Shown here one piece after another: positions 1 through 64,000 of a DNA stretch of 64,000 bases. The notes below the pieces were generated by a model. It was not told where the DNA came from, ran no database searches, and worked only from the letters and a program-made list of their open reading frames with translations. This DNA is from Liolophura sinensis (taxonomy: Eukaryota; Mollusca; Polyplacophora; Chitonida; Chitonidae). The DNA is taken from NCBI RefSeq assembly GCF_032854445.1, contig NC_088295.1, positions 18,525,385 through 18,589,384 of the forward strand. The letters are read 5' to 3'. A program made the position numbers and the translations under genes. How positions within the stretch are numbered: position 1 is the stretch's first letter; each line of letters opens with the position of its first letter.

Positions 1-1564
1 GAACAGACATATTTAAACGCCATCAAAAGATTTGGCTATGTGAAGTTCAGCTGAGATCAGGACTAAAGACGCGATAGCCTGGTGAGAGTCGAACGCGATT
101 GAGTGTAAAATATCATGAAAATGTCGTTCTTTGTTCTTTGTCACATAAAATGTCGTATGGTCGATTTGTGTAAAATATTGCATAGGCGCGTTGGTCAACT
201 TTTAAAGTTAAACTGTCGTGTTGGCGCCCAGGCGCTTTGAGGTCAAAGGGCCAAAGCGACATTTTAAACTTCCTTCTGGTCAAAAAAAAAAGATACGCGC
301 ATGCACACATCTGCAAACTCCTTGCAGATCAGTCACCGGAGTTTGTACTCAGCGAAACTGAAGAAAATCAGGAAAATCCCAGCTGGTGGAATTCACGAAA
401 GGCGACATTTAAAGATGTCAACCTTTTTTATTTCAGTGACAAAATGTGGGAGAAACGCGCCATTTTACACTAAAATATCAGAGCGACAATGCAACATTTT
501 AAGTTGCAACACGCGTTGGTGTGTTGTCAGTAAATGTATCTTAAAGTAGAAAACCGCGTCAATTTAAAGTTCTCTTCCCCTTCTGCTCGACAAAGCGATA
601 TTTTGTTTATCAGAAGTGTATCCAAATAAAGGACGACAGAGCAACAACTTGAATTTTGTAGCAAGGCTACCAGAGAGTCCGCCCGTGTACGAGACACATG
701 AATACAAAACTTACCGCTCGTGCTACTGTGCGGTTCATGCGCGCTAAACCTGAGCTCAATGCATGCACCACTTTTTAATACATCACCCCTAATACCTTGC
801 GTCGATGAATTGTCGTGTACCTCGACGGCCCGGCCGAGCGATGGAAACAGTAAACTTACATAAGTGTAAGGCCGGGTTGACCCAGAGCTAGATCGTTGGA
901 AGCAAATAGCAGGTATGAGGACCACTATCCCAGCCAATCAGGTGAGTGTAACGCTTGTGTTTTCATCCCGGTTGAATGCAAAATCCCCGATAGCTTGCTG
1001 ATAAACCTAACCAAAGGATCGCTTTTACCAACATTAAAATATCTGATCGATAAGGTTGTAGTTCTTTGATCTGTTTGAAAAATTTCAACAAAATGATATA
1101 AGAAATAAAATAATTGAAACAGGATACATTTGTTTTTTATTCTCGTTCCTTGCAGAAAATTATACTAATGAAGGAACAAACACGCGACCTCCATGACGGC
1201 TTAACAAACGACATTTACTATTATATATGTTGGTTTCTAATTTTAAGATCACTAAAGGAGGCTTGCTAATTTGAAGAGAGGAGGTAAGCTGAGTTCATTT
1301 CATCGTAATACTTTTGCCTTTGTTTTAAGATCGAAGAAAATAAACTCCACCTTGTTATCGTCTGGTGTTTAAGTATTAATATTTAAATGTGTGTGCATTT
1401 AAATACTACATTTCTATTGTTTCAAAATTTTAGCGCATTCCTACTATCGTCCAAAAATAATTCAAAACGTCGAAAGGGCTGTCTTAAATGTTACGTTACG
1501 CATATATTACAGATTGTTCGTTCACAGAACAAAAGAGCTCGTTTCGTCAATGTGGCAGACCTAC
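1..1564. other. Intron of the FAXC-like gene, no exon recognised
   Basis: This stretch lies downstream of FAXC exon 2 on the minus strand. No open frame resembles the GST-like body expected next. Variants of the word gcgacattttaaa, or its reverse complement, recur between about 110 and 600. Nothing else was identified. Confidence 0.5.
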
Positions 1565-2294
1565 CATGTACGGAATTTTCGCCATCCGCAAAAATGTTTC
1601 CAGTTTGACAGGGAATGGAGATGGACTTGGAGCATGAGGGCCTCTGCCTATCTGGTACAAAACAACCAATGGTTCATCCATATCACTGGAAGTCTTGGAA
1701 TCCGGGTGACATCTACAAAGGGAAAACATCTTCAGCAAGTTAGAACCGTGCAATCAGCACCCTGCAATCAGCACGGAAAGTCGGACAGATCTAGAAAGAC
1801 CTCAAGACGGAGGCTCCTTGCGATTTGCCGAAGCTCTAAGGCACGTGGTACTATAACAGCTTAGTTAACGTTGCTTCTCAGCCATTCCTCGCCATGTAGT
1901 AATCCATAGTTAGGGCCCAATCAAAGCGTCTTCTGGAGCTTCCCCATATGATTAAACCACTGACAGAAAGCAGCTTTCTACCTATAATCTCCATTACAAC
2001 CGAACCATACCGACGGGTGGACGGATTCGAACTGCGTCTAGGGATTGACCTCTGTCATACTCTATGGCGTGAAGTGGAGTCAGTCATCCGAACACAAACG
2101 TCATGGATCACTGATTATATAGCCACAGAATAACTGTACATTGGAAAAGACCACGAGACCTACACTGTATCGGTGAAGATGTAATATACTCACTCTCGTT
2201 GCTTCTTTCTGCACAAGATTAATGTGAGCACAAGAACTAGTATCGCGATTCCCCCTCCTTCCTTGTAGCCTAACATAGACAGCACTTCCGCCAT
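1565..2294 (-). CDS. FAXC: FAXC-like protein (failed axon connections homologue), first two coding exons, partial
   Basis: Two minus-strand exons join in phase: 2194-2294 (ATG in good context, gaccATGG) and 1565-1712. Exon 1 encodes a short N-terminus and one hydrophobic segment (GGGIAILVLVLTLILC, about residues 13-28) followed by basic RKKQR, a signal anchor. Donor AGA/gtgagt and acceptor ttgtag/ATG join as a GAA codon. Exon 2 carries DEPLVVLYQIGRGPHAPSP followed by SPFPVKLETFLRMAKIPYM, the thioredoxin-like start of the metaxin/GST-related failed-axon-connections family; human FAXC has a similar anchor followed by VxLHQF...PSxSPFxxKxETYLRMAxxPY. Exon 2 ends at ATG/gtaggt in phase 0. I found no continuation at 1-1564, so the rest should lie beyond the left edge. 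The family was identified in axon development in flies; its biochemical activity is not settled. A related GST-like paralogue is possible. Confidence 0.8.
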
Positions 2295-3108
2295 GGTCCT
2301 GGTGGACGTAAGCGCAGGGGGGACCGTTACGTAGTGCCGTAAATACCGCCGAATATTAACTGACACACACTGTCCAAGAGCCGTTGTTCAATTGACCGAA
2401 GGACAAAACCGGTTTGGTGTTGACAACATGGCAATCTTCTATGAAAGACCTGTGAGGATCGAGCAATTAATACATGCCATGTTACTGTTGCATTGGTGGT
2501 TGTGGACAGGCTTCATCGTGGCCAAGGACGGACAGGCCAGCTGCTGGTAACCGTCAAGCATGAAAGCACACATATCTTGTTATCTGAAGCCTCGATGAAG
2601 GTTGGCAAAAATACAATGGTTTGATGATTATTACAGATGGACTGTATCAAATTGTCAACATGTCCTCTGATGAATGAGAATTAGAGTACCCGGCGACCAT
2701 AGCAGTCAGCTCTGATCTGACAAGTTAATCATTCAGCCTCTGTAGCAAGCGTTTTGTTTTGGTACCAGACCATTTGTTAAGTGTGTTTGCTTTCGTCTGA
2801 TATATTTTAATAAGGACAGAAAGATGAACACTATACAGGAAGATCATGCTGAAGAAAGAGAGCAGCTGTTGAACGAAACTCGACAAGTTTTGACCTAATT
2901 TTCAATCAGCTGTGAAAGATTTGAGGAAAAGCAGCACGCTATGTAGACACCAGTATGTAATGGATGCAATAAAATATATAGGGTAATATTTGCTGAGCTT
3001 GGCTTCACTAACCTCTAGTTGAAGACATACGCATTTTTTCACATGACCAAGATCGACTGATGTACATGTAACTGACATACTGTATCCACCATTATATAAG
3101 GATGTCAC

Positions 3109-3172
3109 CGTCGTCGTATAAGTTAAATATTCTTGAGTACGGCCTAAAACATTAATCAAATAAAAAAAAAAA
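3109..3172 (+). mobile_element. 5'-truncated SINE with target-site duplication
   Basis: The SINE 3' domain (cgtcgtataagttaaatatt, cttgagtacggc) ends in an A-rich tail. It is flanked by the direct repeat aaggatgtcac at 3098-3108 and 3173-3183. Confidence 0.8.
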
Positions 3173-3727
3173 AAGGATGTCACGGACTATTGCATTTGCG
3201 AAATTATCATGTATATCTAAGATCTGTTTCATTCCTCCCAATTTATCTTACAGAAATAATGTGGAAGCTAAGCTGGGAACATGGCCAACCGATCTAAGAG
3301 CTAATTATCAGGTTACGCTCTGCCTATAACGTTTGACACGTTCTGCTATTATGCAAAAAAAAACACAAAAAACAATAATAAACCCAAAACAAACAAAAAT
3401 GTTACTTTTGTTTTCTTCATCTTACATTGGAAATAAAATTCTGAAAACTTTGCAATGAAAAGGGATTAAGGCGGTGTTGGTTTTTCCCCCCGACAGAGGT
3501 CGCCAAACAATCTGCATCATCCGCTTACCGGCTTCTAAACCGTGTATATTATATGACTATTAACAAACCAAGAATGAGACCCAAATTTCCTTGCACATTC
3601 AGAGCCTGACCATGTAAATCAAGCGTTCCAAAGGATCTCCATATGGACCAGGTCACCTAATCTATGCATATTAAAATAGATTTGTAAAACATGCAGTTTT
3701 TCAATTCCATGGATATTTGGCTGCCAT

Positions 3728-3746
3728 GGGGGGGGGGGGGGGGGGG
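3728..3746 (+). repeat. G19 homopolymer
   Basis: Nineteen consecutive G in intergenic DNA between ccat and tgctg. Length is likely unstable and error-prone in assembly. Confidence 0.9.
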
Positions 3747-3957
3747 TGCTGTTATATAACGATACGACGGACAAAGATGTCATAATTTCATAATACAGCT
3801 TGTACTGACCAAGGTTTTATCCAAAGAGATGAAATTTAACCTAGGAATCACACTAATCATGGCTACAATCCCAAGCTTAGCCTATATCAGGCAATGGACG
3901 AAATTGTTCAGCCATCGCTAGCCTGGACAATGTTGCCAGATCATCTCATACACTCTT

Positions 3958-5841
3958 CACACTGCATCCATTTACATAACAGATTTGTTTATTTATTAGA
4001 CAGGTTTTTTACATCATACTCAAATGCTTTTCACTTATACGAGATGGGTGGTGGAAACTGGAGTAAGCCACTGTCCCTTCACCAGGTACAAACTCTGGCA
4101 TTAAGTCACAAGTATCTCAGCAATATGTCCAGCAGACAAGTACAGAATAAATACAATTAAACAATTGAACAAATAAATATGCAACAAAACAGGAAATATA
4201 TGACTAAGATAAATTTTATATATCACCAACCAAAAAGTGTGTACAAATAAACATGGGCAATATTTGTACATGGTATAAAGTATCTGTCCACAGAACTATG
4301 CACATTGAATACATTAAGATTATTTCGAACTTGGCTAATTTTCACTAGATTGTAATGTATTACATATATGGCATCTGCACCTGTGTACAGATTAGATGTG
4401 CAGGGCAGTTTAGCCAGTACACACAACCCTGGAGCTCTGCATATAGCGCTTACAAATCCCTACAGCCAGCTTTTCCCAACAGGAGTGAAAAGCTTAACTC
4501 TATTTCAACGACAGTAATGCATTTAAGTAATCTTTAAGGCATTGTCACTTTGGAGGACAAACAAAACAGCCTTCATGAAAATGTTTACAATATCCCAGCT
4601 TACACTAGATGCCATGTGCTTCCACTTCTTTTAACTGATCTGAAACTACTGCCTGGTCTGAGCTGCCAGAGAGTTTGACAAGAAAGCATGATCAGCAACC
4701 TACAGTTCAGACAGCTATCCCAGTGCAAAGTGAGTGGACAGAGCGGCTTGTTGACAGTACAGTCATAATCTAATTTCCCATTAAACCATGGATCACCCTC
4801 AGGACCAGCTACATTTTGGGGTATCATATCTTTTGAAACTTAGTATTATAACTTTTAGTACATGCAAGTTCAAAACTTTATCAAGTCCATGACAGCTATA
4901 ATTGAATTTCTGTTCTCACAACACTGCAAAATCTATTGTTAGTCATGTGAGGTAGCTTGCAGTAAAAGCAGATATACCACAGTAATTAAGATGTCTAAGC
5001 ACAAGATCACAGGTACCAGTACAGGTGTGAAATCTACACAAATTATACTTTCACAGTTTTCCTAAGTGATAATAGAATAAGTGGCAGAGATGCTATACAA
5101 ATTTATAATTATCATCCACAAAGCCTTGTTCTGAGTGCTCAGTTAAGCATGAAATACTCTTTCTAAAGAAGAAACTCAACGACATTCACCATACTTAAAT
5201 GAAGGAAATCACATGCTGAGATACAACAACGACCTCAGTCTTTCCGTACAACAACATACTAAACAGGCCTAAACAGTTGTCATTATGTCTTCTTACTAAA
5301 TGCCAAGTACTCAATCTACCATACTCCAATTCTAGTTGCAATAGACATTGTCACAACTGCCACACAATCACAGTTATTTAATATAATGATGTGGACGGAT
5401 AATCAGAACTTGTTATCAACATTAGTAAAGGGAAGCGGAAAGGTCTAAGCAGGTAAACCATGCTGGACGGATGTTAGACATGAGTAGGTTACTGTGTTTT
5501 AGTGGCTTGATGGGGCTGAATAGGGACATGAATACTTATGTTTTAGAAGGTTGAACAGAGACAGTGAGAGAGGTGCCAGAGGTGAGCTAAGAGCTGTTGT
5601 GTATAGATAATGTGAGGTGCCAAGTTGAGGCATGAGCTACTGTACTGAGATGCAGACTGTCTTTGTGTTACTGTATGTATGAGGTGACAGGCGACTGAAT
5701 AGGGGTTGTACGAGTCAGGTGTCAGGTGGTGAGGTGGAAGCTGCTGTGTGTATGATGTGCCAGGAGACTGTATAGAGGTTGCATGAGTGAGGTGTCGGGA
5801 GTTTGTAAGAGTGAGGTGTCAGAAGGTTTAAGAGAGAGGTG
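3958..5841 (-). other. Presumed FBF1 3' UTR and downstream region
   Basis: No coding exon is visible on either strand between the FBF1 stop and about 3,960. A minus-strand AATAAA (plus-strand tttatt) lies at about 3989-3994, inside a degenerate SINE, and could be a polyadenylation signal. This would make a UTR of about 1.9 kb. The true transcript end cannot be fixed from sequence. Confidence 0.35.
3985..4100 (-). mobile_element. Degenerate SINE
   Basis: It reads tttatttatt, catactcaaatgcttttcac and ttatacgagatgggtggtgg, the reverse complement of the family 3' part, about 25 percent diverged by eye. Confidence 0.55.
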
Positions 5842-5872
5842 TCAGGAGGTGAGACGGGAGCTGCTATATGGG
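5570..5872. repeat. Degenerate minisatellite spanning the FBF1 stop codon and proximal 3' UTR
   Basis: At least four imperfect units of the form gaggtgtcaggaggtgag, then a short spacer and gagctgctgtgtgtat, occur at about 5575-5608, 5612-5646, 5716-5750 and 5836-5872. Shorter gaggtgtc-containing pieces lie between them. The last unit contains the coding end of FBF1 (SSSRLTS and stop). Confidence 0.6.
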
Positions 5873-5925
5873 AACTGTTTGATTGTCTCCAAGAACATGC
5901 TTTCTTCCATCAGATACTCTTTATC
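5842..5925 (-). CDS. FBF1: FBF1 exon 32 (terminal coding exon and stop)
   Basis: Acceptor tttacag is followed by GATAAAGAG. The 28 codons read DKEYLMEESMFLETIKQ, then FPYSSSRLTS and TGA at 5842-5844. Vertebrate FBF1 ends with the related QDRDFLENEQFFLETLKKG, so this is the true C-terminus. The last codons are embedded in a degenerate repeat that continues into the 3' UTR. Confidence 0.92.
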   Translation of the reverse strand, partial: DKEYLMEESMFLETIKQFPYSSSRLTS

Positions 5926-8900
5926 CTGTAAATAAAGAAAACAAAAGTAAATTCTTTCACTTGATTTTTGTGAAACTGCTGTGTTTTAGTGGGATATTCA
6001 GACATAATTTTGAATCACTCCACTGGAATTCAAATACACATAAACTAACAACACCAAATGAACAGATGTAACAGACTAAAAAAAAAAAACATCACACATG
6101 AGAAGTCAAAATAGGTCTGCTTTTTGCCTGTTAGCATTATTAAACAAGGAATAGTTTACACTTGTGAATATCACTATAAAAACATGTGTTTACTCTGAAA
6201 GCTCACTTTTTCTGCTTGAGTTTTCCACAAACGGAAAGACTTGTCGGCTTCTATGGATGCAGAGATAGCCTGTACAGCGTTGGCGGACACCTGCACGCCT
6301 GGCTGTACTGTGAGTAGGTCAGTCCGCAGTGGAGAGACCACAGGCACACCTGAGGGGGTCCGAGCAGGGCTGGAATATGGAACACCTGCTGGAGAGCTAA
6401 AACCTGAACAGAAAAAAAAAGAAGATAAATCTTATTGAGGTAAATACCACTTCTTATTATACAGATGTGAACAGTTTGATAGCAACATATTGTCACTACC
6501 TACACAAACTGTTTATCTTGCTGCTTTTTTTCTGTGTTTTTTTTTTTAATGGTCTACTATTAAGAGCGATACAAAACATTATTTATAGCTTACTGTGATG
6601 GGTGGGCGATGGGCCCATGTCTCTAACTGGGGTCCTGCAGTTGACACATAACATAGACCTCCGCAAATCTTCCACTTCCTTCTTCTCTTTGGACAGCATC
6701 ACACGCTCCTGTTAAACATAACAAATTATATCCAGATCTGATGATAATGACGTACTCAAGTCAGTTTAGTGGCTGGAGGCACCTAGAATTCCTGGGGAAA
6801 GCCACCAACCTATTGGCAACTTACTGACACTTTCCCACATGTAATGTACACCTTCATGCATACTATATTGGTGGAAAGACAAATGGTCTTCAATGAATGT
6901 AAGACTATAAATAGACCACATCAGCATCGACGACCACTTCGTGTCACCAAGGCTCCACAACGACTACGTGTAACTCCTGTTATAATGTAACCAAATTCTA
7001 GTCAAATGGAACTCAATAATCTGGTGATGGTAAGAGAGGCAGTGAAGCATGAGGTATGTCATGATATTTGCATTTAGCAACATGAGCCTTTCTCGTTAAA
7101 TAAGCGAAGCCACACATTTGGTGACATGTACAACTATGCTATTAAACATAGTTTCATACAAATAATGTACATTTTTTCTGTAATAATCCTTAATAGACTA
7201 GATGTATCATTTCTACCACAATAAGTGAGACATCTGGATGCAGTTCATAACTAAGTTAGCCAAGACCATTTTCTCAAAATACTTCAGCTTCCTACTTAAC
7301 AACAAGCTCATGGGTAAACAACCATTTTGAGGCTGAGGAGCATACTTTCAAGACTTTCATGTTATTACCTCGGCAATGTCCTTCTCCTTGTTGCGTAAGC
7401 TGGTTAGCTGGGCCTGCTGCTGAGAGACCCTGTGGTTCTGATCAGCCTGTAGCTTCTGAGCCTCCCTCAGTGCCTGTGTACCGTCCTGCTTGGCCTGCTG
7501 GGCAGTCTGGAACAACACAGTCAAAGTGAAACTCAGCAAAATATATTTATTCACTTTACTGAACATTCATTCAGTTTTACCATTGTGATTATTATGATTT
7601 TTTTTTCATCATTAGGTTGTTTTAAATTTTAGGGTGTGAAAGAGAGATTGATATGTAAACCCAAGTCACATTATACACATGAGGTCTTCAACATATTCAA
7701 AGTCAAAAGGCTCTTGTAATAATGATGAGAAAATAAGAATTATTCTTTTAACACATTTTCATATTTTGATCAAACATGAAGAATGTTTACAATGTTTGAA
7801 CCAAACTGCATGTGACATCAGCCACACCAATTCATTTCACATGTAATATTCAATTCAACTCTTTTATACTATGTTACACTGACATACTCAAGTAATAGCT
7901 TCAATATCTTGGCTGCCAGAGTTGAAGTCCTTAGAGAAGTACACCTATTAGTACTGCTCTGCTGAATGTCACATGGACTGATCCAAGGAGAGCTGACACT
8001 CAGGGGTGTGTACTCTTTCACCACAGCCAATAGCCCAGCACATGAAAAACCTTAATACATCCTTAAATTAACCACCTCCTCCTTTAAAACTTTGAGGACA
8101 TACTCAGAAGTTCAAACAGACATTTTCAACAATGAGAGAACCAAAACAAGTCTAACACTTCAAATGAAGTTTCCTGTTATCTGAAACTGACAGTAAATAA
8201 GTTTTGAGGACTGTCACTTACAGAAGCCATACGCTCCACCTCTGCTGACCGTTGCTTCAGCTGTAGTGCTAACTCAGACAGACGATTCTGCTCCTGCTGT
8301 AGTCTCAGTTTCTCAGTGTCCAGGGAGGCCTGCTGTGCACGGATGTGCTCTTCTGTCTTGGCCAGCTCCCTCTGACGAGCCTCAGAACGCGCGCGCTCCT
8401 CACTCACTGACTTCATGGTCACCTCATACTCAGCATCAGCCTGTCAATCATCAAAATATAGTCAATTAGGAAGAAATGGTCACTCACACAGTAGTCACTT
8501 TATTTAACTTATTTATTTATTCTAACATCAGCTAAATGCTATACCAAATAATTATTTTTGTTTACAAACAGCAGTAGGGTTGTCTCCCTAACAAGAATTC
8601 ATTGTTGTGTTACTAGATGTATTTTAAAGATTTGATGTAAAATCTGTTACAGCCCGGAGCTAAATGCCATAGTTAGCTGCCGACATGACTGGAGACACAC
8701 CTTGACATATTTTATGGAGTGCTGCTGTTCTCTCTCTCTCTGCGCTCGCTGAGCTGCGGTCAGCTGATTTCTCTCCTCAGCCATAGTCCGGCGTTCCTCA
8801 TAAAGCTGCGATAAAATCATTTTCTGCTCTTGCAGAAGTGAATCCTGCTCAACCAAACAATTGCAGACACAGAATCACCTTCTGCTCTTTGTCACATATC

Positions 8901-11900
8901 TAAGGTCAATCATTGTGGTAACAGCAAAATAGCAAGAACACACATGAATATTCAATCATTTGCAACCCTTCTTATAACCATATCGGCTTACTGTAAAGTA
9001 CTTATTATCCACTGGAATTCATGAATTCACAGGGCTCCTCATCAGTATAGCACTTGTCAACATGTTACCAACTTTCCACAGCTGTTGATTATTATGGTCT
9101 TTCTCCTCTTAACAAAGTTCTATCAGCATATAACCAAAATGAAAAGTGAAATGAAAAAGAGGTTCCCATAGTGTCCATAAGTCATCAGCTTCACACTACT
9201 AAAGTACTGGTTAGCCTGAAATCTCCTCCTACCTTAGCCTTGTCCAGTGCGGCCATCTCCCGCGCCTGCTGCTCCATCCAGCTCCGTCTGTCCTCCTCCA
9301 GGGAACTCTGCGCTGACACCAGCTTACTCTGTTCTTGTCTTAGTTTCCACTTCTCCTATAAACAAAATCATGGCCACGTATGTTTAACAGCTGGCACACA
9401 ATCATGAAAACTCTCATTGATGAGATTAAAATACAGTACTCACACACAGTAAACCAGCCATTGCAATACGAATATCTGACACAGTTAGAAATGCACAAGA
9501 ATCCTTTCTTGAAAGTACCTGTAGAATTACATGTGGAAAAGTGAACAATATATCAACAAAAACAAATGTCATTTGCACAAAGCAGTCCAAACATGGTGGC
9601 ACTCATTAGTTTAACAGCAACAACATAGAAAGTTTGGCTTGTATTGAAGTCTGAATCACATGATTTTTGCATGTGAATGAGTGACCTCATTGCTTGACCT
9701 CTGAAAGAAGTCTGGTAAAAACAAAATGGATTGTATGTATCTAAGAGCTGATATCTTAACCTAGGCCTGATGAAGGAAGCTGGATTTGGTCTATTTTTAG
9801 AATGAGCTGGCATATAGCAGCTCTCTAAATAGATCATTTCTGCTCAGACATATGAATTCTGTTCCACAGAACAAGTAAGATAAAGATACAAACTGAATTA
9901 TACAAAAACCATTTTAGAGCTAAGACGATGTTGTACCCAGACACACCTCATCCAATGTCCGGCTTTGGTCAGCTAACTGTTTCTCCAACCGCATGATGAG
10001 ATCTTGAAGACGTACACGTTCATTGCCGTTCTCTTCCTGCTGTTTATCAAGTCTCTTTTGTAACACTGAATACAACAAATAATTCCCTGTGATTCTGGAT
10101 TGTTGGTAACTACATGTATGACACACCAGAAGAATGTAACCATTTTACTAGTACAATGTAGTCAAAGTAGGTAAATGTCTAACTTAAATGTCTAACTAAA
10201 GATAATTCTTCCTCAGAGACACATGGCTTAAGACAGGACCTAATTGTGTATCTGCACAAGTGACAGGTGCTTGAGGACATGATATGCACATGAACGTGTC
10301 ATGCTATGGAGTAATCTAAGTCTATGTTGATGTGTTGAGTGAGCATTCCTCTATTCTCCCACAAAATGTGACCCATCAATGAAACATTTCAATATTATAT
10401 ACAAATCTTTGATGAGCATCATGAATTATACACGTTAATTACACCCAAATACTGCACTGCTAAAGTAGATTTCTTACTGCTGAGCTGTTCATCTTTGGTG
10501 CGTATGAAGATCTCTCTCTCATCCAGTCCCATCTTACTCCAGTTCTCAATCTTGTACTGTAAATCACCCAGGTCCTTTGCATTGGAACTCACCTGCTGCA
10601 TCACAGCCTGAAGGGATCTGTCAATCACAGGTAAATATCACACATCAAGTTGTAAATGTCACAGTCACTGGCAAATGTCACACCAGCCACTGGCATGTGT
10701 CACACAACTACTTGCATGCGCCTCACAGCCACTGGCATATGACAAACAGCGGCTGACAAATGTAACACAGCCACTGGTTAATGTCAAAACAAAAAAAAAA
10801 AACCCACTGGCAAATGTCCCACAAGTATGACATACATCATTTCTACAATATCTTAGTTTTAACAGTTTCCTAACTAAAAGCTGCATGCTAGTAAACATAT
10901 ATCTCTATTGCAAAGCACATATGAGGACAGCAGTTCCCATGCACACATGTATCAAAGAGATGCATTGAATACAAATGGAATATTGCACAACTGCATAATA
11001 CATATAAATAAAATAAACTCAAAACAAAGCATTTGGAAATGAGAAGAATTAAAAGCAGAGCACTAAAAGTCCTCAAGAACTTACTTGGCAGCAGAATGCG
11101 AATTTGCAATGTTATCTATTTCCTGCTTTTTCACAGCTCTAAGTCTGTCCAATGATTCTTCATACTCTCTCTTCAGCTCTGCTATCATCTTCCTGCAATG
11201 GAGGCCATAGCTCTCTTTAAAATACATGATAACTTCAGAGCTGTCAACCCAGTAAGACCAAAAAAGTGAGTAACCCAAACAACCCGGGTCGAAGGGCTGC
11301 AGACCCCAATGCGGGTCCAAGGCAAATTCCTAGTGGCTCAGTCTAATGGGATGAAAACCACCAGGAGAAAACAGTCTTGTATTTTTAACTGTATTTTGGA
11401 AACTGGTGATGGCAAGTTTACACATATTTTCTCGTTATACAAGATGAAACCCTCATAAAACAGTAACATCCTGAACTGTAATTCTTCACTTTTATCACAC
11501 ACGTATCCATTTCCATAAAATTTGTAAACAGAATAAACTCCCCTCCTCAGTGGACATGAAAACTACTGTGGATGTGTGTGTGTACCTCTGAGTCTCCCTG
11601 ACTCTCTCCACTTCCTCCGCCTTCTCCTTCTCCACACTCTCTATCCTCCTCTCCATATTAACCTTCTCCTGCTCCAGCTCCTTCAGCCGTGACATGTGCT
11701 TAGACAATAACCTCTCATTCTCCTCATTCCACCTGCAATCACACAGCCAAATGCATGTATCTTCATTCATGAATGAACACGATAATGTAATTTTCATTTG
11801 TAAGCATACATCTAAAATCATATGCTATAGTGTTTGTATGGCTGCTGGATGCTCCATCACATGAAATGTAATGGTTTGATTGGGTGATGCTGTTAGTTTT

Positions 11901-14900
11901 ATCTGAATTCCTCAGGTCTTGCACTAGCTGGTCAGTAGTGTTTTAATATAACTGTCCTTTCAGAGCTTACATTATCAAAGATCATCCTTTTACTCCACAG
12001 ACTAGCCAATCTAAGTAAGTGACAGTAGTACATAACTCTTTAAAGATGCCTAGAACAAATTCATTCATCTTGTTATTTATAAGCATCGGCTTAACAAAGC
12101 ACATAAATGGCAGATACACATACTATTTCAACCACATATTAACACCGAGGGCACTGAAAAGGTATAATATGAAACATAACATGTATTACATGAATTACAG
12201 AATCTTTATTTATTCTTTATTGTTGAATGCCATAATCAAGAAGTTTCACATAAACAACAGAGGTCAGTTTTATGGGTGAAGGAAACCACAGCGCCCACAG
12301 TAAACCAATAACCTCTGTCAAGTTACCAATCAACTAAACCTGTCTCCAGAGTACTGCTGACTTATTACTGTACTAAATCCACACACAGAATGAGAGCTTG
12401 TTTCTATGCTCCACAGTTCTTCACTGTGGACAAATAAGTGATAAGTGGTAAGTATAATATATAAAGGGCAACATAACCTTACCGTTCTTCCAGTTTATGC
12501 TGACTGTCCTCAAGAACTTTGATGCGGTTTCTACAAATAACATAAACAAGAAATTAAATCCAACTATGCAACATCTGCGAAGATTACAAATGAAATTAAG
12601 AATTAGTATACAGCTATATATTAACATCAAGCATCCTCTATTTAAAGCCAGTCTTCCACCATGACACAGCAATGTCACAAGGGTGCCAAAGCAATATACA
12701 TGTATGCACAGATGTATACTTGTAAGACATTTTCTGAAATTATAAAACCATGTTGATTTGTAAGGCATTTAAAGGACACTGTATATACTTGTGTGACTCT
12801 CTTAGACATTTTACTTGTGGCTCATTTTCTTCCCCATGACACTGTACATAAATGTACAAAATTTCAATGACAGAGTACATACATGTACATTTACTTGTAG
12901 GACATTTCTTGACAATTCGTGGACACTTTGCATACTTGTAGGACATTTCTTGATAATTCTTGGACACTTAACATACTTGTAAGACATTTCTTGGACACTT
13001 TACATACTTGTAGGACATTTCCATGGCTGTTAACTCCTCCTCATAGCGTCTGTGGTTGACGTCACAACGAGACTGCAGGCATTCCAGCTCTATCTCCAGC
13101 TTTCTCACCTGCACAACCACATGTTTACATACAAACTTTACTACCACTATTTTGTTCGCCCAACTATATGCACTTCTTGTGAATGTGAATGTCACTTTGA
13201 TTCTGCCAATACACTAAATTTGAAAATCACACCATGCCGACCAAATTAGAATGTAGACCAAAATAAATTGCTACAAGAAAACATCTTCCTAAAATAATGA
13301 ACGTTATGTGATAACCACATATGATGACATCATTATCACAATGCGCACTGCATTTTTGGAACCCTTTTACCTCCACCTATATTTAATTTAGGTAATCTGA
13401 CGTGTCTGTTAGTTGTAAGAGTAAAATGAAACATTCCCAGTGAAGTATATTGACCTGAAGCTTAGATCAGATCTTTAAACGATCCTCTGCCTTCTTCCTG
13501 CACTTAGCTTTGATGATACAACACTCACTGCTAGTCCAAAATCTGATCCTGTATTTGTCAACCTCAGGCTATTTCCTGATTATGCTAATCAAACTGACAG
13601 TAAATTTACCTTAGTCTCATTATCCATGCTGGCGTAGAGTGGGTCTAATCTGATGGACTTGTGAGCAGCTGATGACAGAAGGCCATGAGAAGGGACAGCC
13701 AGGCCCTGGAAGCTTGACAAGCTGCTCTGTGAAACACAAAGTGCATGTTGCATTTAAATACATTTAGTAAATACAATGCCACAGCTCCACAAACAAAGTG
13801 AAGATTGTCAATGTTTTTCTGTTTCTATTAATGTTCTAAAGTATTACAGTCCTTGAATTCCAACTTGTACATACATTTAAGAATAGGTAGATATAACTGA
13901 TCTCAACACCTTTGCCATTTCATTAGCCTGGTACTGTTGTTGTAACTGAGATATCATCCCTTCCAGCTGGCTCTGCTGTTGTTGTAATGCTAGCTGCTCC
14001 TGCTGTTGTTTCAGTTTCATTTGCTCCTCCTAAACAAGAAGATATACCGAAATTCAATTTCTATTGTAGTCTATACATATGAATACAGATAATAATCTCA
14101 TTTCTGTAAGTACAAATAATTAACACAGTGAAAAGAGACAGGAACTGGGCCCATTCTCATGCATCTTTATACATAAATTTCAATCTGTAAGAATACACCA
14201 TCTGTTTGTAGAAGTTTTATTTGTTACAAGTTCCCATATTCTCTGGTAGTAAATAGAAAAGAAAAAAAACGTGGGACAAGCCAGGAGTTGAATTCCAATC
14301 TGACACTGAACAGCACCTTGACAAGAAAGAGACTACAATGATCTCCCATTTTAGTTCACCAAGACACTGAACAGCTTCACCCCTCACCATCTGCAGACGC
14401 AGCTGATCCTGGGCCTGCTGTATCTGATGCTGGAGAACATGTTGTCTGTCTCCACCCAAGGGCAGTCCAGGAGGGATAACTGGCTGTGGGGTGAGCTTGG
14501 GCTCACCCAATAACTGCTCCACTCTTGCAGACGTAGAAACAGCCGAAGAATTATGAGGGTCTCTGCCTACAGAACAAACAATACAATGTGTCCAGAAATG
14601 AGGCTAACATTTTAAAAGACCAAGATTTCTGTTTATTTAATTAGCAGTTTAGTAGCTAAATCATTTCATCAGAGGAAATACACAAATTATAACTAATTCC
14701 GGATTATGCATTTTAAATTCTGTCCATAATTCACTATTGATCTAATTATTGATCTGATTGGAGTTTTATGTCGTATTCAAGGATATTTCACTTATACGAC
14801 AGTGGCCAAAATTGTGGTGGAAGGAAAATGGGAAGAGCCCGAGGAAATCCACCACTGATTGACTATGGCTTAATGCCACATCTCTAATATTTCAGCCATG

Positions 14901-17900
14901 TTGCAGTGACACCCTCGAAGGTAAAAAGGACATAATATAGAGGTGTTATATGACTTAATCAGGGACTTAACACAGTCCACACATTTTAAGAAGAAAAAAA
15001 TTGAAAAAATAAATTATGTAAAGAAAGTGACTTACTCCTCACTGGTGTCTCCTCTTGTTTGAAAAGATTTGTTGAACTGAAATCATAAGAATGTGCCTAT
15101 CAAGTATGCCAATAAAAATTGACCATTAGCATGTTGTAAGCTACACAAATATCTGAACACACTCAGCTACAGATAAGGTGAGATAAGAGTGTGCACGATG
15201 AAGAAACTACATGTTGTGGTGCTCGTAATGGTAAGAGTCAAATAATCAGAAACGTGACATTGTGATAATATGCTGAATGGAATGAAGTTAATGTATTATT
15301 AGTATCCAGGGAGGTGAACACGGAATGGAAGTTAGTTGTAAGAGGTTTGAGCACACTGCGACAGGTTAACAACACAAAACCAATAGTTTTATTCCGTAAG
15401 TACATGTACTTCTTCACTTGTCATCACCAGAGAACAGAAACCTTTAAAAAATTAGTTCTGTGAAATACATTGTAGTTGTCATCACATTGTTTAATGATTT
15501 ACAAACTAATGTGTAGGTATGTAACGCCTGGTAAGTCAAATATATGAGCACCCAGAGAGGCACTGGCCTGAGGTACACATGTAAATCTTACAGAGTTGGG
15601 GTGTCTGGGGTAGAGAAGAGATCCTCTGAGATCTTATCTAGTCGTCTCTGTCTCACAACACCAATGGAAGCCCCAAAGCCAAGTGAGTCCACAGTAGAGC
15701 TGGGGGAAGGAAGACAAAATTGTCCAACATGAGAGACGGGGTGGTGGGGGGTTGAGGGGGTGGTGGTTGGAGTGTAGGTCAAGTTAATACGCCCATACCC
15801 AGTGCTCGATAGACAAATTATTCCACACTCACGGAATGTAATGGATGAATGAATCTGATTAGTGGCCTTGTATCTAACCTACAGTTGAACAATCATCAGG
15901 AGTTTAATTTCCACAACCAAGTGATCATACACAAAACATGTTTGTGCAGTAAAAGATGACACGCGTGACACACACAACTTACAGTTGCATGTGATGCTTA
16001 TTTTGTGTATAGCATACATTTGTACAATATCAAAATATATCTATTTATTCAGACGGGTCAAAAAATTTATATTGATAACAACAAGCCATATGTTCAATTC
16101 TGAGTTCATTGATACATATACAAAAAAGTTTCAATGCTTTAAGAAGCAAGGACACAAAGAGAAATGTGCCTCACCTGGATGTCTTATTCGGAGTCATTCC
16201 CAGCTTCATCTCCACAACATCATTGCCCTGGTGATCAGCTGTGACAATCGAGGATTTGGTAATGTCATCCTTGAGGCTTACGCCTAACCAGTCTTCGTTA
16301 TCCTGTTTAGATATTTTGGGAGTCTGTTTGGCACGCTTGCTTGTGTCATCATGTAGGAAGGCGTAGGAATCGTCCTCATACAAATTCCTAGAGGCTGGAG
16401 TCTAAACAAAATTGTACTTCATTCAGTGGCTGTATGTACCACTCTTTGTTATCATAAAATCCGATAAATACAAACAAAACTTTTGTCTTTCTACAACTGT
16501 TTAGTTTAAATTTAAGCTTTCAGAGTTGAAGTTGCACTAAAGCACACTCTCTTGATCACTTACAGATGTTCTTGGTTGAGTTTGCAATGAAATTTCAGGC
16601 TTCTTCTCCTCTGCGATAAAAACAGGTGAGGACTTTTGTTCTTTTCTTCCCTGAGATTTGACTGGCTGTGGATTCAGCCAATCATAATCATCATCTTGGC
16701 CAGTCTCCTTTAAGCCCAACCAATCAGATTCACTGACTGAGGCTTTCCTGGCCTGAGTGGTCTTGCTGATATTCTCATCCGGTTTGGTTTTCTCTTTGTT
16801 ACTAGCCAGTTCTAGCCAGTCCAAACCAGAGCTGGAAGACTGATCAACTTTCTTACCACCTGTATTGGTACTCCCTGCTCTGGATGGTGGCTTGTTGAAA
16901 GGGTCATCTGTTTCTTCAAATCTGAAATCAATTCACATTCAAATCATGCATATTTTGCACAGCTGAAGTGTTCCAAAAATGTTATCAACTTAAGACATGT
17001 ATTTTCACATGTGATCGTCAGCTTAATACTAATGGATAAAGGCAGTGCCTTTGTAAAGCAATGTTTATTTTTAACACAACATGGTAAAACAATGGGTAAT
17101 AAATGTGATTTTATTCCATGTCTAATTCTCAGACTAAGACATCAGATTTATTCAATTTGAATACTGAACACATGGTAAGACTGTGAAGAATATTTCTGAA
17201 CAAGCAATGTTAATGCATGGCCACAGCAGAAATCAAATTTCAGTCAGCCACAAACAGGATTGAGCAATCTGACAGATTTAGGTGCGCATCTAACATCTGA
17301 TAACAATCTTACAAACTATTTTAATGTGTAGATATACATAGATATCAGCGTAGATATCAGCTGCTCCTAACAAGAATGAGTTGGAGAAAATATGTGAATG
17401 TGACTGACCTGACAGATCTGCGTGAGCCTGGACGGGACCCTCCTGTTGATCCTCCCATAGATGGCATGTAGCTACCAAAGAATAAGTCATCTTCCTTCTC
17501 TGAAAACAAAGTCAAACAAATACTAGAAGACAGGTTTCAGAATTGAAAGATATATAGTTGTATGCAAAATAGCAAGTATCTGCAAAGAAACTATCTAAAA
17601 ATACTGATATATACCCTAAGTCTTCAACCTTTTCAACTCCCTCAGCAACCAATATTTGGGAACATCCTGAAAACTATGGGGTGTAGAGAAATAATTTGGA
17701 CAGATTTATGAAGCTTCCTTCCTTAATGGTATAAACCAACAAATTTTAGCATCACTTTCATAATAATTGCGTGCTTAAATTCCACTGAAAACAGTGCTTT
17801 CGTGGATGAAAAGGTTGAAGATTTACAGTAACAATAAACTTCCAATGATAATGATTCACAAATGAGTCCAAAATACACCACAAGATGACCAGATCTCCAG

Positions 17901-20900
17901 AAAATGAACACACTTCATAAAAAGGTAGGCCTAATCAGTTCATAAGTAAGTCCACAATTATTCAGTTTCAAACCAAAATTAATAAAATCTGGCCTGTCAG
18001 CACAGGAGATATGACATACAAGTTTACAGTCTCCTAATATGTCAAATTACTGACAAACGAACAAACAGACACACAAACATGGAAGTTGATTCAGTCTTAA
18101 GGCCCATACCCTGAAGATATAAGGCAAACTTAGTGAGGTTTTAATTCTAGTGACATTATGTGAACAGAGTACAGTGGAAGACATATACACAGCAAGCAGG
18201 TTCAACAATAATAATTTGCTCCTAATTTTTGGGACACCTGGTCTGCTCCTTTTAGCCAATATACATGTAAATGTAGCAGAAATTTTCTTTTCTTTTTGTT
18301 TTCATATGGTTAGTCCATCTAATCAACAACATATTTATATATTTACTTTTCCAAAAAAAAAAAAAATAACTGGGAAAGACACGTAATTCTTTGCTTTCAA
18401 CATTGCTAATATCTATCCTAAAAATTACAAAAAATAGGGTAACATATTGTCCAATTATATGTTACAGCTTTTCCCCAGCTTAAACATACTAATGAGGAGT
18501 TCAATAAAACCTGAACAGCTTCAAACCATTGGTCCTTGATGTAACATGATTCACACACATACTGTAAGTTCATCAATTTAAAATATCGGACAGTCTTTCA
18601 CTGGCTGAGAGGTCCTACAGGTTACGTTTTGAATGTTTATAGCCTTGATCAACAACATTACGTGTTCTAATCCACTTTTCATCAGCAAGGTGCAGTTCAT
18701 CACTGAAGTATGACATCCGTTAAATAATTACAATCCGAACAGGTAGCTACCTTGAGCTGGTTTCTGGTATTTTTTATCCAGGACAAATTCCCGCTGACTG
18801 CCTGACTGAGGTCTCTCCAGATGTTTGGAGACGTTATCGTTCCCCAGCAGGGAGTCCAGGATGGATTTAGCAGGTTTGTTCTCATGGTCAGAACTCAAGG
18901 AGGAAGGTTTGGGTTTCGAGGGAGGCTCATCATCCAGTCCTGTCAGAAGGTCATCCTCTGTGTCGCTGAATATTACATCATCTTTCTTCTTCGCAGCTTT
19001 ACCTGTGAAAAAGGTCAAGACTGACTGATTCTATGTGTAAAGAATCACAAATTTATGGCTTCTAATAAATAAATTAAAATAAATTTTTAAGTCTAATATC
19101 TACATCTACATGCATGTGAAGGACATACAGCAGAAATTCAACATACTTTCTATTCTTCATTACCTACGTAAACTGTAAGTTTAGTTACAGTTTGTATTTA
19201 TCTTTACAATGAAACACTATACTCATTACACTTGGTATAATGTAAAGCAAACTATGAAACGTTTCAAACGTGTTGTATCATTAATACATCCATATTCAGT
19301 CATTGGAACATGAAAACATATTTCCCTTTATCTGCAAGATATAAAAAATACAAAAAAATGTCGGGCGTTGCCGTCATCATAAAATGTGGTGTTTTGTGTC
19401 TTAATGTTTATGCGACAGCTATCACTACTCACCTTTGTTAGTTTCCACTTTTTTAGCTGAAGGCGCAGACTCTGTAGCTGGTTCGAACAGTTTCTCTTTG
19501 ACAGTGTCATTAGAATCCGTATTGTCCCCGCTCCTAGTTGGGGGACGTTCCATCAACCGCCGTCGCCTTGGAGACACTGATACAGAAAACAGTGAGTGTA
19601 AATACCAGATTCCTTGGCAGCAGTCTGATCAGAGTTTACAACGCTAACCGCCAAAAAATATTTCTTCTGACATGAGACATGAACAATGTTGTGTACGTAA
19701 ATGCTAAATCATTTCAACAAGTGAATTTTTGTTTATCACAGTCCCACATCTTCTATATGACAAAAGCTCTGTGAAACTTGTGGAAAAGGCAAATATATAC
19801 CATCCTTGTCTTACAATAGTCTGTAGAAGAACATAGGCAAAGAATAAAGTCTTCCTGGTTCTGGTTGCTAGATTGATTGACGAGAGGAACTTTGGTGAAC
19901 TTACAGGGCTCTCGGTCTTGCACACCCTGGGGTGTTTCTCCTGACTCCCTGGGAGAAGAAACAGTTGGTTGGGAAGAAGACTTTTTATTCTCCTCTGCAG
20001 CTGTGGTCTTAGCTTCATCCAAATCATCATCTTCATCAGACAACAGTCCTGCTAAGGGGTCATCCTCATCAAAGTCTGACAAGTCACAAAAACATGGATA
20101 TATTATACCAGACAACAGTCCTGCCATTGGGGTCATCCTCATCAAAGTCTGACAAGTCACAAAAACAGGGCTATATTACATCAGACAACAGTCCTGCTAA
20201 GGGGTCATCCTCATCAAAAGTTTGACAAGTCACAAAAACATGGATATATTATACCAGACAACAGTCCTGCCAAGGGGTCATCCTCAGCAAAGCCTGACAA
20301 GTCACAAAAACATGGATATATTATACCAGACAACAGTCCTGCCAAGGGGTCATCCTCATCAAAGTCTGACAAGTCACAAAAACAGGGCTATATTACATCA
20401 GACAACAGTCCTGCCAAGGGTCATCCTCATCAAAGTCTGACAAGTCACAAAAACAGGGCTATATTACATCAGACAACAGTCCTGCTAAGGGGTCATCCTC
20501 ATCAAAAGTCTGACAAGTCACAAAAACATGGATATATTATACTAGACAACAGTCCTGCTAAGGGGTCATCCTCATCAAAGTCTGACAAGTCACAAAAACA
20601 TGGATATATTATACCAGACAACAGTCCTGCCATTGGGGTCATCCTCATCAAAGTCTGACAAGTCACAAAAACAGGGCTATATTACATCTGGCAACAGTCC
20701 TGCCAAGGTGTCATCCACATAGAAGTCTGACAAGTCACAAAAACGTGGATATATTACATCAGACAACAGTCCTGCTAAGGGGTCATCCTCATCAAAGTCG
20801 GACAGTGTCACAAAAACGTGACCATATTACATCTGGCAACAGTCCTGCCAAGGTGTCATCCTCATCAAAATCTGACAAGTCACAAAAACATGGCAATATT

Positions 20901-23900
20901 ACATCAGACAACAGTTCTGCCGAGGGGTCATCCTCATCACAAGTCACAAAAACATGAGCTGCATGTATACTACAATCGGTCTGTCTTAATCTGTCATTGG
21001 TCAGATCAGAAGGTGTACACATACGTATAAATTTGGACTTAGATACATTGACATACCTCCATAGATATATTTTGGCTTGGCTTTAGGCACAGTTCTTGGT
21101 CTCTCCTGTTTGGTATCACCAGGTTTTAACTTCTCTGAATCTCGTGATAAACCTAAACAGATCAGAAAAAATTGAAGAATACTACTATGAAACAGAAGGG
21201 GTCATCATATGGTGTTACAAAAGGAACATCTGAACATCTGTGTTACAAAAGGAACATTTGTAACAGTAAACTACATGTATGTACATATCCACATTTAATT
21301 GTCTTTGGATGTAGAAAATGTAAATTAATATTGCAGGAGAGCTCTGTAAACTATCAGGTAAGCAGATGAGATTTAATAAACTTACCTGTAATGCTACCTG
21401 GTGCTGTAGAAGGTTTGGCGGCTTGCTGGGGAGGAGACTGAACCCTGGCCGAGGGTCTGCTGCCTGAAGCACTACCTGGTGGGCTGGTTGGGGTAGAGCT
21501 GCGGACTAATCCTCCCTTTTGGGGCGGAGATACAGCCCTGGGGGTACGTGGAGTCCTCTGTCTGGGGGTGCCAGTCCCAGAACCAGATTTCTTCTTGTTG
21601 TATTTCCCACCAAACAAATCTGCATCCAAGTCATCCAGGTCCTGGTGGAAATTAGGGAAGTTTTTTTATGTACATTTTGTGCCTAAAGTACCCAAACACA
21701 GTGGAGGTACTGGAATATTGACAACACCTCTGACTGAATTAGAGCTTAACGCCACATCAGCAATGTTTCAGTCATATCGTACCAATATAGTGGCATACTC
21801 ACAAGAGCATATACAAGATGGACACAGCATTTACATGGCGTATCTTTATACATGTACTGTCTTACAATATCAAATTCATAATATTTTTCTAAAAAAAAAA
21901 ACCCAGCAAAAAACAAGATTATTTCTATCAATAAAATAACGCTTGTGTATGATTTAAACATGAATTAGAGAGCACACTGAAGGGGAGTAACCCTACGGTC
22001 CACTCACAGCTAGAGTTTTAGCCACTTGACTGACATCAGCCTCAGAGATATCGGACTCATCTGGTTGGCCGGCCACAGATGCCAAGTTACTATAGAAGTC
22101 ATCATCGGCTGCACTGCAATGTCCATCAGAATATTAAAAACAATATAAACAAATATCATATAAACAATATGCAGTTAAATGTCTTAAACAATATCGAAAG
22201 AATAGTGTCCAGATTTAACTCCTGGTCCAAATTATAAAGATTATAACCTGTTTAAACAGTATGTTACCTAGAGGGCTTCTGAGAAATTCTATAATGGCTT
22301 TAAATCCACGAAAAACAACAGATTTACTGGCCTATGTGGTCTCCTGCTTGCGGCCTGGTACGGCTCAGAGGGTGATGACATAGATGGCCTACCCAAGCTT
22401 AGCTGGCCTGTATAACCTGGGAATTCATATCAAAACGATGTCAAATTTTGAGATGGATCCTAGCTACACAGAAGCAAGTATAATGCCTTTGAAGAAGTTG
22501 ATGTTCTGATTTATGACACGGACATATCTTGCCAGACTTCAGATTCCAAGTTTTCTGACCTTGAATTTGATCTTCGTCCAGGAGTTTCCAACCACAATGA
22601 CAATGCGGACTGGTAAGTTATAGCTTCATCCTGTGTTACACTATAGGTGTCTTATCTTAAGATTTAATATTTATTTACTATTCTTTCTTTCTATTTGCTT
22701 CACTATAAATATAACTCTACTCCTCAAGGGGTTCTAAATTCATGCCAATGTGTGATGACAACTACTGGTACATGTTATTGTTTGCATTCCAAACAACCTA
22801 TCCATATAGGGGCCTAAGGCCGTGTACAAAATAAATACATGTACATGTACAGTGTGGACGTCGGCATTAGTGAACAGAGATTTGCTATCAATCAGTTTTC
22901 AGTTCAGTCAATAGTATTTTATAACCACTGTGTGCAGGAGCTGTTGTGAAAATCTTAAGAATTCAGCTGTATTCCTCTCGTAGCTTTCAGCTGTAAAATG
23001 GCGAGAGCGCGGGTATGGCTGTTTTTGGTTGGTCCACAATCCTGCCATCTTGTGCTGTAAATCCACCCTTCCTGACGCCCAAATCGTCTGGAAACTTGAA
23101 GAAACTAATTCCAGGGTTTTTCGACGACCTGTTTTTACAACCGTATGTAGAATAGCAAACCATTTTGTGGAGAAATTTGATATGCTTGTTGTCACTTTTG
23201 TACCTGTTTTCAACACTGAAGTAAATGACAAAGCTCTGACAGCTCAAAAAGGTTGGACCGGTATGACGTAATTCTGTGGAGACTACCAAGTGTTGGTGGA
23301 AAAAAATGCATAAAACCAGCCTCATTATCTTATGATTTTAAGTTCCATATTACTCAGATTATTCCATCCTTTTTCGATATATATTTTGGCACTTAATTTA
23401 ACAACTGTACCCAGGGGTAGCTAATTATGAATAAATGATGAATCTGGACACTTAATCTTATTAATTTATTTTTTCTGATTGGTGTTTTATAAGAATATTT
23501 CACGTATACAATTTTGGCCATTGCAGGTTGCTGGCAGACCCACTAATCCTTTAAGAATTCTTTTAACTTCAATGTTTTTCTACAAACACTTCAAAACATT
23601 CCAATATATGTTGCACAGAATGAACAGAAATAAAATTTACCTAGCTTTTGGTTTTAGTCTTGAAGATTCTCTCTGAAAAGATATGACAAAATGATGATAT
23701 ATTGAGAGGACATTTCTACGAAGCAAAGTATGACCCTGATAAGAAAATGCTCACAGTAAATATCAATTTGACTCCACTAGTTGAGGTATTTATGAGACAA
23801 GAGAACAAGGCATTCAGAGAACACTGGTAACATGGCTGATTGAGCTCAAATGCTGACCTCTAAACCAAACTAAAGTACAATGACACTGTCATACATAGAG

Positions 23901-26900
23901 ATTATTCTCTCATACATAGTGCTAAGATCTTGCCATTAAATCAACAATAAAGAACACAATCACAATTACACTGTCACAAATATGACTTTATCATATGTAT
24001 AAAGACTGCAGAGCAGTGACTTTGTATTTTGTAAATCACTGCGGTGGTAAAAGGCATTGTATGTAGTGGTCTTTGATATGCAAAACACAAACTGCATTTG
24101 GCAATACAGTGCAACCCTGTGAATGGCTGAGCAAATGTTGAGCTATGGTAGTAAACAAGTCCTCACTGGAATGGTCTTTGATATGCAAATCACTACCCAC
24201 AATTGGCTATCCATGTACCAAGGGTGACCACTACATCCCAATGATTTGCTGGGCGAGTACTCAGCTGCCAACAATCACTTTCCATGGAGTTGCTTTAAAA
24301 ATTATGTGGCATTCCAGGAAGGCACATGCGTCGGCCAGTGCCATAAAGGTCATAGGCTCCTGGTCCTAATGTAGATGTGGAAAGCCTTCTGCAGATAATG
24401 TATATACCAGAGAAAATGAAGTCCAAAAATTGGGAAAACTCTGACACTCCATAAATCTGGGGAAAGACATTAAACTTCTCTAGATGGTTGCTTGCATAAG
24501 AAACTGTAGCCCTACATGAAAGGCTTGAAGATAAGTGTTTACAGGAGAAGAGATTTAGTTCATAAAACAGAGAAATGATAACAAATCTGCTAAAATCGCC
24601 AGAGGAACCTGGCTATTAATACCCTTCTTGTTCTCCTACATGTAGGTAGGCATGTGCACAAAAATGAAAGTTTTCCTGATTACAAGAAATAGATAAATTT
24701 AGCCCACATACCCAAATTCCTAAACCTTTTCATATATGAAAGAGCAACTTTCAGTGCAATTTTTGCACATTATTAATTTGATTTTTGAAATAAAACAACG
24801 TTGGTTGGATTGGTCAGATTCAGGGCTTCACAAAAAGTATAATTTTATCAGTCACCACAGAATAATGTCTTTAGAGTATGTTTGAATAAACACCTTGCAA
24901 ACATGCAACAAGGTTGATCAGTTACAGTATATCGAAAAGTCACACAGACTCTGTGTAGAATAAACTGCACACCAACATAGACACTTTTGAGAGAAGATGT
25001 GTTTATGTCCAAATGTCCAAATGACTAAAATAACATTCACAAAGCCTTATAAAAAAACCTATAAAAAAAGTTCAACCTTCCACCAGGTAGGACCTGTGTA
25101 GATGTACACAGCATTTATGATTCCTTAAACATGAGAGCAAACCAAACATTAAAAAAAAAAATACATAACTGTTGTATGAGATCCCATTATACAGGAGGTA
25201 AGAAAAACCTTAGCCTGCCATCCGATTATGTACATTTACACACCTTACACACGCCTGCGGATGGTCGTGGGCTTCCCCCGGGATCTGCCCAGTTGCATCC
25301 CACCATAATGCTGGCTGTCAGCGTGTAAGTGAAATACTCTTGAGTACGGCGTAAGACACCAATCAAATAAATAAATAAATAAATAGACATTCACGTATGA
25401 GAGCTCAATACAAAAAAGCTTCACCTTCCATCCAAGTATATACATTTACACACTACACCTTAAATTAGCATGATTAGGCAGCTAAAAAAAACCCTTAACC
25501 ATCAACCCATGTATGAGAGCCCATAATACTGGAGTTCAAAAGAAGTTTAATCTTCAATCCATGTATGAAAGTCCATTATACAGGAGTTAAAAAAAAAAGC
25601 TTGACCTGACACAAACACTCTCCTTACTTCGTACAGGCGAGATAAAAATGGAAATTATTCATGTTTAAACACATATATAAATTGTTATGGAATCACTCAC
25701 ACCTTCATGTTAACTGATTAATGTATTCATTTAGATAAATAGAATTTCAATCATACCTGCTTTGGTGTTCCAAAGTCTGCAAAAAGGAATATACCATTCT
25801 TTTTATTGACAGTCTAAGATGCACATGCATTATTCACTGAAGCACAGATTACCAGCTATATATAAAGCTTGAAGGATCAACATACATGTATAAAATGTAT
25901 TTAACACTTGGCAGAAATGCTACATGCAGAATTCAAAAGAGGTGCAATTCAAAACAGAATCCATATCAAAAACTGTTCAAATTTATTTCTACATTTAAGT
26001 TGTCAAATTACCTTTCAGTGTTCACCAACATGACAGAATGTACACCTTTATCAGTCAACTGAACTCACCTAGGTCATCATCTAGCAAGTCACCTAATACA
26101 TCATCTATAGCCTTCTGATCTAAAACACATAAAACAACATTTTATTGCAAGCAGTACAGGGGTTTTTAAACAGACATAGGGTGAAGATTTTTCCATGTAA
26201 ACAGCAAATATATATTTACCATGTAATCATTTTAAGCATTAAGGGAGTAAAATTGATTTATTTGATTGGTGTTTTACGCCATACTCAAGAATATATCACT
26301 TATACGACGGCCGCCAGCATTACGGGGGAGGAAACCAGGCCATCCAAGCAAACCGCAGGTTGCTGTCAGACCTTCCCACGTACGGCCAGAGAAAGTAAAG
26401 TTGACAACTCTTCTTTCCACGCATGTACACGCATGAAGGAATTTTAAATGTTAACATCAGTGAACAGATATCAGTATGAGAAGGGCTAAACATGATGGCA
26501 ATTAGGCTGTAACACAGAAAACAGGAAAACTTTGAAAACTGACAGTCAAGGGCAATTATATTGTGGAACAATTCACATCCACAGGCAAATTACATACTCA
26601 CTTTGCTTTTTACTTCCAGATCTTTTCTGAAAAGTCAAAAGTAAGGTCAGGCATTTTAATAAAAAATTTTCATGAAAGTAGTAATGATTCAATTAAAATA
26701 TTTAGAACATAATAGTTAACAATATATGAAATAGGAGTACCAAATCTTTTTCATGCAACTTTCAGAATTCTGTACTACTGAAGTGAATGCTTCTTTTGAG
26801 GCAGTGATCTCCATAACAATGCTTTCAATCATGCCAGATGAGAATTATTAGAAATCAAGAACCCTCCTTATAAGAACAAAATGGCATTTAATGCCAGAAT

Positions 26901-27863
26901 GACAGTGCTATATCATTAGTGGATTTTTGCAGCATTAATACCTTCATTTAGGCATTTAGAATGTTACCGCATGATGCCAAAGGATACCTACAACTAAATT
27001 TGAGGGACCTTCAACAGGCTACCGTGGAAAATTTATATTCACAACCCTTTAAATGAAATTTTCATATAAGCAAGTAAGACAGATTTCATTTGTGGTGGGT
27101 ATAGCATGTAGGGATTAGAATAGGCATGATATGGTAGCTTTGGATATTTTCTTTCTATTTTATATAGCAACATCCAGTGTGAAATGACAGGGATGGGGTC
27201 ACAAATTATCTGAGTAACAGTTGGGGCAGTTGCAACTACTGTTACCCCGAGATGAGGTATCCTTGTACGTAATGTTTAGTTCTACAGCAGGAATAGATGT
27301 TATAGTTCTGATAGTTATTCTTCACTAATAAAGTGCTTCAGTCCTCAGACCTATCAGACAAATTGTTGACCAAGCTACATGTACTGCTGTAATTTTTGTA
27401 AATTAATATAATTGGAAATTCGGTCTATATCAACCTGCGGATGGTCGTGGGTTTCCCCCGGGCTCTGCCCTGTTTCCTCCCACCATAATGCTGGCCGCCG
27501 TCGTATAAGTGAAATATTCTTGAGTACGGCGTAAAACATCTATCAAATAAATAAATAAATAAATTGGAAATTCTGAAACTATAAGCATAATTGAAGAATC
27601 ACAGAATCTTTCTCTAGTCAGTAGACAACCTATATTTAATTCAGATATCTAAGTACAAAGATATCATTTCTTTAATTCCATAATGCTGTCAGGTAAACTA
27701 AATGATTCATAGAGGGTGATAAATAAATCAGACAAGTCCAGACACTGACAGTGAACCTAAAGCGTTATCTTGATCAACACAACGCCAAGTATTACGGACA
27801 GGTTGTGGCACTGTTGCCCACCTATATGCACTCTCATGAAAACTAACTGCTTACCAGATCCAT
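5842..27863 (-). CDS. FBF1: FBF1, Fas-binding factor 1 homologue: distal-appendage / transition-fibre protein (32 coding exons, 1,361 aa)
   Basis: The complete gene is reconstructed on the minus strand. Coding exons sum to 4,086 nt and every junction is phase-consistent. FBF1 sits on the distal appendages of the mother centriole and helps gate entry of IFT proteins and membrane proteins into cilia. Diagnostic stretches shared with vertebrate FBF1 are SDISEADV near the N-terminus, DEDDPLAGLLSDE (about 200-213), REFVLDKKYQKP (374-385), DWLGL-type motifs (452-576), the C-terminal coiled coil (VRKLEIE, RTKDEQLS, EKDIAE) and the last exon DKEYLMEESMFLETIKQ. Human FBF1 is shorter (about 1,130 aa); the extra length is mostly low-complexity sequence in the N-terminal half. 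The start is ATG GAT CTG at 27863 in context gaccATGG. The gene is divergent from NME5. The exon groups are given in separate entries. Confidence 0.95.
6207..14566 (-). CDS. FBF1: FBF1 exons 17-31 (long coiled coil)
   Basis: Exons: 14388-14566, 13910-14029, 13610-13726, 13008-13108, 12483-12530, 11586-11732, 11085-11192, 10478-10617, 9947-10065, 9233-9355, 8701-8844, 8222-8440, 7369-7506, 6594-6708, 6207-6403. They encode about residues 663-1334. From HQIQQAQDQLRLQM onward the sequence is almost continuous Glu/Gln/Lys/Arg heptad repeat to EKDIAEERVMLSKEKKEVEDL, broken only by a Ser-rich linker (exon 19). This is the conserved FBF1 C-terminal coiled coil that targets the protein to centriolar distal appendages. 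Exon 30 ends with CVNCRTPV, a Cys pair outside the coil, and exon 31 is Pro/Ser/Val-rich. Most donors are GTAAGT- or GTGAGT-like; exon 18 uses weak gtgttg. Confidence 0.92.
6765..6975. repeat. Unclassified dispersed repeat, copy in FBF1 intron 29
   Basis: Blocks gtacaccttcatgcatacta, gaaagacaaatggtcttcaa, tgaatgtaagact and cgtgtcaccaaggctccac also occur in the same order at 33160-33290. No coding capacity or class is recognised. Confidence 0.65.
10655..10825. repeat. Minisatellite in FBF1 intron 23
   Basis: Imperfect units built around cacagccactggcaaatgt recur about seven times at roughly 24-32 bp spacing, interrupted by an A12 run near 10790. The array lies a few tens of bases upstream of the exon 24 acceptor. 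Confidence 0.65.
12890..13030 (-). repeat. Tandem copies of the FBF1 exon 20 end and its 5' splice site
   Basis: On the minus strand, exon 20 ends ATGTCCTACAA/gtatgt and is followed by aaagtgtccaag. Three further near-copies of aaatgtcctacaagtatg plus (a/t)aagtgtcc follow in intron 20, at about 12975, 12935 and 12895 (plus coordinates), spaced about 30-40 bp apart. Weaker traces reach about 12720. Each copy brings another GTATG-like donor. Confidence 0.8.
14748..14905 (-). mobile_element. SINE in FBF1 intron 16
   Basis: The reverse-complement family signature gattggagttttatgtcgta, ttcaaggatatttcacttat and acgac is followed by gtggtggaaggaaaatggg and further diverged sequence. Confidence 0.65.
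15036..22113 (-). CDS. FBF1: FBF1 exons 6-16 (acidic, Pro/Ser-rich and DWL-motif region)
   Basis: Exons: 22008-22113, 21386-21641, 21057-21152, 19905-20075, 19433-19576, 18751-19002, 17409-17499, 16564-16921, 16175-16401, 15592-15699, 15036-15076. The encoded part (about residues 46-662) looks disordered. It has SDISEADVSQVAKTLADLDDLDADLFGG split over two exons, a TP/SP-rich run, acidic DEDDPLAGLLSDEDDD (exon 9), DTEDDLLTGLDDEPP followed by REFVLDKKYQKP (exon 11), DDLFFGSYMPS (exon 12), and four Asp-Trp-Leu motifs at about 452, 484, 498 and 574 (exons 13 and 14). Vertebrate FBF1 has the same order with fewer DWL motifs. Exon 9 starts right next to a tandem array made from its own 5' edge (see repeat at 20036-20960). 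Confidence 0.9.
20036..20960 (-). repeat. 13-unit tandem array of the FBF1 exon 9 splice acceptor and acidic motif (72-73 bp period)
   Basis: The word caacagt recurs at 20041, 20113, 20186, 20259, 20331, 20403, 20474, 20547, 20619, 20692, 20764, 20837 and (variant caacagtt) 20909, spacing 71-73. On the minus strand each unit reads gtttttgtgacttgtcag, then a 39-nt segment encoding D-FDEDDPLAGLLS, then gtataatata or atgtaatata. The lowest unit is the start of real exon 9 (acceptor at 20076-20078). Units at 20255-20293, 20327-20365 and 20543-20581 keep AG acceptor, exactly 39 nt and a GT donor. The 39 nt enter and leave in phase 1, the same phase as the exon 8/9 junction, so inclusion would add 13 residues without a frameshift. 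Other units carry 1-nt changes, a mutated acceptor or an altered donor. The array fills most of intron 8. Confidence 0.95.
22430..22625 (+). other. Short acidic reading frame in FBF1 intron 5, unassigned
   Basis: A plus-strand frame of about 50 codons reads EEVDVLIYDTDISCQTSDSK, then FSDLEFDLRPG and NDNADW before TAA. It ends at a donor-like tggtaagt. I do not recognise it. It lies about 300 bp from, and is divergent to, the THAP fragment, and may belong to the same degenerate element. Confidence 0.25.
22915..23163 (-). pseudogene. THAP-domain fragment in FBF1 intron 5
   Basis: A minus-strand reading from ATG at 23163 gives MVCYSTYGCKNRSSKNPG and then ISFFKFPDD, the N-terminal half of a THAP zinc finger (C-x4-C, then FhxFP). 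After about 35 codons the match continues in another frame as KMAGLWTNQKQPYPRSRHF, then TAESYERN, the THAP second half, where the ligand Cys before xxH is replaced by Arg. One frameshift and the lost zinc ligand suggest a dead copy. THAP domains occur in P-element and related DNA transposases and in domesticated host genes; which source applies here cannot be decided. Confidence 0.6.
23458..23560 (-). mobile_element. SINE fragment in FBF1 intron 5
   Basis: Signature ctgattggtgttttataaga, atatttcacgtatac, then gcaggttgctggcagaccc; the middle of the element is deleted. Confidence 0.65.
23641..27863 (-). CDS. FBF1: FBF1 exons 1-5 (N-terminal tiny exons)
   Basis: Exons: 27855-27863 (9 coding nt, MDL), 26602-26626 (25 nt), 26069-26119 (51 nt), 25757-25776 (20 nt), 23641-23672 (32 nt). 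Each has AG before and GT after on the minus strand, and phases chain 0/0, 0/1, 1/1, 1/0, 0/2 into exon 6. Together they encode residues 1-45: a basic patch KRSGSKKQ, an acidic helix-like DDVLGDLLDDDLDFG, then RESSRLKPKAS leading into DDDFYSNLAS, parallel to vertebrate SSKARTKSLLGDDVFSTMAG. The exons are too short to stand out by coding potential; the evidence is phase agreement plus continuity with the family. Confidence 0.85.
25250..25385 (+). mobile_element. SINE in FBF1 intron 4
   Basis: It runs from cctgcggatggtcgtgggct through ccaccataatgctggctgtc and cttgagtacggcgtaagaca to an (aaat)n tail. It is 5'-truncated and lacks the tRNA-like head. Confidence 0.85.
26251..26400 (-). mobile_element. 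SINE in FBF1 intron 2
   Basis: Reverse-orientation copy: tttatttgattggtgtttta, cgccatactcaagaatat, cacttatacgacggccgcc, through ccttcccacgtacggccaga. The tRNA-like head is missing. Confidence 0.85.
27422..27561 (+). mobile_element. SINE in FBF1 intron 1 with target-site duplication
   Basis: This well-preserved 3' portion (ctgcggatggtcgtgggttt to an (aaat)n tail) is flanked by aattggaaattc at 27410-27421 and 27562-27573. It inserted about 430 bp upstream of the FBF1 exon 1 donor-distal side of the shared promoter. Confidence 0.9.
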
Positions 27864-28214
27864 GGTCACTTAAAGCCGTAATCAAACACTGGAAATCATT
27901 TCAAGGAGCCAATAAGCTATCTCCATAGCCGTAAATTTGAACCGCAGGACGCCATTTTGAAAATATCGCCAAAAGTCACGTGTCCAATGCATGCCATTCT
28001 CCGCAAAAGGGTGTTTTTCGTAAACGTGCAGACTCGTACTTTCTACAAGCCATTTAACGCAGTGTCTGGGAAAGGTACAAGTGTCTACGCTTGATGTGTG
28101 GAGAGAGGTTGCTAGGAGAACAAGAACGCCTCCTGTCTTAATAAGAGAGTGACAGTCGAAGTAGACATCTGCAAATTTCATTTTCGACGCCGCCAGGTAC
28201 ACAAACACAACAAA
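27864..28214. promoter_or_regulatory. Bidirectional promoter shared by FBF1 and NME5
   Basis: The two start codons face away from each other with 351 bp between them. The interval is CpG-richer than its surroundings, contains an E-box-like gtcacgtg and a gacgccattttg (YY1-like) word, and carries a perfect X-box. Both 5' UTRs must lie within it unless upstream noncoding exons exist. Confidence 0.8.
28108..28121. promoter_or_regulatory. RFX X-box
   Basis: GTTGCTAGGAGAAC matches the ciliary X-box consensus RYYNYY-N(1-3)-RRNRAC at every position with a 2-nt spacer. It lies about 93 bp from the NME5 ATG and 244 bp from the FBF1 ATG, within the usual distance for RFX-regulated ciliary genes. Confidence 0.8.
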
Positions 28215-31099
28215 ATGACAGGAGAAAGTGAGGAAAAGATCACTATGGAGCAGCCTAGCATATATGTAGAGAAAACGCTTGCAATCGTCAAACCAGATGC
28301 TATCAACAAATCGGAAGAAATTGAAGATATCATTTTAAGATCTGGGTTTTCTATCTTGCAAGTATGTTACCATGTGTTCTTCTTTCTGTTGATATTTTCT
28401 GACTTTGTAATCGACTTTTTCTTTATCCCATGTCATTTTACATGTTGTTTATGAAATAGACTTATTCATGAAATAGACTAGTTTAGTAGTCATGCACGAC
28501 ACGACAGATTTATGAGACAGGTTTGTTTTAATCATCATTCAGGTGTCAAATTTAAGAAATTAAATGCACACAGTGCAAAGGATTGGACTACATAATTTAC
28601 ACTAAAAAAAGTTGTAACGGCACTCACAATTCACAATTTGGGCAAATCTATGCAAGGAAAATTAAGAAATGTGTGTAGATCATTGCTATAACCTTGGATA
28701 CAGTACATTCTTTGTACGGGCAATTGTTAAGACCAGGATGCTGTGACAGAGATGACAACATGTAAAATAGCCACCTATTCCTTACGACTCCCTTGTTAGA
28801 TTTATTGCAAGCATGTATTGTTAAATCTATGAAAAATTCATGCATGGTAGTGGGAAATTTTCTAGATGCACAGGAACCCTGTTACTTCATGAACAAAATT
28901 GTCCAAGCAAGTGGATAAATGGACTAATTTGTACTGTTTGTTTTCTATCTTTCAGAAAAGGCGGGTTCACCTAACACCAGAGCAGGCGAGTGACTTTTAT
29001 GCAGAGCATTATGGAAAACTGTTTTTTCCCAGTTTAGTAGCATACATGAGCAGTGGTCCAATCTTGGCTCTTGTTTTGGCTAGAGATAATGCCATTGCCC
29101 ACTGGAGGGAATTGATTGGTCCTACCAACACAATCAAAGCACGACAAACTCACCCTGACTGGTCAGTATTCTCAATTAGTGCACAACTTGACTTTCATTT
29201 TTATATGTGCAGCAATTACTTATACAAAGTGTTACCAGCAGCCTTACATGTTATTGTTCACTTGGGGCAGATCGCATGGTTAACAAGATCTTTGATTTTG
29301 AATCAGTCAAAAACATGATGAAGTATAGGTTGGTTTAGTCTCAGTCAGATAGGAGCTTTTCCAGTTCCCTACACATACCTTGTCTGAGAAATTGGTTCAA
29401 TATTGAAGTAATTAACAACTCAACAAGTCAGGTCATTTGGTTGTTATCTTGCATAAAGTTTGTTGGAGATAAATGCCTTTCACCAATATGACTTGTATTT
29501 GCAGCCTTAGAGCCTTGTATGGCACAGATGACCAGAGAAATGCCCTCCATGGTAGTAGCTGCTTCTCAAATTCTCAGAGAGAAATTCGTTTTTTCTTTCC
29601 AGACAGTAAGTACATATTGCTCTTCTGAAGTTTCATTAGTCAACAGCATATGAGGTCTCAGACTATACATGTATGTGGTATTGTAGTAAGTTTACTGTAT
29701 GCCTGACCTGTATTCTTTATGGTGAAATCTTGGGCCCCTTGATCAGACCCCCATTCAGTCAGTGCTTATAAACACAAATGTTTCTTTGCAGGTATTGTTG
29801 AGCCAGTTGCAGTCGGCCAGGCTGCCAAGGATTACTTGTCCCGTGCAGTCAATCCAACTCTGCTGAAAGGTCTCACACAACTGTGTAAGGAAAAACCAGG
29901 GGATCCAGTGGTAAGATCATAGATCAAGTAAAACATGGCAAACACTTACAAAACACGGAAATTAAAGGAGAGATGGCACAGGATAATATAACAATCTACA
30001 AGTGCTGTTCTTTTTGCCTGATGCAGCTTATGGTAATGACAAAAGAGATACTAGTAGGGTTTCCAAATTCAGTGTGTATACTGTACATGAATTCTCCCAA
30101 CCGGTGGACATGACATGGTCAAATGTTGAACTTATTGGCATTAGTTTTTCTCTTTATTATTTTTTTTTTAACTTAAAGTAAAAGAAAGCTAATATAGGAA
30201 GTAAGGTTCATAATACAGACAGATGAAAACTATGCGTAAAAATACTTGTATATATATATTTTCAGATTTTATTAAGAGTGTTGAAAGGCATTCAAATATT
30301 TCAAAACTATGGTGGGCTTTATGAGCCGTACTTACGGTATCTCGGAACTCTGACGTCACATCACCTTTTTTCCTGATGTTCACCAGAAGGAACTAATTTT
30401 TGAGAACATTATTTCAGTATTCTTTCACTCATGGGTAAAAAGAGTTTATAAAACATCAGAGTTCCTAACCTCTGATAGTGTGGTCCATAAAGCCCATCTT
30501 AGAATTCAAATGTTTGAGTGCCTTTAACTGTTTTCATGAAAATCTGAAAAATAAATGAAAGTATATTTATGTATAGTTTTAAGTGGTCTATTTAGTGATG
30601 CCTACCTCAGTTTTTAGTGGTCTTTTCCTTTAAATTTACAGATTTTGCTCTTAATTGTTTTCCATTCAGGAAACATGGTTAAATATTTGTATGAGCTCAC
30701 ATACTTTAAAGAAAAATGGGTCTGTGCATGTGTTTCATAAATACAGCACAGCTTCTAGTTATGTACTTGTTTATTGTGTTACTACCTTGGTCAAGATTAG
30801 CAGAGAATCGTTGCATTCTCGTCTAGTGATAAAGGAAAGTAGGGAGGAAAATCTCTGCATCAGTGTAAGAGAACAGGGCAGGAAAATGGTCTCTTATTTC
30901 TGTTTCTTTTACAGATTCACATTAGGTGGATATCACAGGTTTATTGGCTCTTCAAGTTTCCTTATTTGTGCAATTAAAGGTTGCATGAAAGTTTAACTTA
31001 TGATTTTTTTTAACCCTTCAGCTTTGGTTGGCAGACTGGCTACTGGAAAACAACCCAAATAAGCCTCAAGTTCAGGAGTATGCTGTGGAAGAATCTTAA
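28215..31099 (+). CDS. NME5: NME5, nucleoside-diphosphate-kinase-like axonemal protein with Dpy-30 tail (5 exons, 216 aa)
   Basis: Exons: 28215-28361, 28956-29161, 29505-29605, 29792-29910, 31022-31099; phases agree and total 651 nt. The NDK domain starts at YVEKTLAIVKPDAI (17-30) and includes GKLFFPSLVAYMSSGP, ETHPDS-like QTHPDC and LRALYGTDDQRNALHGSS (119-136) with the catalytic-type His at 133. After GQAAKDYLS a Dpy-30-type helix pair follows (LLKGLTQLCKEKPGDPVLW, then LADWLLENNPNKP, about 175-206). Human NME5 has the same layout and length (212 aa). NME5 is a cilium/flagellum protein associated with radial spokes; as a group II NDK it is thought to have little kinase activity. Start choice: ATG at 28215 gives MTGESEEK; MEQPS ten codons on is an alternative. 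The gene shares its promoter with FBF1. Confidence 0.95.
30228..30578. repeat. Long inverted repeat (foldback/MITE-like) in NME5 intron 4
   Basis: The arm at 30228-30355 (from aactatgcgtaaaaatac to ggaactctgacgt) is the imperfect reverse complement of 30453-30578 (from acatcagagttcc to tgtatagtt). Shared blocks are ttttcagatttt, atgggctttatg and ggaactctga. Arms are about 127 bp and the spacer about 97 bp. Similarity continues weakly outward to about 30190 and 30620. No coding capacity is seen. Confidence 0.75.
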
Positions 31100-31385
31100 C
31101 TAAATACTGGAATGACAGCTATTCTCAAGCATACATTGTTTTAATGCACATCTGCAAGTATTTGGGCGATATCAGCATGTGCTGGTCTTGAAAAAGATTT
31201 GCTCCTTATTATAAAAGAACCCAAACCAAATTTCAGGAGTATGCAGTGCAGGAATCTAACTATATACTGGAATGACAGCTGTCCTTTTGTAAAGTCATTT
31301 GATTGGAATACACATCTAGGTCTTTAAGTATTTGCTTAATGTCAGAATGTGTGCGTCTTGAAAGAGATTTGTAACCTTTTGTATC
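31064..31385 (+). repeat. Tandem duplication of the NME5 coding end and proximal 3' UTR
   Basis: The segment from about 31070 (ttcaggagtatgctgtggaa) recurs from about 31232 (ttcaggagtatgcagtgcag), followed in both by actggaatgacagct, a block around gtatttg, cagcatgtg/cagaatgtg and cttgaaa(a/g)agattt. The period is about 160 bp. The second copy is noncoding and more diverged. Confidence 0.75.
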
Positions 31386-31899
31386 TGTGTAGGTATCTGC
31401 AGGTGTTAACGTTCACATTTTCACATGTAGCCTGATATCATTGAAACACAGTTGTTCTCCAAACCAATGTACAGTTGTTCAGAATTCTTATAATGGACTC
31501 CTTTTGTAAAAAATATGTACTTGTTCATAAGATTATCATGTATCATTATTAAACTTAATGCCTACAGTTTTGGGGGTTTTGTCTCTTGTCTTAAGTATGT
31601 GAACAATTTCATTGTTTATTTCCATCGTATTGATATAAAGGTACATGTATTTAACTTAGATGTGCTGAATTACATGTCACTCTTACAGGTTTACATGCTC
31701 TGAGTCAGGCTCAGGCCATCCATTTAAACACACGAAAGCTAATCGCATGTAGAAACTGTTCAAGTATATTTTACTTGACACCTCTCGCTAATAACACTAA
31801 ATCTTTCTTACATATGTTGAGACGATAGAATTGGTTTCAGATAGGGTTTACAATATTTGTATGCATACTAGCTACCTACCTTAATAACGTGCTATAGGG

Positions 31900-32125
31900 T
31901 GTTGTCGTAGCTGAATGTTTAACTTGCTAACACAGCACAAAGATTCAGAAGCCTTTAACTACTGTGGTCGTAAGTCCAATTCTGGCTTTCTCTTCAGTCA
32001 TGCATGGGAAGATCCATTGGCAACCTACGGATGGTCGTGGATTTCCCCACTCCTAGTTTTTTCCCACCATAATGCTGGTCACTGTCATATAAATGAAATA
32101 TTCTTGAATACTGCATAAAACATGT
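31900..32125 (+). mobile_element. SINE with diverged tRNA-like head
   Basis: A head-like stretch gtcgtagctgaatgtttaac, ttgctaacacagc precedes the usual atggtcgtggatttccc and ttcttgaatactgcataaaac. Confidence 0.6.
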
Positions 32126-32307
32126 TACATTTCAAAAGAATAATGACGGTCAATTTTATGGGTGGAGGAAACCTTAGCGCCCAGAGTAAATCACCGACCT
32201 TTGGCAAGTTAATGACACACTGCCATGTGTGATGTCATATTGATGTAAGGCAAGTTATCTCCAGCATACTTTATGCAGAACCACACAAAAAAGCATGCTG
32301 GCTTCCT

Positions 32308-32478
32308 CTCAGGCCGCAAGTGGGAAGGTCTGCCAGCAAGCCAGCGGATGGTCATAGGTTTCTTCCAAACTTTGCACAGTTTCCTCCCACCATAATGCTG
32401 GCTGCCGTTGTGTAAGTGAAATGTTCTTGAGCACGGCATAGAACACCAATCAAATAAACAAATGAAGTAAATAAACAC
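32308..32478 (+). mobile_element. SINE copy
   Basis: Contains aggccgcaagtgggaaggtc, cagcggatggtcataggttt, ccaccataatgctggctgcc and cttgagcacggcatagaaca, with an (a/c)aaataaa tail. Confidence 0.8.
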
Positions 32479-32984
32479 AAAAAAGTATCATTAACAGTAT
32501 ATTACTTCTGAAGGCCAGAGAACAATGGAAGCAGAAGAATATAGAAAGTTCCCAGTCTGAAAATGGGTTTGTCTCATGTGATCTCATGATGGACAGACAA
32601 GTACCTGTGGTCCCCTCCCCAAATTACATTTACACAGAACTGTGCCACCAGTGTACTCAAGTCACTAGCTATACAGTAAACTGCACATATTCCAATTTGG
32701 TCAAGATGTTAAATAAAAAGATGTATAAATTTTGCTGGCAGTTGCCCTTTCATATGCAAAATGGCTAATGAATTAGTGTGTATGTATATGACTCTGAAAC
32801 AAATTTTCCTGATTTGTGCGTAATCCATATACACATATTTTACTTATTTGTCTTATCTGCCAATACATTTTTCCAATATGCCCAATGGCATTAAGTGTGT
32901 CATATCCTTTATTTGGATTGTTGTTCAACACCCATACTTTTCCCACTTACAATGGCAGTCTGTTTTATGGGTGTCAGAGACCGT

Positions 32985-33120
32985 CATTAGGGGTGATTAT
33001 CTTTTACGTCACACTCAAGAATATTTCACTCATGCATGACAGATGCAGCAAGCATTATGGTTGAAGGAATCCGAGTAGAGCCCAGGGGAAAAATCACCCA
33101 TCTGCAGGGCGCTGGAAACC
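32985..33120 (-). mobile_element. Degenerate SINE
   Basis: Reverse signature ttacgtcacactcaagaata, tttcactcatgc, agcattatggttgaaggaat, then agagcccaggggaaaaatc. Confidence 0.6.
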
Positions 33121-33290
33121 TTCACCACGTATACGAAGTACTGCTGGAGAGGATGTAGGCAAGTTAGAATTTATGTACACCATACCTCACAGAAGACAAA
33201 TGGTTTTCAATGAAATGTTAGACTACACAGTCACAAGAGAGTTTTCAGTCACTTACTGTCACCAAGGCCCTACAAAAAGTGATAGTAGGG
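33110..33290. repeat. Unclassified dispersed repeat, second copy
   Basis: Blocks gtacaccatacctcacagaa, gacaaatggttttcaatgaa, atgttagactacacag and tgtcaccaaggccctac parallel the copy at 6765-6975. Related start pieces (ttttatgggtgaaggaaacc, agcgcccacagtaaacca) lie at about 12262-12345 and 32148-32230. Confidence 0.65.
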
Positions 33291-33295
33291 AAACT

Positions 33296-33540
33296 TATTT
33301 GATTGGTGTTTTTTACACCGTACTCAAGAATATTTCACTTATACGACGCCCAGCATTATGATGGGAGGAAATCAGGTAGAGCCCGGGGAAAACCCACAAC
33401 CAGGTTGCTGGCAGACCTTCCAATGTACGGCCTTAGAGGAAGTCAGCATAAGCTAGACGTGAACTCACAGCGATCGCATTGGTGAAAGGCTCCTGGGTCA
33501 TTACACTGTGTTAGCCCCCCAACCAACTGAGCCGCGGAGC
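33296..33540 (-). mobile_element. Near full-length SINE with tRNA-like head
   Basis: The most complete copy of the main family. On the minus strand it starts gctccgcggctcagttggtt, a tRNA-like box A, then has gtgagttcacgtct (box B-like), the gccgtacattggaaggtctg body, and ends cttgagtacggtgtaaaaaa, caccaatcaaata. The 3' domain resembles the MetaSINE type described from molluscs and other animals; this assignment is from memory and not searched. Confidence 0.85.
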
Positions 33541-33670
33541 AAGTGGGAAAATCAAATTCCCTGTCCAAAGGCTGGGTTTGAACTGCACCAGACCCTAATT
33601 ATAGGTTATAATTTCTTCATATTCATTTCACATATTGATGGAAGAAAGAAAAAAAACTTGTTTTGAATGA

Positions 33671-35645
33671 TTTACCAAGTTTATTTTCTTCATAAAAGTC
33701 TCAAATCTCAAGAATTTTTGTAAATAAAATATATCAGTCAACAAAATCACACACGATAACAGTTAATATCCCCTGGGTATTATGACAGATTTAACAGAGA
33801 GAGAGCGAGTTTGTGGCAGATGTGAGGCAATTGGCCGTGAGGATGAGTGAGTACACCATTGTTATGCCTGCATATATCAGAGAGAGTCCTGGAAAAATAC
33901 ATGCCCAAATCAGTCTAGTTACCACAGCAACAAAATCTTCCCAGGGGGAAAACAAAATTTAATATTTTACACAGTTATAGAGAAGACAAGACTGGGAAAT
34001 GACAATAATTTACATTCGACCAATACCTCATCAAATTTATCTATTCATCCATTCAAGCTATCCAACTATGAATTACAATCAAGTACAGGTATTTTTAATA
34101 TAAACACTGTTTTTCTAGCTCTGAAAAATGTCTTATTCTAGTATACGCCCTTTTAAATTGTTTCCTTATAAGGTGTAGTCCTTGAATAAAGTCATATGGA
34201 ATATCTAAGGCAACAATTTAAAAAAGAAAACAAAACAAGCATTCTGGAAGTATTGCCTTTGCATACTGTTACCTATTGCTATTATTCTGTCAAAAATAGT
34301 ACAAACAGACCTGAAATCAAATTTGATCTGGAACTTGTTTTGGTGAAGATATGTACTAGTTTCAGTTCAGAATAAGGAACACTTTTGAAACCAGAAAAAT
34401 TTCATGACGAGCTGACAGATGAAGGGTAACCCAAAAATCCCCTCTGCTAAAGAAAAGGGACTAAAAAAAAGAAAAGATACGTGTAGTTTCTAAGCGTTCC
34501 TACATTTCATATACCCGTAATGGTTTGCATGCAGATACACAATTGAATCTAACAGACCAACTCCCATGTAGCATACATTCATATTCCACATGCTTCTGTT
34601 TGATTTGAGATTTTCTTCATGCTTCCCAGAACAACTCTTGGAATTAAAAATCTGTACTGTTACATTCACAAACCTAGTGCTCAGTCGTGCCACCTCCAAG
34701 TCATTTAATATGACAAAGTTCTACGCCACAAAAACAGGTTTTCTACAATCTAAAAGCAAATCTGACTACCTCTAACCTACATCTAGTTATTTGTGAATAA
34801 TGAAGACCACAACATCACACTTTAATTAGCGCAATGTAACTGGCATGTCAACAGCAGGTGAACATCACTGGCCACTACTTTTGTGTCACTTGTATTTCTG
34901 ACTTTTTTTTGCCTATTATTCATGAACAACAGGGTAATCGGAGGTAAGAATTACTCTGGGACTAAAGCAAGCCTCTTTTTGTGCTCGCAACTGTTACATA
35001 TTGAGGACCGCGCAGCCCAATAACCAAGTTCCTGGTTAGTGTATGCTTTAGAGTGGTAAACGTAGAAGTAAAGCTGGGACATGAACAGCTAATTGGTCTC
35101 TTTCATCATTGCTGCATGTAGCATAAACTTATTCTACTTTCTACATTCAGCTTCTACTTCTGTGAAAAGTCAGGAAAAAGAACAAGTATTGGAGTAAAAT
35201 GTATCACTTATTGTAAAGTTTAAAACCAAGGACACAAAAATTAAAAATACAAAAAATTAATCACACATTTATGAACTTTCTCCATTCCTTTCCTTGAAAG
35301 ACATTATCCAAGGCTGTCAGAACAACATGCTAAAATCTTTACAGTTCTTCACCTTCTGAATGGCATAACAAATGACAGACGTTGTGACCCTCACAGAGTC
35401 ATACGAAATATACTGATATGTCATATCTAAGATATGAAATACATAGATGACAAACCACATATTGATGATCTCGCCAACTGTTGTAATTGTCATCACAGTT
35501 AAAAAGCAAACAAATGTAAGTCGAATAAAAGCATAAAAGTGACCAGCAGCAAGTTTGGGCATCTAAGCAAGGCATGACCTTGACAAGAGGTGAGTCTATT
35601 ACTGTCAAGCAGATGTCCACAGTCTCACACTGACTGAGCTATAAT
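33671..35645 (-). other. Presumed PPM1K 3' UTR
   Basis: This stretch is AT-rich with no coding exon on either strand. A minus-strand AATAAA (plus tttatt at about 33680-33685) about 2 kb beyond the PPM1K stop is a candidate polyadenylation signal. Confidence 0.4.
33680..33685 (-). terminator. Candidate polyadenylation signal for PPM1K
   Basis: AATAAA on the minus strand lies about 1.96 kb downstream of the PPM1K stop, within unique sequence rather than a SINE tail. Confidence 0.35.
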
Positions 35646-37262
35646 CTACCTGTACCTGGACCCTGAGAAGTTGCGCCCTAGACTGTAGGGTATGGAAGCT
35701 GTGGACCTCTGGTACTTTCCCCAGGCCCCAAAAGGCACTACCACAGCTGTGGCATTGTCATCAGAGCCAAACTGAAGGGCCTGGTCAGTTATAAGAATAG
35801 CAGCTTCTGAAGGAACTTCACAGCAAGACACAATGTCCACTAGCTCCTGGTCATTCATAACGAAACTTATCCCATCAGTTATCAACACCATAAAGGCATC
35901 TTTCCCATGCTTTATCTGAAATCAGAGTCATGACAAAAAGAATTAGAAATAACAGCGTGTGTAATAAATGTCACCTCGACGCTAAATGTAACCTTGATGC
36001 TACACAATGCCATATGTTTGATAAACAATTTACTCCCTACATTATTTAATACATACTGGCTAGAGAAATCAATTAGAATTAGAAATAACAGCATGTGTAA
36101 TAAATGTCACCTCAATGCTAAATGTAACCTTGATGCTACACAATGCCATATGTTTGATAAACAATTTACTCCCTACATCATTTAATACATACTGGCTAGA
36201 GAAATCAAACACAAACCTCTCTGCAAGTCACCTCCGGAATGGCTGTGACTCCAGCAGCCTTCAGCTCCACATCACCAATACTTCTGGTCATTGTAAGCCG
36301 CCCGTTCACCAAGCACCTGCCCAGGCTGTCAGCCACCACTGTGCCCCCTGCCTCCTTCACTCTGATAGCTTCATCCCTGTCATCAGGGTGATGGTCAGTG
36401 GTCATCCTTATAGCCTTACCTCCTCGGCACAGCACAGCCCTGCTATCTCCAACATGAGCCACCACTAGCTCTGTACTATCCCTCAACAGGCACACCGTAG
36501 CTGTTGTCCCAGAATTGAAAAAGTCCCCGTCTGACACAATAAAATGTGCACACATGAACATGTTTATAAAAACTTGGACGTATGGTACATGTTTAAACAT
36601 TATATGAAAGACTGTTTTTTTATTTATTTTTTGTTCAATGCTAGTTTACTGATATTCCAGGAGTGAAAGGATCACATGGATATTTTCAACAGTCATTTCA
36701 TGGAAATTAACAAATTATACTCACTCATGTGATAGTAACGTAGGTGTCTTGTGAGAGCATTGTTGATATCTGTAAAGGAATGGGTGAGGACCTCCTTCAG
36801 GTCTTGAGTTTTCTGAAGCCAGAAGTTGATATGGTCCGAGATACTAACACAGGTGAACTCTGAGGCCAAGTCGCCACAGTGTCCGTCGAATACCCCAAAC
36901 AGAAGTAGGTTGTCGGACAGCTGAGTCTTAATAAGACGGTCTTCATTGTTCTTCCTTCGGCCCAGAAGACTTGCACAGCCGACCTTGTGTAGCGGAATCT
37001 GTGGAATTGGCTTTCCACGTTTGATGCTCTCTTCAACCAGTATTGGAAGTTCTAATCTGTTGTTCCAAGACCCTAAAGTATCAAAGTTCACACCTTGCTG
37101 TCGCTCTCCAATATTTTCCGGGTCTGTCAATGCCTTGTGACTCAATGAAGGGCCTGTCGAGACCAATCGCCATGAACGCCAACTACTTGGGTCGAAACTC
37201 CTGCCCTTTGCCCATAGTCTTGGGACATAAGCAATGAAAGATGATCTTCCTACTAAAAGCAT
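35646..37262 (-). CDS. PPM1K: PPM1K, mitochondrial PP2C-type Ser/Thr phosphatase (3 coding exons, 373 aa)
   Basis: Coding exons: 36725-37262, 36217-36530, 35646-35915; 1,122 nt, phases agree. Human PPM1K is 372 aa. The first 40 residues are Arg/Ser-rich with few acids ([20 protein letters not shown]), a matrix-targeting presequence. PP2C motifs in order: GRRKNNEDR (101-109), [10 protein letters not shown] (122-131), SGTTATV (187-193), [11 protein letters not shown] (204-214), MTTDHHPDD (222-230), [12 protein letters not shown] (255-266), LITDGISF (295-302), [16 protein letters not shown] (335-350). The tail [11 protein letters not shown] is characteristic of PPM1K, which dephosphorylates the branched-chain ketoacid dehydrogenase E1-alpha and so promotes BCAA breakdown. 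DGHGG is here DGHCG. The acceptor at 37278-37280 lies 15 nt upstream of the ATG, so a noncoding 5' exon is expected further upstream. Exon 2 uses donor gtttgt. Confidence 0.95.
35941..36212. repeat. 136-bp tandem duplication in PPM1K intron 2
   Basis: The block starting aattagaaataacagc at 35941 recurs at 36077 with only a few substitutions, both copies ending at ctggctagagaaatca. The near-identity suggests a recent duplication. The second copy ends about 7 bp before the exon 2 donor (36216). Confidence 0.9.
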
Positions 37263-37547
37263 CCAGTAGCTGTAACTCTGCAATATAATCCAAAATTTTA
37301 TACAAATTAAGACAGAATGATCACAATACTTTCCACATTTAGAGACAATTGAACAGAATGCGTTTGTCCAGAGTGAATGGATAAAGAGTGATGAAATGCT
37401 TTTGCAAAATATGAACAGACGTTTAATACCTCAACATGTAGGTGGGTGTAGATGCCATCCCACAAGAGACCGTATGAAGAAACTTGTGTCTTAACTGATA
37501 ACATACAACTTATGTCCTTATTATCTGGAGACTCAGTTTGCTCCCTC

Positions 37548-37625
37548 TGTAATGCTGGCCGCCATCGTGTAAGTGAAATATTCTTGAATAAGGCATAAAA
37601 TACCAATGAAATAAACAAATAAATC
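37548..37625 (+). mobile_element. SINE 3' fragment upstream of PPM1K
   Basis: Reads taatgctggccgccatcgtg, taagtgaaatattcttgaat, then accaatgaaataaacaaataaa. Confidence 0.75.
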
Positions 37626-39237
37626 TTGAGCAGATTTGAAAAGCAAAATAGTCAAGTAAAATTTGGATATAATGAGAATAAGGGTCTTCAGAAGACATTT
37701 CTGGCTAATTTGAAGTTCTACTTGGTTCTATTGACCTAGTAACTAATGTTCAAAGCTAAAAAAATTGTACTGTGCTGCTGCATATGTCAAAACAGAGCCT
37801 CGAACTCTTAGTAAGACACTAATTCGTATAAGCCCTACATAAAGTTTAAACTGCCTGTGCGGTTCATTCATTCTGATCATACTGGAAATTGAAACCCCAT
37901 CTACCAGTCAATATCTAAAAAACTTTTAGCTTATTTCATCCAGGTTAAACATCACTAAGAACACATCTAAATACCAGTAATAACCCTTTGCATTGTTTGA
38001 TTTCATCCCTTCAGTATTATATTTATATATTTAGCTGGCGTGCTAGCCCCCTCGGCCACGGAAGCCCCTAGACTTATATGACGTAACTACGGTTCTTCTT
38101 TCAAGGCATCTAGCAGCCGGTGTTACATACTCACAGAATAAATCACTTTCCAAATTATCCTTCAATTCTTATTGGTAATGTTTTAATGTAGCGTTTAACA
38201 TCAGTGGAGTTCTGCAAAACAGCATGGGGTGGCTGTAAGTGTTCTCTTTACATGCAGTCTCTCAATGGTTCACTGTTCTTTTGTAAGCCTGTTTAGCAAA
38301 GTTGGTTCAACGTTTTGGTTTTAAACCATTATGGTCTACATCGAAATGTCACTGACAATAACTGAATTGTTGTCATCACCACCCATTCAAACCACGATTT
38401 ATCTTCACTTCAATAATGTTTTGGAGTTGAGCACAAATGGAAAGTTTTAAAACTTTTTTATTTCTGGTTATGGTACTGTAATACATTCCAGAACACATAG
38501 TGTTTATAGCCTAATGTATAAACTTAATAATAACCAAATAATCTCAAGACGACCTTGTAACCATTCTTGAGGTTGATCAACAGACAAAACAACTAAGAAC
38601 ATGTGTCAATGTGAATACAAACTTCTTGTCGGGGAGATGTACATGTATATTTGACAGATAAAATATAGTTGAAATACCCTGACAAACTGTTATATGGAAA
38701 GTGCCTCAAAACTTAAAGTCTGTGCAATATTGCAACCTGTAGCTTTCCGTCCGTCAGCATATAATTAGTAAACCAGAAGTGTATGTATGATCATAACGAC
38801 GTAGTAAAATCATTTACTCATTGTCGCTCTGGATTAGCTGACAAAATACATAACCAGAGCTATCAGGTAAGTAAAAAGACAATGCGTACTTTATAAGCCA
38901 AAACACATAAGGTTTCATGTCTACACACCTGTAAATATTTTGGGAAATTTCCACGTTGTTGTTGCTATTGACTTGAAAGTCATCGTGGAGTGAACAGTGT
39001 TCATCATTGGATTTCAAAAACCTAGTTTTCACAAGCATTTCAGTTTGAATATTTAACTTTATTTGAAGTCAACAACCATGTCAATGTTCTGTACTTACCA
39101 CTTTTTAATGTAATGTCAATCTGAAAATACAGGTCACTGATTACACCCCTCTACAACTCGACAACATATAACGAGGTCTGCAGGTTACGAGATAGCAAAC
39201 CGTGTTTACTAACATTGAACTCTGTGACCCCAGCTTT

Positions 39238-39250
39238 CCCACCCGCCCCC
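39238..39250 (-). promoter_or_regulatory. GC-box-like site, possible PPM1K promoter
   Basis: On the minus strand this reads gggggcgggtggg, an Sp1/KLF-type word in an otherwise AT-rich interval about 2 kb upstream of the PPM1K start. It is weak evidence on its own. Confidence 0.25.
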
Positions 39251-39744
39251 TATTGCGCAAGTCTGTCACACTATAAAGGGAGACAACCGCAGACTTCCCT
39301 TCCTCAAGGAACGACCCACTTCAAACAAAGTGATTGTATCCTTTTTTATGTATATACAATGCTGTGAATGGAAGCTTGTAACAAGGACATGATAGCTTGA
39401 GCAACGTTGCGTGCTCATGACTAAAGAAGCAGTGTACTGCTACTAGTACTCGATCAAGTACTGGTACCCTGCTTTTCTGGCAGCTATCATGCCACTTAAG
39501 CAGGCATACGCTACTCGCCAAAGAGAATTTTGAAAGATGTTCATTGTTCATCAAGAATTCATCAAAATAAATAAATAAATAAATAAATTTAAAAAAAAAC
39601 TGTGGTCTGTAAAGTTTAGCAGTCAGTGGGCTAATTCACTCAAGTCTCATCTATTCCTGTCCAACTACAATGGACCTAGAGCTGAACCACTAAACTTGAT
39701 CACACTCCACAGCTGTCCCATAAAGGACAATCAGTGAAACTCCA

Positions 39745-39961
39745 ATCTTCTAAAGCTTTGTCTTTCGCCTTTCTCAGCTAAACTAAGTGGGACTTGTGCC
39801 TCTCATGCACCCTCAATAAATCCTCTGGTGAACACGAGTGTCTCTCTTCTGTAACCAGGAAAAAGCGTGAGTGCTTGGGGTTTAACATCGCACTTAATTT
39901 TTCAGTCATATGACAACGGAGTCTTTAGAGTGCATGTAATGTGCCTCCTTGTTGCAGGACT
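39745..39961 (-). pseudogene. Dead genomic copy of an MPRIP exon with its flanking intron
   Basis: 39745-39961 matches 46226-46453 almost base for base: the exon encoding KIDTRVHKRILLRMHERHKS and the following residues, its acceptor (ctgtaaccaggaaaaagcg) and the adjoining SINE. Because intron sequence is included, this is a DNA-level duplication, not a processed copy. The copy has lost one base in the run aataaaatcc and carries substitutions, so its frame is broken. It starts inside the exon and lies beyond the 3' end of the parent gene. Confidence 0.85.
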
Positions 39962-40165
39962 GATTTCCACCGTTCTTTTATTTAGTGCTGCTTCACAGCG
40001 ATAACTTACCGAAGGCAAGTAAGCCACCCCGCCCTAGCCATTGTACCGATACAAGTCTACCCGTCATTCCACTATCCTCTTAACGCTGAAGGCCAAGCAA
40101 GGAAACTACAAATTCCAGTATTATGGTGGGAGGAAACCGAGAAGAGCCCATAGGAAACCCACAAC
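39861..40165. mobile_element. Second SINE family, copy 1, joined to a piece of the main SINE
   Basis: Begins gcttggggtttaacatcgca, then cagtcatatgacaacggag, gtgcctccttgttgcaggac, ctgcttcacagcgataactt. It meets a main-family piece (attatggtgggaggaaaccg) at about 40118. The family's start is repeated at 46340. Confidence 0.65.
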
Positions 40166-40550
40166 CATGGAAATTCTTTGATAAAATTTCCTGTCCGAGA
40201 ATATTACCTTGGAGTATTAATAATAATTGGTGTTAGAAGATGACAGAGAATAAAAACTGACTGCCTGTAATACAGGTATCCTGCTCTCCTATTTTTCAGA
40301 GAGCAACAATTTTTCACAGGCAGGCATTTGGAAGTGCTTCTGCTGCTTCAGTATAATGGTGGAAGTCAAATGATGTCCAACAAAAACCTGACAACAGTGG
40401 AGGCAGGAAATCTGAAAAATTCCCTCCTCAAGGCTAAGCATTTGCAAGACATGTATCTTAACCTCACAGCCTGATTTGTAAATGTAACTAACAGATTATG
40501 CTATCTATCACAAATAAAGACAAACACACAGGAAATGTTCTGTCCTTACA

Positions 40551-42412
40551 CCATTTATTTTAGTTGCGGGTATTGAGTATAATGGTACTGACACTAGTTA
40601 GAAGGTAAATGAGGAGGTAAGGAGAATTTATACAGGCTGCCATCAGGGACAACTCATTCAATCTTCAGTGTGCATTTACACTCAAGCACCAGGAAATCAC
40701 ACACTTTGACAAATGTGAAACACACTGACAAAAACACAGCTATTATTTCCAAATGGCATGATAACTTCATGACATGCCAACATACACCAACCGCACTCTG
40801 AGCTACATGTATGTACAGGATTAAGGAGAAGTGACAGAATGGCTTTGCATGCTGGACTTGGTGTAATTTAGAACAAAAATAATAGAAAGCTGACAGTGAT
40901 CAGCATATCTGTTAACACAAGTGCAGTTATTATTGCCCACATAAATATTAGTTTGGACAGCTCACAGACAAATTTAATGAAAATATTTCCAATATTAAAT
41001 GCCCATACAAAAATAGTAGTTGCATAGAAAGGTTAATTGCCATTTATCACCACATATTCACAACACATCAAAAATGTTGGACAATATATTAACACACCAA
41101 TGTAACATCATCAGATACCGCTTGATGTTATTCCATAACAATAATAATAATAATAAATAAAACCAGTCTGGTGATTAACAAAGTTGCCACATACTCTAAA
41201 CAAACAATATGGGTTAGGTTAATGCAAAATATGTGAAAACTGCGTACTTCAGATCATGCAAATTTCATAACCTACAAAATCATAACTAAAACAAGGTGAA
41301 TAAATTGTAACGAATATGCTATGAGATCTTCAGAAATATTAATAATCCTTGTAACCTGATTAACTGATAAGCTTTAAAACAAGGCCCATCCCAAGATCAT
41401 CTAATTCATTTTAAACAGAATAAAAACTGATAGTACATGAACTTACATAAGTATCATGGTGGTAAAATGAAGGGTAGCACACAACCACGCACATGTATCC
41501 ATACGAGGATACCACAACCACAAACCTGAGTTCAATGAAAAGTCAACTTAAAATAATTATGTTGGAGTCACTAATAAATAACAAATGCCTACACAAATTC
41601 AAATTATTTAACAAAGAAAGACAACTGCAGTAATTAGTGTCAGTCACCCATGACTAGCTTATACCAGAGCCTTTTCCATTCGGGAGATTTCACAGTGTTC
41701 AAACCAGGTAATACTTCACCATTAGCATGATGAACAAGATGTGAAATAGCACCATAGTGAAAGTAATTAAATCCATCATAGATTCAAATGTACTTCAACA
41801 ATATCATACTAACAGGAACATGTAGGACTACAGACATGACATTTTTCTTTAGCTCTGTTTTTCAAAAGTTGCTAATACGCAACTCACAGGTAGAGACCTG
41901 CATCAAAAAGCTAGGTTTTGGCACGTACATGTATTAAACTATTGATTTTGCTTTGCATACTATGAAAGTTCATAATTAATTATTCATTTTCTCACTGAAA
42001 ACAAGTGTGTTCTTATAACATGTACGAGGAAAAACCAGTAGAACTACTCCTACCATTAGAATGGCTATGATCATCTGTGGCTAGCACAATACAAATGTTG
42101 ATTGATATACAAACATTAACATAGCCAGTATCTTGAGTTAACCAGAGACTTTTCAGTGCTGGTGACGTCAAGGTGTCAACAAGATATAATTAACAAAGAG
42201 AAGAAAAAAAAGTCTTCAGTACCACAAGCTTACACCTGTTGGTTAGCACGGTAACTGTGGTCATAATAATCTAGGATTAAATGCTCTGAAGGGTGTGGTG
42301 AGTTGCACCAGCAGTGTACATAAAATATGGGTAAAGCTGTGGAAGTAGCTGCCTTGAGTGAGTTAACAATACTGGTGATAGATGTGTGAAATCGCTCAGC
42401 CTCTCGGTCTGC
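40551..42412 (-). other. Presumed MPRIP 3' UTR
   Basis: This is about 1.9 kb of AT-rich sequence without SINEs or coding frames. It ends at a minus-strand AATAAA (plus tttatt, 40554-40559), which is a candidate polyadenylation signal. Confidence 0.5.
40554..40559 (-). terminator. Candidate polyadenylation signal for the MPRIP-like gene
   Basis: Minus-strand AATAAA about 1.85 kb past the stop codon, at the boundary between repeat-free UTR-like sequence and repeat-bearing intergenic DNA. Confidence 0.4.
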
Positions 42413-45400
42413 TTAGGGCTTATTAAATCGTGAACTGTTGCTCTTCAGGAGGCCTCCTGTGGCTGAAGGCGACTTAACCACCTCTTCTAGCTTTCCCTTT
42501 ATCATTGGAAGTTTCGAAATGGAAGGGAGAGAGGGACTGCTCTTAGAACGCCTCAAGTCTGCAAGAGACAAACAAAAAAGATGTTCATTTTATAAGCACA
42601 CAATATTGGCAGGATTCCTATATGTGATGGTAGGAAGCATTCAAGCATCAGAACACAATTCTTATTCAAGACGAACTAAGAAAACTGAATAAAACCTAGA
42701 ACATTGACTAGTATTATTAAAAAAGTTCAAATGATTCAGTTAGGTTTATTTATATTGTGCTCATGCAGACAGAAGTACACTACACTCTTCATCTAAAGAT
42801 AGAGAGGGAGCCAATTTCAGTACTGTTGGGTGCTAGGCACAGGACTCTCTCCACATTTTGTTAATTTAAGTTTGCATTACTTCTATTACTGTTGTTGATA
42901 TTTCAAGCATTGTAGTTACCTCTTGGTCTGTGGCGTCTTCTTTGACCATCACGACTTATATGTCCAGCAGCTTCCTTCTTTAGCCCACCCCTTTGTGGAC
43001 TTGGACTACGGTCTCTTTGGTTGAATGAAGAAACTAATAAAAAAATTGCACAAAAAACATTTAAGATGAATATGATTATGCAAAGAACTTTCGCTCAGAA
43101 ATTGTACAAACTTTAGATTATTTTTCAAGAATGTACAGCTACGTTTTGCGTTATCATAGTTTCACAAGGCACATTGTAAATTGCATTACATTTTCATGTT
43201 TCTATTTACTTGCCCAGTTTTAAGGATTTATGAAACTGGAGCACCCAGAGAAGTTTATACTTGTAATCTTATCATGGTCACATCTGATCCATTCTCCGTT
43301 GAGCTGAAAAGATCCCTTTTTGAGATTTAACAGCTCCTTGACATTTCTCCACTATTTAAGCTGAATAAATTGAGCTCCATGTTTCTGTCCACCTCCATAA
43401 GGCTCCTACCTCTTCGTAGCCCTTTCTTCCCCTCTCCTCTGAAGCCCAGTAAAGCCTGTTCTAGTTTCCTCTTGAGCTTTTCCACTTCTTCCTCGTGCTC
43501 CGTGGACAAAGCCTGGTACTTGTTGTATAGCTCATTATATTGGCTGGATATCTGCTCCTGGCCCTAAAACCACAAAATCTCAAAGAGGATCTTCACACAA
43601 CACAAACAACAAGAAATAGTGTGTTTGCCCCAAAAAATCATTTTAAAAATGATTTTTCAGTCATTTAACACTGATGTTGACAATACTATCCATACATTTA
43701 CCAAATTTTCTACACTTGAATGATAGCATGGAGCAAATAGCAATGATTACATATACTTTGTTTGTCTAACCATAAACTTCATCAAAGCTCTGAAAGTGCA
43801 GTAATCAAGTTTCAAGGCCAATTTCCATACAAAAAATGTTTCAAGAATTCAATTTTGTGTGTAGACAATATAGTTAGTGCCTTCATACCATTGATAATTA
43901 TATACCTCATTAGTTATCATTTTTCAAACATCCTTTTATAATCTACAAGAATTGGAATCAGAGGAGATCATACACTTCCAATGTTAATGTACACAGTTCA
44001 GATTGCGGTCTCTGATTCATTGTTGTTGGGGAAGGGCAGATTTAAGCTGTGGTATACAAAGCTTACCTCTTGGGATTTTTGAAGTCTTTCTTTCATGACT
44101 TTCAACTGTTCCTTCATCTGTTTCACTTCTGTATCTTTCACTCTGGCTATCACCTGGAGAACACATGTATGTCAAGCTTTTTGAGCAGAGAGCGGACAAT
44201 ATTAATACACAGAATGATCCAAAATGTCATGATCATGTAAATAAGTTAGTTCTCAGCCTTGCTTTAATGACCACTACACAATGATCAACAAAATCAAGCA
44301 ACGCTGAATGTCAAGGGGTCTAAAATCAGAGACGTAATGCCCAAAATTTTCAACTCTTCCACATGAACTTGTCTAAAACCAACAATGACTAGATAAAGAG
44401 TAATTATTTCCTAACTAAAGCACCCTTTAATTATCTAGTCCCAGCAAGACAATGGGATTGTACAAAAGGTGTCCACATGTATACCATTCTGAATAATTTA
44501 CGTGTATAGAGTAAAGGGAAAAGTACCATGTAGTGCTCAGAATCCAAATTTTGATGTTCTCTTGGGTATGAATGTAACAATACGCCTTGATACAGCCTAG
44601 GACACTAACCTGGGCATTGTAAAGCTCTTCCTTGTCTGGTTTGGCCGAAGCCTTTGACGACGCCTCTGATCCTTTACTGGCCACAGCTTTTAACTTCTCT
44701 AACTCTTTGGTCATACTAGTGTTCAAGTGATCATTTCTACAACAGAAAATGTTAAATCTGTTGAAATGGAAATATCAAAAAAAAAAAAAACAAAATAAAA
44801 ACAACACACATATTTAAAACAACACACAAGCAACAAACTGTTAAAATGCAGCTTATTGGAAATAATGTCTTCAGCTGTAGAGAAAGAGACAGTATTGTTC
44901 ACTGACATAATTTCAGTCATGGACAGCAACACTACACTGGCCCAAATATGCATGTGAAAAACACTACACAGGCAATCAAATCCAGTTCTCTGACAAACAC
45001 CTTTATCTAAAGACCAGACGACGACACAGTTTGGAGACACGTCATCTCTCATTGCTTGTAGAAAATTATTTACAAACTTTCATCAGGCTTAGGAAAACTC
45101 TGAAAGTTTCCACTTGGTCTTCTAACAAAGTGGTGACTGTAAAATTGTGTTCAGGCCATATCATTCCACAAACCTGAGAGCTAACTGACGAATCTCCTTC
45201 CTGTGTTCAGTGTTTGACTTGAATAATTTCTCTTGCAAATCCTTCATCTCTTCATTCTTCTTTTTGAATTTTTCCTTCAGTTTGGTTACTTCTTCCTTAA
45301 GATGCTCCACTTCAAGACTGTAAAGCAAAATATTGAAGAATGACAACTTAATAAATCTTTCATAGAACTAGAATGTGCTTCTATGATTCTTATCCGAAGT

Positions 45401-47641
45401 CAACAAATCAACAAAAACATTACATATAAGTGATGAGATTACAAGAATTGATGCCACAAGAAAGACTCACCAAGACACACTGATGCTACTATCTCACAAA
45501 GTGATGTCCTCCCACAATATTTCTGACTGCCAGCATATAAATGAAATATTCTTGAGCACAGCGTAAAACACCAATGAAATAAATATATAAATAAATACAA
45601 GGTCATGTCTTTTTCCATAGATTCAGGGTAAACATATTTCACCAGGCGGATTATCCAAATGACAGGGACTGTACCTGTGTCTCTTGCTGATTTCTGTCAT
45701 GTCATCATCAGTGTAGAGTTTCGTCAGAGCATCCCCAAACTTCTCTCGTTCTCTTTGCAGTTCCTCCTCATACTTCTTTCCCATGGCCTCCAATGCTGAG
45801 GTAAAACATGAAAATGGTTAAATATGCAGCACTGTCTTGTTCAAATGTAACCTTGCAAGCAGCAGTAGAGGTGTCATGATTCAGGAATGATGAGTGATCA
45901 CGAACTTGACCAGGAATGGTCACAAACTTAATGCTTATTCAACTACATGTACCAATGTATACAAAAAAAAAAAAAAACCAGCACAAAGAAATATAAAAGT
46001 CAGACACAGAAATACTCAAATTTTAACACTCTTTACAATTTTATATATTTTTGATAGTTTCAACAATCACTGAAGTGCCTAAATCTGGAAAACTGGAAGT
46101 TTAAGAGTTGTATAGCAAATTACAAATAAACTACACTAAATTTCTTTATTTCAGTCTGTGTCGAAAACTCATCAGCACACTTCATAACTGGGACTCATGT
46201 TACCTGCTTTGGTGGATTTCATTTCATCTTCTAAAGCTTTGTCTTTCTCCTTTCTCAGCTGAACTAACTGGGACTTGTGCCTCTCATGCATCCTCAATAA
46301 AATCCTCTTGTGAACACGAGTGTCTATCTTCTGTAACCAGGAAAAAGCGTGAGTGAGTGCTTGGGGTTTAACGTCGTACTTAGCAATTTTTCAGTCATAT
46401 GACGATAAAGGAGTCCTTAGGGTGTATGTATTGTGCCTCTCTGTTGCAGGACAGGGAGGCACATTACATATTAAAAATTAATATATACACACACATATCT
46501 CCCGCATTACACAATTCATTAAAACATGTGATTCATTTATAACACTGTTGTAAATTTTTCACCCAGTACATTTATGCACTATGTGCATGTTAACTTTATC
46601 ATGTGATAGTTCATTGAAAGCCATGATGTTATGCAGACCTGGCTTATGGCCAACATCAAATTACACACTTGTTTGATCCCGTGTTATATATGTCATAGTC
46701 TTTCATACACATGTAGGTCAATGGCCCTTATACAACACACAACTTACAACATTGTAGACTGCTTTTTCTCCGAACAACAGCTTTGTATCATTAAAAAAAC
46801 ATGGAACCCTGTCATATTGTTAGGGTCCAGTAACACAGAAGTCTGTGTAATCAGACATCATACCTTTGCTCCTCTTGGCTCCTCAATCTCTTCTCCGCCA
46901 TCTGACACCTCTGAGGAGTCATCGTCAGACTCCTCATCTGTGCTGCTGCTGCTGAAGTCCTGATTGGTGATCTCTAGCAGACTCTCCTGAGAGCCAGACT
47001 GAAAGTGAAAGTACAGTCATACATATCATATCAGCAAATTATGATTTACAAATATCTACAACCTTAAAATTCATTTTATTTATTTATTTGATTGGTGTTT
47101 TAAGCCTTACTCAAAAATATTTCACTTATACAACAGTTGCCAGCATTATGGTGGGAGGAAACCGGGTAGTGCACGGGAGAACCCACGATCATCTGCAGGC
47201 TACTGATAGACCTTCTCACTTACGGCCGGAGAGGACACAACCTTAAAACTATTATCACACACAATGAACAATAGGTCCTAAAAAACAAAGCATTACAAGG
47301 TAAAAGCAGCCCAAGTGCAATGCATTGTGAAATACAAAGGTACACTGATTCTTTTAAATTTTGCATGAATAAAATCAAAATACGTAAAAGTATAATGGAA
47401 TGGCAAGTGATGTTGAAGTTAAAATTCGCATATGCACACACTTTTAATTTATTATTATGATTAGAGTCTGAAAGCTACATTCACAGACATTTAACTTTTC
47501 ACGTTGAATAACCCTTAATAAGCTTACCTTAAAACCGGTCAAGATGTGCTCCACATTCTGAATTTTGCCCAACAAAGCACTGGCTAATTTGGTGTTCCTT
47601 TGGGAATGTGGGATACTGGAACGCATACTCTTCAGCTCCAT
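42413..47641 (-). CDS. MPRIP: MPRIP C-terminal exons (coiled coil and basic Ser-rich tail)
   Basis: Eleven exons follow the giant exon. They include an acidic Ser run (SSSSTDEESDDDSSEVSDG, 46864-46998), coil segments (LEVEHLKEEVTKLKEKFKKK; MKEQLKVMKERLQKSQE; EHEEEVEKLKRKLEQALL), a basic RDRSPSPQRGG segment and the last exon with LRRSKSSPSLPSISKLP, ending SNSSRFNKP and TAA at 42413-42415. The exon at 46204-46330 is the parent of the dead copy at 39.7 kb. The exon at 45174-45317 uses donor gtttgt. Confidence 0.88.
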
Positions 47642-50600
47642 CTGCAGTCAAATATCACAACTTAACATTTAAATGTGGTCCGGAATAAAGGTATGGAAAG
47701 CATACCATATCATCACAGTAGTCTGTGGATCGCTAATGGTTATGTCTAATATTCAATAATATCCATGAAATACAACCAATGTCAGGAACACATACAGGTA
47801 CATGTAATATAAAAGATGACCCACACTTACACTAGGAAATTTCACAAATTCGAACTTCACAATGTAATATTCTTTTTATTATTCAAAGTGACAGTTTTGT
47901 GAGACTTAATAGGATTGTACATGTATGAAACATCAATACCCTTAGATGGTGGATGTAAAATTATTATATTGCACACAGTATTTTAAAACAAATTCTTCCC
48001 ATTCCATCTACCAGTGTAAGTTAATGAGAAACTGGATCAGGTTACTCACCATAACCTTAGCTCTTTGTGAGGAAAGCTGATGTCGCAGTCTCATGATCTC
48101 ATTACTCATATCTGCCTCGGACTGGACCTCACTAGCCCGGATAGCACTGACAGCTGTGAACATATCCTGCTTCAGCTGGTCAAACTCACTCTCATGGTCT
48201 TCCTTGATGGCATCTATCTCCTCCTCTAGCTGGGCTATCCTGTCCTCATACTCTGCCACCAAACTCTCCTTCTCCCGCTCATGGTCATCTATGATCTCCT
48301 CCACCTTACTCTTGGCATCCTTTATGTCCTTCATCACAGAGGTCGTGGTTTCCTCTTGGGTTTTCTTCACAACGGACATTGCCTGGCGAAAAAGTTTCTC
48401 TAGAGTGTCAGTCTGACCCTGGAAATCTTTGGATGCACTGGATTTCAAAGAGCTTTTAAGCTTCTTCAGCATGAGTTCCACTGACTTCATGGCCTCTGTG
48501 ACTTTGCTATGTTCCTCCTCCAAAGTTCCTTCTGGTTTGGCAAGGAAGGACTCGCACTCAGCATATGACTCTGCCACGCTTTCATTGGCATCTACTCTCC
48601 CATACTTTGCCTCATAATATTCATGAAGTTCCTGAAGCTCTTCCCTGTGATGCATCTTGAGTTTCAGGCTGCTGTAGGTTAGTTCTGCCTGGAAAACGGC
48701 TTCCCTCAACAGGACTTCAGCGTATGCTGCCAGAGCCTCACCCTTCCAGCCTCGCAGTTCTGGGAGCTGTCCTGCCAGTTCAGCTATCTGACCTGTTGAA
48801 GCCCTCACCTTGTTCCTCAGGTCTGTTGCTTTGGCCTCCTTTGTGGATGCTTCTTTCATCAGAGCTTCTCCCAGGATCTTTCTCATTCTCTGTGCAGATT
48901 CCGATGAACTATCAGGGTTAGGAGGATCTCGTTCTAGATCTAGCTTGTTCCTCTTGTGTACAGCATTCAAATATCTAGTGCTTCCAACAACAGCAGCAAA
49001 CTGTGCTAAAATAGCACAAAATGCAGCCAACCCAGTCTTAATTTCTTCTTTAAGAGACTGTCCTTTGGAAGTAGCAGTAGTCATATTTGACAAAACACTG
49101 CTGTATTTTGATTTTAGCTCAGTGAATGTATACTGGAATTCTTCTTTCAAAGATTTCTGTAGCTGAGCACCTTTTTCTTGAGGAGCGTCCTTATGAGCAC
49201 TGCTCCAGTCACTTAAATACTGGTCACGAACGCCATTCATAACCACATTGATAAGTTCACACATGGAGGCCTGCCTGGACTGCAAATCACTACCACTAAC
49301 ATTGTTCAGAGTTTCTATAGCTAATGTTTCTGCCAGTTTTGAGATTTTCTCTCTTCTGAAGACAGACACAGCTTTAGAAATTGCACTCTGTCGATGGTAA
49401 AGAAGATCCAATGCCTGAGAGAGTTCCTGATTTATTATATCAAGCCTTTGCTTATCAGTCATTCTTGTACCAATCCTGCTCTTCATTTGTGCCAAGGCAA
49501 ATGTTATTTCTCCTTGAATCAATGCCCTTGACGTCAGATGTGCTGCGTAGGACTCAATGGGCTCCAGGGCTGTGTTGTTACATTGGTTGTTCATGCTGTC
49601 CTGAATCTGGGATCTAACCAGGACCTCCTCCGCCAGACTCATTGTCTGGGGGTCACCGCCCTCTGAAAGCATCACTGACGAGTGGCGTAGCTCTTCAGAC
49701 TTGGAAGCTGTCAATGTTGACAATTTGCCCTGCATTATTATTTTGTCTGCAATTAATGCAGCATATGACCCAAGTACATCCAAATCTAAGTTGGATTCTG
49801 GACTATCAGATTTTACTCCAAGTTGCTGCTCTAGTTTGAACAATCTAAAGTTAGCATCTTGAATGTCCCTTGATAGAGAAGAATGAAAAGTTTTAGTGTC
49901 TTGCTTTTGAACCAGGTAAGAGAGTTCTCCGAGTATAACAGCTTCACAAGCCAGTTTCTCTGCGTACAAGCACTGCTTCTGGCTTTCTGAGAGAGGCCCT
50001 AATTGACTAAACTCGGCCTGTTTCAGTACAACCCTAGCATCTAGGGCAGTTTTTTTCACAGATATATCCTTTAGTATGTCCTGTTCGCTTTGACCAACAG
50101 GGATACAGGCTGCTTCCATGGCTTCTGTCAGCCTCTCTTTCAGCAGAGCCAGACTATCAGCTCCTACTGGCTGCTTGTCTTTATCCTGATAAGACTCAAC
50201 AATATGGATTATGCTGGATAACTTGGACCTGCAGTTCTCGAGTGTACACTCCGTCTGGCTCAACTGAAGTTGCACCTCCTGAAGACGGCTGCCTACAGTT
50301 GTTGTGGGCGTTGATGGTGTGGAATGGCTGTTAATTTCAACATTTAACTGCCTCAAGCTGTCTTCATATTTCAGTATTTGCTCTTGAAGCTTCATCTCCT
50401 TTTCTTTCAAGCTTTTCAGTTCCCCTTGACTAGAATCTTTGTCACCAATCTTTGAGGTGATGTCTTTCATCTTGGAGTTGGTCGACTCCAGTTGCAGCTT
50501 CATCTGTTTGAGTTTGGCAGTGAGTTGTTTGCTGCTAGTAGGGCTGGCAGGGCTTGTTGGGGTGTCTGGAAGAAGCCTGGGTCTAGAGCTTCCCTGAGTG

Positions 50601-53600
50601 TCATCCTGGGACCTGCCCACCTGCTGCTCCACTAATCCAATCTGCTGCTGCAGACTCGCTGTCTCTGTATCCTGATTCTTCATTGCATTCTCTACAAACT
50701 CTATATTATGCTCTAAAGAATTAAGTTGGCTCTCTAATTCTTTGGACAGGCCTGCATTACCTGAGGGATAAGGCAGAGCCTGTTTGCTTACCCCACACAG
50801 TTTGGAAGACAGTTCATTCAATCGGCTGTTCATTACCGCTACCTGGCTCTCATAGTCTTTCTCTAAAGCATTTTTCTGCTGACGCAAAAGTTTCTCATTC
50901 GTTTCTAGTTTTACGAAATTAGCTTCTGTTTCCTTTACTTCCTGCTTTAACTTCTTGATCTCAAACACTGCCTTGTCGAACTTTTTCTTTAACTCCAGAT
51001 ACTCCTCCAGAATTGCTTGAGGCCCAGATGAACCACTGACTGTGACCTTGTGTTGGAAAGCAGGGTTGTCTACAGCATCATCCACAAGAAGAGTCGTATC
51101 CTTCAAAGCCTGGTTTGTAACCTCTAACCTCTTCTGGAGCTCTCCCAACATGGAGGTGGTTTCTGCTAAAGCCAGAACTCTTTCCTCTGGTACCTTACCT
51201 CCATGCTGTGAATTGTAATCCTGGATAACATGTTCTAGATTAAGTAGTTTACTCTTTACCAGTTTCATCTCTTCCATCACCTGATCATATTTGTTCAAGA
51301 CATCCCCAGAGCCTGGTCTGACCCGACTTGATCTCAGTAAGGTATCCAGCTCTTTCTGTTTACCTTCACATCGCTTTTCCAAATCTGCTACACGATCATT
51401 CAAAACACTAATGGAAGCCTCCAGAGCTTCATTTTGTTCATACAAGTTTCTGTTTATGGCTTTCAGACTCTCTATTTCGTTAGCTGTCTGGTTCTTCCCC
51501 TTCTTTGTGCTGTCTGCTTGCTTACTTGAATTGCGATCAGCATCCTTCCTCGCCTTCAGCTGTGCCAGTTCTTTTTCAGCTTTCTTGAGCTTGCTGAGCA
51601 GTTCTCTGTTTCGTTCCTCCATGGTGCTTGCCGTTTGTTCAGCCTTGAATGTTTTCCTGTCAAATGTCTCCAGCCTTTTGCTTAGCTGTTCCATTTTGTC
51701 ATCTGTCTCGATGACCTTCTCCTCCAGCTGTGAGATAATCTCATCTTTCTCCTGGAGAATGTCCTTCATGTCACTGTTGACATTGTCAGTGATGGTGCTC
51801 TGCCTCTGGATGTTCTCTAACTGTTGCTCCAGATCCTCCCGATCCCCACAGAACTGCCTCTCTATGTCCTCTAAGTGTTTCTCATACTCATCCTCTACTT
51901 TCCTCAGCTTCAGGTCATGCTCCCTCAGCTTAGCCTTGGCTGCAGCCAGTTCACACTCTGTATTGTCCAGATGCTCTTTGGTTGTTTTGTAGTCTCTCTC
52001 CACAGCTTTTAGCTTCAGGATTTCCCGTTCACTGTTCCTCACTTTCTCCAGGGAACTCTTGATATCATTTGACAGCCTCTTATTCTCACTCTCCTTTGAT
52101 GACAGTTCTTCCCTCTTTGCATCCAGACTGATGGCTGTATCTCGTAGCTGATCCTCTAACATTTTGATCCTGGCATTCCAATCATCAGACAATCTCAGGA
52201 ACTTTTCTTTCTCCTGTTTAAGATTGTTCACAGCCTTGGCCAGCTCCTGTTCTGTTTTAGTCAGTTTGGATAACGAAATGTCCAGTTTGGACTTCAGGGT
52301 ATCAATTTCAGTCTTCTGTCTACGAATGGTGTCCTGGTAATCACGATATTGCTTACGCTGGGATGACTGAAACAAAGATAAATATACTTGTGTGGTTAGT
52401 ACATTTGGAAGAATGATATTTCAAAACCAATGTACAAGTAGAACATGAGTTGACAATCACTACACAACATCACAAAAGTATGGTATTATAAAGATTTGGC
52501 CACAGGTAAAAAGAAATGTCGTATGATCATTTATCATTTTTACAATTAATGTTAAAGCATATGCAGACTCATGAATGTGATGGCCAGTGAAAACACCACA
52601 TTACCTGGGAGGCTGAAAGATCCACACTGTAATCAAAACTGGTATCCACTTCATCCTGGAAAGGTGAACATACAAAATATTTAATCAGGGAATATAAACA
52701 ACTGGCTATCTCAAGGCTATGTCTATTAAAATTTCTCATTTTATAAAATATCTGATTGTAACCTTTCTCTCCTGGAAAGGTGCTCATCCCTCTATGGTTT
52801 GTTCTGGTTTGTACACAAATCATAAAAATGCCCCCCAAAAAGTCAGAAATCTGTTCTTTTCAGTGACAATTTTGATAAATAATATTTGAAGGGATGGAGT
52901 TGAAACAACGAAGCACTATATAATCACTGATTATCACCAAAATTTCTAGATGAAAAGTAAAATTGTTTTGATGTCATTCGAATAAGCATATTGTGATAAC
53001 ATGCAAGTTCTGTTCCTTCACATACACTCCTGCAAAGTCAAGTTTTAAAGTCAATGTTTACACCCACCTGTCCACTATGAAGGGAGTCCAGGTGAACAGA
53101 GTCATGACCTAAGGAATGCAGGTGGGACTTTAACTCGGAGTTACTGATTTGGACATCATGTAATTCACTCTGAGTCTTCTCTAACTGATTCTTCAAAGAT
53201 TCGACCTGAATAAGATATGCCAAACATCATGATCTGATGGATTAGCCTTCCAAGATATTTCAGGGACATTAATGGTTTAAAAACACAGCTGATTTCAAGA
53301 CAGTAAGATCTATTACACAGTTTAATCTATAAACATAAATTCAAACTAGAACAGCTGGAAAGAACAAATCTGATCCTTTGTGTGAACACTTTTCTTTTCT
53401 GAAACTCAGATAGCCTAGAAAACAATACCCTGTAAAATATGCACACATAATTTGCCTTTCCTGAATTGAGACAGATAAACAAATCGCAATATTATTCACA
53501 TAATGTAATAACCCTACCTCTACTTCAAGAAGATCGACTATCACATTGTTTCGTCCTGTAATATCAAGGTCATCTGAAGGTGACTGACGACTTAGCCTTA

Positions 53601-56600
53601 GCTTCTGACTGCTCCTCTGAAGAGACAAGTGTTGCCAGCGGTAAAATAATGTTAACAAATGAGGGATTGTACATATATGCCAATTTTGACGCACAGATCA
53701 GCATATATCCACGTAGTACCCTGTGCATCCCTAACATCCTTAAAACCATTATAACTTGGAATTACCCCCCTGAAGTCATAATAAAACACACCTGAACATG
53801 TTGTTTGGATAAAATGTCCTGACCTTATCTATCCTACAAGAAACAAGCCCACTGCTGTGTGGCTTGAATAATGGGAAAGTCATGTCTCTCAAACAGATTG
53901 GGGTTTGCTGTTTGCTCATGTTATGTTTTGTGCAAATTAGCATAATTAGATAGGAAGATTCTGTCCAAGAGTATTGCAGTACTTTGCTACAGTTTATTGA
54001 GGTACATGTAATTCCTCCAAAGCAGTACATGACATCAATTATCACCCAGCTTTCACTAACGTGAAAGTGTAACAGGTTCTTGGTAATGTAATAGCTAGGA
54101 TTGCAAACACTATATTTTTAACAATTAATAAATAGGAAAAATGTTTTCTTTTCATCAGTTTAACCACCAACACTTATGTGAAAATATTGCATGGTGACTT
54201 GCAGTTAAAAGTTTCAACCTACCGACACAATTTCTGCTTCTTGATCCGAGTCCCCTGATCCAGAGCCTGGGGGCGGGGACTGAAGTCGGGGTGACTTGGA
54301 ACGTGTTTTTTCTTTCACCTTGGTGCTGGGGGACTTTGCTCGCTGATGCAAATTTTCTGATGACTCTCGACCCCTTAGGTCATCAACCCTTCCAGTTTTA
54401 GACTTATGGTTGTCAGCAGATACTCCCACACTGTCACTACCCTCTACATAACGCCGGAATGGGGGCTTGGAAGATGTCAAATCTTCATGGTCACTGGAAT
54501 ACTTCTTTTGTAGCAAGCCCAAATCTGACTTCCTGCTTCTCCTATCTGTGGAAGAGCTCTTGTCTACTGAGTCCAAGAAATGTAGTTTTATATTTTTGGT
54601 ATCATCATTGGTCAACGACCTTCTTGTTTTTCTGTGTATTTCCCTGCTCCGATTACTGCCAACGGCGCTAGGCCCTGTATTACCAATGTTGATGTCATCT
54701 ACCAACACCATATCCCCAACACTACGCAGGTTCAAGTCTGAGTAATGTCGCCTCACAGGTTTGGCCGTGTCTAGTTTTCTGGAGGGCACATCCCTCAGAG
54801 CACTGATCCTCTTTACAAAGGAGCTATCAGATGTGCTGCGTGTCAAATCCACATCATCTCGTGGTGAGCGCTCCACACTGCTGGTTGACTCACTAGACAG
54901 GCTAGAGCGGGTCCTCTGTTTGTTATACTCCACACACTTACCTAGTGACTTCATCCATGTACTACGGATCCCTGAGGTCATCGCCGACAACAAGTTCTCG
55001 CCATTCTGATTCTGAAAGGTAAATTCATAAAATATGTTGGATGTTGAAACATTTTTTCTGTTTTTGTTTTATTTTAATGGCAGCATTTTATTCTGTTCTC
55101 AACATACTTCTGCTAAGTGGCAGTCGTCGGAAAGCAATAGGGTCTTGAAATCCATAACACTTCGCTAAGCATCTCCAAACCTCCTGACTTCGACTGCAGC
55201 AGAGTCAATGGAAATTATTCATTTATTTGATTGGTGTTTTCACTTATGTGATGCCGATCAGGATTATGGCCTTTGGGAGTTTAATTTGAACATGTGACCT
55301 GTGGTCTGAATTCTACCAGTAAGTTTTTTTTTATTTTGAGATGTAAAGTTTGCGACATAATATCTTGAATGGTTTGTTATTAAATGACTGGACTATACCT
55401 TAACAGAAAATCCATAGTTCTTGATACTAGGCACTTCAGATATATCATAACAGGTTGACAGGTCAATTCGCCCTTCTAGCTGGTTACTATCTTCTGCACG
55501 AGAATCTTTGAAGTAACGCAGCGAGTCACCGCTCAGCACAAACCAATGCTTTTTGGGCTCCTGAAACATCAGTTCATCATAGATCTGCTTACGTCTGTAC
55601 GACAACATCCAGTGGGAAGCCATCTTTTGGTACCCACTGTCACAGCCTATAATTCTGGTATTAGGAACTGAGTGCTGTTCATGCTACATATAGGCAGATT
55701 ATAGAGCAGATCAGCTTAAATACCAGCTGTCAGTGTGTTCAATTATAAGTCTACCAGACAAAACATCATAAAAAAGAGTTCAGCTGATATCAAGTCTCAT
55801 GTCTTTAACACCTCTGGACATTTGAAAGGCTGCTGTTGACACATCCACGAGAAGGTGTCAACCACAAGCAACTCAACATGACTATTTGTCTGTGAACAGT
55901 GACGACCCCTCAGCACCATGCGATCATCACACGGCTTTCAGTCACAAACAAGAGGCCTCTCCATGTGCCTTAACGCGAATTCAACAATCTGACCAATATG
56001 TTGATATTCAACAACAAAATGGCCAGATAATTGTTGTCAATGACCATTGTTAGCACAGCCAGACAAGACAGCACAACCTACATGTCACACATATAGCAAG
56101 CCAGTATGTGAGCATGTCATCTGAATGTACTGGGATCTCATTATAGCCAATGAGGGACTGGGCTGAAACTGACAAGCAACTAGTGTTTCAAGGTGAACCT
56201 TCACATGAGGCATTAAGGAGACTGAAACACAAAGGTCATAGCCATAAGTAATTCCTGTCTAATACTGGCTTATCCTCTATATAACACAACAGCTACTATA
56301 GAAATCTCTACTAAGGAACAGGACTACTGCAAGTAGTATGTAACACCTGTTAATCTGAACACATTGTGTAAGGGAGATCAGCCATACAGGTGGGGGCTGG
56401 TAGATTTATCCACACAGTCAAGGTTAAAAACAAGTCGAATGAGACCCAAATCAAGTGTGTACTCAAACCAGAACTCCCCACTTACCGTGTCGGAGGGTCC
56501 CTTCTTGATAAGCCAGCCTTTCTTTGCATAGGACAGTTCCTAAAGTAAAGAATCAGATGTTATCATACTGTCGCCATGATCACATTACAATGATCCGCAA

Positions 56601-59600
56601 TCTTCACACACAATGGATGAATGGAGGAAAATTATATAACCATATGTATTTAACCTACTATTCCCATTGTTATTTATAACCGTTTTGTTCCGCCAGCTAT
56701 GTCTAGAGGAAGAAATTTTAGAATGAGTCTACTTCTCAGTTGTGTGACTGGTGTTGTACTCAGGAATATTTCACTGTTGTTCAAGGACCGAGATATGTAC
56801 ACTGTAATAGAGGAAACTACATGTACATGGCGTATGTTGGGAGAGAGAACACTACGAACTCTGTGGTGGTAACCAGAAGAAAAAACTGCAATGAAACCTG
56901 CATGTTCCAAAGGTGAAGATCCTTAGAGTTATCTCATTCATCAACACGTTATGTTATTCATTGATTTACACGCCATTTGTGTACCCACACACCAAATGGA
57001 AACACCCATAATTAAAGTAAATGGTAAACACAAATGACATTTGTCCTTTCAAAACCAATACTCATCAACTTAGTAGGCAATATGCACACACACATCTGTG
57101 TTACATCAAAATCAGAAAACCTTTACTAATACCATTATGTGACATATACCTACAAGTGCATGTACAATCGTTCATTCATTCAATAACACACATGTACTAC
57201 TTTATCTTGTAAGTGACCTGAACTTTCACACTGATCTTAGAAATGTGTTTTGAGGTTTGGATGATTGGATGACATTCTCCTGGTAAAGAAATTTCAGCAC
57301 CAAAACATGTAGTTGCCTCTACAAAGCACTTTTTGGTGAGAAATTTCAAATCATTTACCTGTACCATGCTGTCATTTACATGTACCATATTGTTTATAGA
57401 TCTGAACAGACAATACAGGTACCAGCATATACGTTTACTTAAGTCTGGAAATAATTTTAGTTCAATCAGACCAATTATACACGTTTATTCAGTTGATTTG
57501 TGTTTAATGCCATGCTCCAAAATTTTAAAAAGATGTGATGACTGTAAAGTTTATGGTTAGAAGAAACCGAGTAATCCACTGATCTTCACTGATCTTGACT
57601 ATATAGGTACACGACAAACTTGCTGACTTAAAGCCACAGCCAAAAGAGAGAGGTGGAATTGAACATCCGACCTCAAGACAGATTATAGTTACGCTTGATA
57701 ACACTGTGCGATTCCATGTACATAAAGCTGACACGCAGTATAATAGTCTGATATAAACTTTTGGACCTGTTTCAGGGCATGTTTCATTTCTGTAGCCTTC
57801 AATATAGAAAGTATCATTCATATTAATGTTCACAGTTTCCCAACCACAAAAAAATAAATAACTGGTAACAGGTGACTTCTTAATATGTCACAGAGAATAC
57901 CCATGGTTTTTTCAAGATGTACATGTAAGAACAAACCTGATGTGTGGGTACACATAAAAGCTTGTATGATTACATACCGTAACGTGTATGTCTACATACA
58001 GAATATAATGAAAATTTCTACTTTACATGTAGGCCTACATGAGTCTCTCTGAAATTCAATCACATGCTATTTCAACTATACTTACATGTAACAAAATAAT
58101 CTGGATAACAAACACGTTTGCATTACACAACCATTATAACACATCAATTTCTATACACGTCCACAATAAGAAGAAGACATGTATCTTCAGAGAGCCTTGG
58201 TTTGTTTTATTGAACAGTGCATCTGAGACATTAAATATACTGATTTGAATACAAAGGTTTGTATACTCCAATTTCCTATACAGGAAAATACTCTAAAAAC
58301 AACCTTTAAACTCTTGTCTTCAAGTCATGTGTTTCAAGCTATGTTTAAAACCGTCAAACATCACAATTAATACAAACACAACTACAGTATAAATTGAATA
58401 ATACAAATGCTTGCGACAGGAGTTGAGCAGTCATATGCATTTCTGTGCGGATTTTCACCCACATGATAGCAAATTTCGATGCTTCAACTTTTGCCCCTTC
58501 TATGATATTAGAGATATGCCAGAGTTGGTAAAAAGCAGACTGCTTTAACACATCACTGATATTCAGGAGTCAGATACAAGTAGGAGTTTATGCCAAGGTG
58601 CCATGTTTGCCTTCCCAGACATCATAGTTTCAGTCTTGCGTGTGTACATGGTGTATTAAACAAAGTTTCCGCAAAGAAAAACGTCTTGATGGTTTCCACA
58701 GTATATTACTGATGTAAAAAGCCACTCACATGTTGCGAAGTCTGGTACTTTTAACCATTCCAGCAAAGATCTATTGCTTCATCTTAGGTATAATAGGTAC
58801 AAATGAAAAGTATTATTTCTCTGAGTATAAGTTATCACTGTGCCTGCTTAAGACAGAGACATGCCTAATAGCTCAAAATATGTGACCATAACGGTGGAGA
58901 TTCTGGGAGCACTATCATATCCTATCTACAGATGGTTCCAATATTCTTTAAAGTGGAAAGATGGGAAACAAAAATAAAGATCAGGGAACAAAAAAGGTAT
59001 CCACCTTCAGAGAAATTTGGCAGTAAAAGTTCTCCAGGCTTTCACTATTCTTCTATTTAACCATTAAATTTATTTCTTACTCCTGTGTGATTCATACATA
59101 TAAAAAATAAATGAAAAATCAACTGAAAATAAGTAATCCCTCAAGTATAAACTTACCCCAGTAATGCCCTCTGTACTCTGACTACATCTCAATGAAGGTA
59201 CTTCCCATTTTGCCATCTAACAGAATAAGAACATGCATTAACACATTATCTCTGATAAGAGTGAGTAAAACAGGCTTTAGGATGTTCAGTTAGCTTCCAA
59301 AATACAGTCACACATGCTGGCTTGTCTGTCACCAAAAGGGTATTATATCAACTAACATGACAACACCTTCCTGTAAAACCTGATTTTGTTAAATTAAATC
59401 AGCCAACATATTTCAAAAATGTTTATAAGAAAAATGACTACAAAGTATCAATGTGTTTCAAGTAAAGGATAGGAAAAGTCAATCTATAATGTACTAACAC
59501 TAACAGAGAAGGCAAATTAAGCATAAGCCCACACTGGTTCAAAAAAAGCGACAAGCAAGGTTTCAACATCATAATGCAACTGCATATACACAGTGATCTC

Positions 59601-62600
59601 AAAAGTGCAAACATTTACATGAAAGATGCCGAAAATGCTTTTTTACATGTTTTAAATAACACAATGCCAGAAGCAGATGTTATACATCAAACTATCAAGA
59701 TCTGCTTTGTTAGTAATTGAGCACAGAGAGTATTATGCTGTGTTTAAATAATGCTCATTAACTGTTACAATAGGGGGATTTGAGTTTGAACTCTTTTATC
59801 GTTGAAGGTTGAAAAAGTCTAACGGTATCATGTGACCTGTAAAAACGTTAGGCAACCACTTTTCACCCCATTCACTATAACATGGGTATCTGTAAAAAGT
59901 GTCACAAAAAGTAATTTTTGAGTAAATGAATGAAAGATAAAATCTAGAAACTGAACGCTTTGTGAACTGGAGAAGTTCCTAAAGGAAAGAGGTGTCATTT
60001 TTGCCTCTGGAAAAGTGTGAGACAGGTGATCAATAAGTCAGTTTCAACAAGGCTGCCTAACATTTTTCACCACTCACATGGTACAGTACAACTATTTTTA
60101 CCTTTGACAACAAAAGAGTTCCAACTCGAAAGTCCCCTATTCCATATACAAGAATAACAATTGTATATATTAAATTATCATGAATAATGAACTTACTAAT
60201 CCATTGGTTCTTTTCTCCAGATGGACGTGAATGTGAGGAAATTACTTTTCATCCGTACAGTTTTTATAAAATATGTTAAGTTGACATTTCTACATATTAT
60301 GAATGAAATTCATAAATATATCCATCAATGTGAAATTGTTGTTTTTTTTTTGCATATTGGGGAGAAAAAAAAATTGAATGCAGTATGACTGAATTACATA
60401 TCCTTGATGAAGACATCAAACAAGACGATAAAATGAATAAACTGCAGCTGCTGATCTATGAACACAAAGAATAAGAGGAATAATATTGGCAGAATCAGAA
60501 TGTCTGACAAGCAGTAACCGCCAGTTCCACATGCTGAAAACTGTCCGGTGAAGTCACAAACCCAGGCGCAATTTTACATCCAGGCACTTGACACAAAACC
60601 AGCAATGACCATAACATACCATGTGTACAGAAGGCTCAACATGTATATTACACCCACACCTACGAAACATGCACAGGAAAGGAGACAGGCTGGCCTGTAA
60701 AAAACAAACAACTGCATACACACACAAACAAACCTACTAACAGGTGCAAGAACAAGGTATAAAACTGGTGACAATGCCAGAAGACTTACACAGCATTACA
60801 GCGCCTCCTGCAGCATGCATTAAGGCGTACAGTAGTTCTTTGCACAATTATCAATGGACAGTGACATAAATCTTGAGAACAAATAGACAGGATACAAATA
60901 GTACATGTACAGCTGATCCAACACCAACATCAAGTTTCCTCGAAGAGCATAGCACACGTATATAAAAAATCCACAATGTATAATGTTCCAACAAGAAAAT
61001 GAAGAAGGTGTAAACTGCAGACATGCAGACAGTAACCCAATAAAGGCCTACATGCTAGAGAATGTGATTACAGGTACATGGAATTTACTAACTGATGGCA
61101 AAAATGGGAAGACTTCTTAAAGTTCATACAGCCATATAACACATATACAAAGGATTAATATGCCAACCGCACTTAAATGTATAGTGCCCTTAATATTAAT
61201 GCTTTTATGATTCTACTGTGTTTAACCTCATTATCTTACCAATGCCATACAAACAACAAAAGTGGAAGAATCTACAAATTCCCTGTCTAAGGCCAGGATT
61301 GAACCCGCACCTTGTATGCCTCCTGGTTAGGAGCTGCGTGTAACAATCACAATCAGGAACATATATTGTACATGTGTACACATATATACTACACTACAGT
61401 ATCTTTCTACACAATGTATCTGTATTAACACCTACACTACAAACCTCATACAACTCTAAACTGTACTGAGAGTAAAAATCTTACTGTAATAACAATGCAA
61501 ATGTGAATGTTGTAAGGTTCAAATTTATGAATGTATCCCAACTTACATGAGAACTGAGATGTTAGTAAAATACATGTTTATGATTTCATCCATCACCGCA
61601 TTATAAGCCAGGTATATGTCAAATATGTGCTTTACAAGTTTACTGTCTTTCAAATGCTTAGGCCACACGTGTGTATATAAAATATACTGATCAGCATTTG
61701 ACATGAGAATAAACCCAATCAAGCACTGTTACCCATTTTAACGAATACATTCTTCAAGAAACAATTATGAATCATAATAATAATGCATTTTGTCTGTTAA
61801 GACACTAGGGGATCCAATTCACAAAGTGCACACAGCACATCATCCATGACAACCAGCACTGTACATATTACATCAGTATTGTAGTTACTTCAACCTAGCA
61901 CTTACTATGTTTATTTTATAAAACAGGACCTGGGGATAATTTCCCTAAGCCATCTTAGCGTTACATGCATGTCCCAACCATAGTGACCAACAGTGAACAC
62001 ATGTTTTCATGGGAGTTTATAAGCATGCAATGCATTTAAAAAGCACCAAACTGAAACCAGCCCCAGATTTGTCTTCTGACACACATGTACATTAATAACA
62101 CGATGACATCCACACTCCCACTGAAGGATGGGAATACATCTTCAGCTTCAAAATCACATCGCTGTTCAGGAGGTGCTCATTTCTAATGCACTTTTCAGTG
62201 TACACATACACTATAGATAAACTCAAACTCAAACGTCATAACTGACCCTAGCTCCTCTATAAATGATGCACTTCACAATATCACCATTGATACAGACACC
62301 TTTGACCCTTCTAAATACATGCATATAACGGATGACAAATACACAATTCTCATTCATCATGATTTTTCAGGCAAAAATGATTCAAGGTTTTGTGGTAGAC
62401 TTCTCAGTCATTAATGGTACAACATGAAGTATCAAAATAATCTAGAAGAAAGTGAGACATCTAGACAAGACAATGAAGTCAGAGGTATGTATACCTGAAG
62501 ATGGGCCTTAGGGTGGTGACGCTAAGAGGAATAGGAAGAACTAGGATTCGCACCTGAACTCTGTGCAGTTCTTCAGCTATCGGAAAATGCTTTTACTCAC

Positions 62601-64000
62601 AGGATATCAAGAAATCCGAATACATGTATCTACAATGACATAAGTGCTCTCCCCTTAACACATCAGCAGAGGGACACACAGAAGTACTTGGATGTGAGCA
62701 AAGTGTGCAGCTAGACAAGTGCATAGAGGTGAGAGATGGGAGAGTTAACTATGGGTAGAGAGGTAGACTTCAGGTATGGCAAGGTGTATCAATGCTATAC
62801 AATGATGTATACATTTATGTGCGTGTACAGGGTCCACAGGGGTCATATCAAAGACTGGTGCACCAGGGCCTCAAACTGAGCCAGCTACATGTATGTGATA
62901 ACATAGGGGCAAACAACACCACAGCAATGGCCACAGCAGATGAGATCGAATGAAGGGCATATACATGACAATCCACAAGCTTTGATACCTCAGCTTCATT
63001 GAAACTATCCTCTCCTTCATCAGTGGTTGTATCTTCAGAAAAGGACCAATTAGAATCTAGGTCCTCCTCTCCTTTGGCCAGCTGGAAATTTGTCATACAG
63101 AGAAACAAAAACTTAGCTCTCCTCCAGAGTTCCCTCCCTTCTTTCTACGGGTCTAACAATCTGTACATTATGTACAGCCCATGGCACAGGTTTTAAATCA
63201 GGAACATCAGGAACCTCATTTAAGTTGTAATCATCCAAAATTTATCATTGTTCAACATTTCATTGAACAATGGGCTAATGAACAAACATTACAAAAGAAC
63301 TGATTTTTAAGAGAGATGCAGTAGCTTTTCTGTCGCTTTGCCAAAACCAAAGACAGAAAAGAACAAGTCTCATATTTACAGGTGTATCATTCCCTTTTAT
63401 ATCTTCGTATAACTCCTGGTTTCTTATGTTACTGACAAGTGCTCTAAATATCTACTGTAGTTCTACAAACTATGTCTACCACAGCTACTGTACAATAGCA
63501 GAGCAAGCTTTTTAGCTCAGACCTATTTCAACAATTATGTTCATATTGATACAGGTTTTGAAACACTTTCACACTTCAAGTTGAAGCTTTTTTTCGAACA
63601 CTGTACAATATCAAAAACTAAAAATTCATCACCAAAGGGCACAAGGCATCAGTAAATTTCTAATAAATGGGTTAGTTGTACATAAATATAATGTAAGTGC
63701 ATTTTGCAGGCTTACCTTTAGTTCATCAGTTTCATTTCCTCTTGATCCAACCAACTCTTCATGAGTTAGCTCCCCTTTCTGCTGACCCACGCCACACTGC
63801 CTTTTAGCGGACGTGGAGTCAGAATGCATGCTGCTGCCCCGTGATTGGTCACGACTTGACACTGGTGTCGATGCACCCTGCGAGTTGCCAGCTGAATTGT
63901 TCACTTTGTCAGAACTGCCGTACATCTCTAGGCGAGAAGTTCTCAGAGTTCGGGGAAGGGTTGCGTACGGATTTGCATCAGAGATGTAGGTTAGATCATC
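42413..64000 (-). CDS. MPRIP: MPRIP / outspread-type PH-domain coiled-coil protein, 5' end beyond the window (20 exons, 2,438 codons in view)
   Basis: Exons: 63716-64000+, 62989-63081, 59157-59216, 56486-56539, 55399-55560, 54223-55011, 53518-53616, 53068-53205, 52605-52655, 48050-52366, 47528-47641, 46864-46998, 46204-46330, 45675-45795, 45174-45317, 44610-44736, 44067-44153, 43410-43563, 42920-43033, 42413-42558. All phases agree. A PH domain is spread over three exons: SYAKKGWLIKKGPSDT / EPKKHWFVLSGDSLRYFKDS, then IDLSTCYDISEVP / LSAMTSGIRSTWMKSLGK. This is closest to the second PH domain of human MPRIP (KKGWL, RYYRDS, EIDLSACYDVTE, TLSAMTSGIRRNW). MPRIP binds F-actin, RhoA and the myosin-phosphatase targeting subunit; fly outspread is the invertebrate counterpart. 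A Ser-rich linker and very long coiled coil follow. The first PH domain should lie to the right of the window. TRIOBP is the alternative vertebrate relative. Confidence 0.9.
45508..45600 (+). mobile_element. SINE fragment in an MPRIP intron
   Basis: Reads cctcccacaatatttctgac, tgaaatattcttgagcacag, cgtaaaacaccaatgaaata with an (aaat)n-like tail. Confidence 0.75.
46340..46460. mobile_element. Second SINE family, copy 2 (truncated), in an MPRIP intron
   Basis: Reads gcttggggtttaacgtcgta, cagtcatatgacgataaagg, tgcctctctgttgcaggac, then stops. It is adjacent to the acceptor of exon 46204-46330 and was copied together with that exon to 39.7 kb. Confidence 0.65.
47074..47235 (-). mobile_element. 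SINE in an MPRIP intron
   Basis: Reverse copy: tttatttatttgattggtgt, gccagcattatggtgggagg, aaaccgggtagtgcacggg, then cttacggccggagagga. It lacks the head. Confidence 0.85.
48050..52366 (-). CDS. MPRIP: MPRIP giant exon: 1,439 codons, coiled coil with central domain
   Basis: This single uninterrupted exon is in phase 0 at both ends (acceptor tttcag/TCATCC, donor ATG/gtgagt). The N-terminal third is continuous Glu/Lys/Leu/Gln heptad repeat, beginning SSQRKQYRDYQDTIRRQKTE. The middle has S/T/P linkers (RPRLLPDTPTSPASPTSS and STPSTPTTTV) separating predicted helical bundles with regular Cys/Ala-rich repeats. The end (VTEAMKSVELMLKKLKSS to SEADMSNEIMRLRHQLSSQ) resembles the conserved C-terminal coil of MPRIP that contacts the myosin-phosphatase targeting subunit. 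Because both ends are in phase 0, the whole exon could be skipped without a frameshift. Glu/Lys-rich open frames on the opposite strand are shadows. Confidence 0.9.
54223..55011 (-). CDS. MPRIP: MPRIP exon: end of PH domain plus Ser/Arg-rich linker
   Basis: 263 codons, phase 0/0. The first 20 residues finish the PH domain (LSAMTSGIRSTWMKSLGK). The remainder is Ser/Arg/Asp-rich (for example KTRRSLTNDDTKN, KEKTRSKSPRLQSPPPGSG) and probably disordered and phosphorylated. In human MPRIP the same position holds a charged disordered linker before the coiled coil. Confidence 0.88.
55217..55275 (-). mobile_element. SINE fragment with internal deletion
   Basis: tttatttgattggtgttttc joins directly to acttatgtgatgccgatcag and gattatgg, so the usual ctcaagaatattt block is missing. 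Confidence 0.6.
55561..63715 (-). other. Large MPRIP introns
   Basis: Apart from the exons at 56486-56539, 59157-59216 and 62989-63081 and two old SINE pieces, these introns (up to 3.8 kb) show only AT-rich sequence with scattered acatgta words. A tRNA-like fragment (ggccaggattgaacccgcac) lies near 61290. No other gene was found on either strand. Confidence 0.5.
57488..57580 (-). mobile_element. Highly degenerate SINE
   Basis: Reads ttgatttgtgtttaatgcca, tgctccaaaattt, gtttatggttagaagaaacc; recognisable only by order of blocks. Confidence 0.45.
62989..64000 (-). CDS. MPRIP: MPRIP upstream exons: Ser/Thr-rich N-terminal region at the window edge
   Basis: 63716-64000 is open to the edge (DLTYISDANPYATLPRTLRT, then GSSDKVNNSAGNSQGASTP) and ends CTAAAG/gtaagc. 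62989-63081 follows (LAKGEEDLDSNWSFSEDTTT, DEGEDSF), acidic, ending GAG/gtatca. Both are phase 0 and continue into the MAKWEVPSLRCSQSTEGITG exon at 59157-59216, whose ATG could also serve as an internal start. These exons correspond to the linker before the second PH domain in MPRIP. Confidence 0.75.

Follow-up and report, generated by a model that had tools for sequence, protein, structure and literature searches.

Minisatellites whose tandem copies lie across an intron-exon boundary have been described in lancelets, where they are called 'mirages' and are known from Adh3, the globin genes BflGb6 and BflGb9, TnC and PGBD5 (PMC3087553, PMC3902484); the first paper on them is cited as Canestro 2002 (PMC3087553). 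According to these accounts, the copies may lie at either edge of an exon, many of the units carry AG or GT signals, and the units of a cluster evolve in concert (PMC3087553, PMC3902484). Copy number differs among haplotypes, with 6 and 3 repeat units in the two haplotypes of BflGb6, and splicing was found by RT-PCR to be left undisturbed (PMC3087553). Among the matches listed from the open-licence PMC literature, no report of mirages outside lancelets was found.

The element expanded in the antifreeze glycoprotein genes of Antarctic fish straddled an intron-exon boundary. In those genes, as in the chiton gene considered here, a short coding element was tandemly expanded inside older gene sequence, but the fish repeats are described as translated (PMC12776774), whereas those of the chiton are most likely intronic. 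A further parallel is provided by the system described in PMC4974935, in which a duplicated boundary brings an acceptor and an exon start together with a cryptic donor. In that case, activation of a good cryptic donor (GTAAG) led to the splicing of a new intron, whereas the donors at the junctions of the chiton array read GTATAA or GTAATA and the annotation contains no new exon.

The chiton array lies in the FBF1 gene of Liolophura sinensis, within a 64-kb window (the whole stretch of DNA that was analysed). The gene was modelled with 32 exons on the minus strand, and the translation of this model is identical to the annotated protein of 1361 aa, and a draft translation of 1359 aa matched the Pfam family PF21007 (FBF1) over the entire profile (1–524 of 524; E value 5.3e-133; 444.8 bits against a curated cut-off of 45). 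FBF1 is a cilium gene. All 25 listed protein matches fall at this locus, and no FBF1 paralog or uncollapsed haplotype was seen among them. Tandem duplication within FBF1 has also been reported in Icelanders, in whom exons 4–7 are duplicated; as described, however, that event involves whole exons (7,282 bp) and an altered transcript and is not an exon-edge minisatellite (PMC8190123).

The repeat unit of the chiton array is approximately 72 bp long and spans the exon-intron boundary, being composed of ∼33 nt from the end of intron 8 followed by 39 nt from the start of exon 9, which in the exon itself belong to the last copy (Table 1). TRF returned two descriptions of the array, with periods of 72 bp (12.6 copies, score 1413) and 145 bp (6.3 copies, score 1420). 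The acceptor AG is retained in nine of the 12 upstream units and is missing from U1 (deletion), U3 (CCG) and U11 (CAA), so that the splice signal is present in most copies but absent from some. Units U5 and U12 are identical and a 145-bp block is repeated exactly, the second copy reaching across the live exon edge, which points to recent turnover of the array. The most diverged unit is U1, at the far end (edit distance 13–16), whereas the terminal copy and an inner block are identical over 145 bp. A search of the chiton's own genome with the array unit gave at least 13 matches, every listed one at the FBF1 locus, which is present in a single copy in the assembly among the matches listed; with the 13 listed matches at one locus, a dispersed mobile element is not supported as the source of the unit. 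The preliminary description had recognized the gene, the exon numbers, the phase 1 on both flanks and an array of copies of the exon 9 acceptor and the acidic motif FDEDDPLAGLLS, derived from the exon edge; all of these points are borne out.

Table 1. Coordinates of features in and around FBF1 (positions in the window) and kinesin arrays located at exon edges.
Feature	Position	Strand	Remarks
FBF1 exon 8	21057..21152	-	96 nt; phase 1 to 1; donor GAG|GTATGT
FBF1 exon 9	19905..20075	-	171 nt; phase 1 to 1; donor CCT|GTAAGT
72/145-bp minisatellite	20034..20945	-	12 upstream units; the terminal unit forms the live intron 8/exon 9 edge
Live exon 9 acceptor	20075 (first exon base)	-	score 9.22
Nine decoy acceptors	20871, 20726, 20654, 20581, 20509, 20436, 20365, 20293, 20148 (first exon bases)	-	scores 8.25–10.2
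145-bp stretch	20544..20688	-	identical to 20182–20038, including live acceptor and first 38 nt of exon 9
Potential mini-exon	20543..20581	-	39 nt, in frame; donor CTA|GTATAA, not among sites scoring above 2
Potential mini-exon	20327..20365	-	39 nt, in frame; donor CTG|GTATAA, score 2.06
Potential mini-exon	20255..20293	-	39 nt, in frame; donor CTG|GTATAA, score 2.06; codes GFAEDDPLAGLLS
Second FBF1 exon-edge array	12892..13021	-	end of exon 20 and its donor repeated (TRF); decoy donors 12976, 12935, 12894
Kinesin exon-edge arrays			L023 (plus strand), L049, L051, L054, L057, L068, L069, L070; L048 probable

Judged by their site scores, the decoy acceptors in the upstream units are about as strong as the live one. 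In the annotated protein, exon 8 (ending at 21057) is joined straight to 20075. The decoy nearest to exon 9 (20148) scores 9.39 against 9.22 for the live site and would create an exon of 244 nt, inside the range of FBF1 coding exons in the whole gene model (9–358 nt); therefore, its rejection goes beyond what site strength and exon size alone explain. That the splicing machinery rejects about a dozen decoys, which the preliminary description offered as one of two alternatives, fits these observations, the decoys being found in nine of the 12 units.

Taken on sequence evidence, the FBF1 array is very probably an inert minisatellite that lies over the exon boundary and is removed with intron 8. 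It probably originated by tandem duplication of the intron 8/exon 9 boundary (∼33 nt of intron and the first 39 nt of the exon), and unequal exchange or conversion would then have enlarged it. In the animal, splicing would normally use just the acceptor nearest to exon 9, which has a whole exon and a good donor behind it, and the other unit copies would be removed together with the intron. The weak GT 'donors' within the units would be by-products of the exon-to-intron junction that every copy contains, and any leak into the decoys would presumably be cleared as premature-stop transcripts.

An improbable alternative is that such leakage has a function, upstream acceptors leading to premature stops so that the copy number sets FBF1 output via nonsense-mediated decay. 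The nine decoys are near-equal in strength, and lengthening exon 9 to any of them introduces a stop within the extension (9/9 cases), both of which speak for this alternative. However, stops are expected by chance alone: when three of the nine extensions were shuffled, just 22%, 1.7% and 0.3% of the shuffles remained open, and for this reason we do not claim that the stops represent a designed safeguard. No sign of selection for the array was seen, and similar arrays are present at other exons.

The other possibility raised in the preliminary description, a variable cassette, is still less probable. Under this reading, some transcripts would include the mini-exons 20581–20543, 20365–20327 or 20293–20255, or a fused 20365–20255, adding extra FDEDDPLAGLLS motifs to the protein. 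Three units are indeed open and in frame as had been stated, the fused 111-nt version is likewise open, the unit acceptors are strong, and the motif is widely conserved, with two copies in one FBF1 protein, that of the toad Pelobates fuscus. The proposal that units are included singly or together fails, however, for the two neighbouring mini-exons of the three if they are spliced as distinct exons, since the intron between them would be 33 nt long. The donors speak against the cassette. Within the array, CTG|GTATAA scores 2.06 and GAT|GTAATA 3.7; the GTATAA donors of the in-frame units match four to five of the nine consensus positions and, scoring at most 2.06, fall below at least 30 of the 31 real FBF1 donors (median 7.33, range 0.8–11.7). 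In addition, the frame is preserved in only three of the 12 upstream units and the exon part is disrupted by one-base indels in five of the 12. The 14 substitution columns in the exon part are spread over codon positions 1, 2 and 3 as 5, 5 and 4 (Fisher P = 0.73), that is, no codon-position bias indicative of coding constraint was detected across the array units. A point against the inert reading is that two of three comparisons showed slightly lower variability in the exon part of the units than in their intron part. The annotated protein is the sole member sequence of its 90% cluster, and the motif is present in a single copy in 71 of 80 FBF1 proteins. Also against the inert reading, the annotated model was probably built from short reads, in which 39-nt exons can be missed.

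Misassembly or collapse of a repeat is hardly conceivable as the source of the array, since, although draft genomes are generally prone to errors in tandem arrays, this one is a HiFi assembly described as having a mean read length of 8,347 bp (PMC11068029), far above the 912 bp of the array, the listed matches lie at one locus only and the units are set apart by clear variants.

In its tandem copies over an exon edge and its splice signals in many units, the probably inert FBF1 minisatellite resembles the lancelet mirages but differs from them in its mollusc host, and a chiton array of this kind would bring mirages to molluscs. It has twelve extra copies, and three kinesin exons of this genome have more than 20 splice-like sites, as compared with 6 and 3 units in the BflGb6 haplotypes; the chiton array is known from one assembly sequence, whereas for the lancelet arrays haplotype variation and RT-PCR are reported. 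The earlier remark that such spreading of an exon edge is rarely described holds only outside lancelets, for which the phenomenon has been named, and further exons of the chiton genome bear similar arrays.

A second exon-edge array, smaller than the first, is present at the end of FBF1 exon 20 (Table 1). Kinesin genes were surveyed for such arrays, covering 100 of 132 exon matches, 75 arrays and 199,115 bp; exon ends were inferred from domain matches, some of which may be array copies (as in L057). Eleven arrays were flagged, ten crossing an edge and one within 30 nt of it, and inspection by eye upheld nine and discarded two (L047 and L053). Exon-edge arrays are thus found at 9/100 of the sampled kinesin exon matches, and this small sample suggests that several per cent of exons carry them. 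That the same applies throughout the Liolophura sinensis genome is a tentative reading of less than even probability, made less likely by the finding that minisatellites make up 2.6% of the 64-kb window as opposed to 17.5% of the kinesin segments.

Attraction of arrays to exon edges is not supported: in FBF1, an edge is crossed by three of six arrays where 1.5 would be expected (P = 0.16), and the ten of 75 in the kinesin sample are not above the 14.2 expected under random placement (P = 0.93 for ten or more). Likewise not supported is a general derivation of intronic minisatellites from exon edges, as the 66 non-edge kinesin arrays contain 60 splice-like sites scoring at least 7 in the sense orientation and 100 in the antisense.

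The kind of array seen in FBF1 is already known from lancelets, and it is the frequency in a mollusc that is of interest. FBF1 intron 8 constitutes a natural competition test, in which ten near-identical 3' splice sites are present and the annotated protein reflects the use of one. Were such arrays carried by several per cent of exons, published RNA-seq of this species could be used to gauge how far splicing is decided by exon context as opposed to the site itself. Should the genome-wide reading be true, splice sites would have to be chosen day by day among near-identical decoys in arrays; the choice would then depend on information additional to the splice site, and the arrays would be a standing source for new exons and introns.

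In favour of the inert reading, the filler GTATAATATATCCATG in the FBF1 array resembles the flanking sequence GTATACATGCAGCTCATG; in this comparison, which was picked post hoc, an equally good match arose in 4 of 5000 shuffles.

TRF places the array at the edge of FBF1 exon 9 at 20034-20945, where twelve upstream units (U1-U12, in gene order) are followed by a terminal unit, U13. The array described in the preliminary description is real and had been read correctly. The upstream units are 71-73 bp long, with the exception of U1 (64 bp). Two fillers, GGTATAATATATCCATG and GATGTAATATAGCCCTG, predominate after the TCT, and U1-U3 and U6 carry variants. When compared from their GT onwards with the intron sequence immediately preceding U1 (GTATACATGCAGCTCATG), the two fillers were equalled in likeness by 4 and 42 of 5000 shuffles, respectively, in a comparison chosen post hoc, after the sequences had been inspected. 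This likeness would fit a tandem duplication that joined the exon end back to intron sequence; if the filler does derive from the flank, the GT behind the exon part would be of intronic descent and not a product of selection. U5 has the same sequence as U12, and U7 and U11 are one base apart. Furthermore, 145 bp at 20688-20544 recur exactly at 20182-20038, a stretch spanning the live acceptor together with the opening 38 nt of exon 9, which indicates at the sequence level that array turnover includes the live exon 9 edge.

Similar structures have been described in lancelets, where 'mirages', tandem minisatellites across exon boundaries, are found at both exon edges; by RT-PCR they reportedly leave splicing undisturbed, and haplotypes differed in copy number (PMC3087553; PMC3902484). 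Like the mirages, the chiton FBF1 array is a tandem minisatellite across an exon boundary, and it is most likely an inert one. Potato RdRp provides a case in which a boundary duplication can turn into a new intron given a good cryptic donor (PMC4974935). Among the matches listed, the open-licence literature yielded no report of a molluscan exon-boundary minisatellite.

Splice sites were scored with a matrix built from the 31 introns of FBF1 itself, a small sample. The live acceptor scored 9.22 and nine upstream copies 8.25-10.2 (median of real acceptors, 7.43). The in-array donors are weak: CTG/GTATAA scored 2.06, with 1 of 31 real donors at or below that level, GAT/GTAATA scored 3.7 and reaches 3 of the 31, and CTA/GTATAA at 20542 was not among the sites scoring >2, the median of real donors being 7.33. 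The tested in-array donors match the consensus at 4-5 of 9 bases, versus 7 of 9 in the exon 8 and exon 9 donors. The 3' splice site attributed to the units is borne out by nine strong upstream acceptors, and the GT is present, but as a donor it scores poorly.

When exon 9 is lengthened to a decoy (an upstream acceptor copy), a stop lies inside the extension in all nine cases. Stops are readily expected by chance, since shuffled extensions, covering three of the nine lengths, seldom remained open (22% at 73 nt, 1.7% at 218 nt and 0.3% at 290 nt). The decoy at 20148 equals the live site in strength and gives an exon of ordinary size; it may be either unused or used with the transcripts destroyed. 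Among the acceptor-donor pairs listed, four are in frame and free of stops, namely 20581-20543, 20365-20327, 20293-20255 and the fused pair 20365-20255 (111 nt). The three mini-exons proposed earlier do keep the frame, but joint use of the neighbouring 20365-20327 and 20293-20255 as separate exons would leave an intron of 33 nt between them, the shortest in the gene model being 162 nt.

The codon-position pattern of coding constraint is absent among the units: in the 39-nt exon part of all 13, the 14 substitution columns fall 5/5/4 at codon positions 1/2/3 (Fisher P 0.73). Five units, U5, U7, U8, U11 and U12, carry a one-base insertion or deletion within their exon part, and a block is missing from U1. 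Pairwise differences per site, exon part versus intron part, were 0.083 versus 0.104 for U1-U12, 0.074 in both for U4-U12, and 0.044 versus 0.073 for U5-U12; the lower exon-part variability in two of the three comparisons is a point against complete neutrality.

The encoded acidic motif, FG(D/E)FDEDDPLAGLLSDE or a near form, occurs in molluscs, a nemertean, an annelid, echinoderms and a lancelet (FBF1 proteins P0001-P0040). The strict pattern DP[LFM].G[LIF] is found once in 71 of 80 FBF1 proteins and twice in one. Eight proteins lack it, one from a toad and seven from molluscs (three sea slugs, three oysters and a pond snail), which shows that its presence in FBF1 is not universal. The sole two-copy protein, FBF1 of Pelobates fuscus (P0031), has a longer coding segment duplicated, the motif with ~50 surrounding residues appearing twice within residues 160-235; that of Pelobates cultripes (P0034) has one strict copy. 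The 80 protein names include no other chiton.

A second array lies at the exon 20 donor (see table). Its decoy donors at 12976, 12935 and 12894 would all lead to a stop if used, and candidate decayed copies lie at 12717-12757 and 12764-12802 (61% and 64% alike). In both arrays, the copy used in the annotated protein is the exon-proximal one.

Exon-edge arrays in FBF1 and at kinesin exons (window positions for FBF1, locus handles for kinesin exon matches)
Feature	Location	Strand	Description
U13, terminal unit of exon 9 array		-	live intron 8 end and first 39 nt of exon 9
Exon 20 edge array	12892-13021	-	tandem copies of the final 14 nt of exon 20 with its donor
Kinesin exon-edge arrays	L023, L049, L051, L054, L057, L068, L069, L070; L048 probable		
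Kinesin array	L023		64 bp x 11.8; eight decoy acceptors ahead of exon starting EAMSINKSLS
Kinesin array	L057		73-bp units ending in coding sequence LMFGQR and GTAAGA donor; 22 donors scoring >=6, live included
Kinesin array	L069		28 acceptors scoring >=6, live included
Kinesin array	L068		25 donors scoring >=6, live included

Exon-edge arrays seem not to be special to FBF1, as judged from a small sample of one further gene family. Searches of the genome with kinesin motor domains gave 132 exon matches, of which 100 were covered in 36 merged segments (199,115 bp; loci L018-L072). In these segments, 75 distinct arrays with a period of >=10 amount to 34,943 bp or 17.5%, versus 2.6% in the 64-kb window. 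Ten of the arrays extend across an exon-match edge and one more ends <=30 nt away; nine of these 11, one of them only probably, repeat the exon end and splice site as judged by eye, with up to 46 copies and up to 28 same-type sites scoring >=6. Sites scoring >=7 number 83 sense versus 9 antisense in the nine arrays, 60 versus 100 in the remaining 66, and 848 versus 440 outside arrays. The surroundings of these kinesin genes are minisatellite-dense, and arrays arising at an exon edge copy the splice site. That arrays are drawn to exon edges is not supported, since the 10 crossings compare with 14.2 under random placement barred from swallowing exons (P(>=10) 0.93, P(<=10) 0.12).

The published chiton assembly comprises 609.5 Mb in 632 scaffolds (scaffold_1, 96,433,062) (PMC11068029), and its species name was corrected to Liolophura sinensis (PMC12441733). 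The FBF1 model runs on the minus strand from 27863 to 5842, with 32 exons, and its 1361-aa translation equals P0001, 'fas-binding factor 1 homolog [Liolophura sinensis]', without any difference. The Pfam match (PF21007, 444.8 bits) and the homolog search used a 1359-aa draft, six bases off at exon 25. Against its own genome, P0001 gave at least 25 exon matches, none of those listed lying away from the FBF1 locus. Two further arrays were observed in the gene: a 24-bp one (3.2 copies, 5775-5850) over the stop codon and the start of the following sequence, inside which exon 32 ends, and a 21-bp one (5.6 copies, 10660-10777) in intron 23, which stops ~42 nt short of exon 24 (start 10617). Reading frames at 28116-29922 on the plus strand, which resemble an NME5-type nucleoside diphosphate kinase, are divergent from FBF1, the starts lying a few hundred bases apart.
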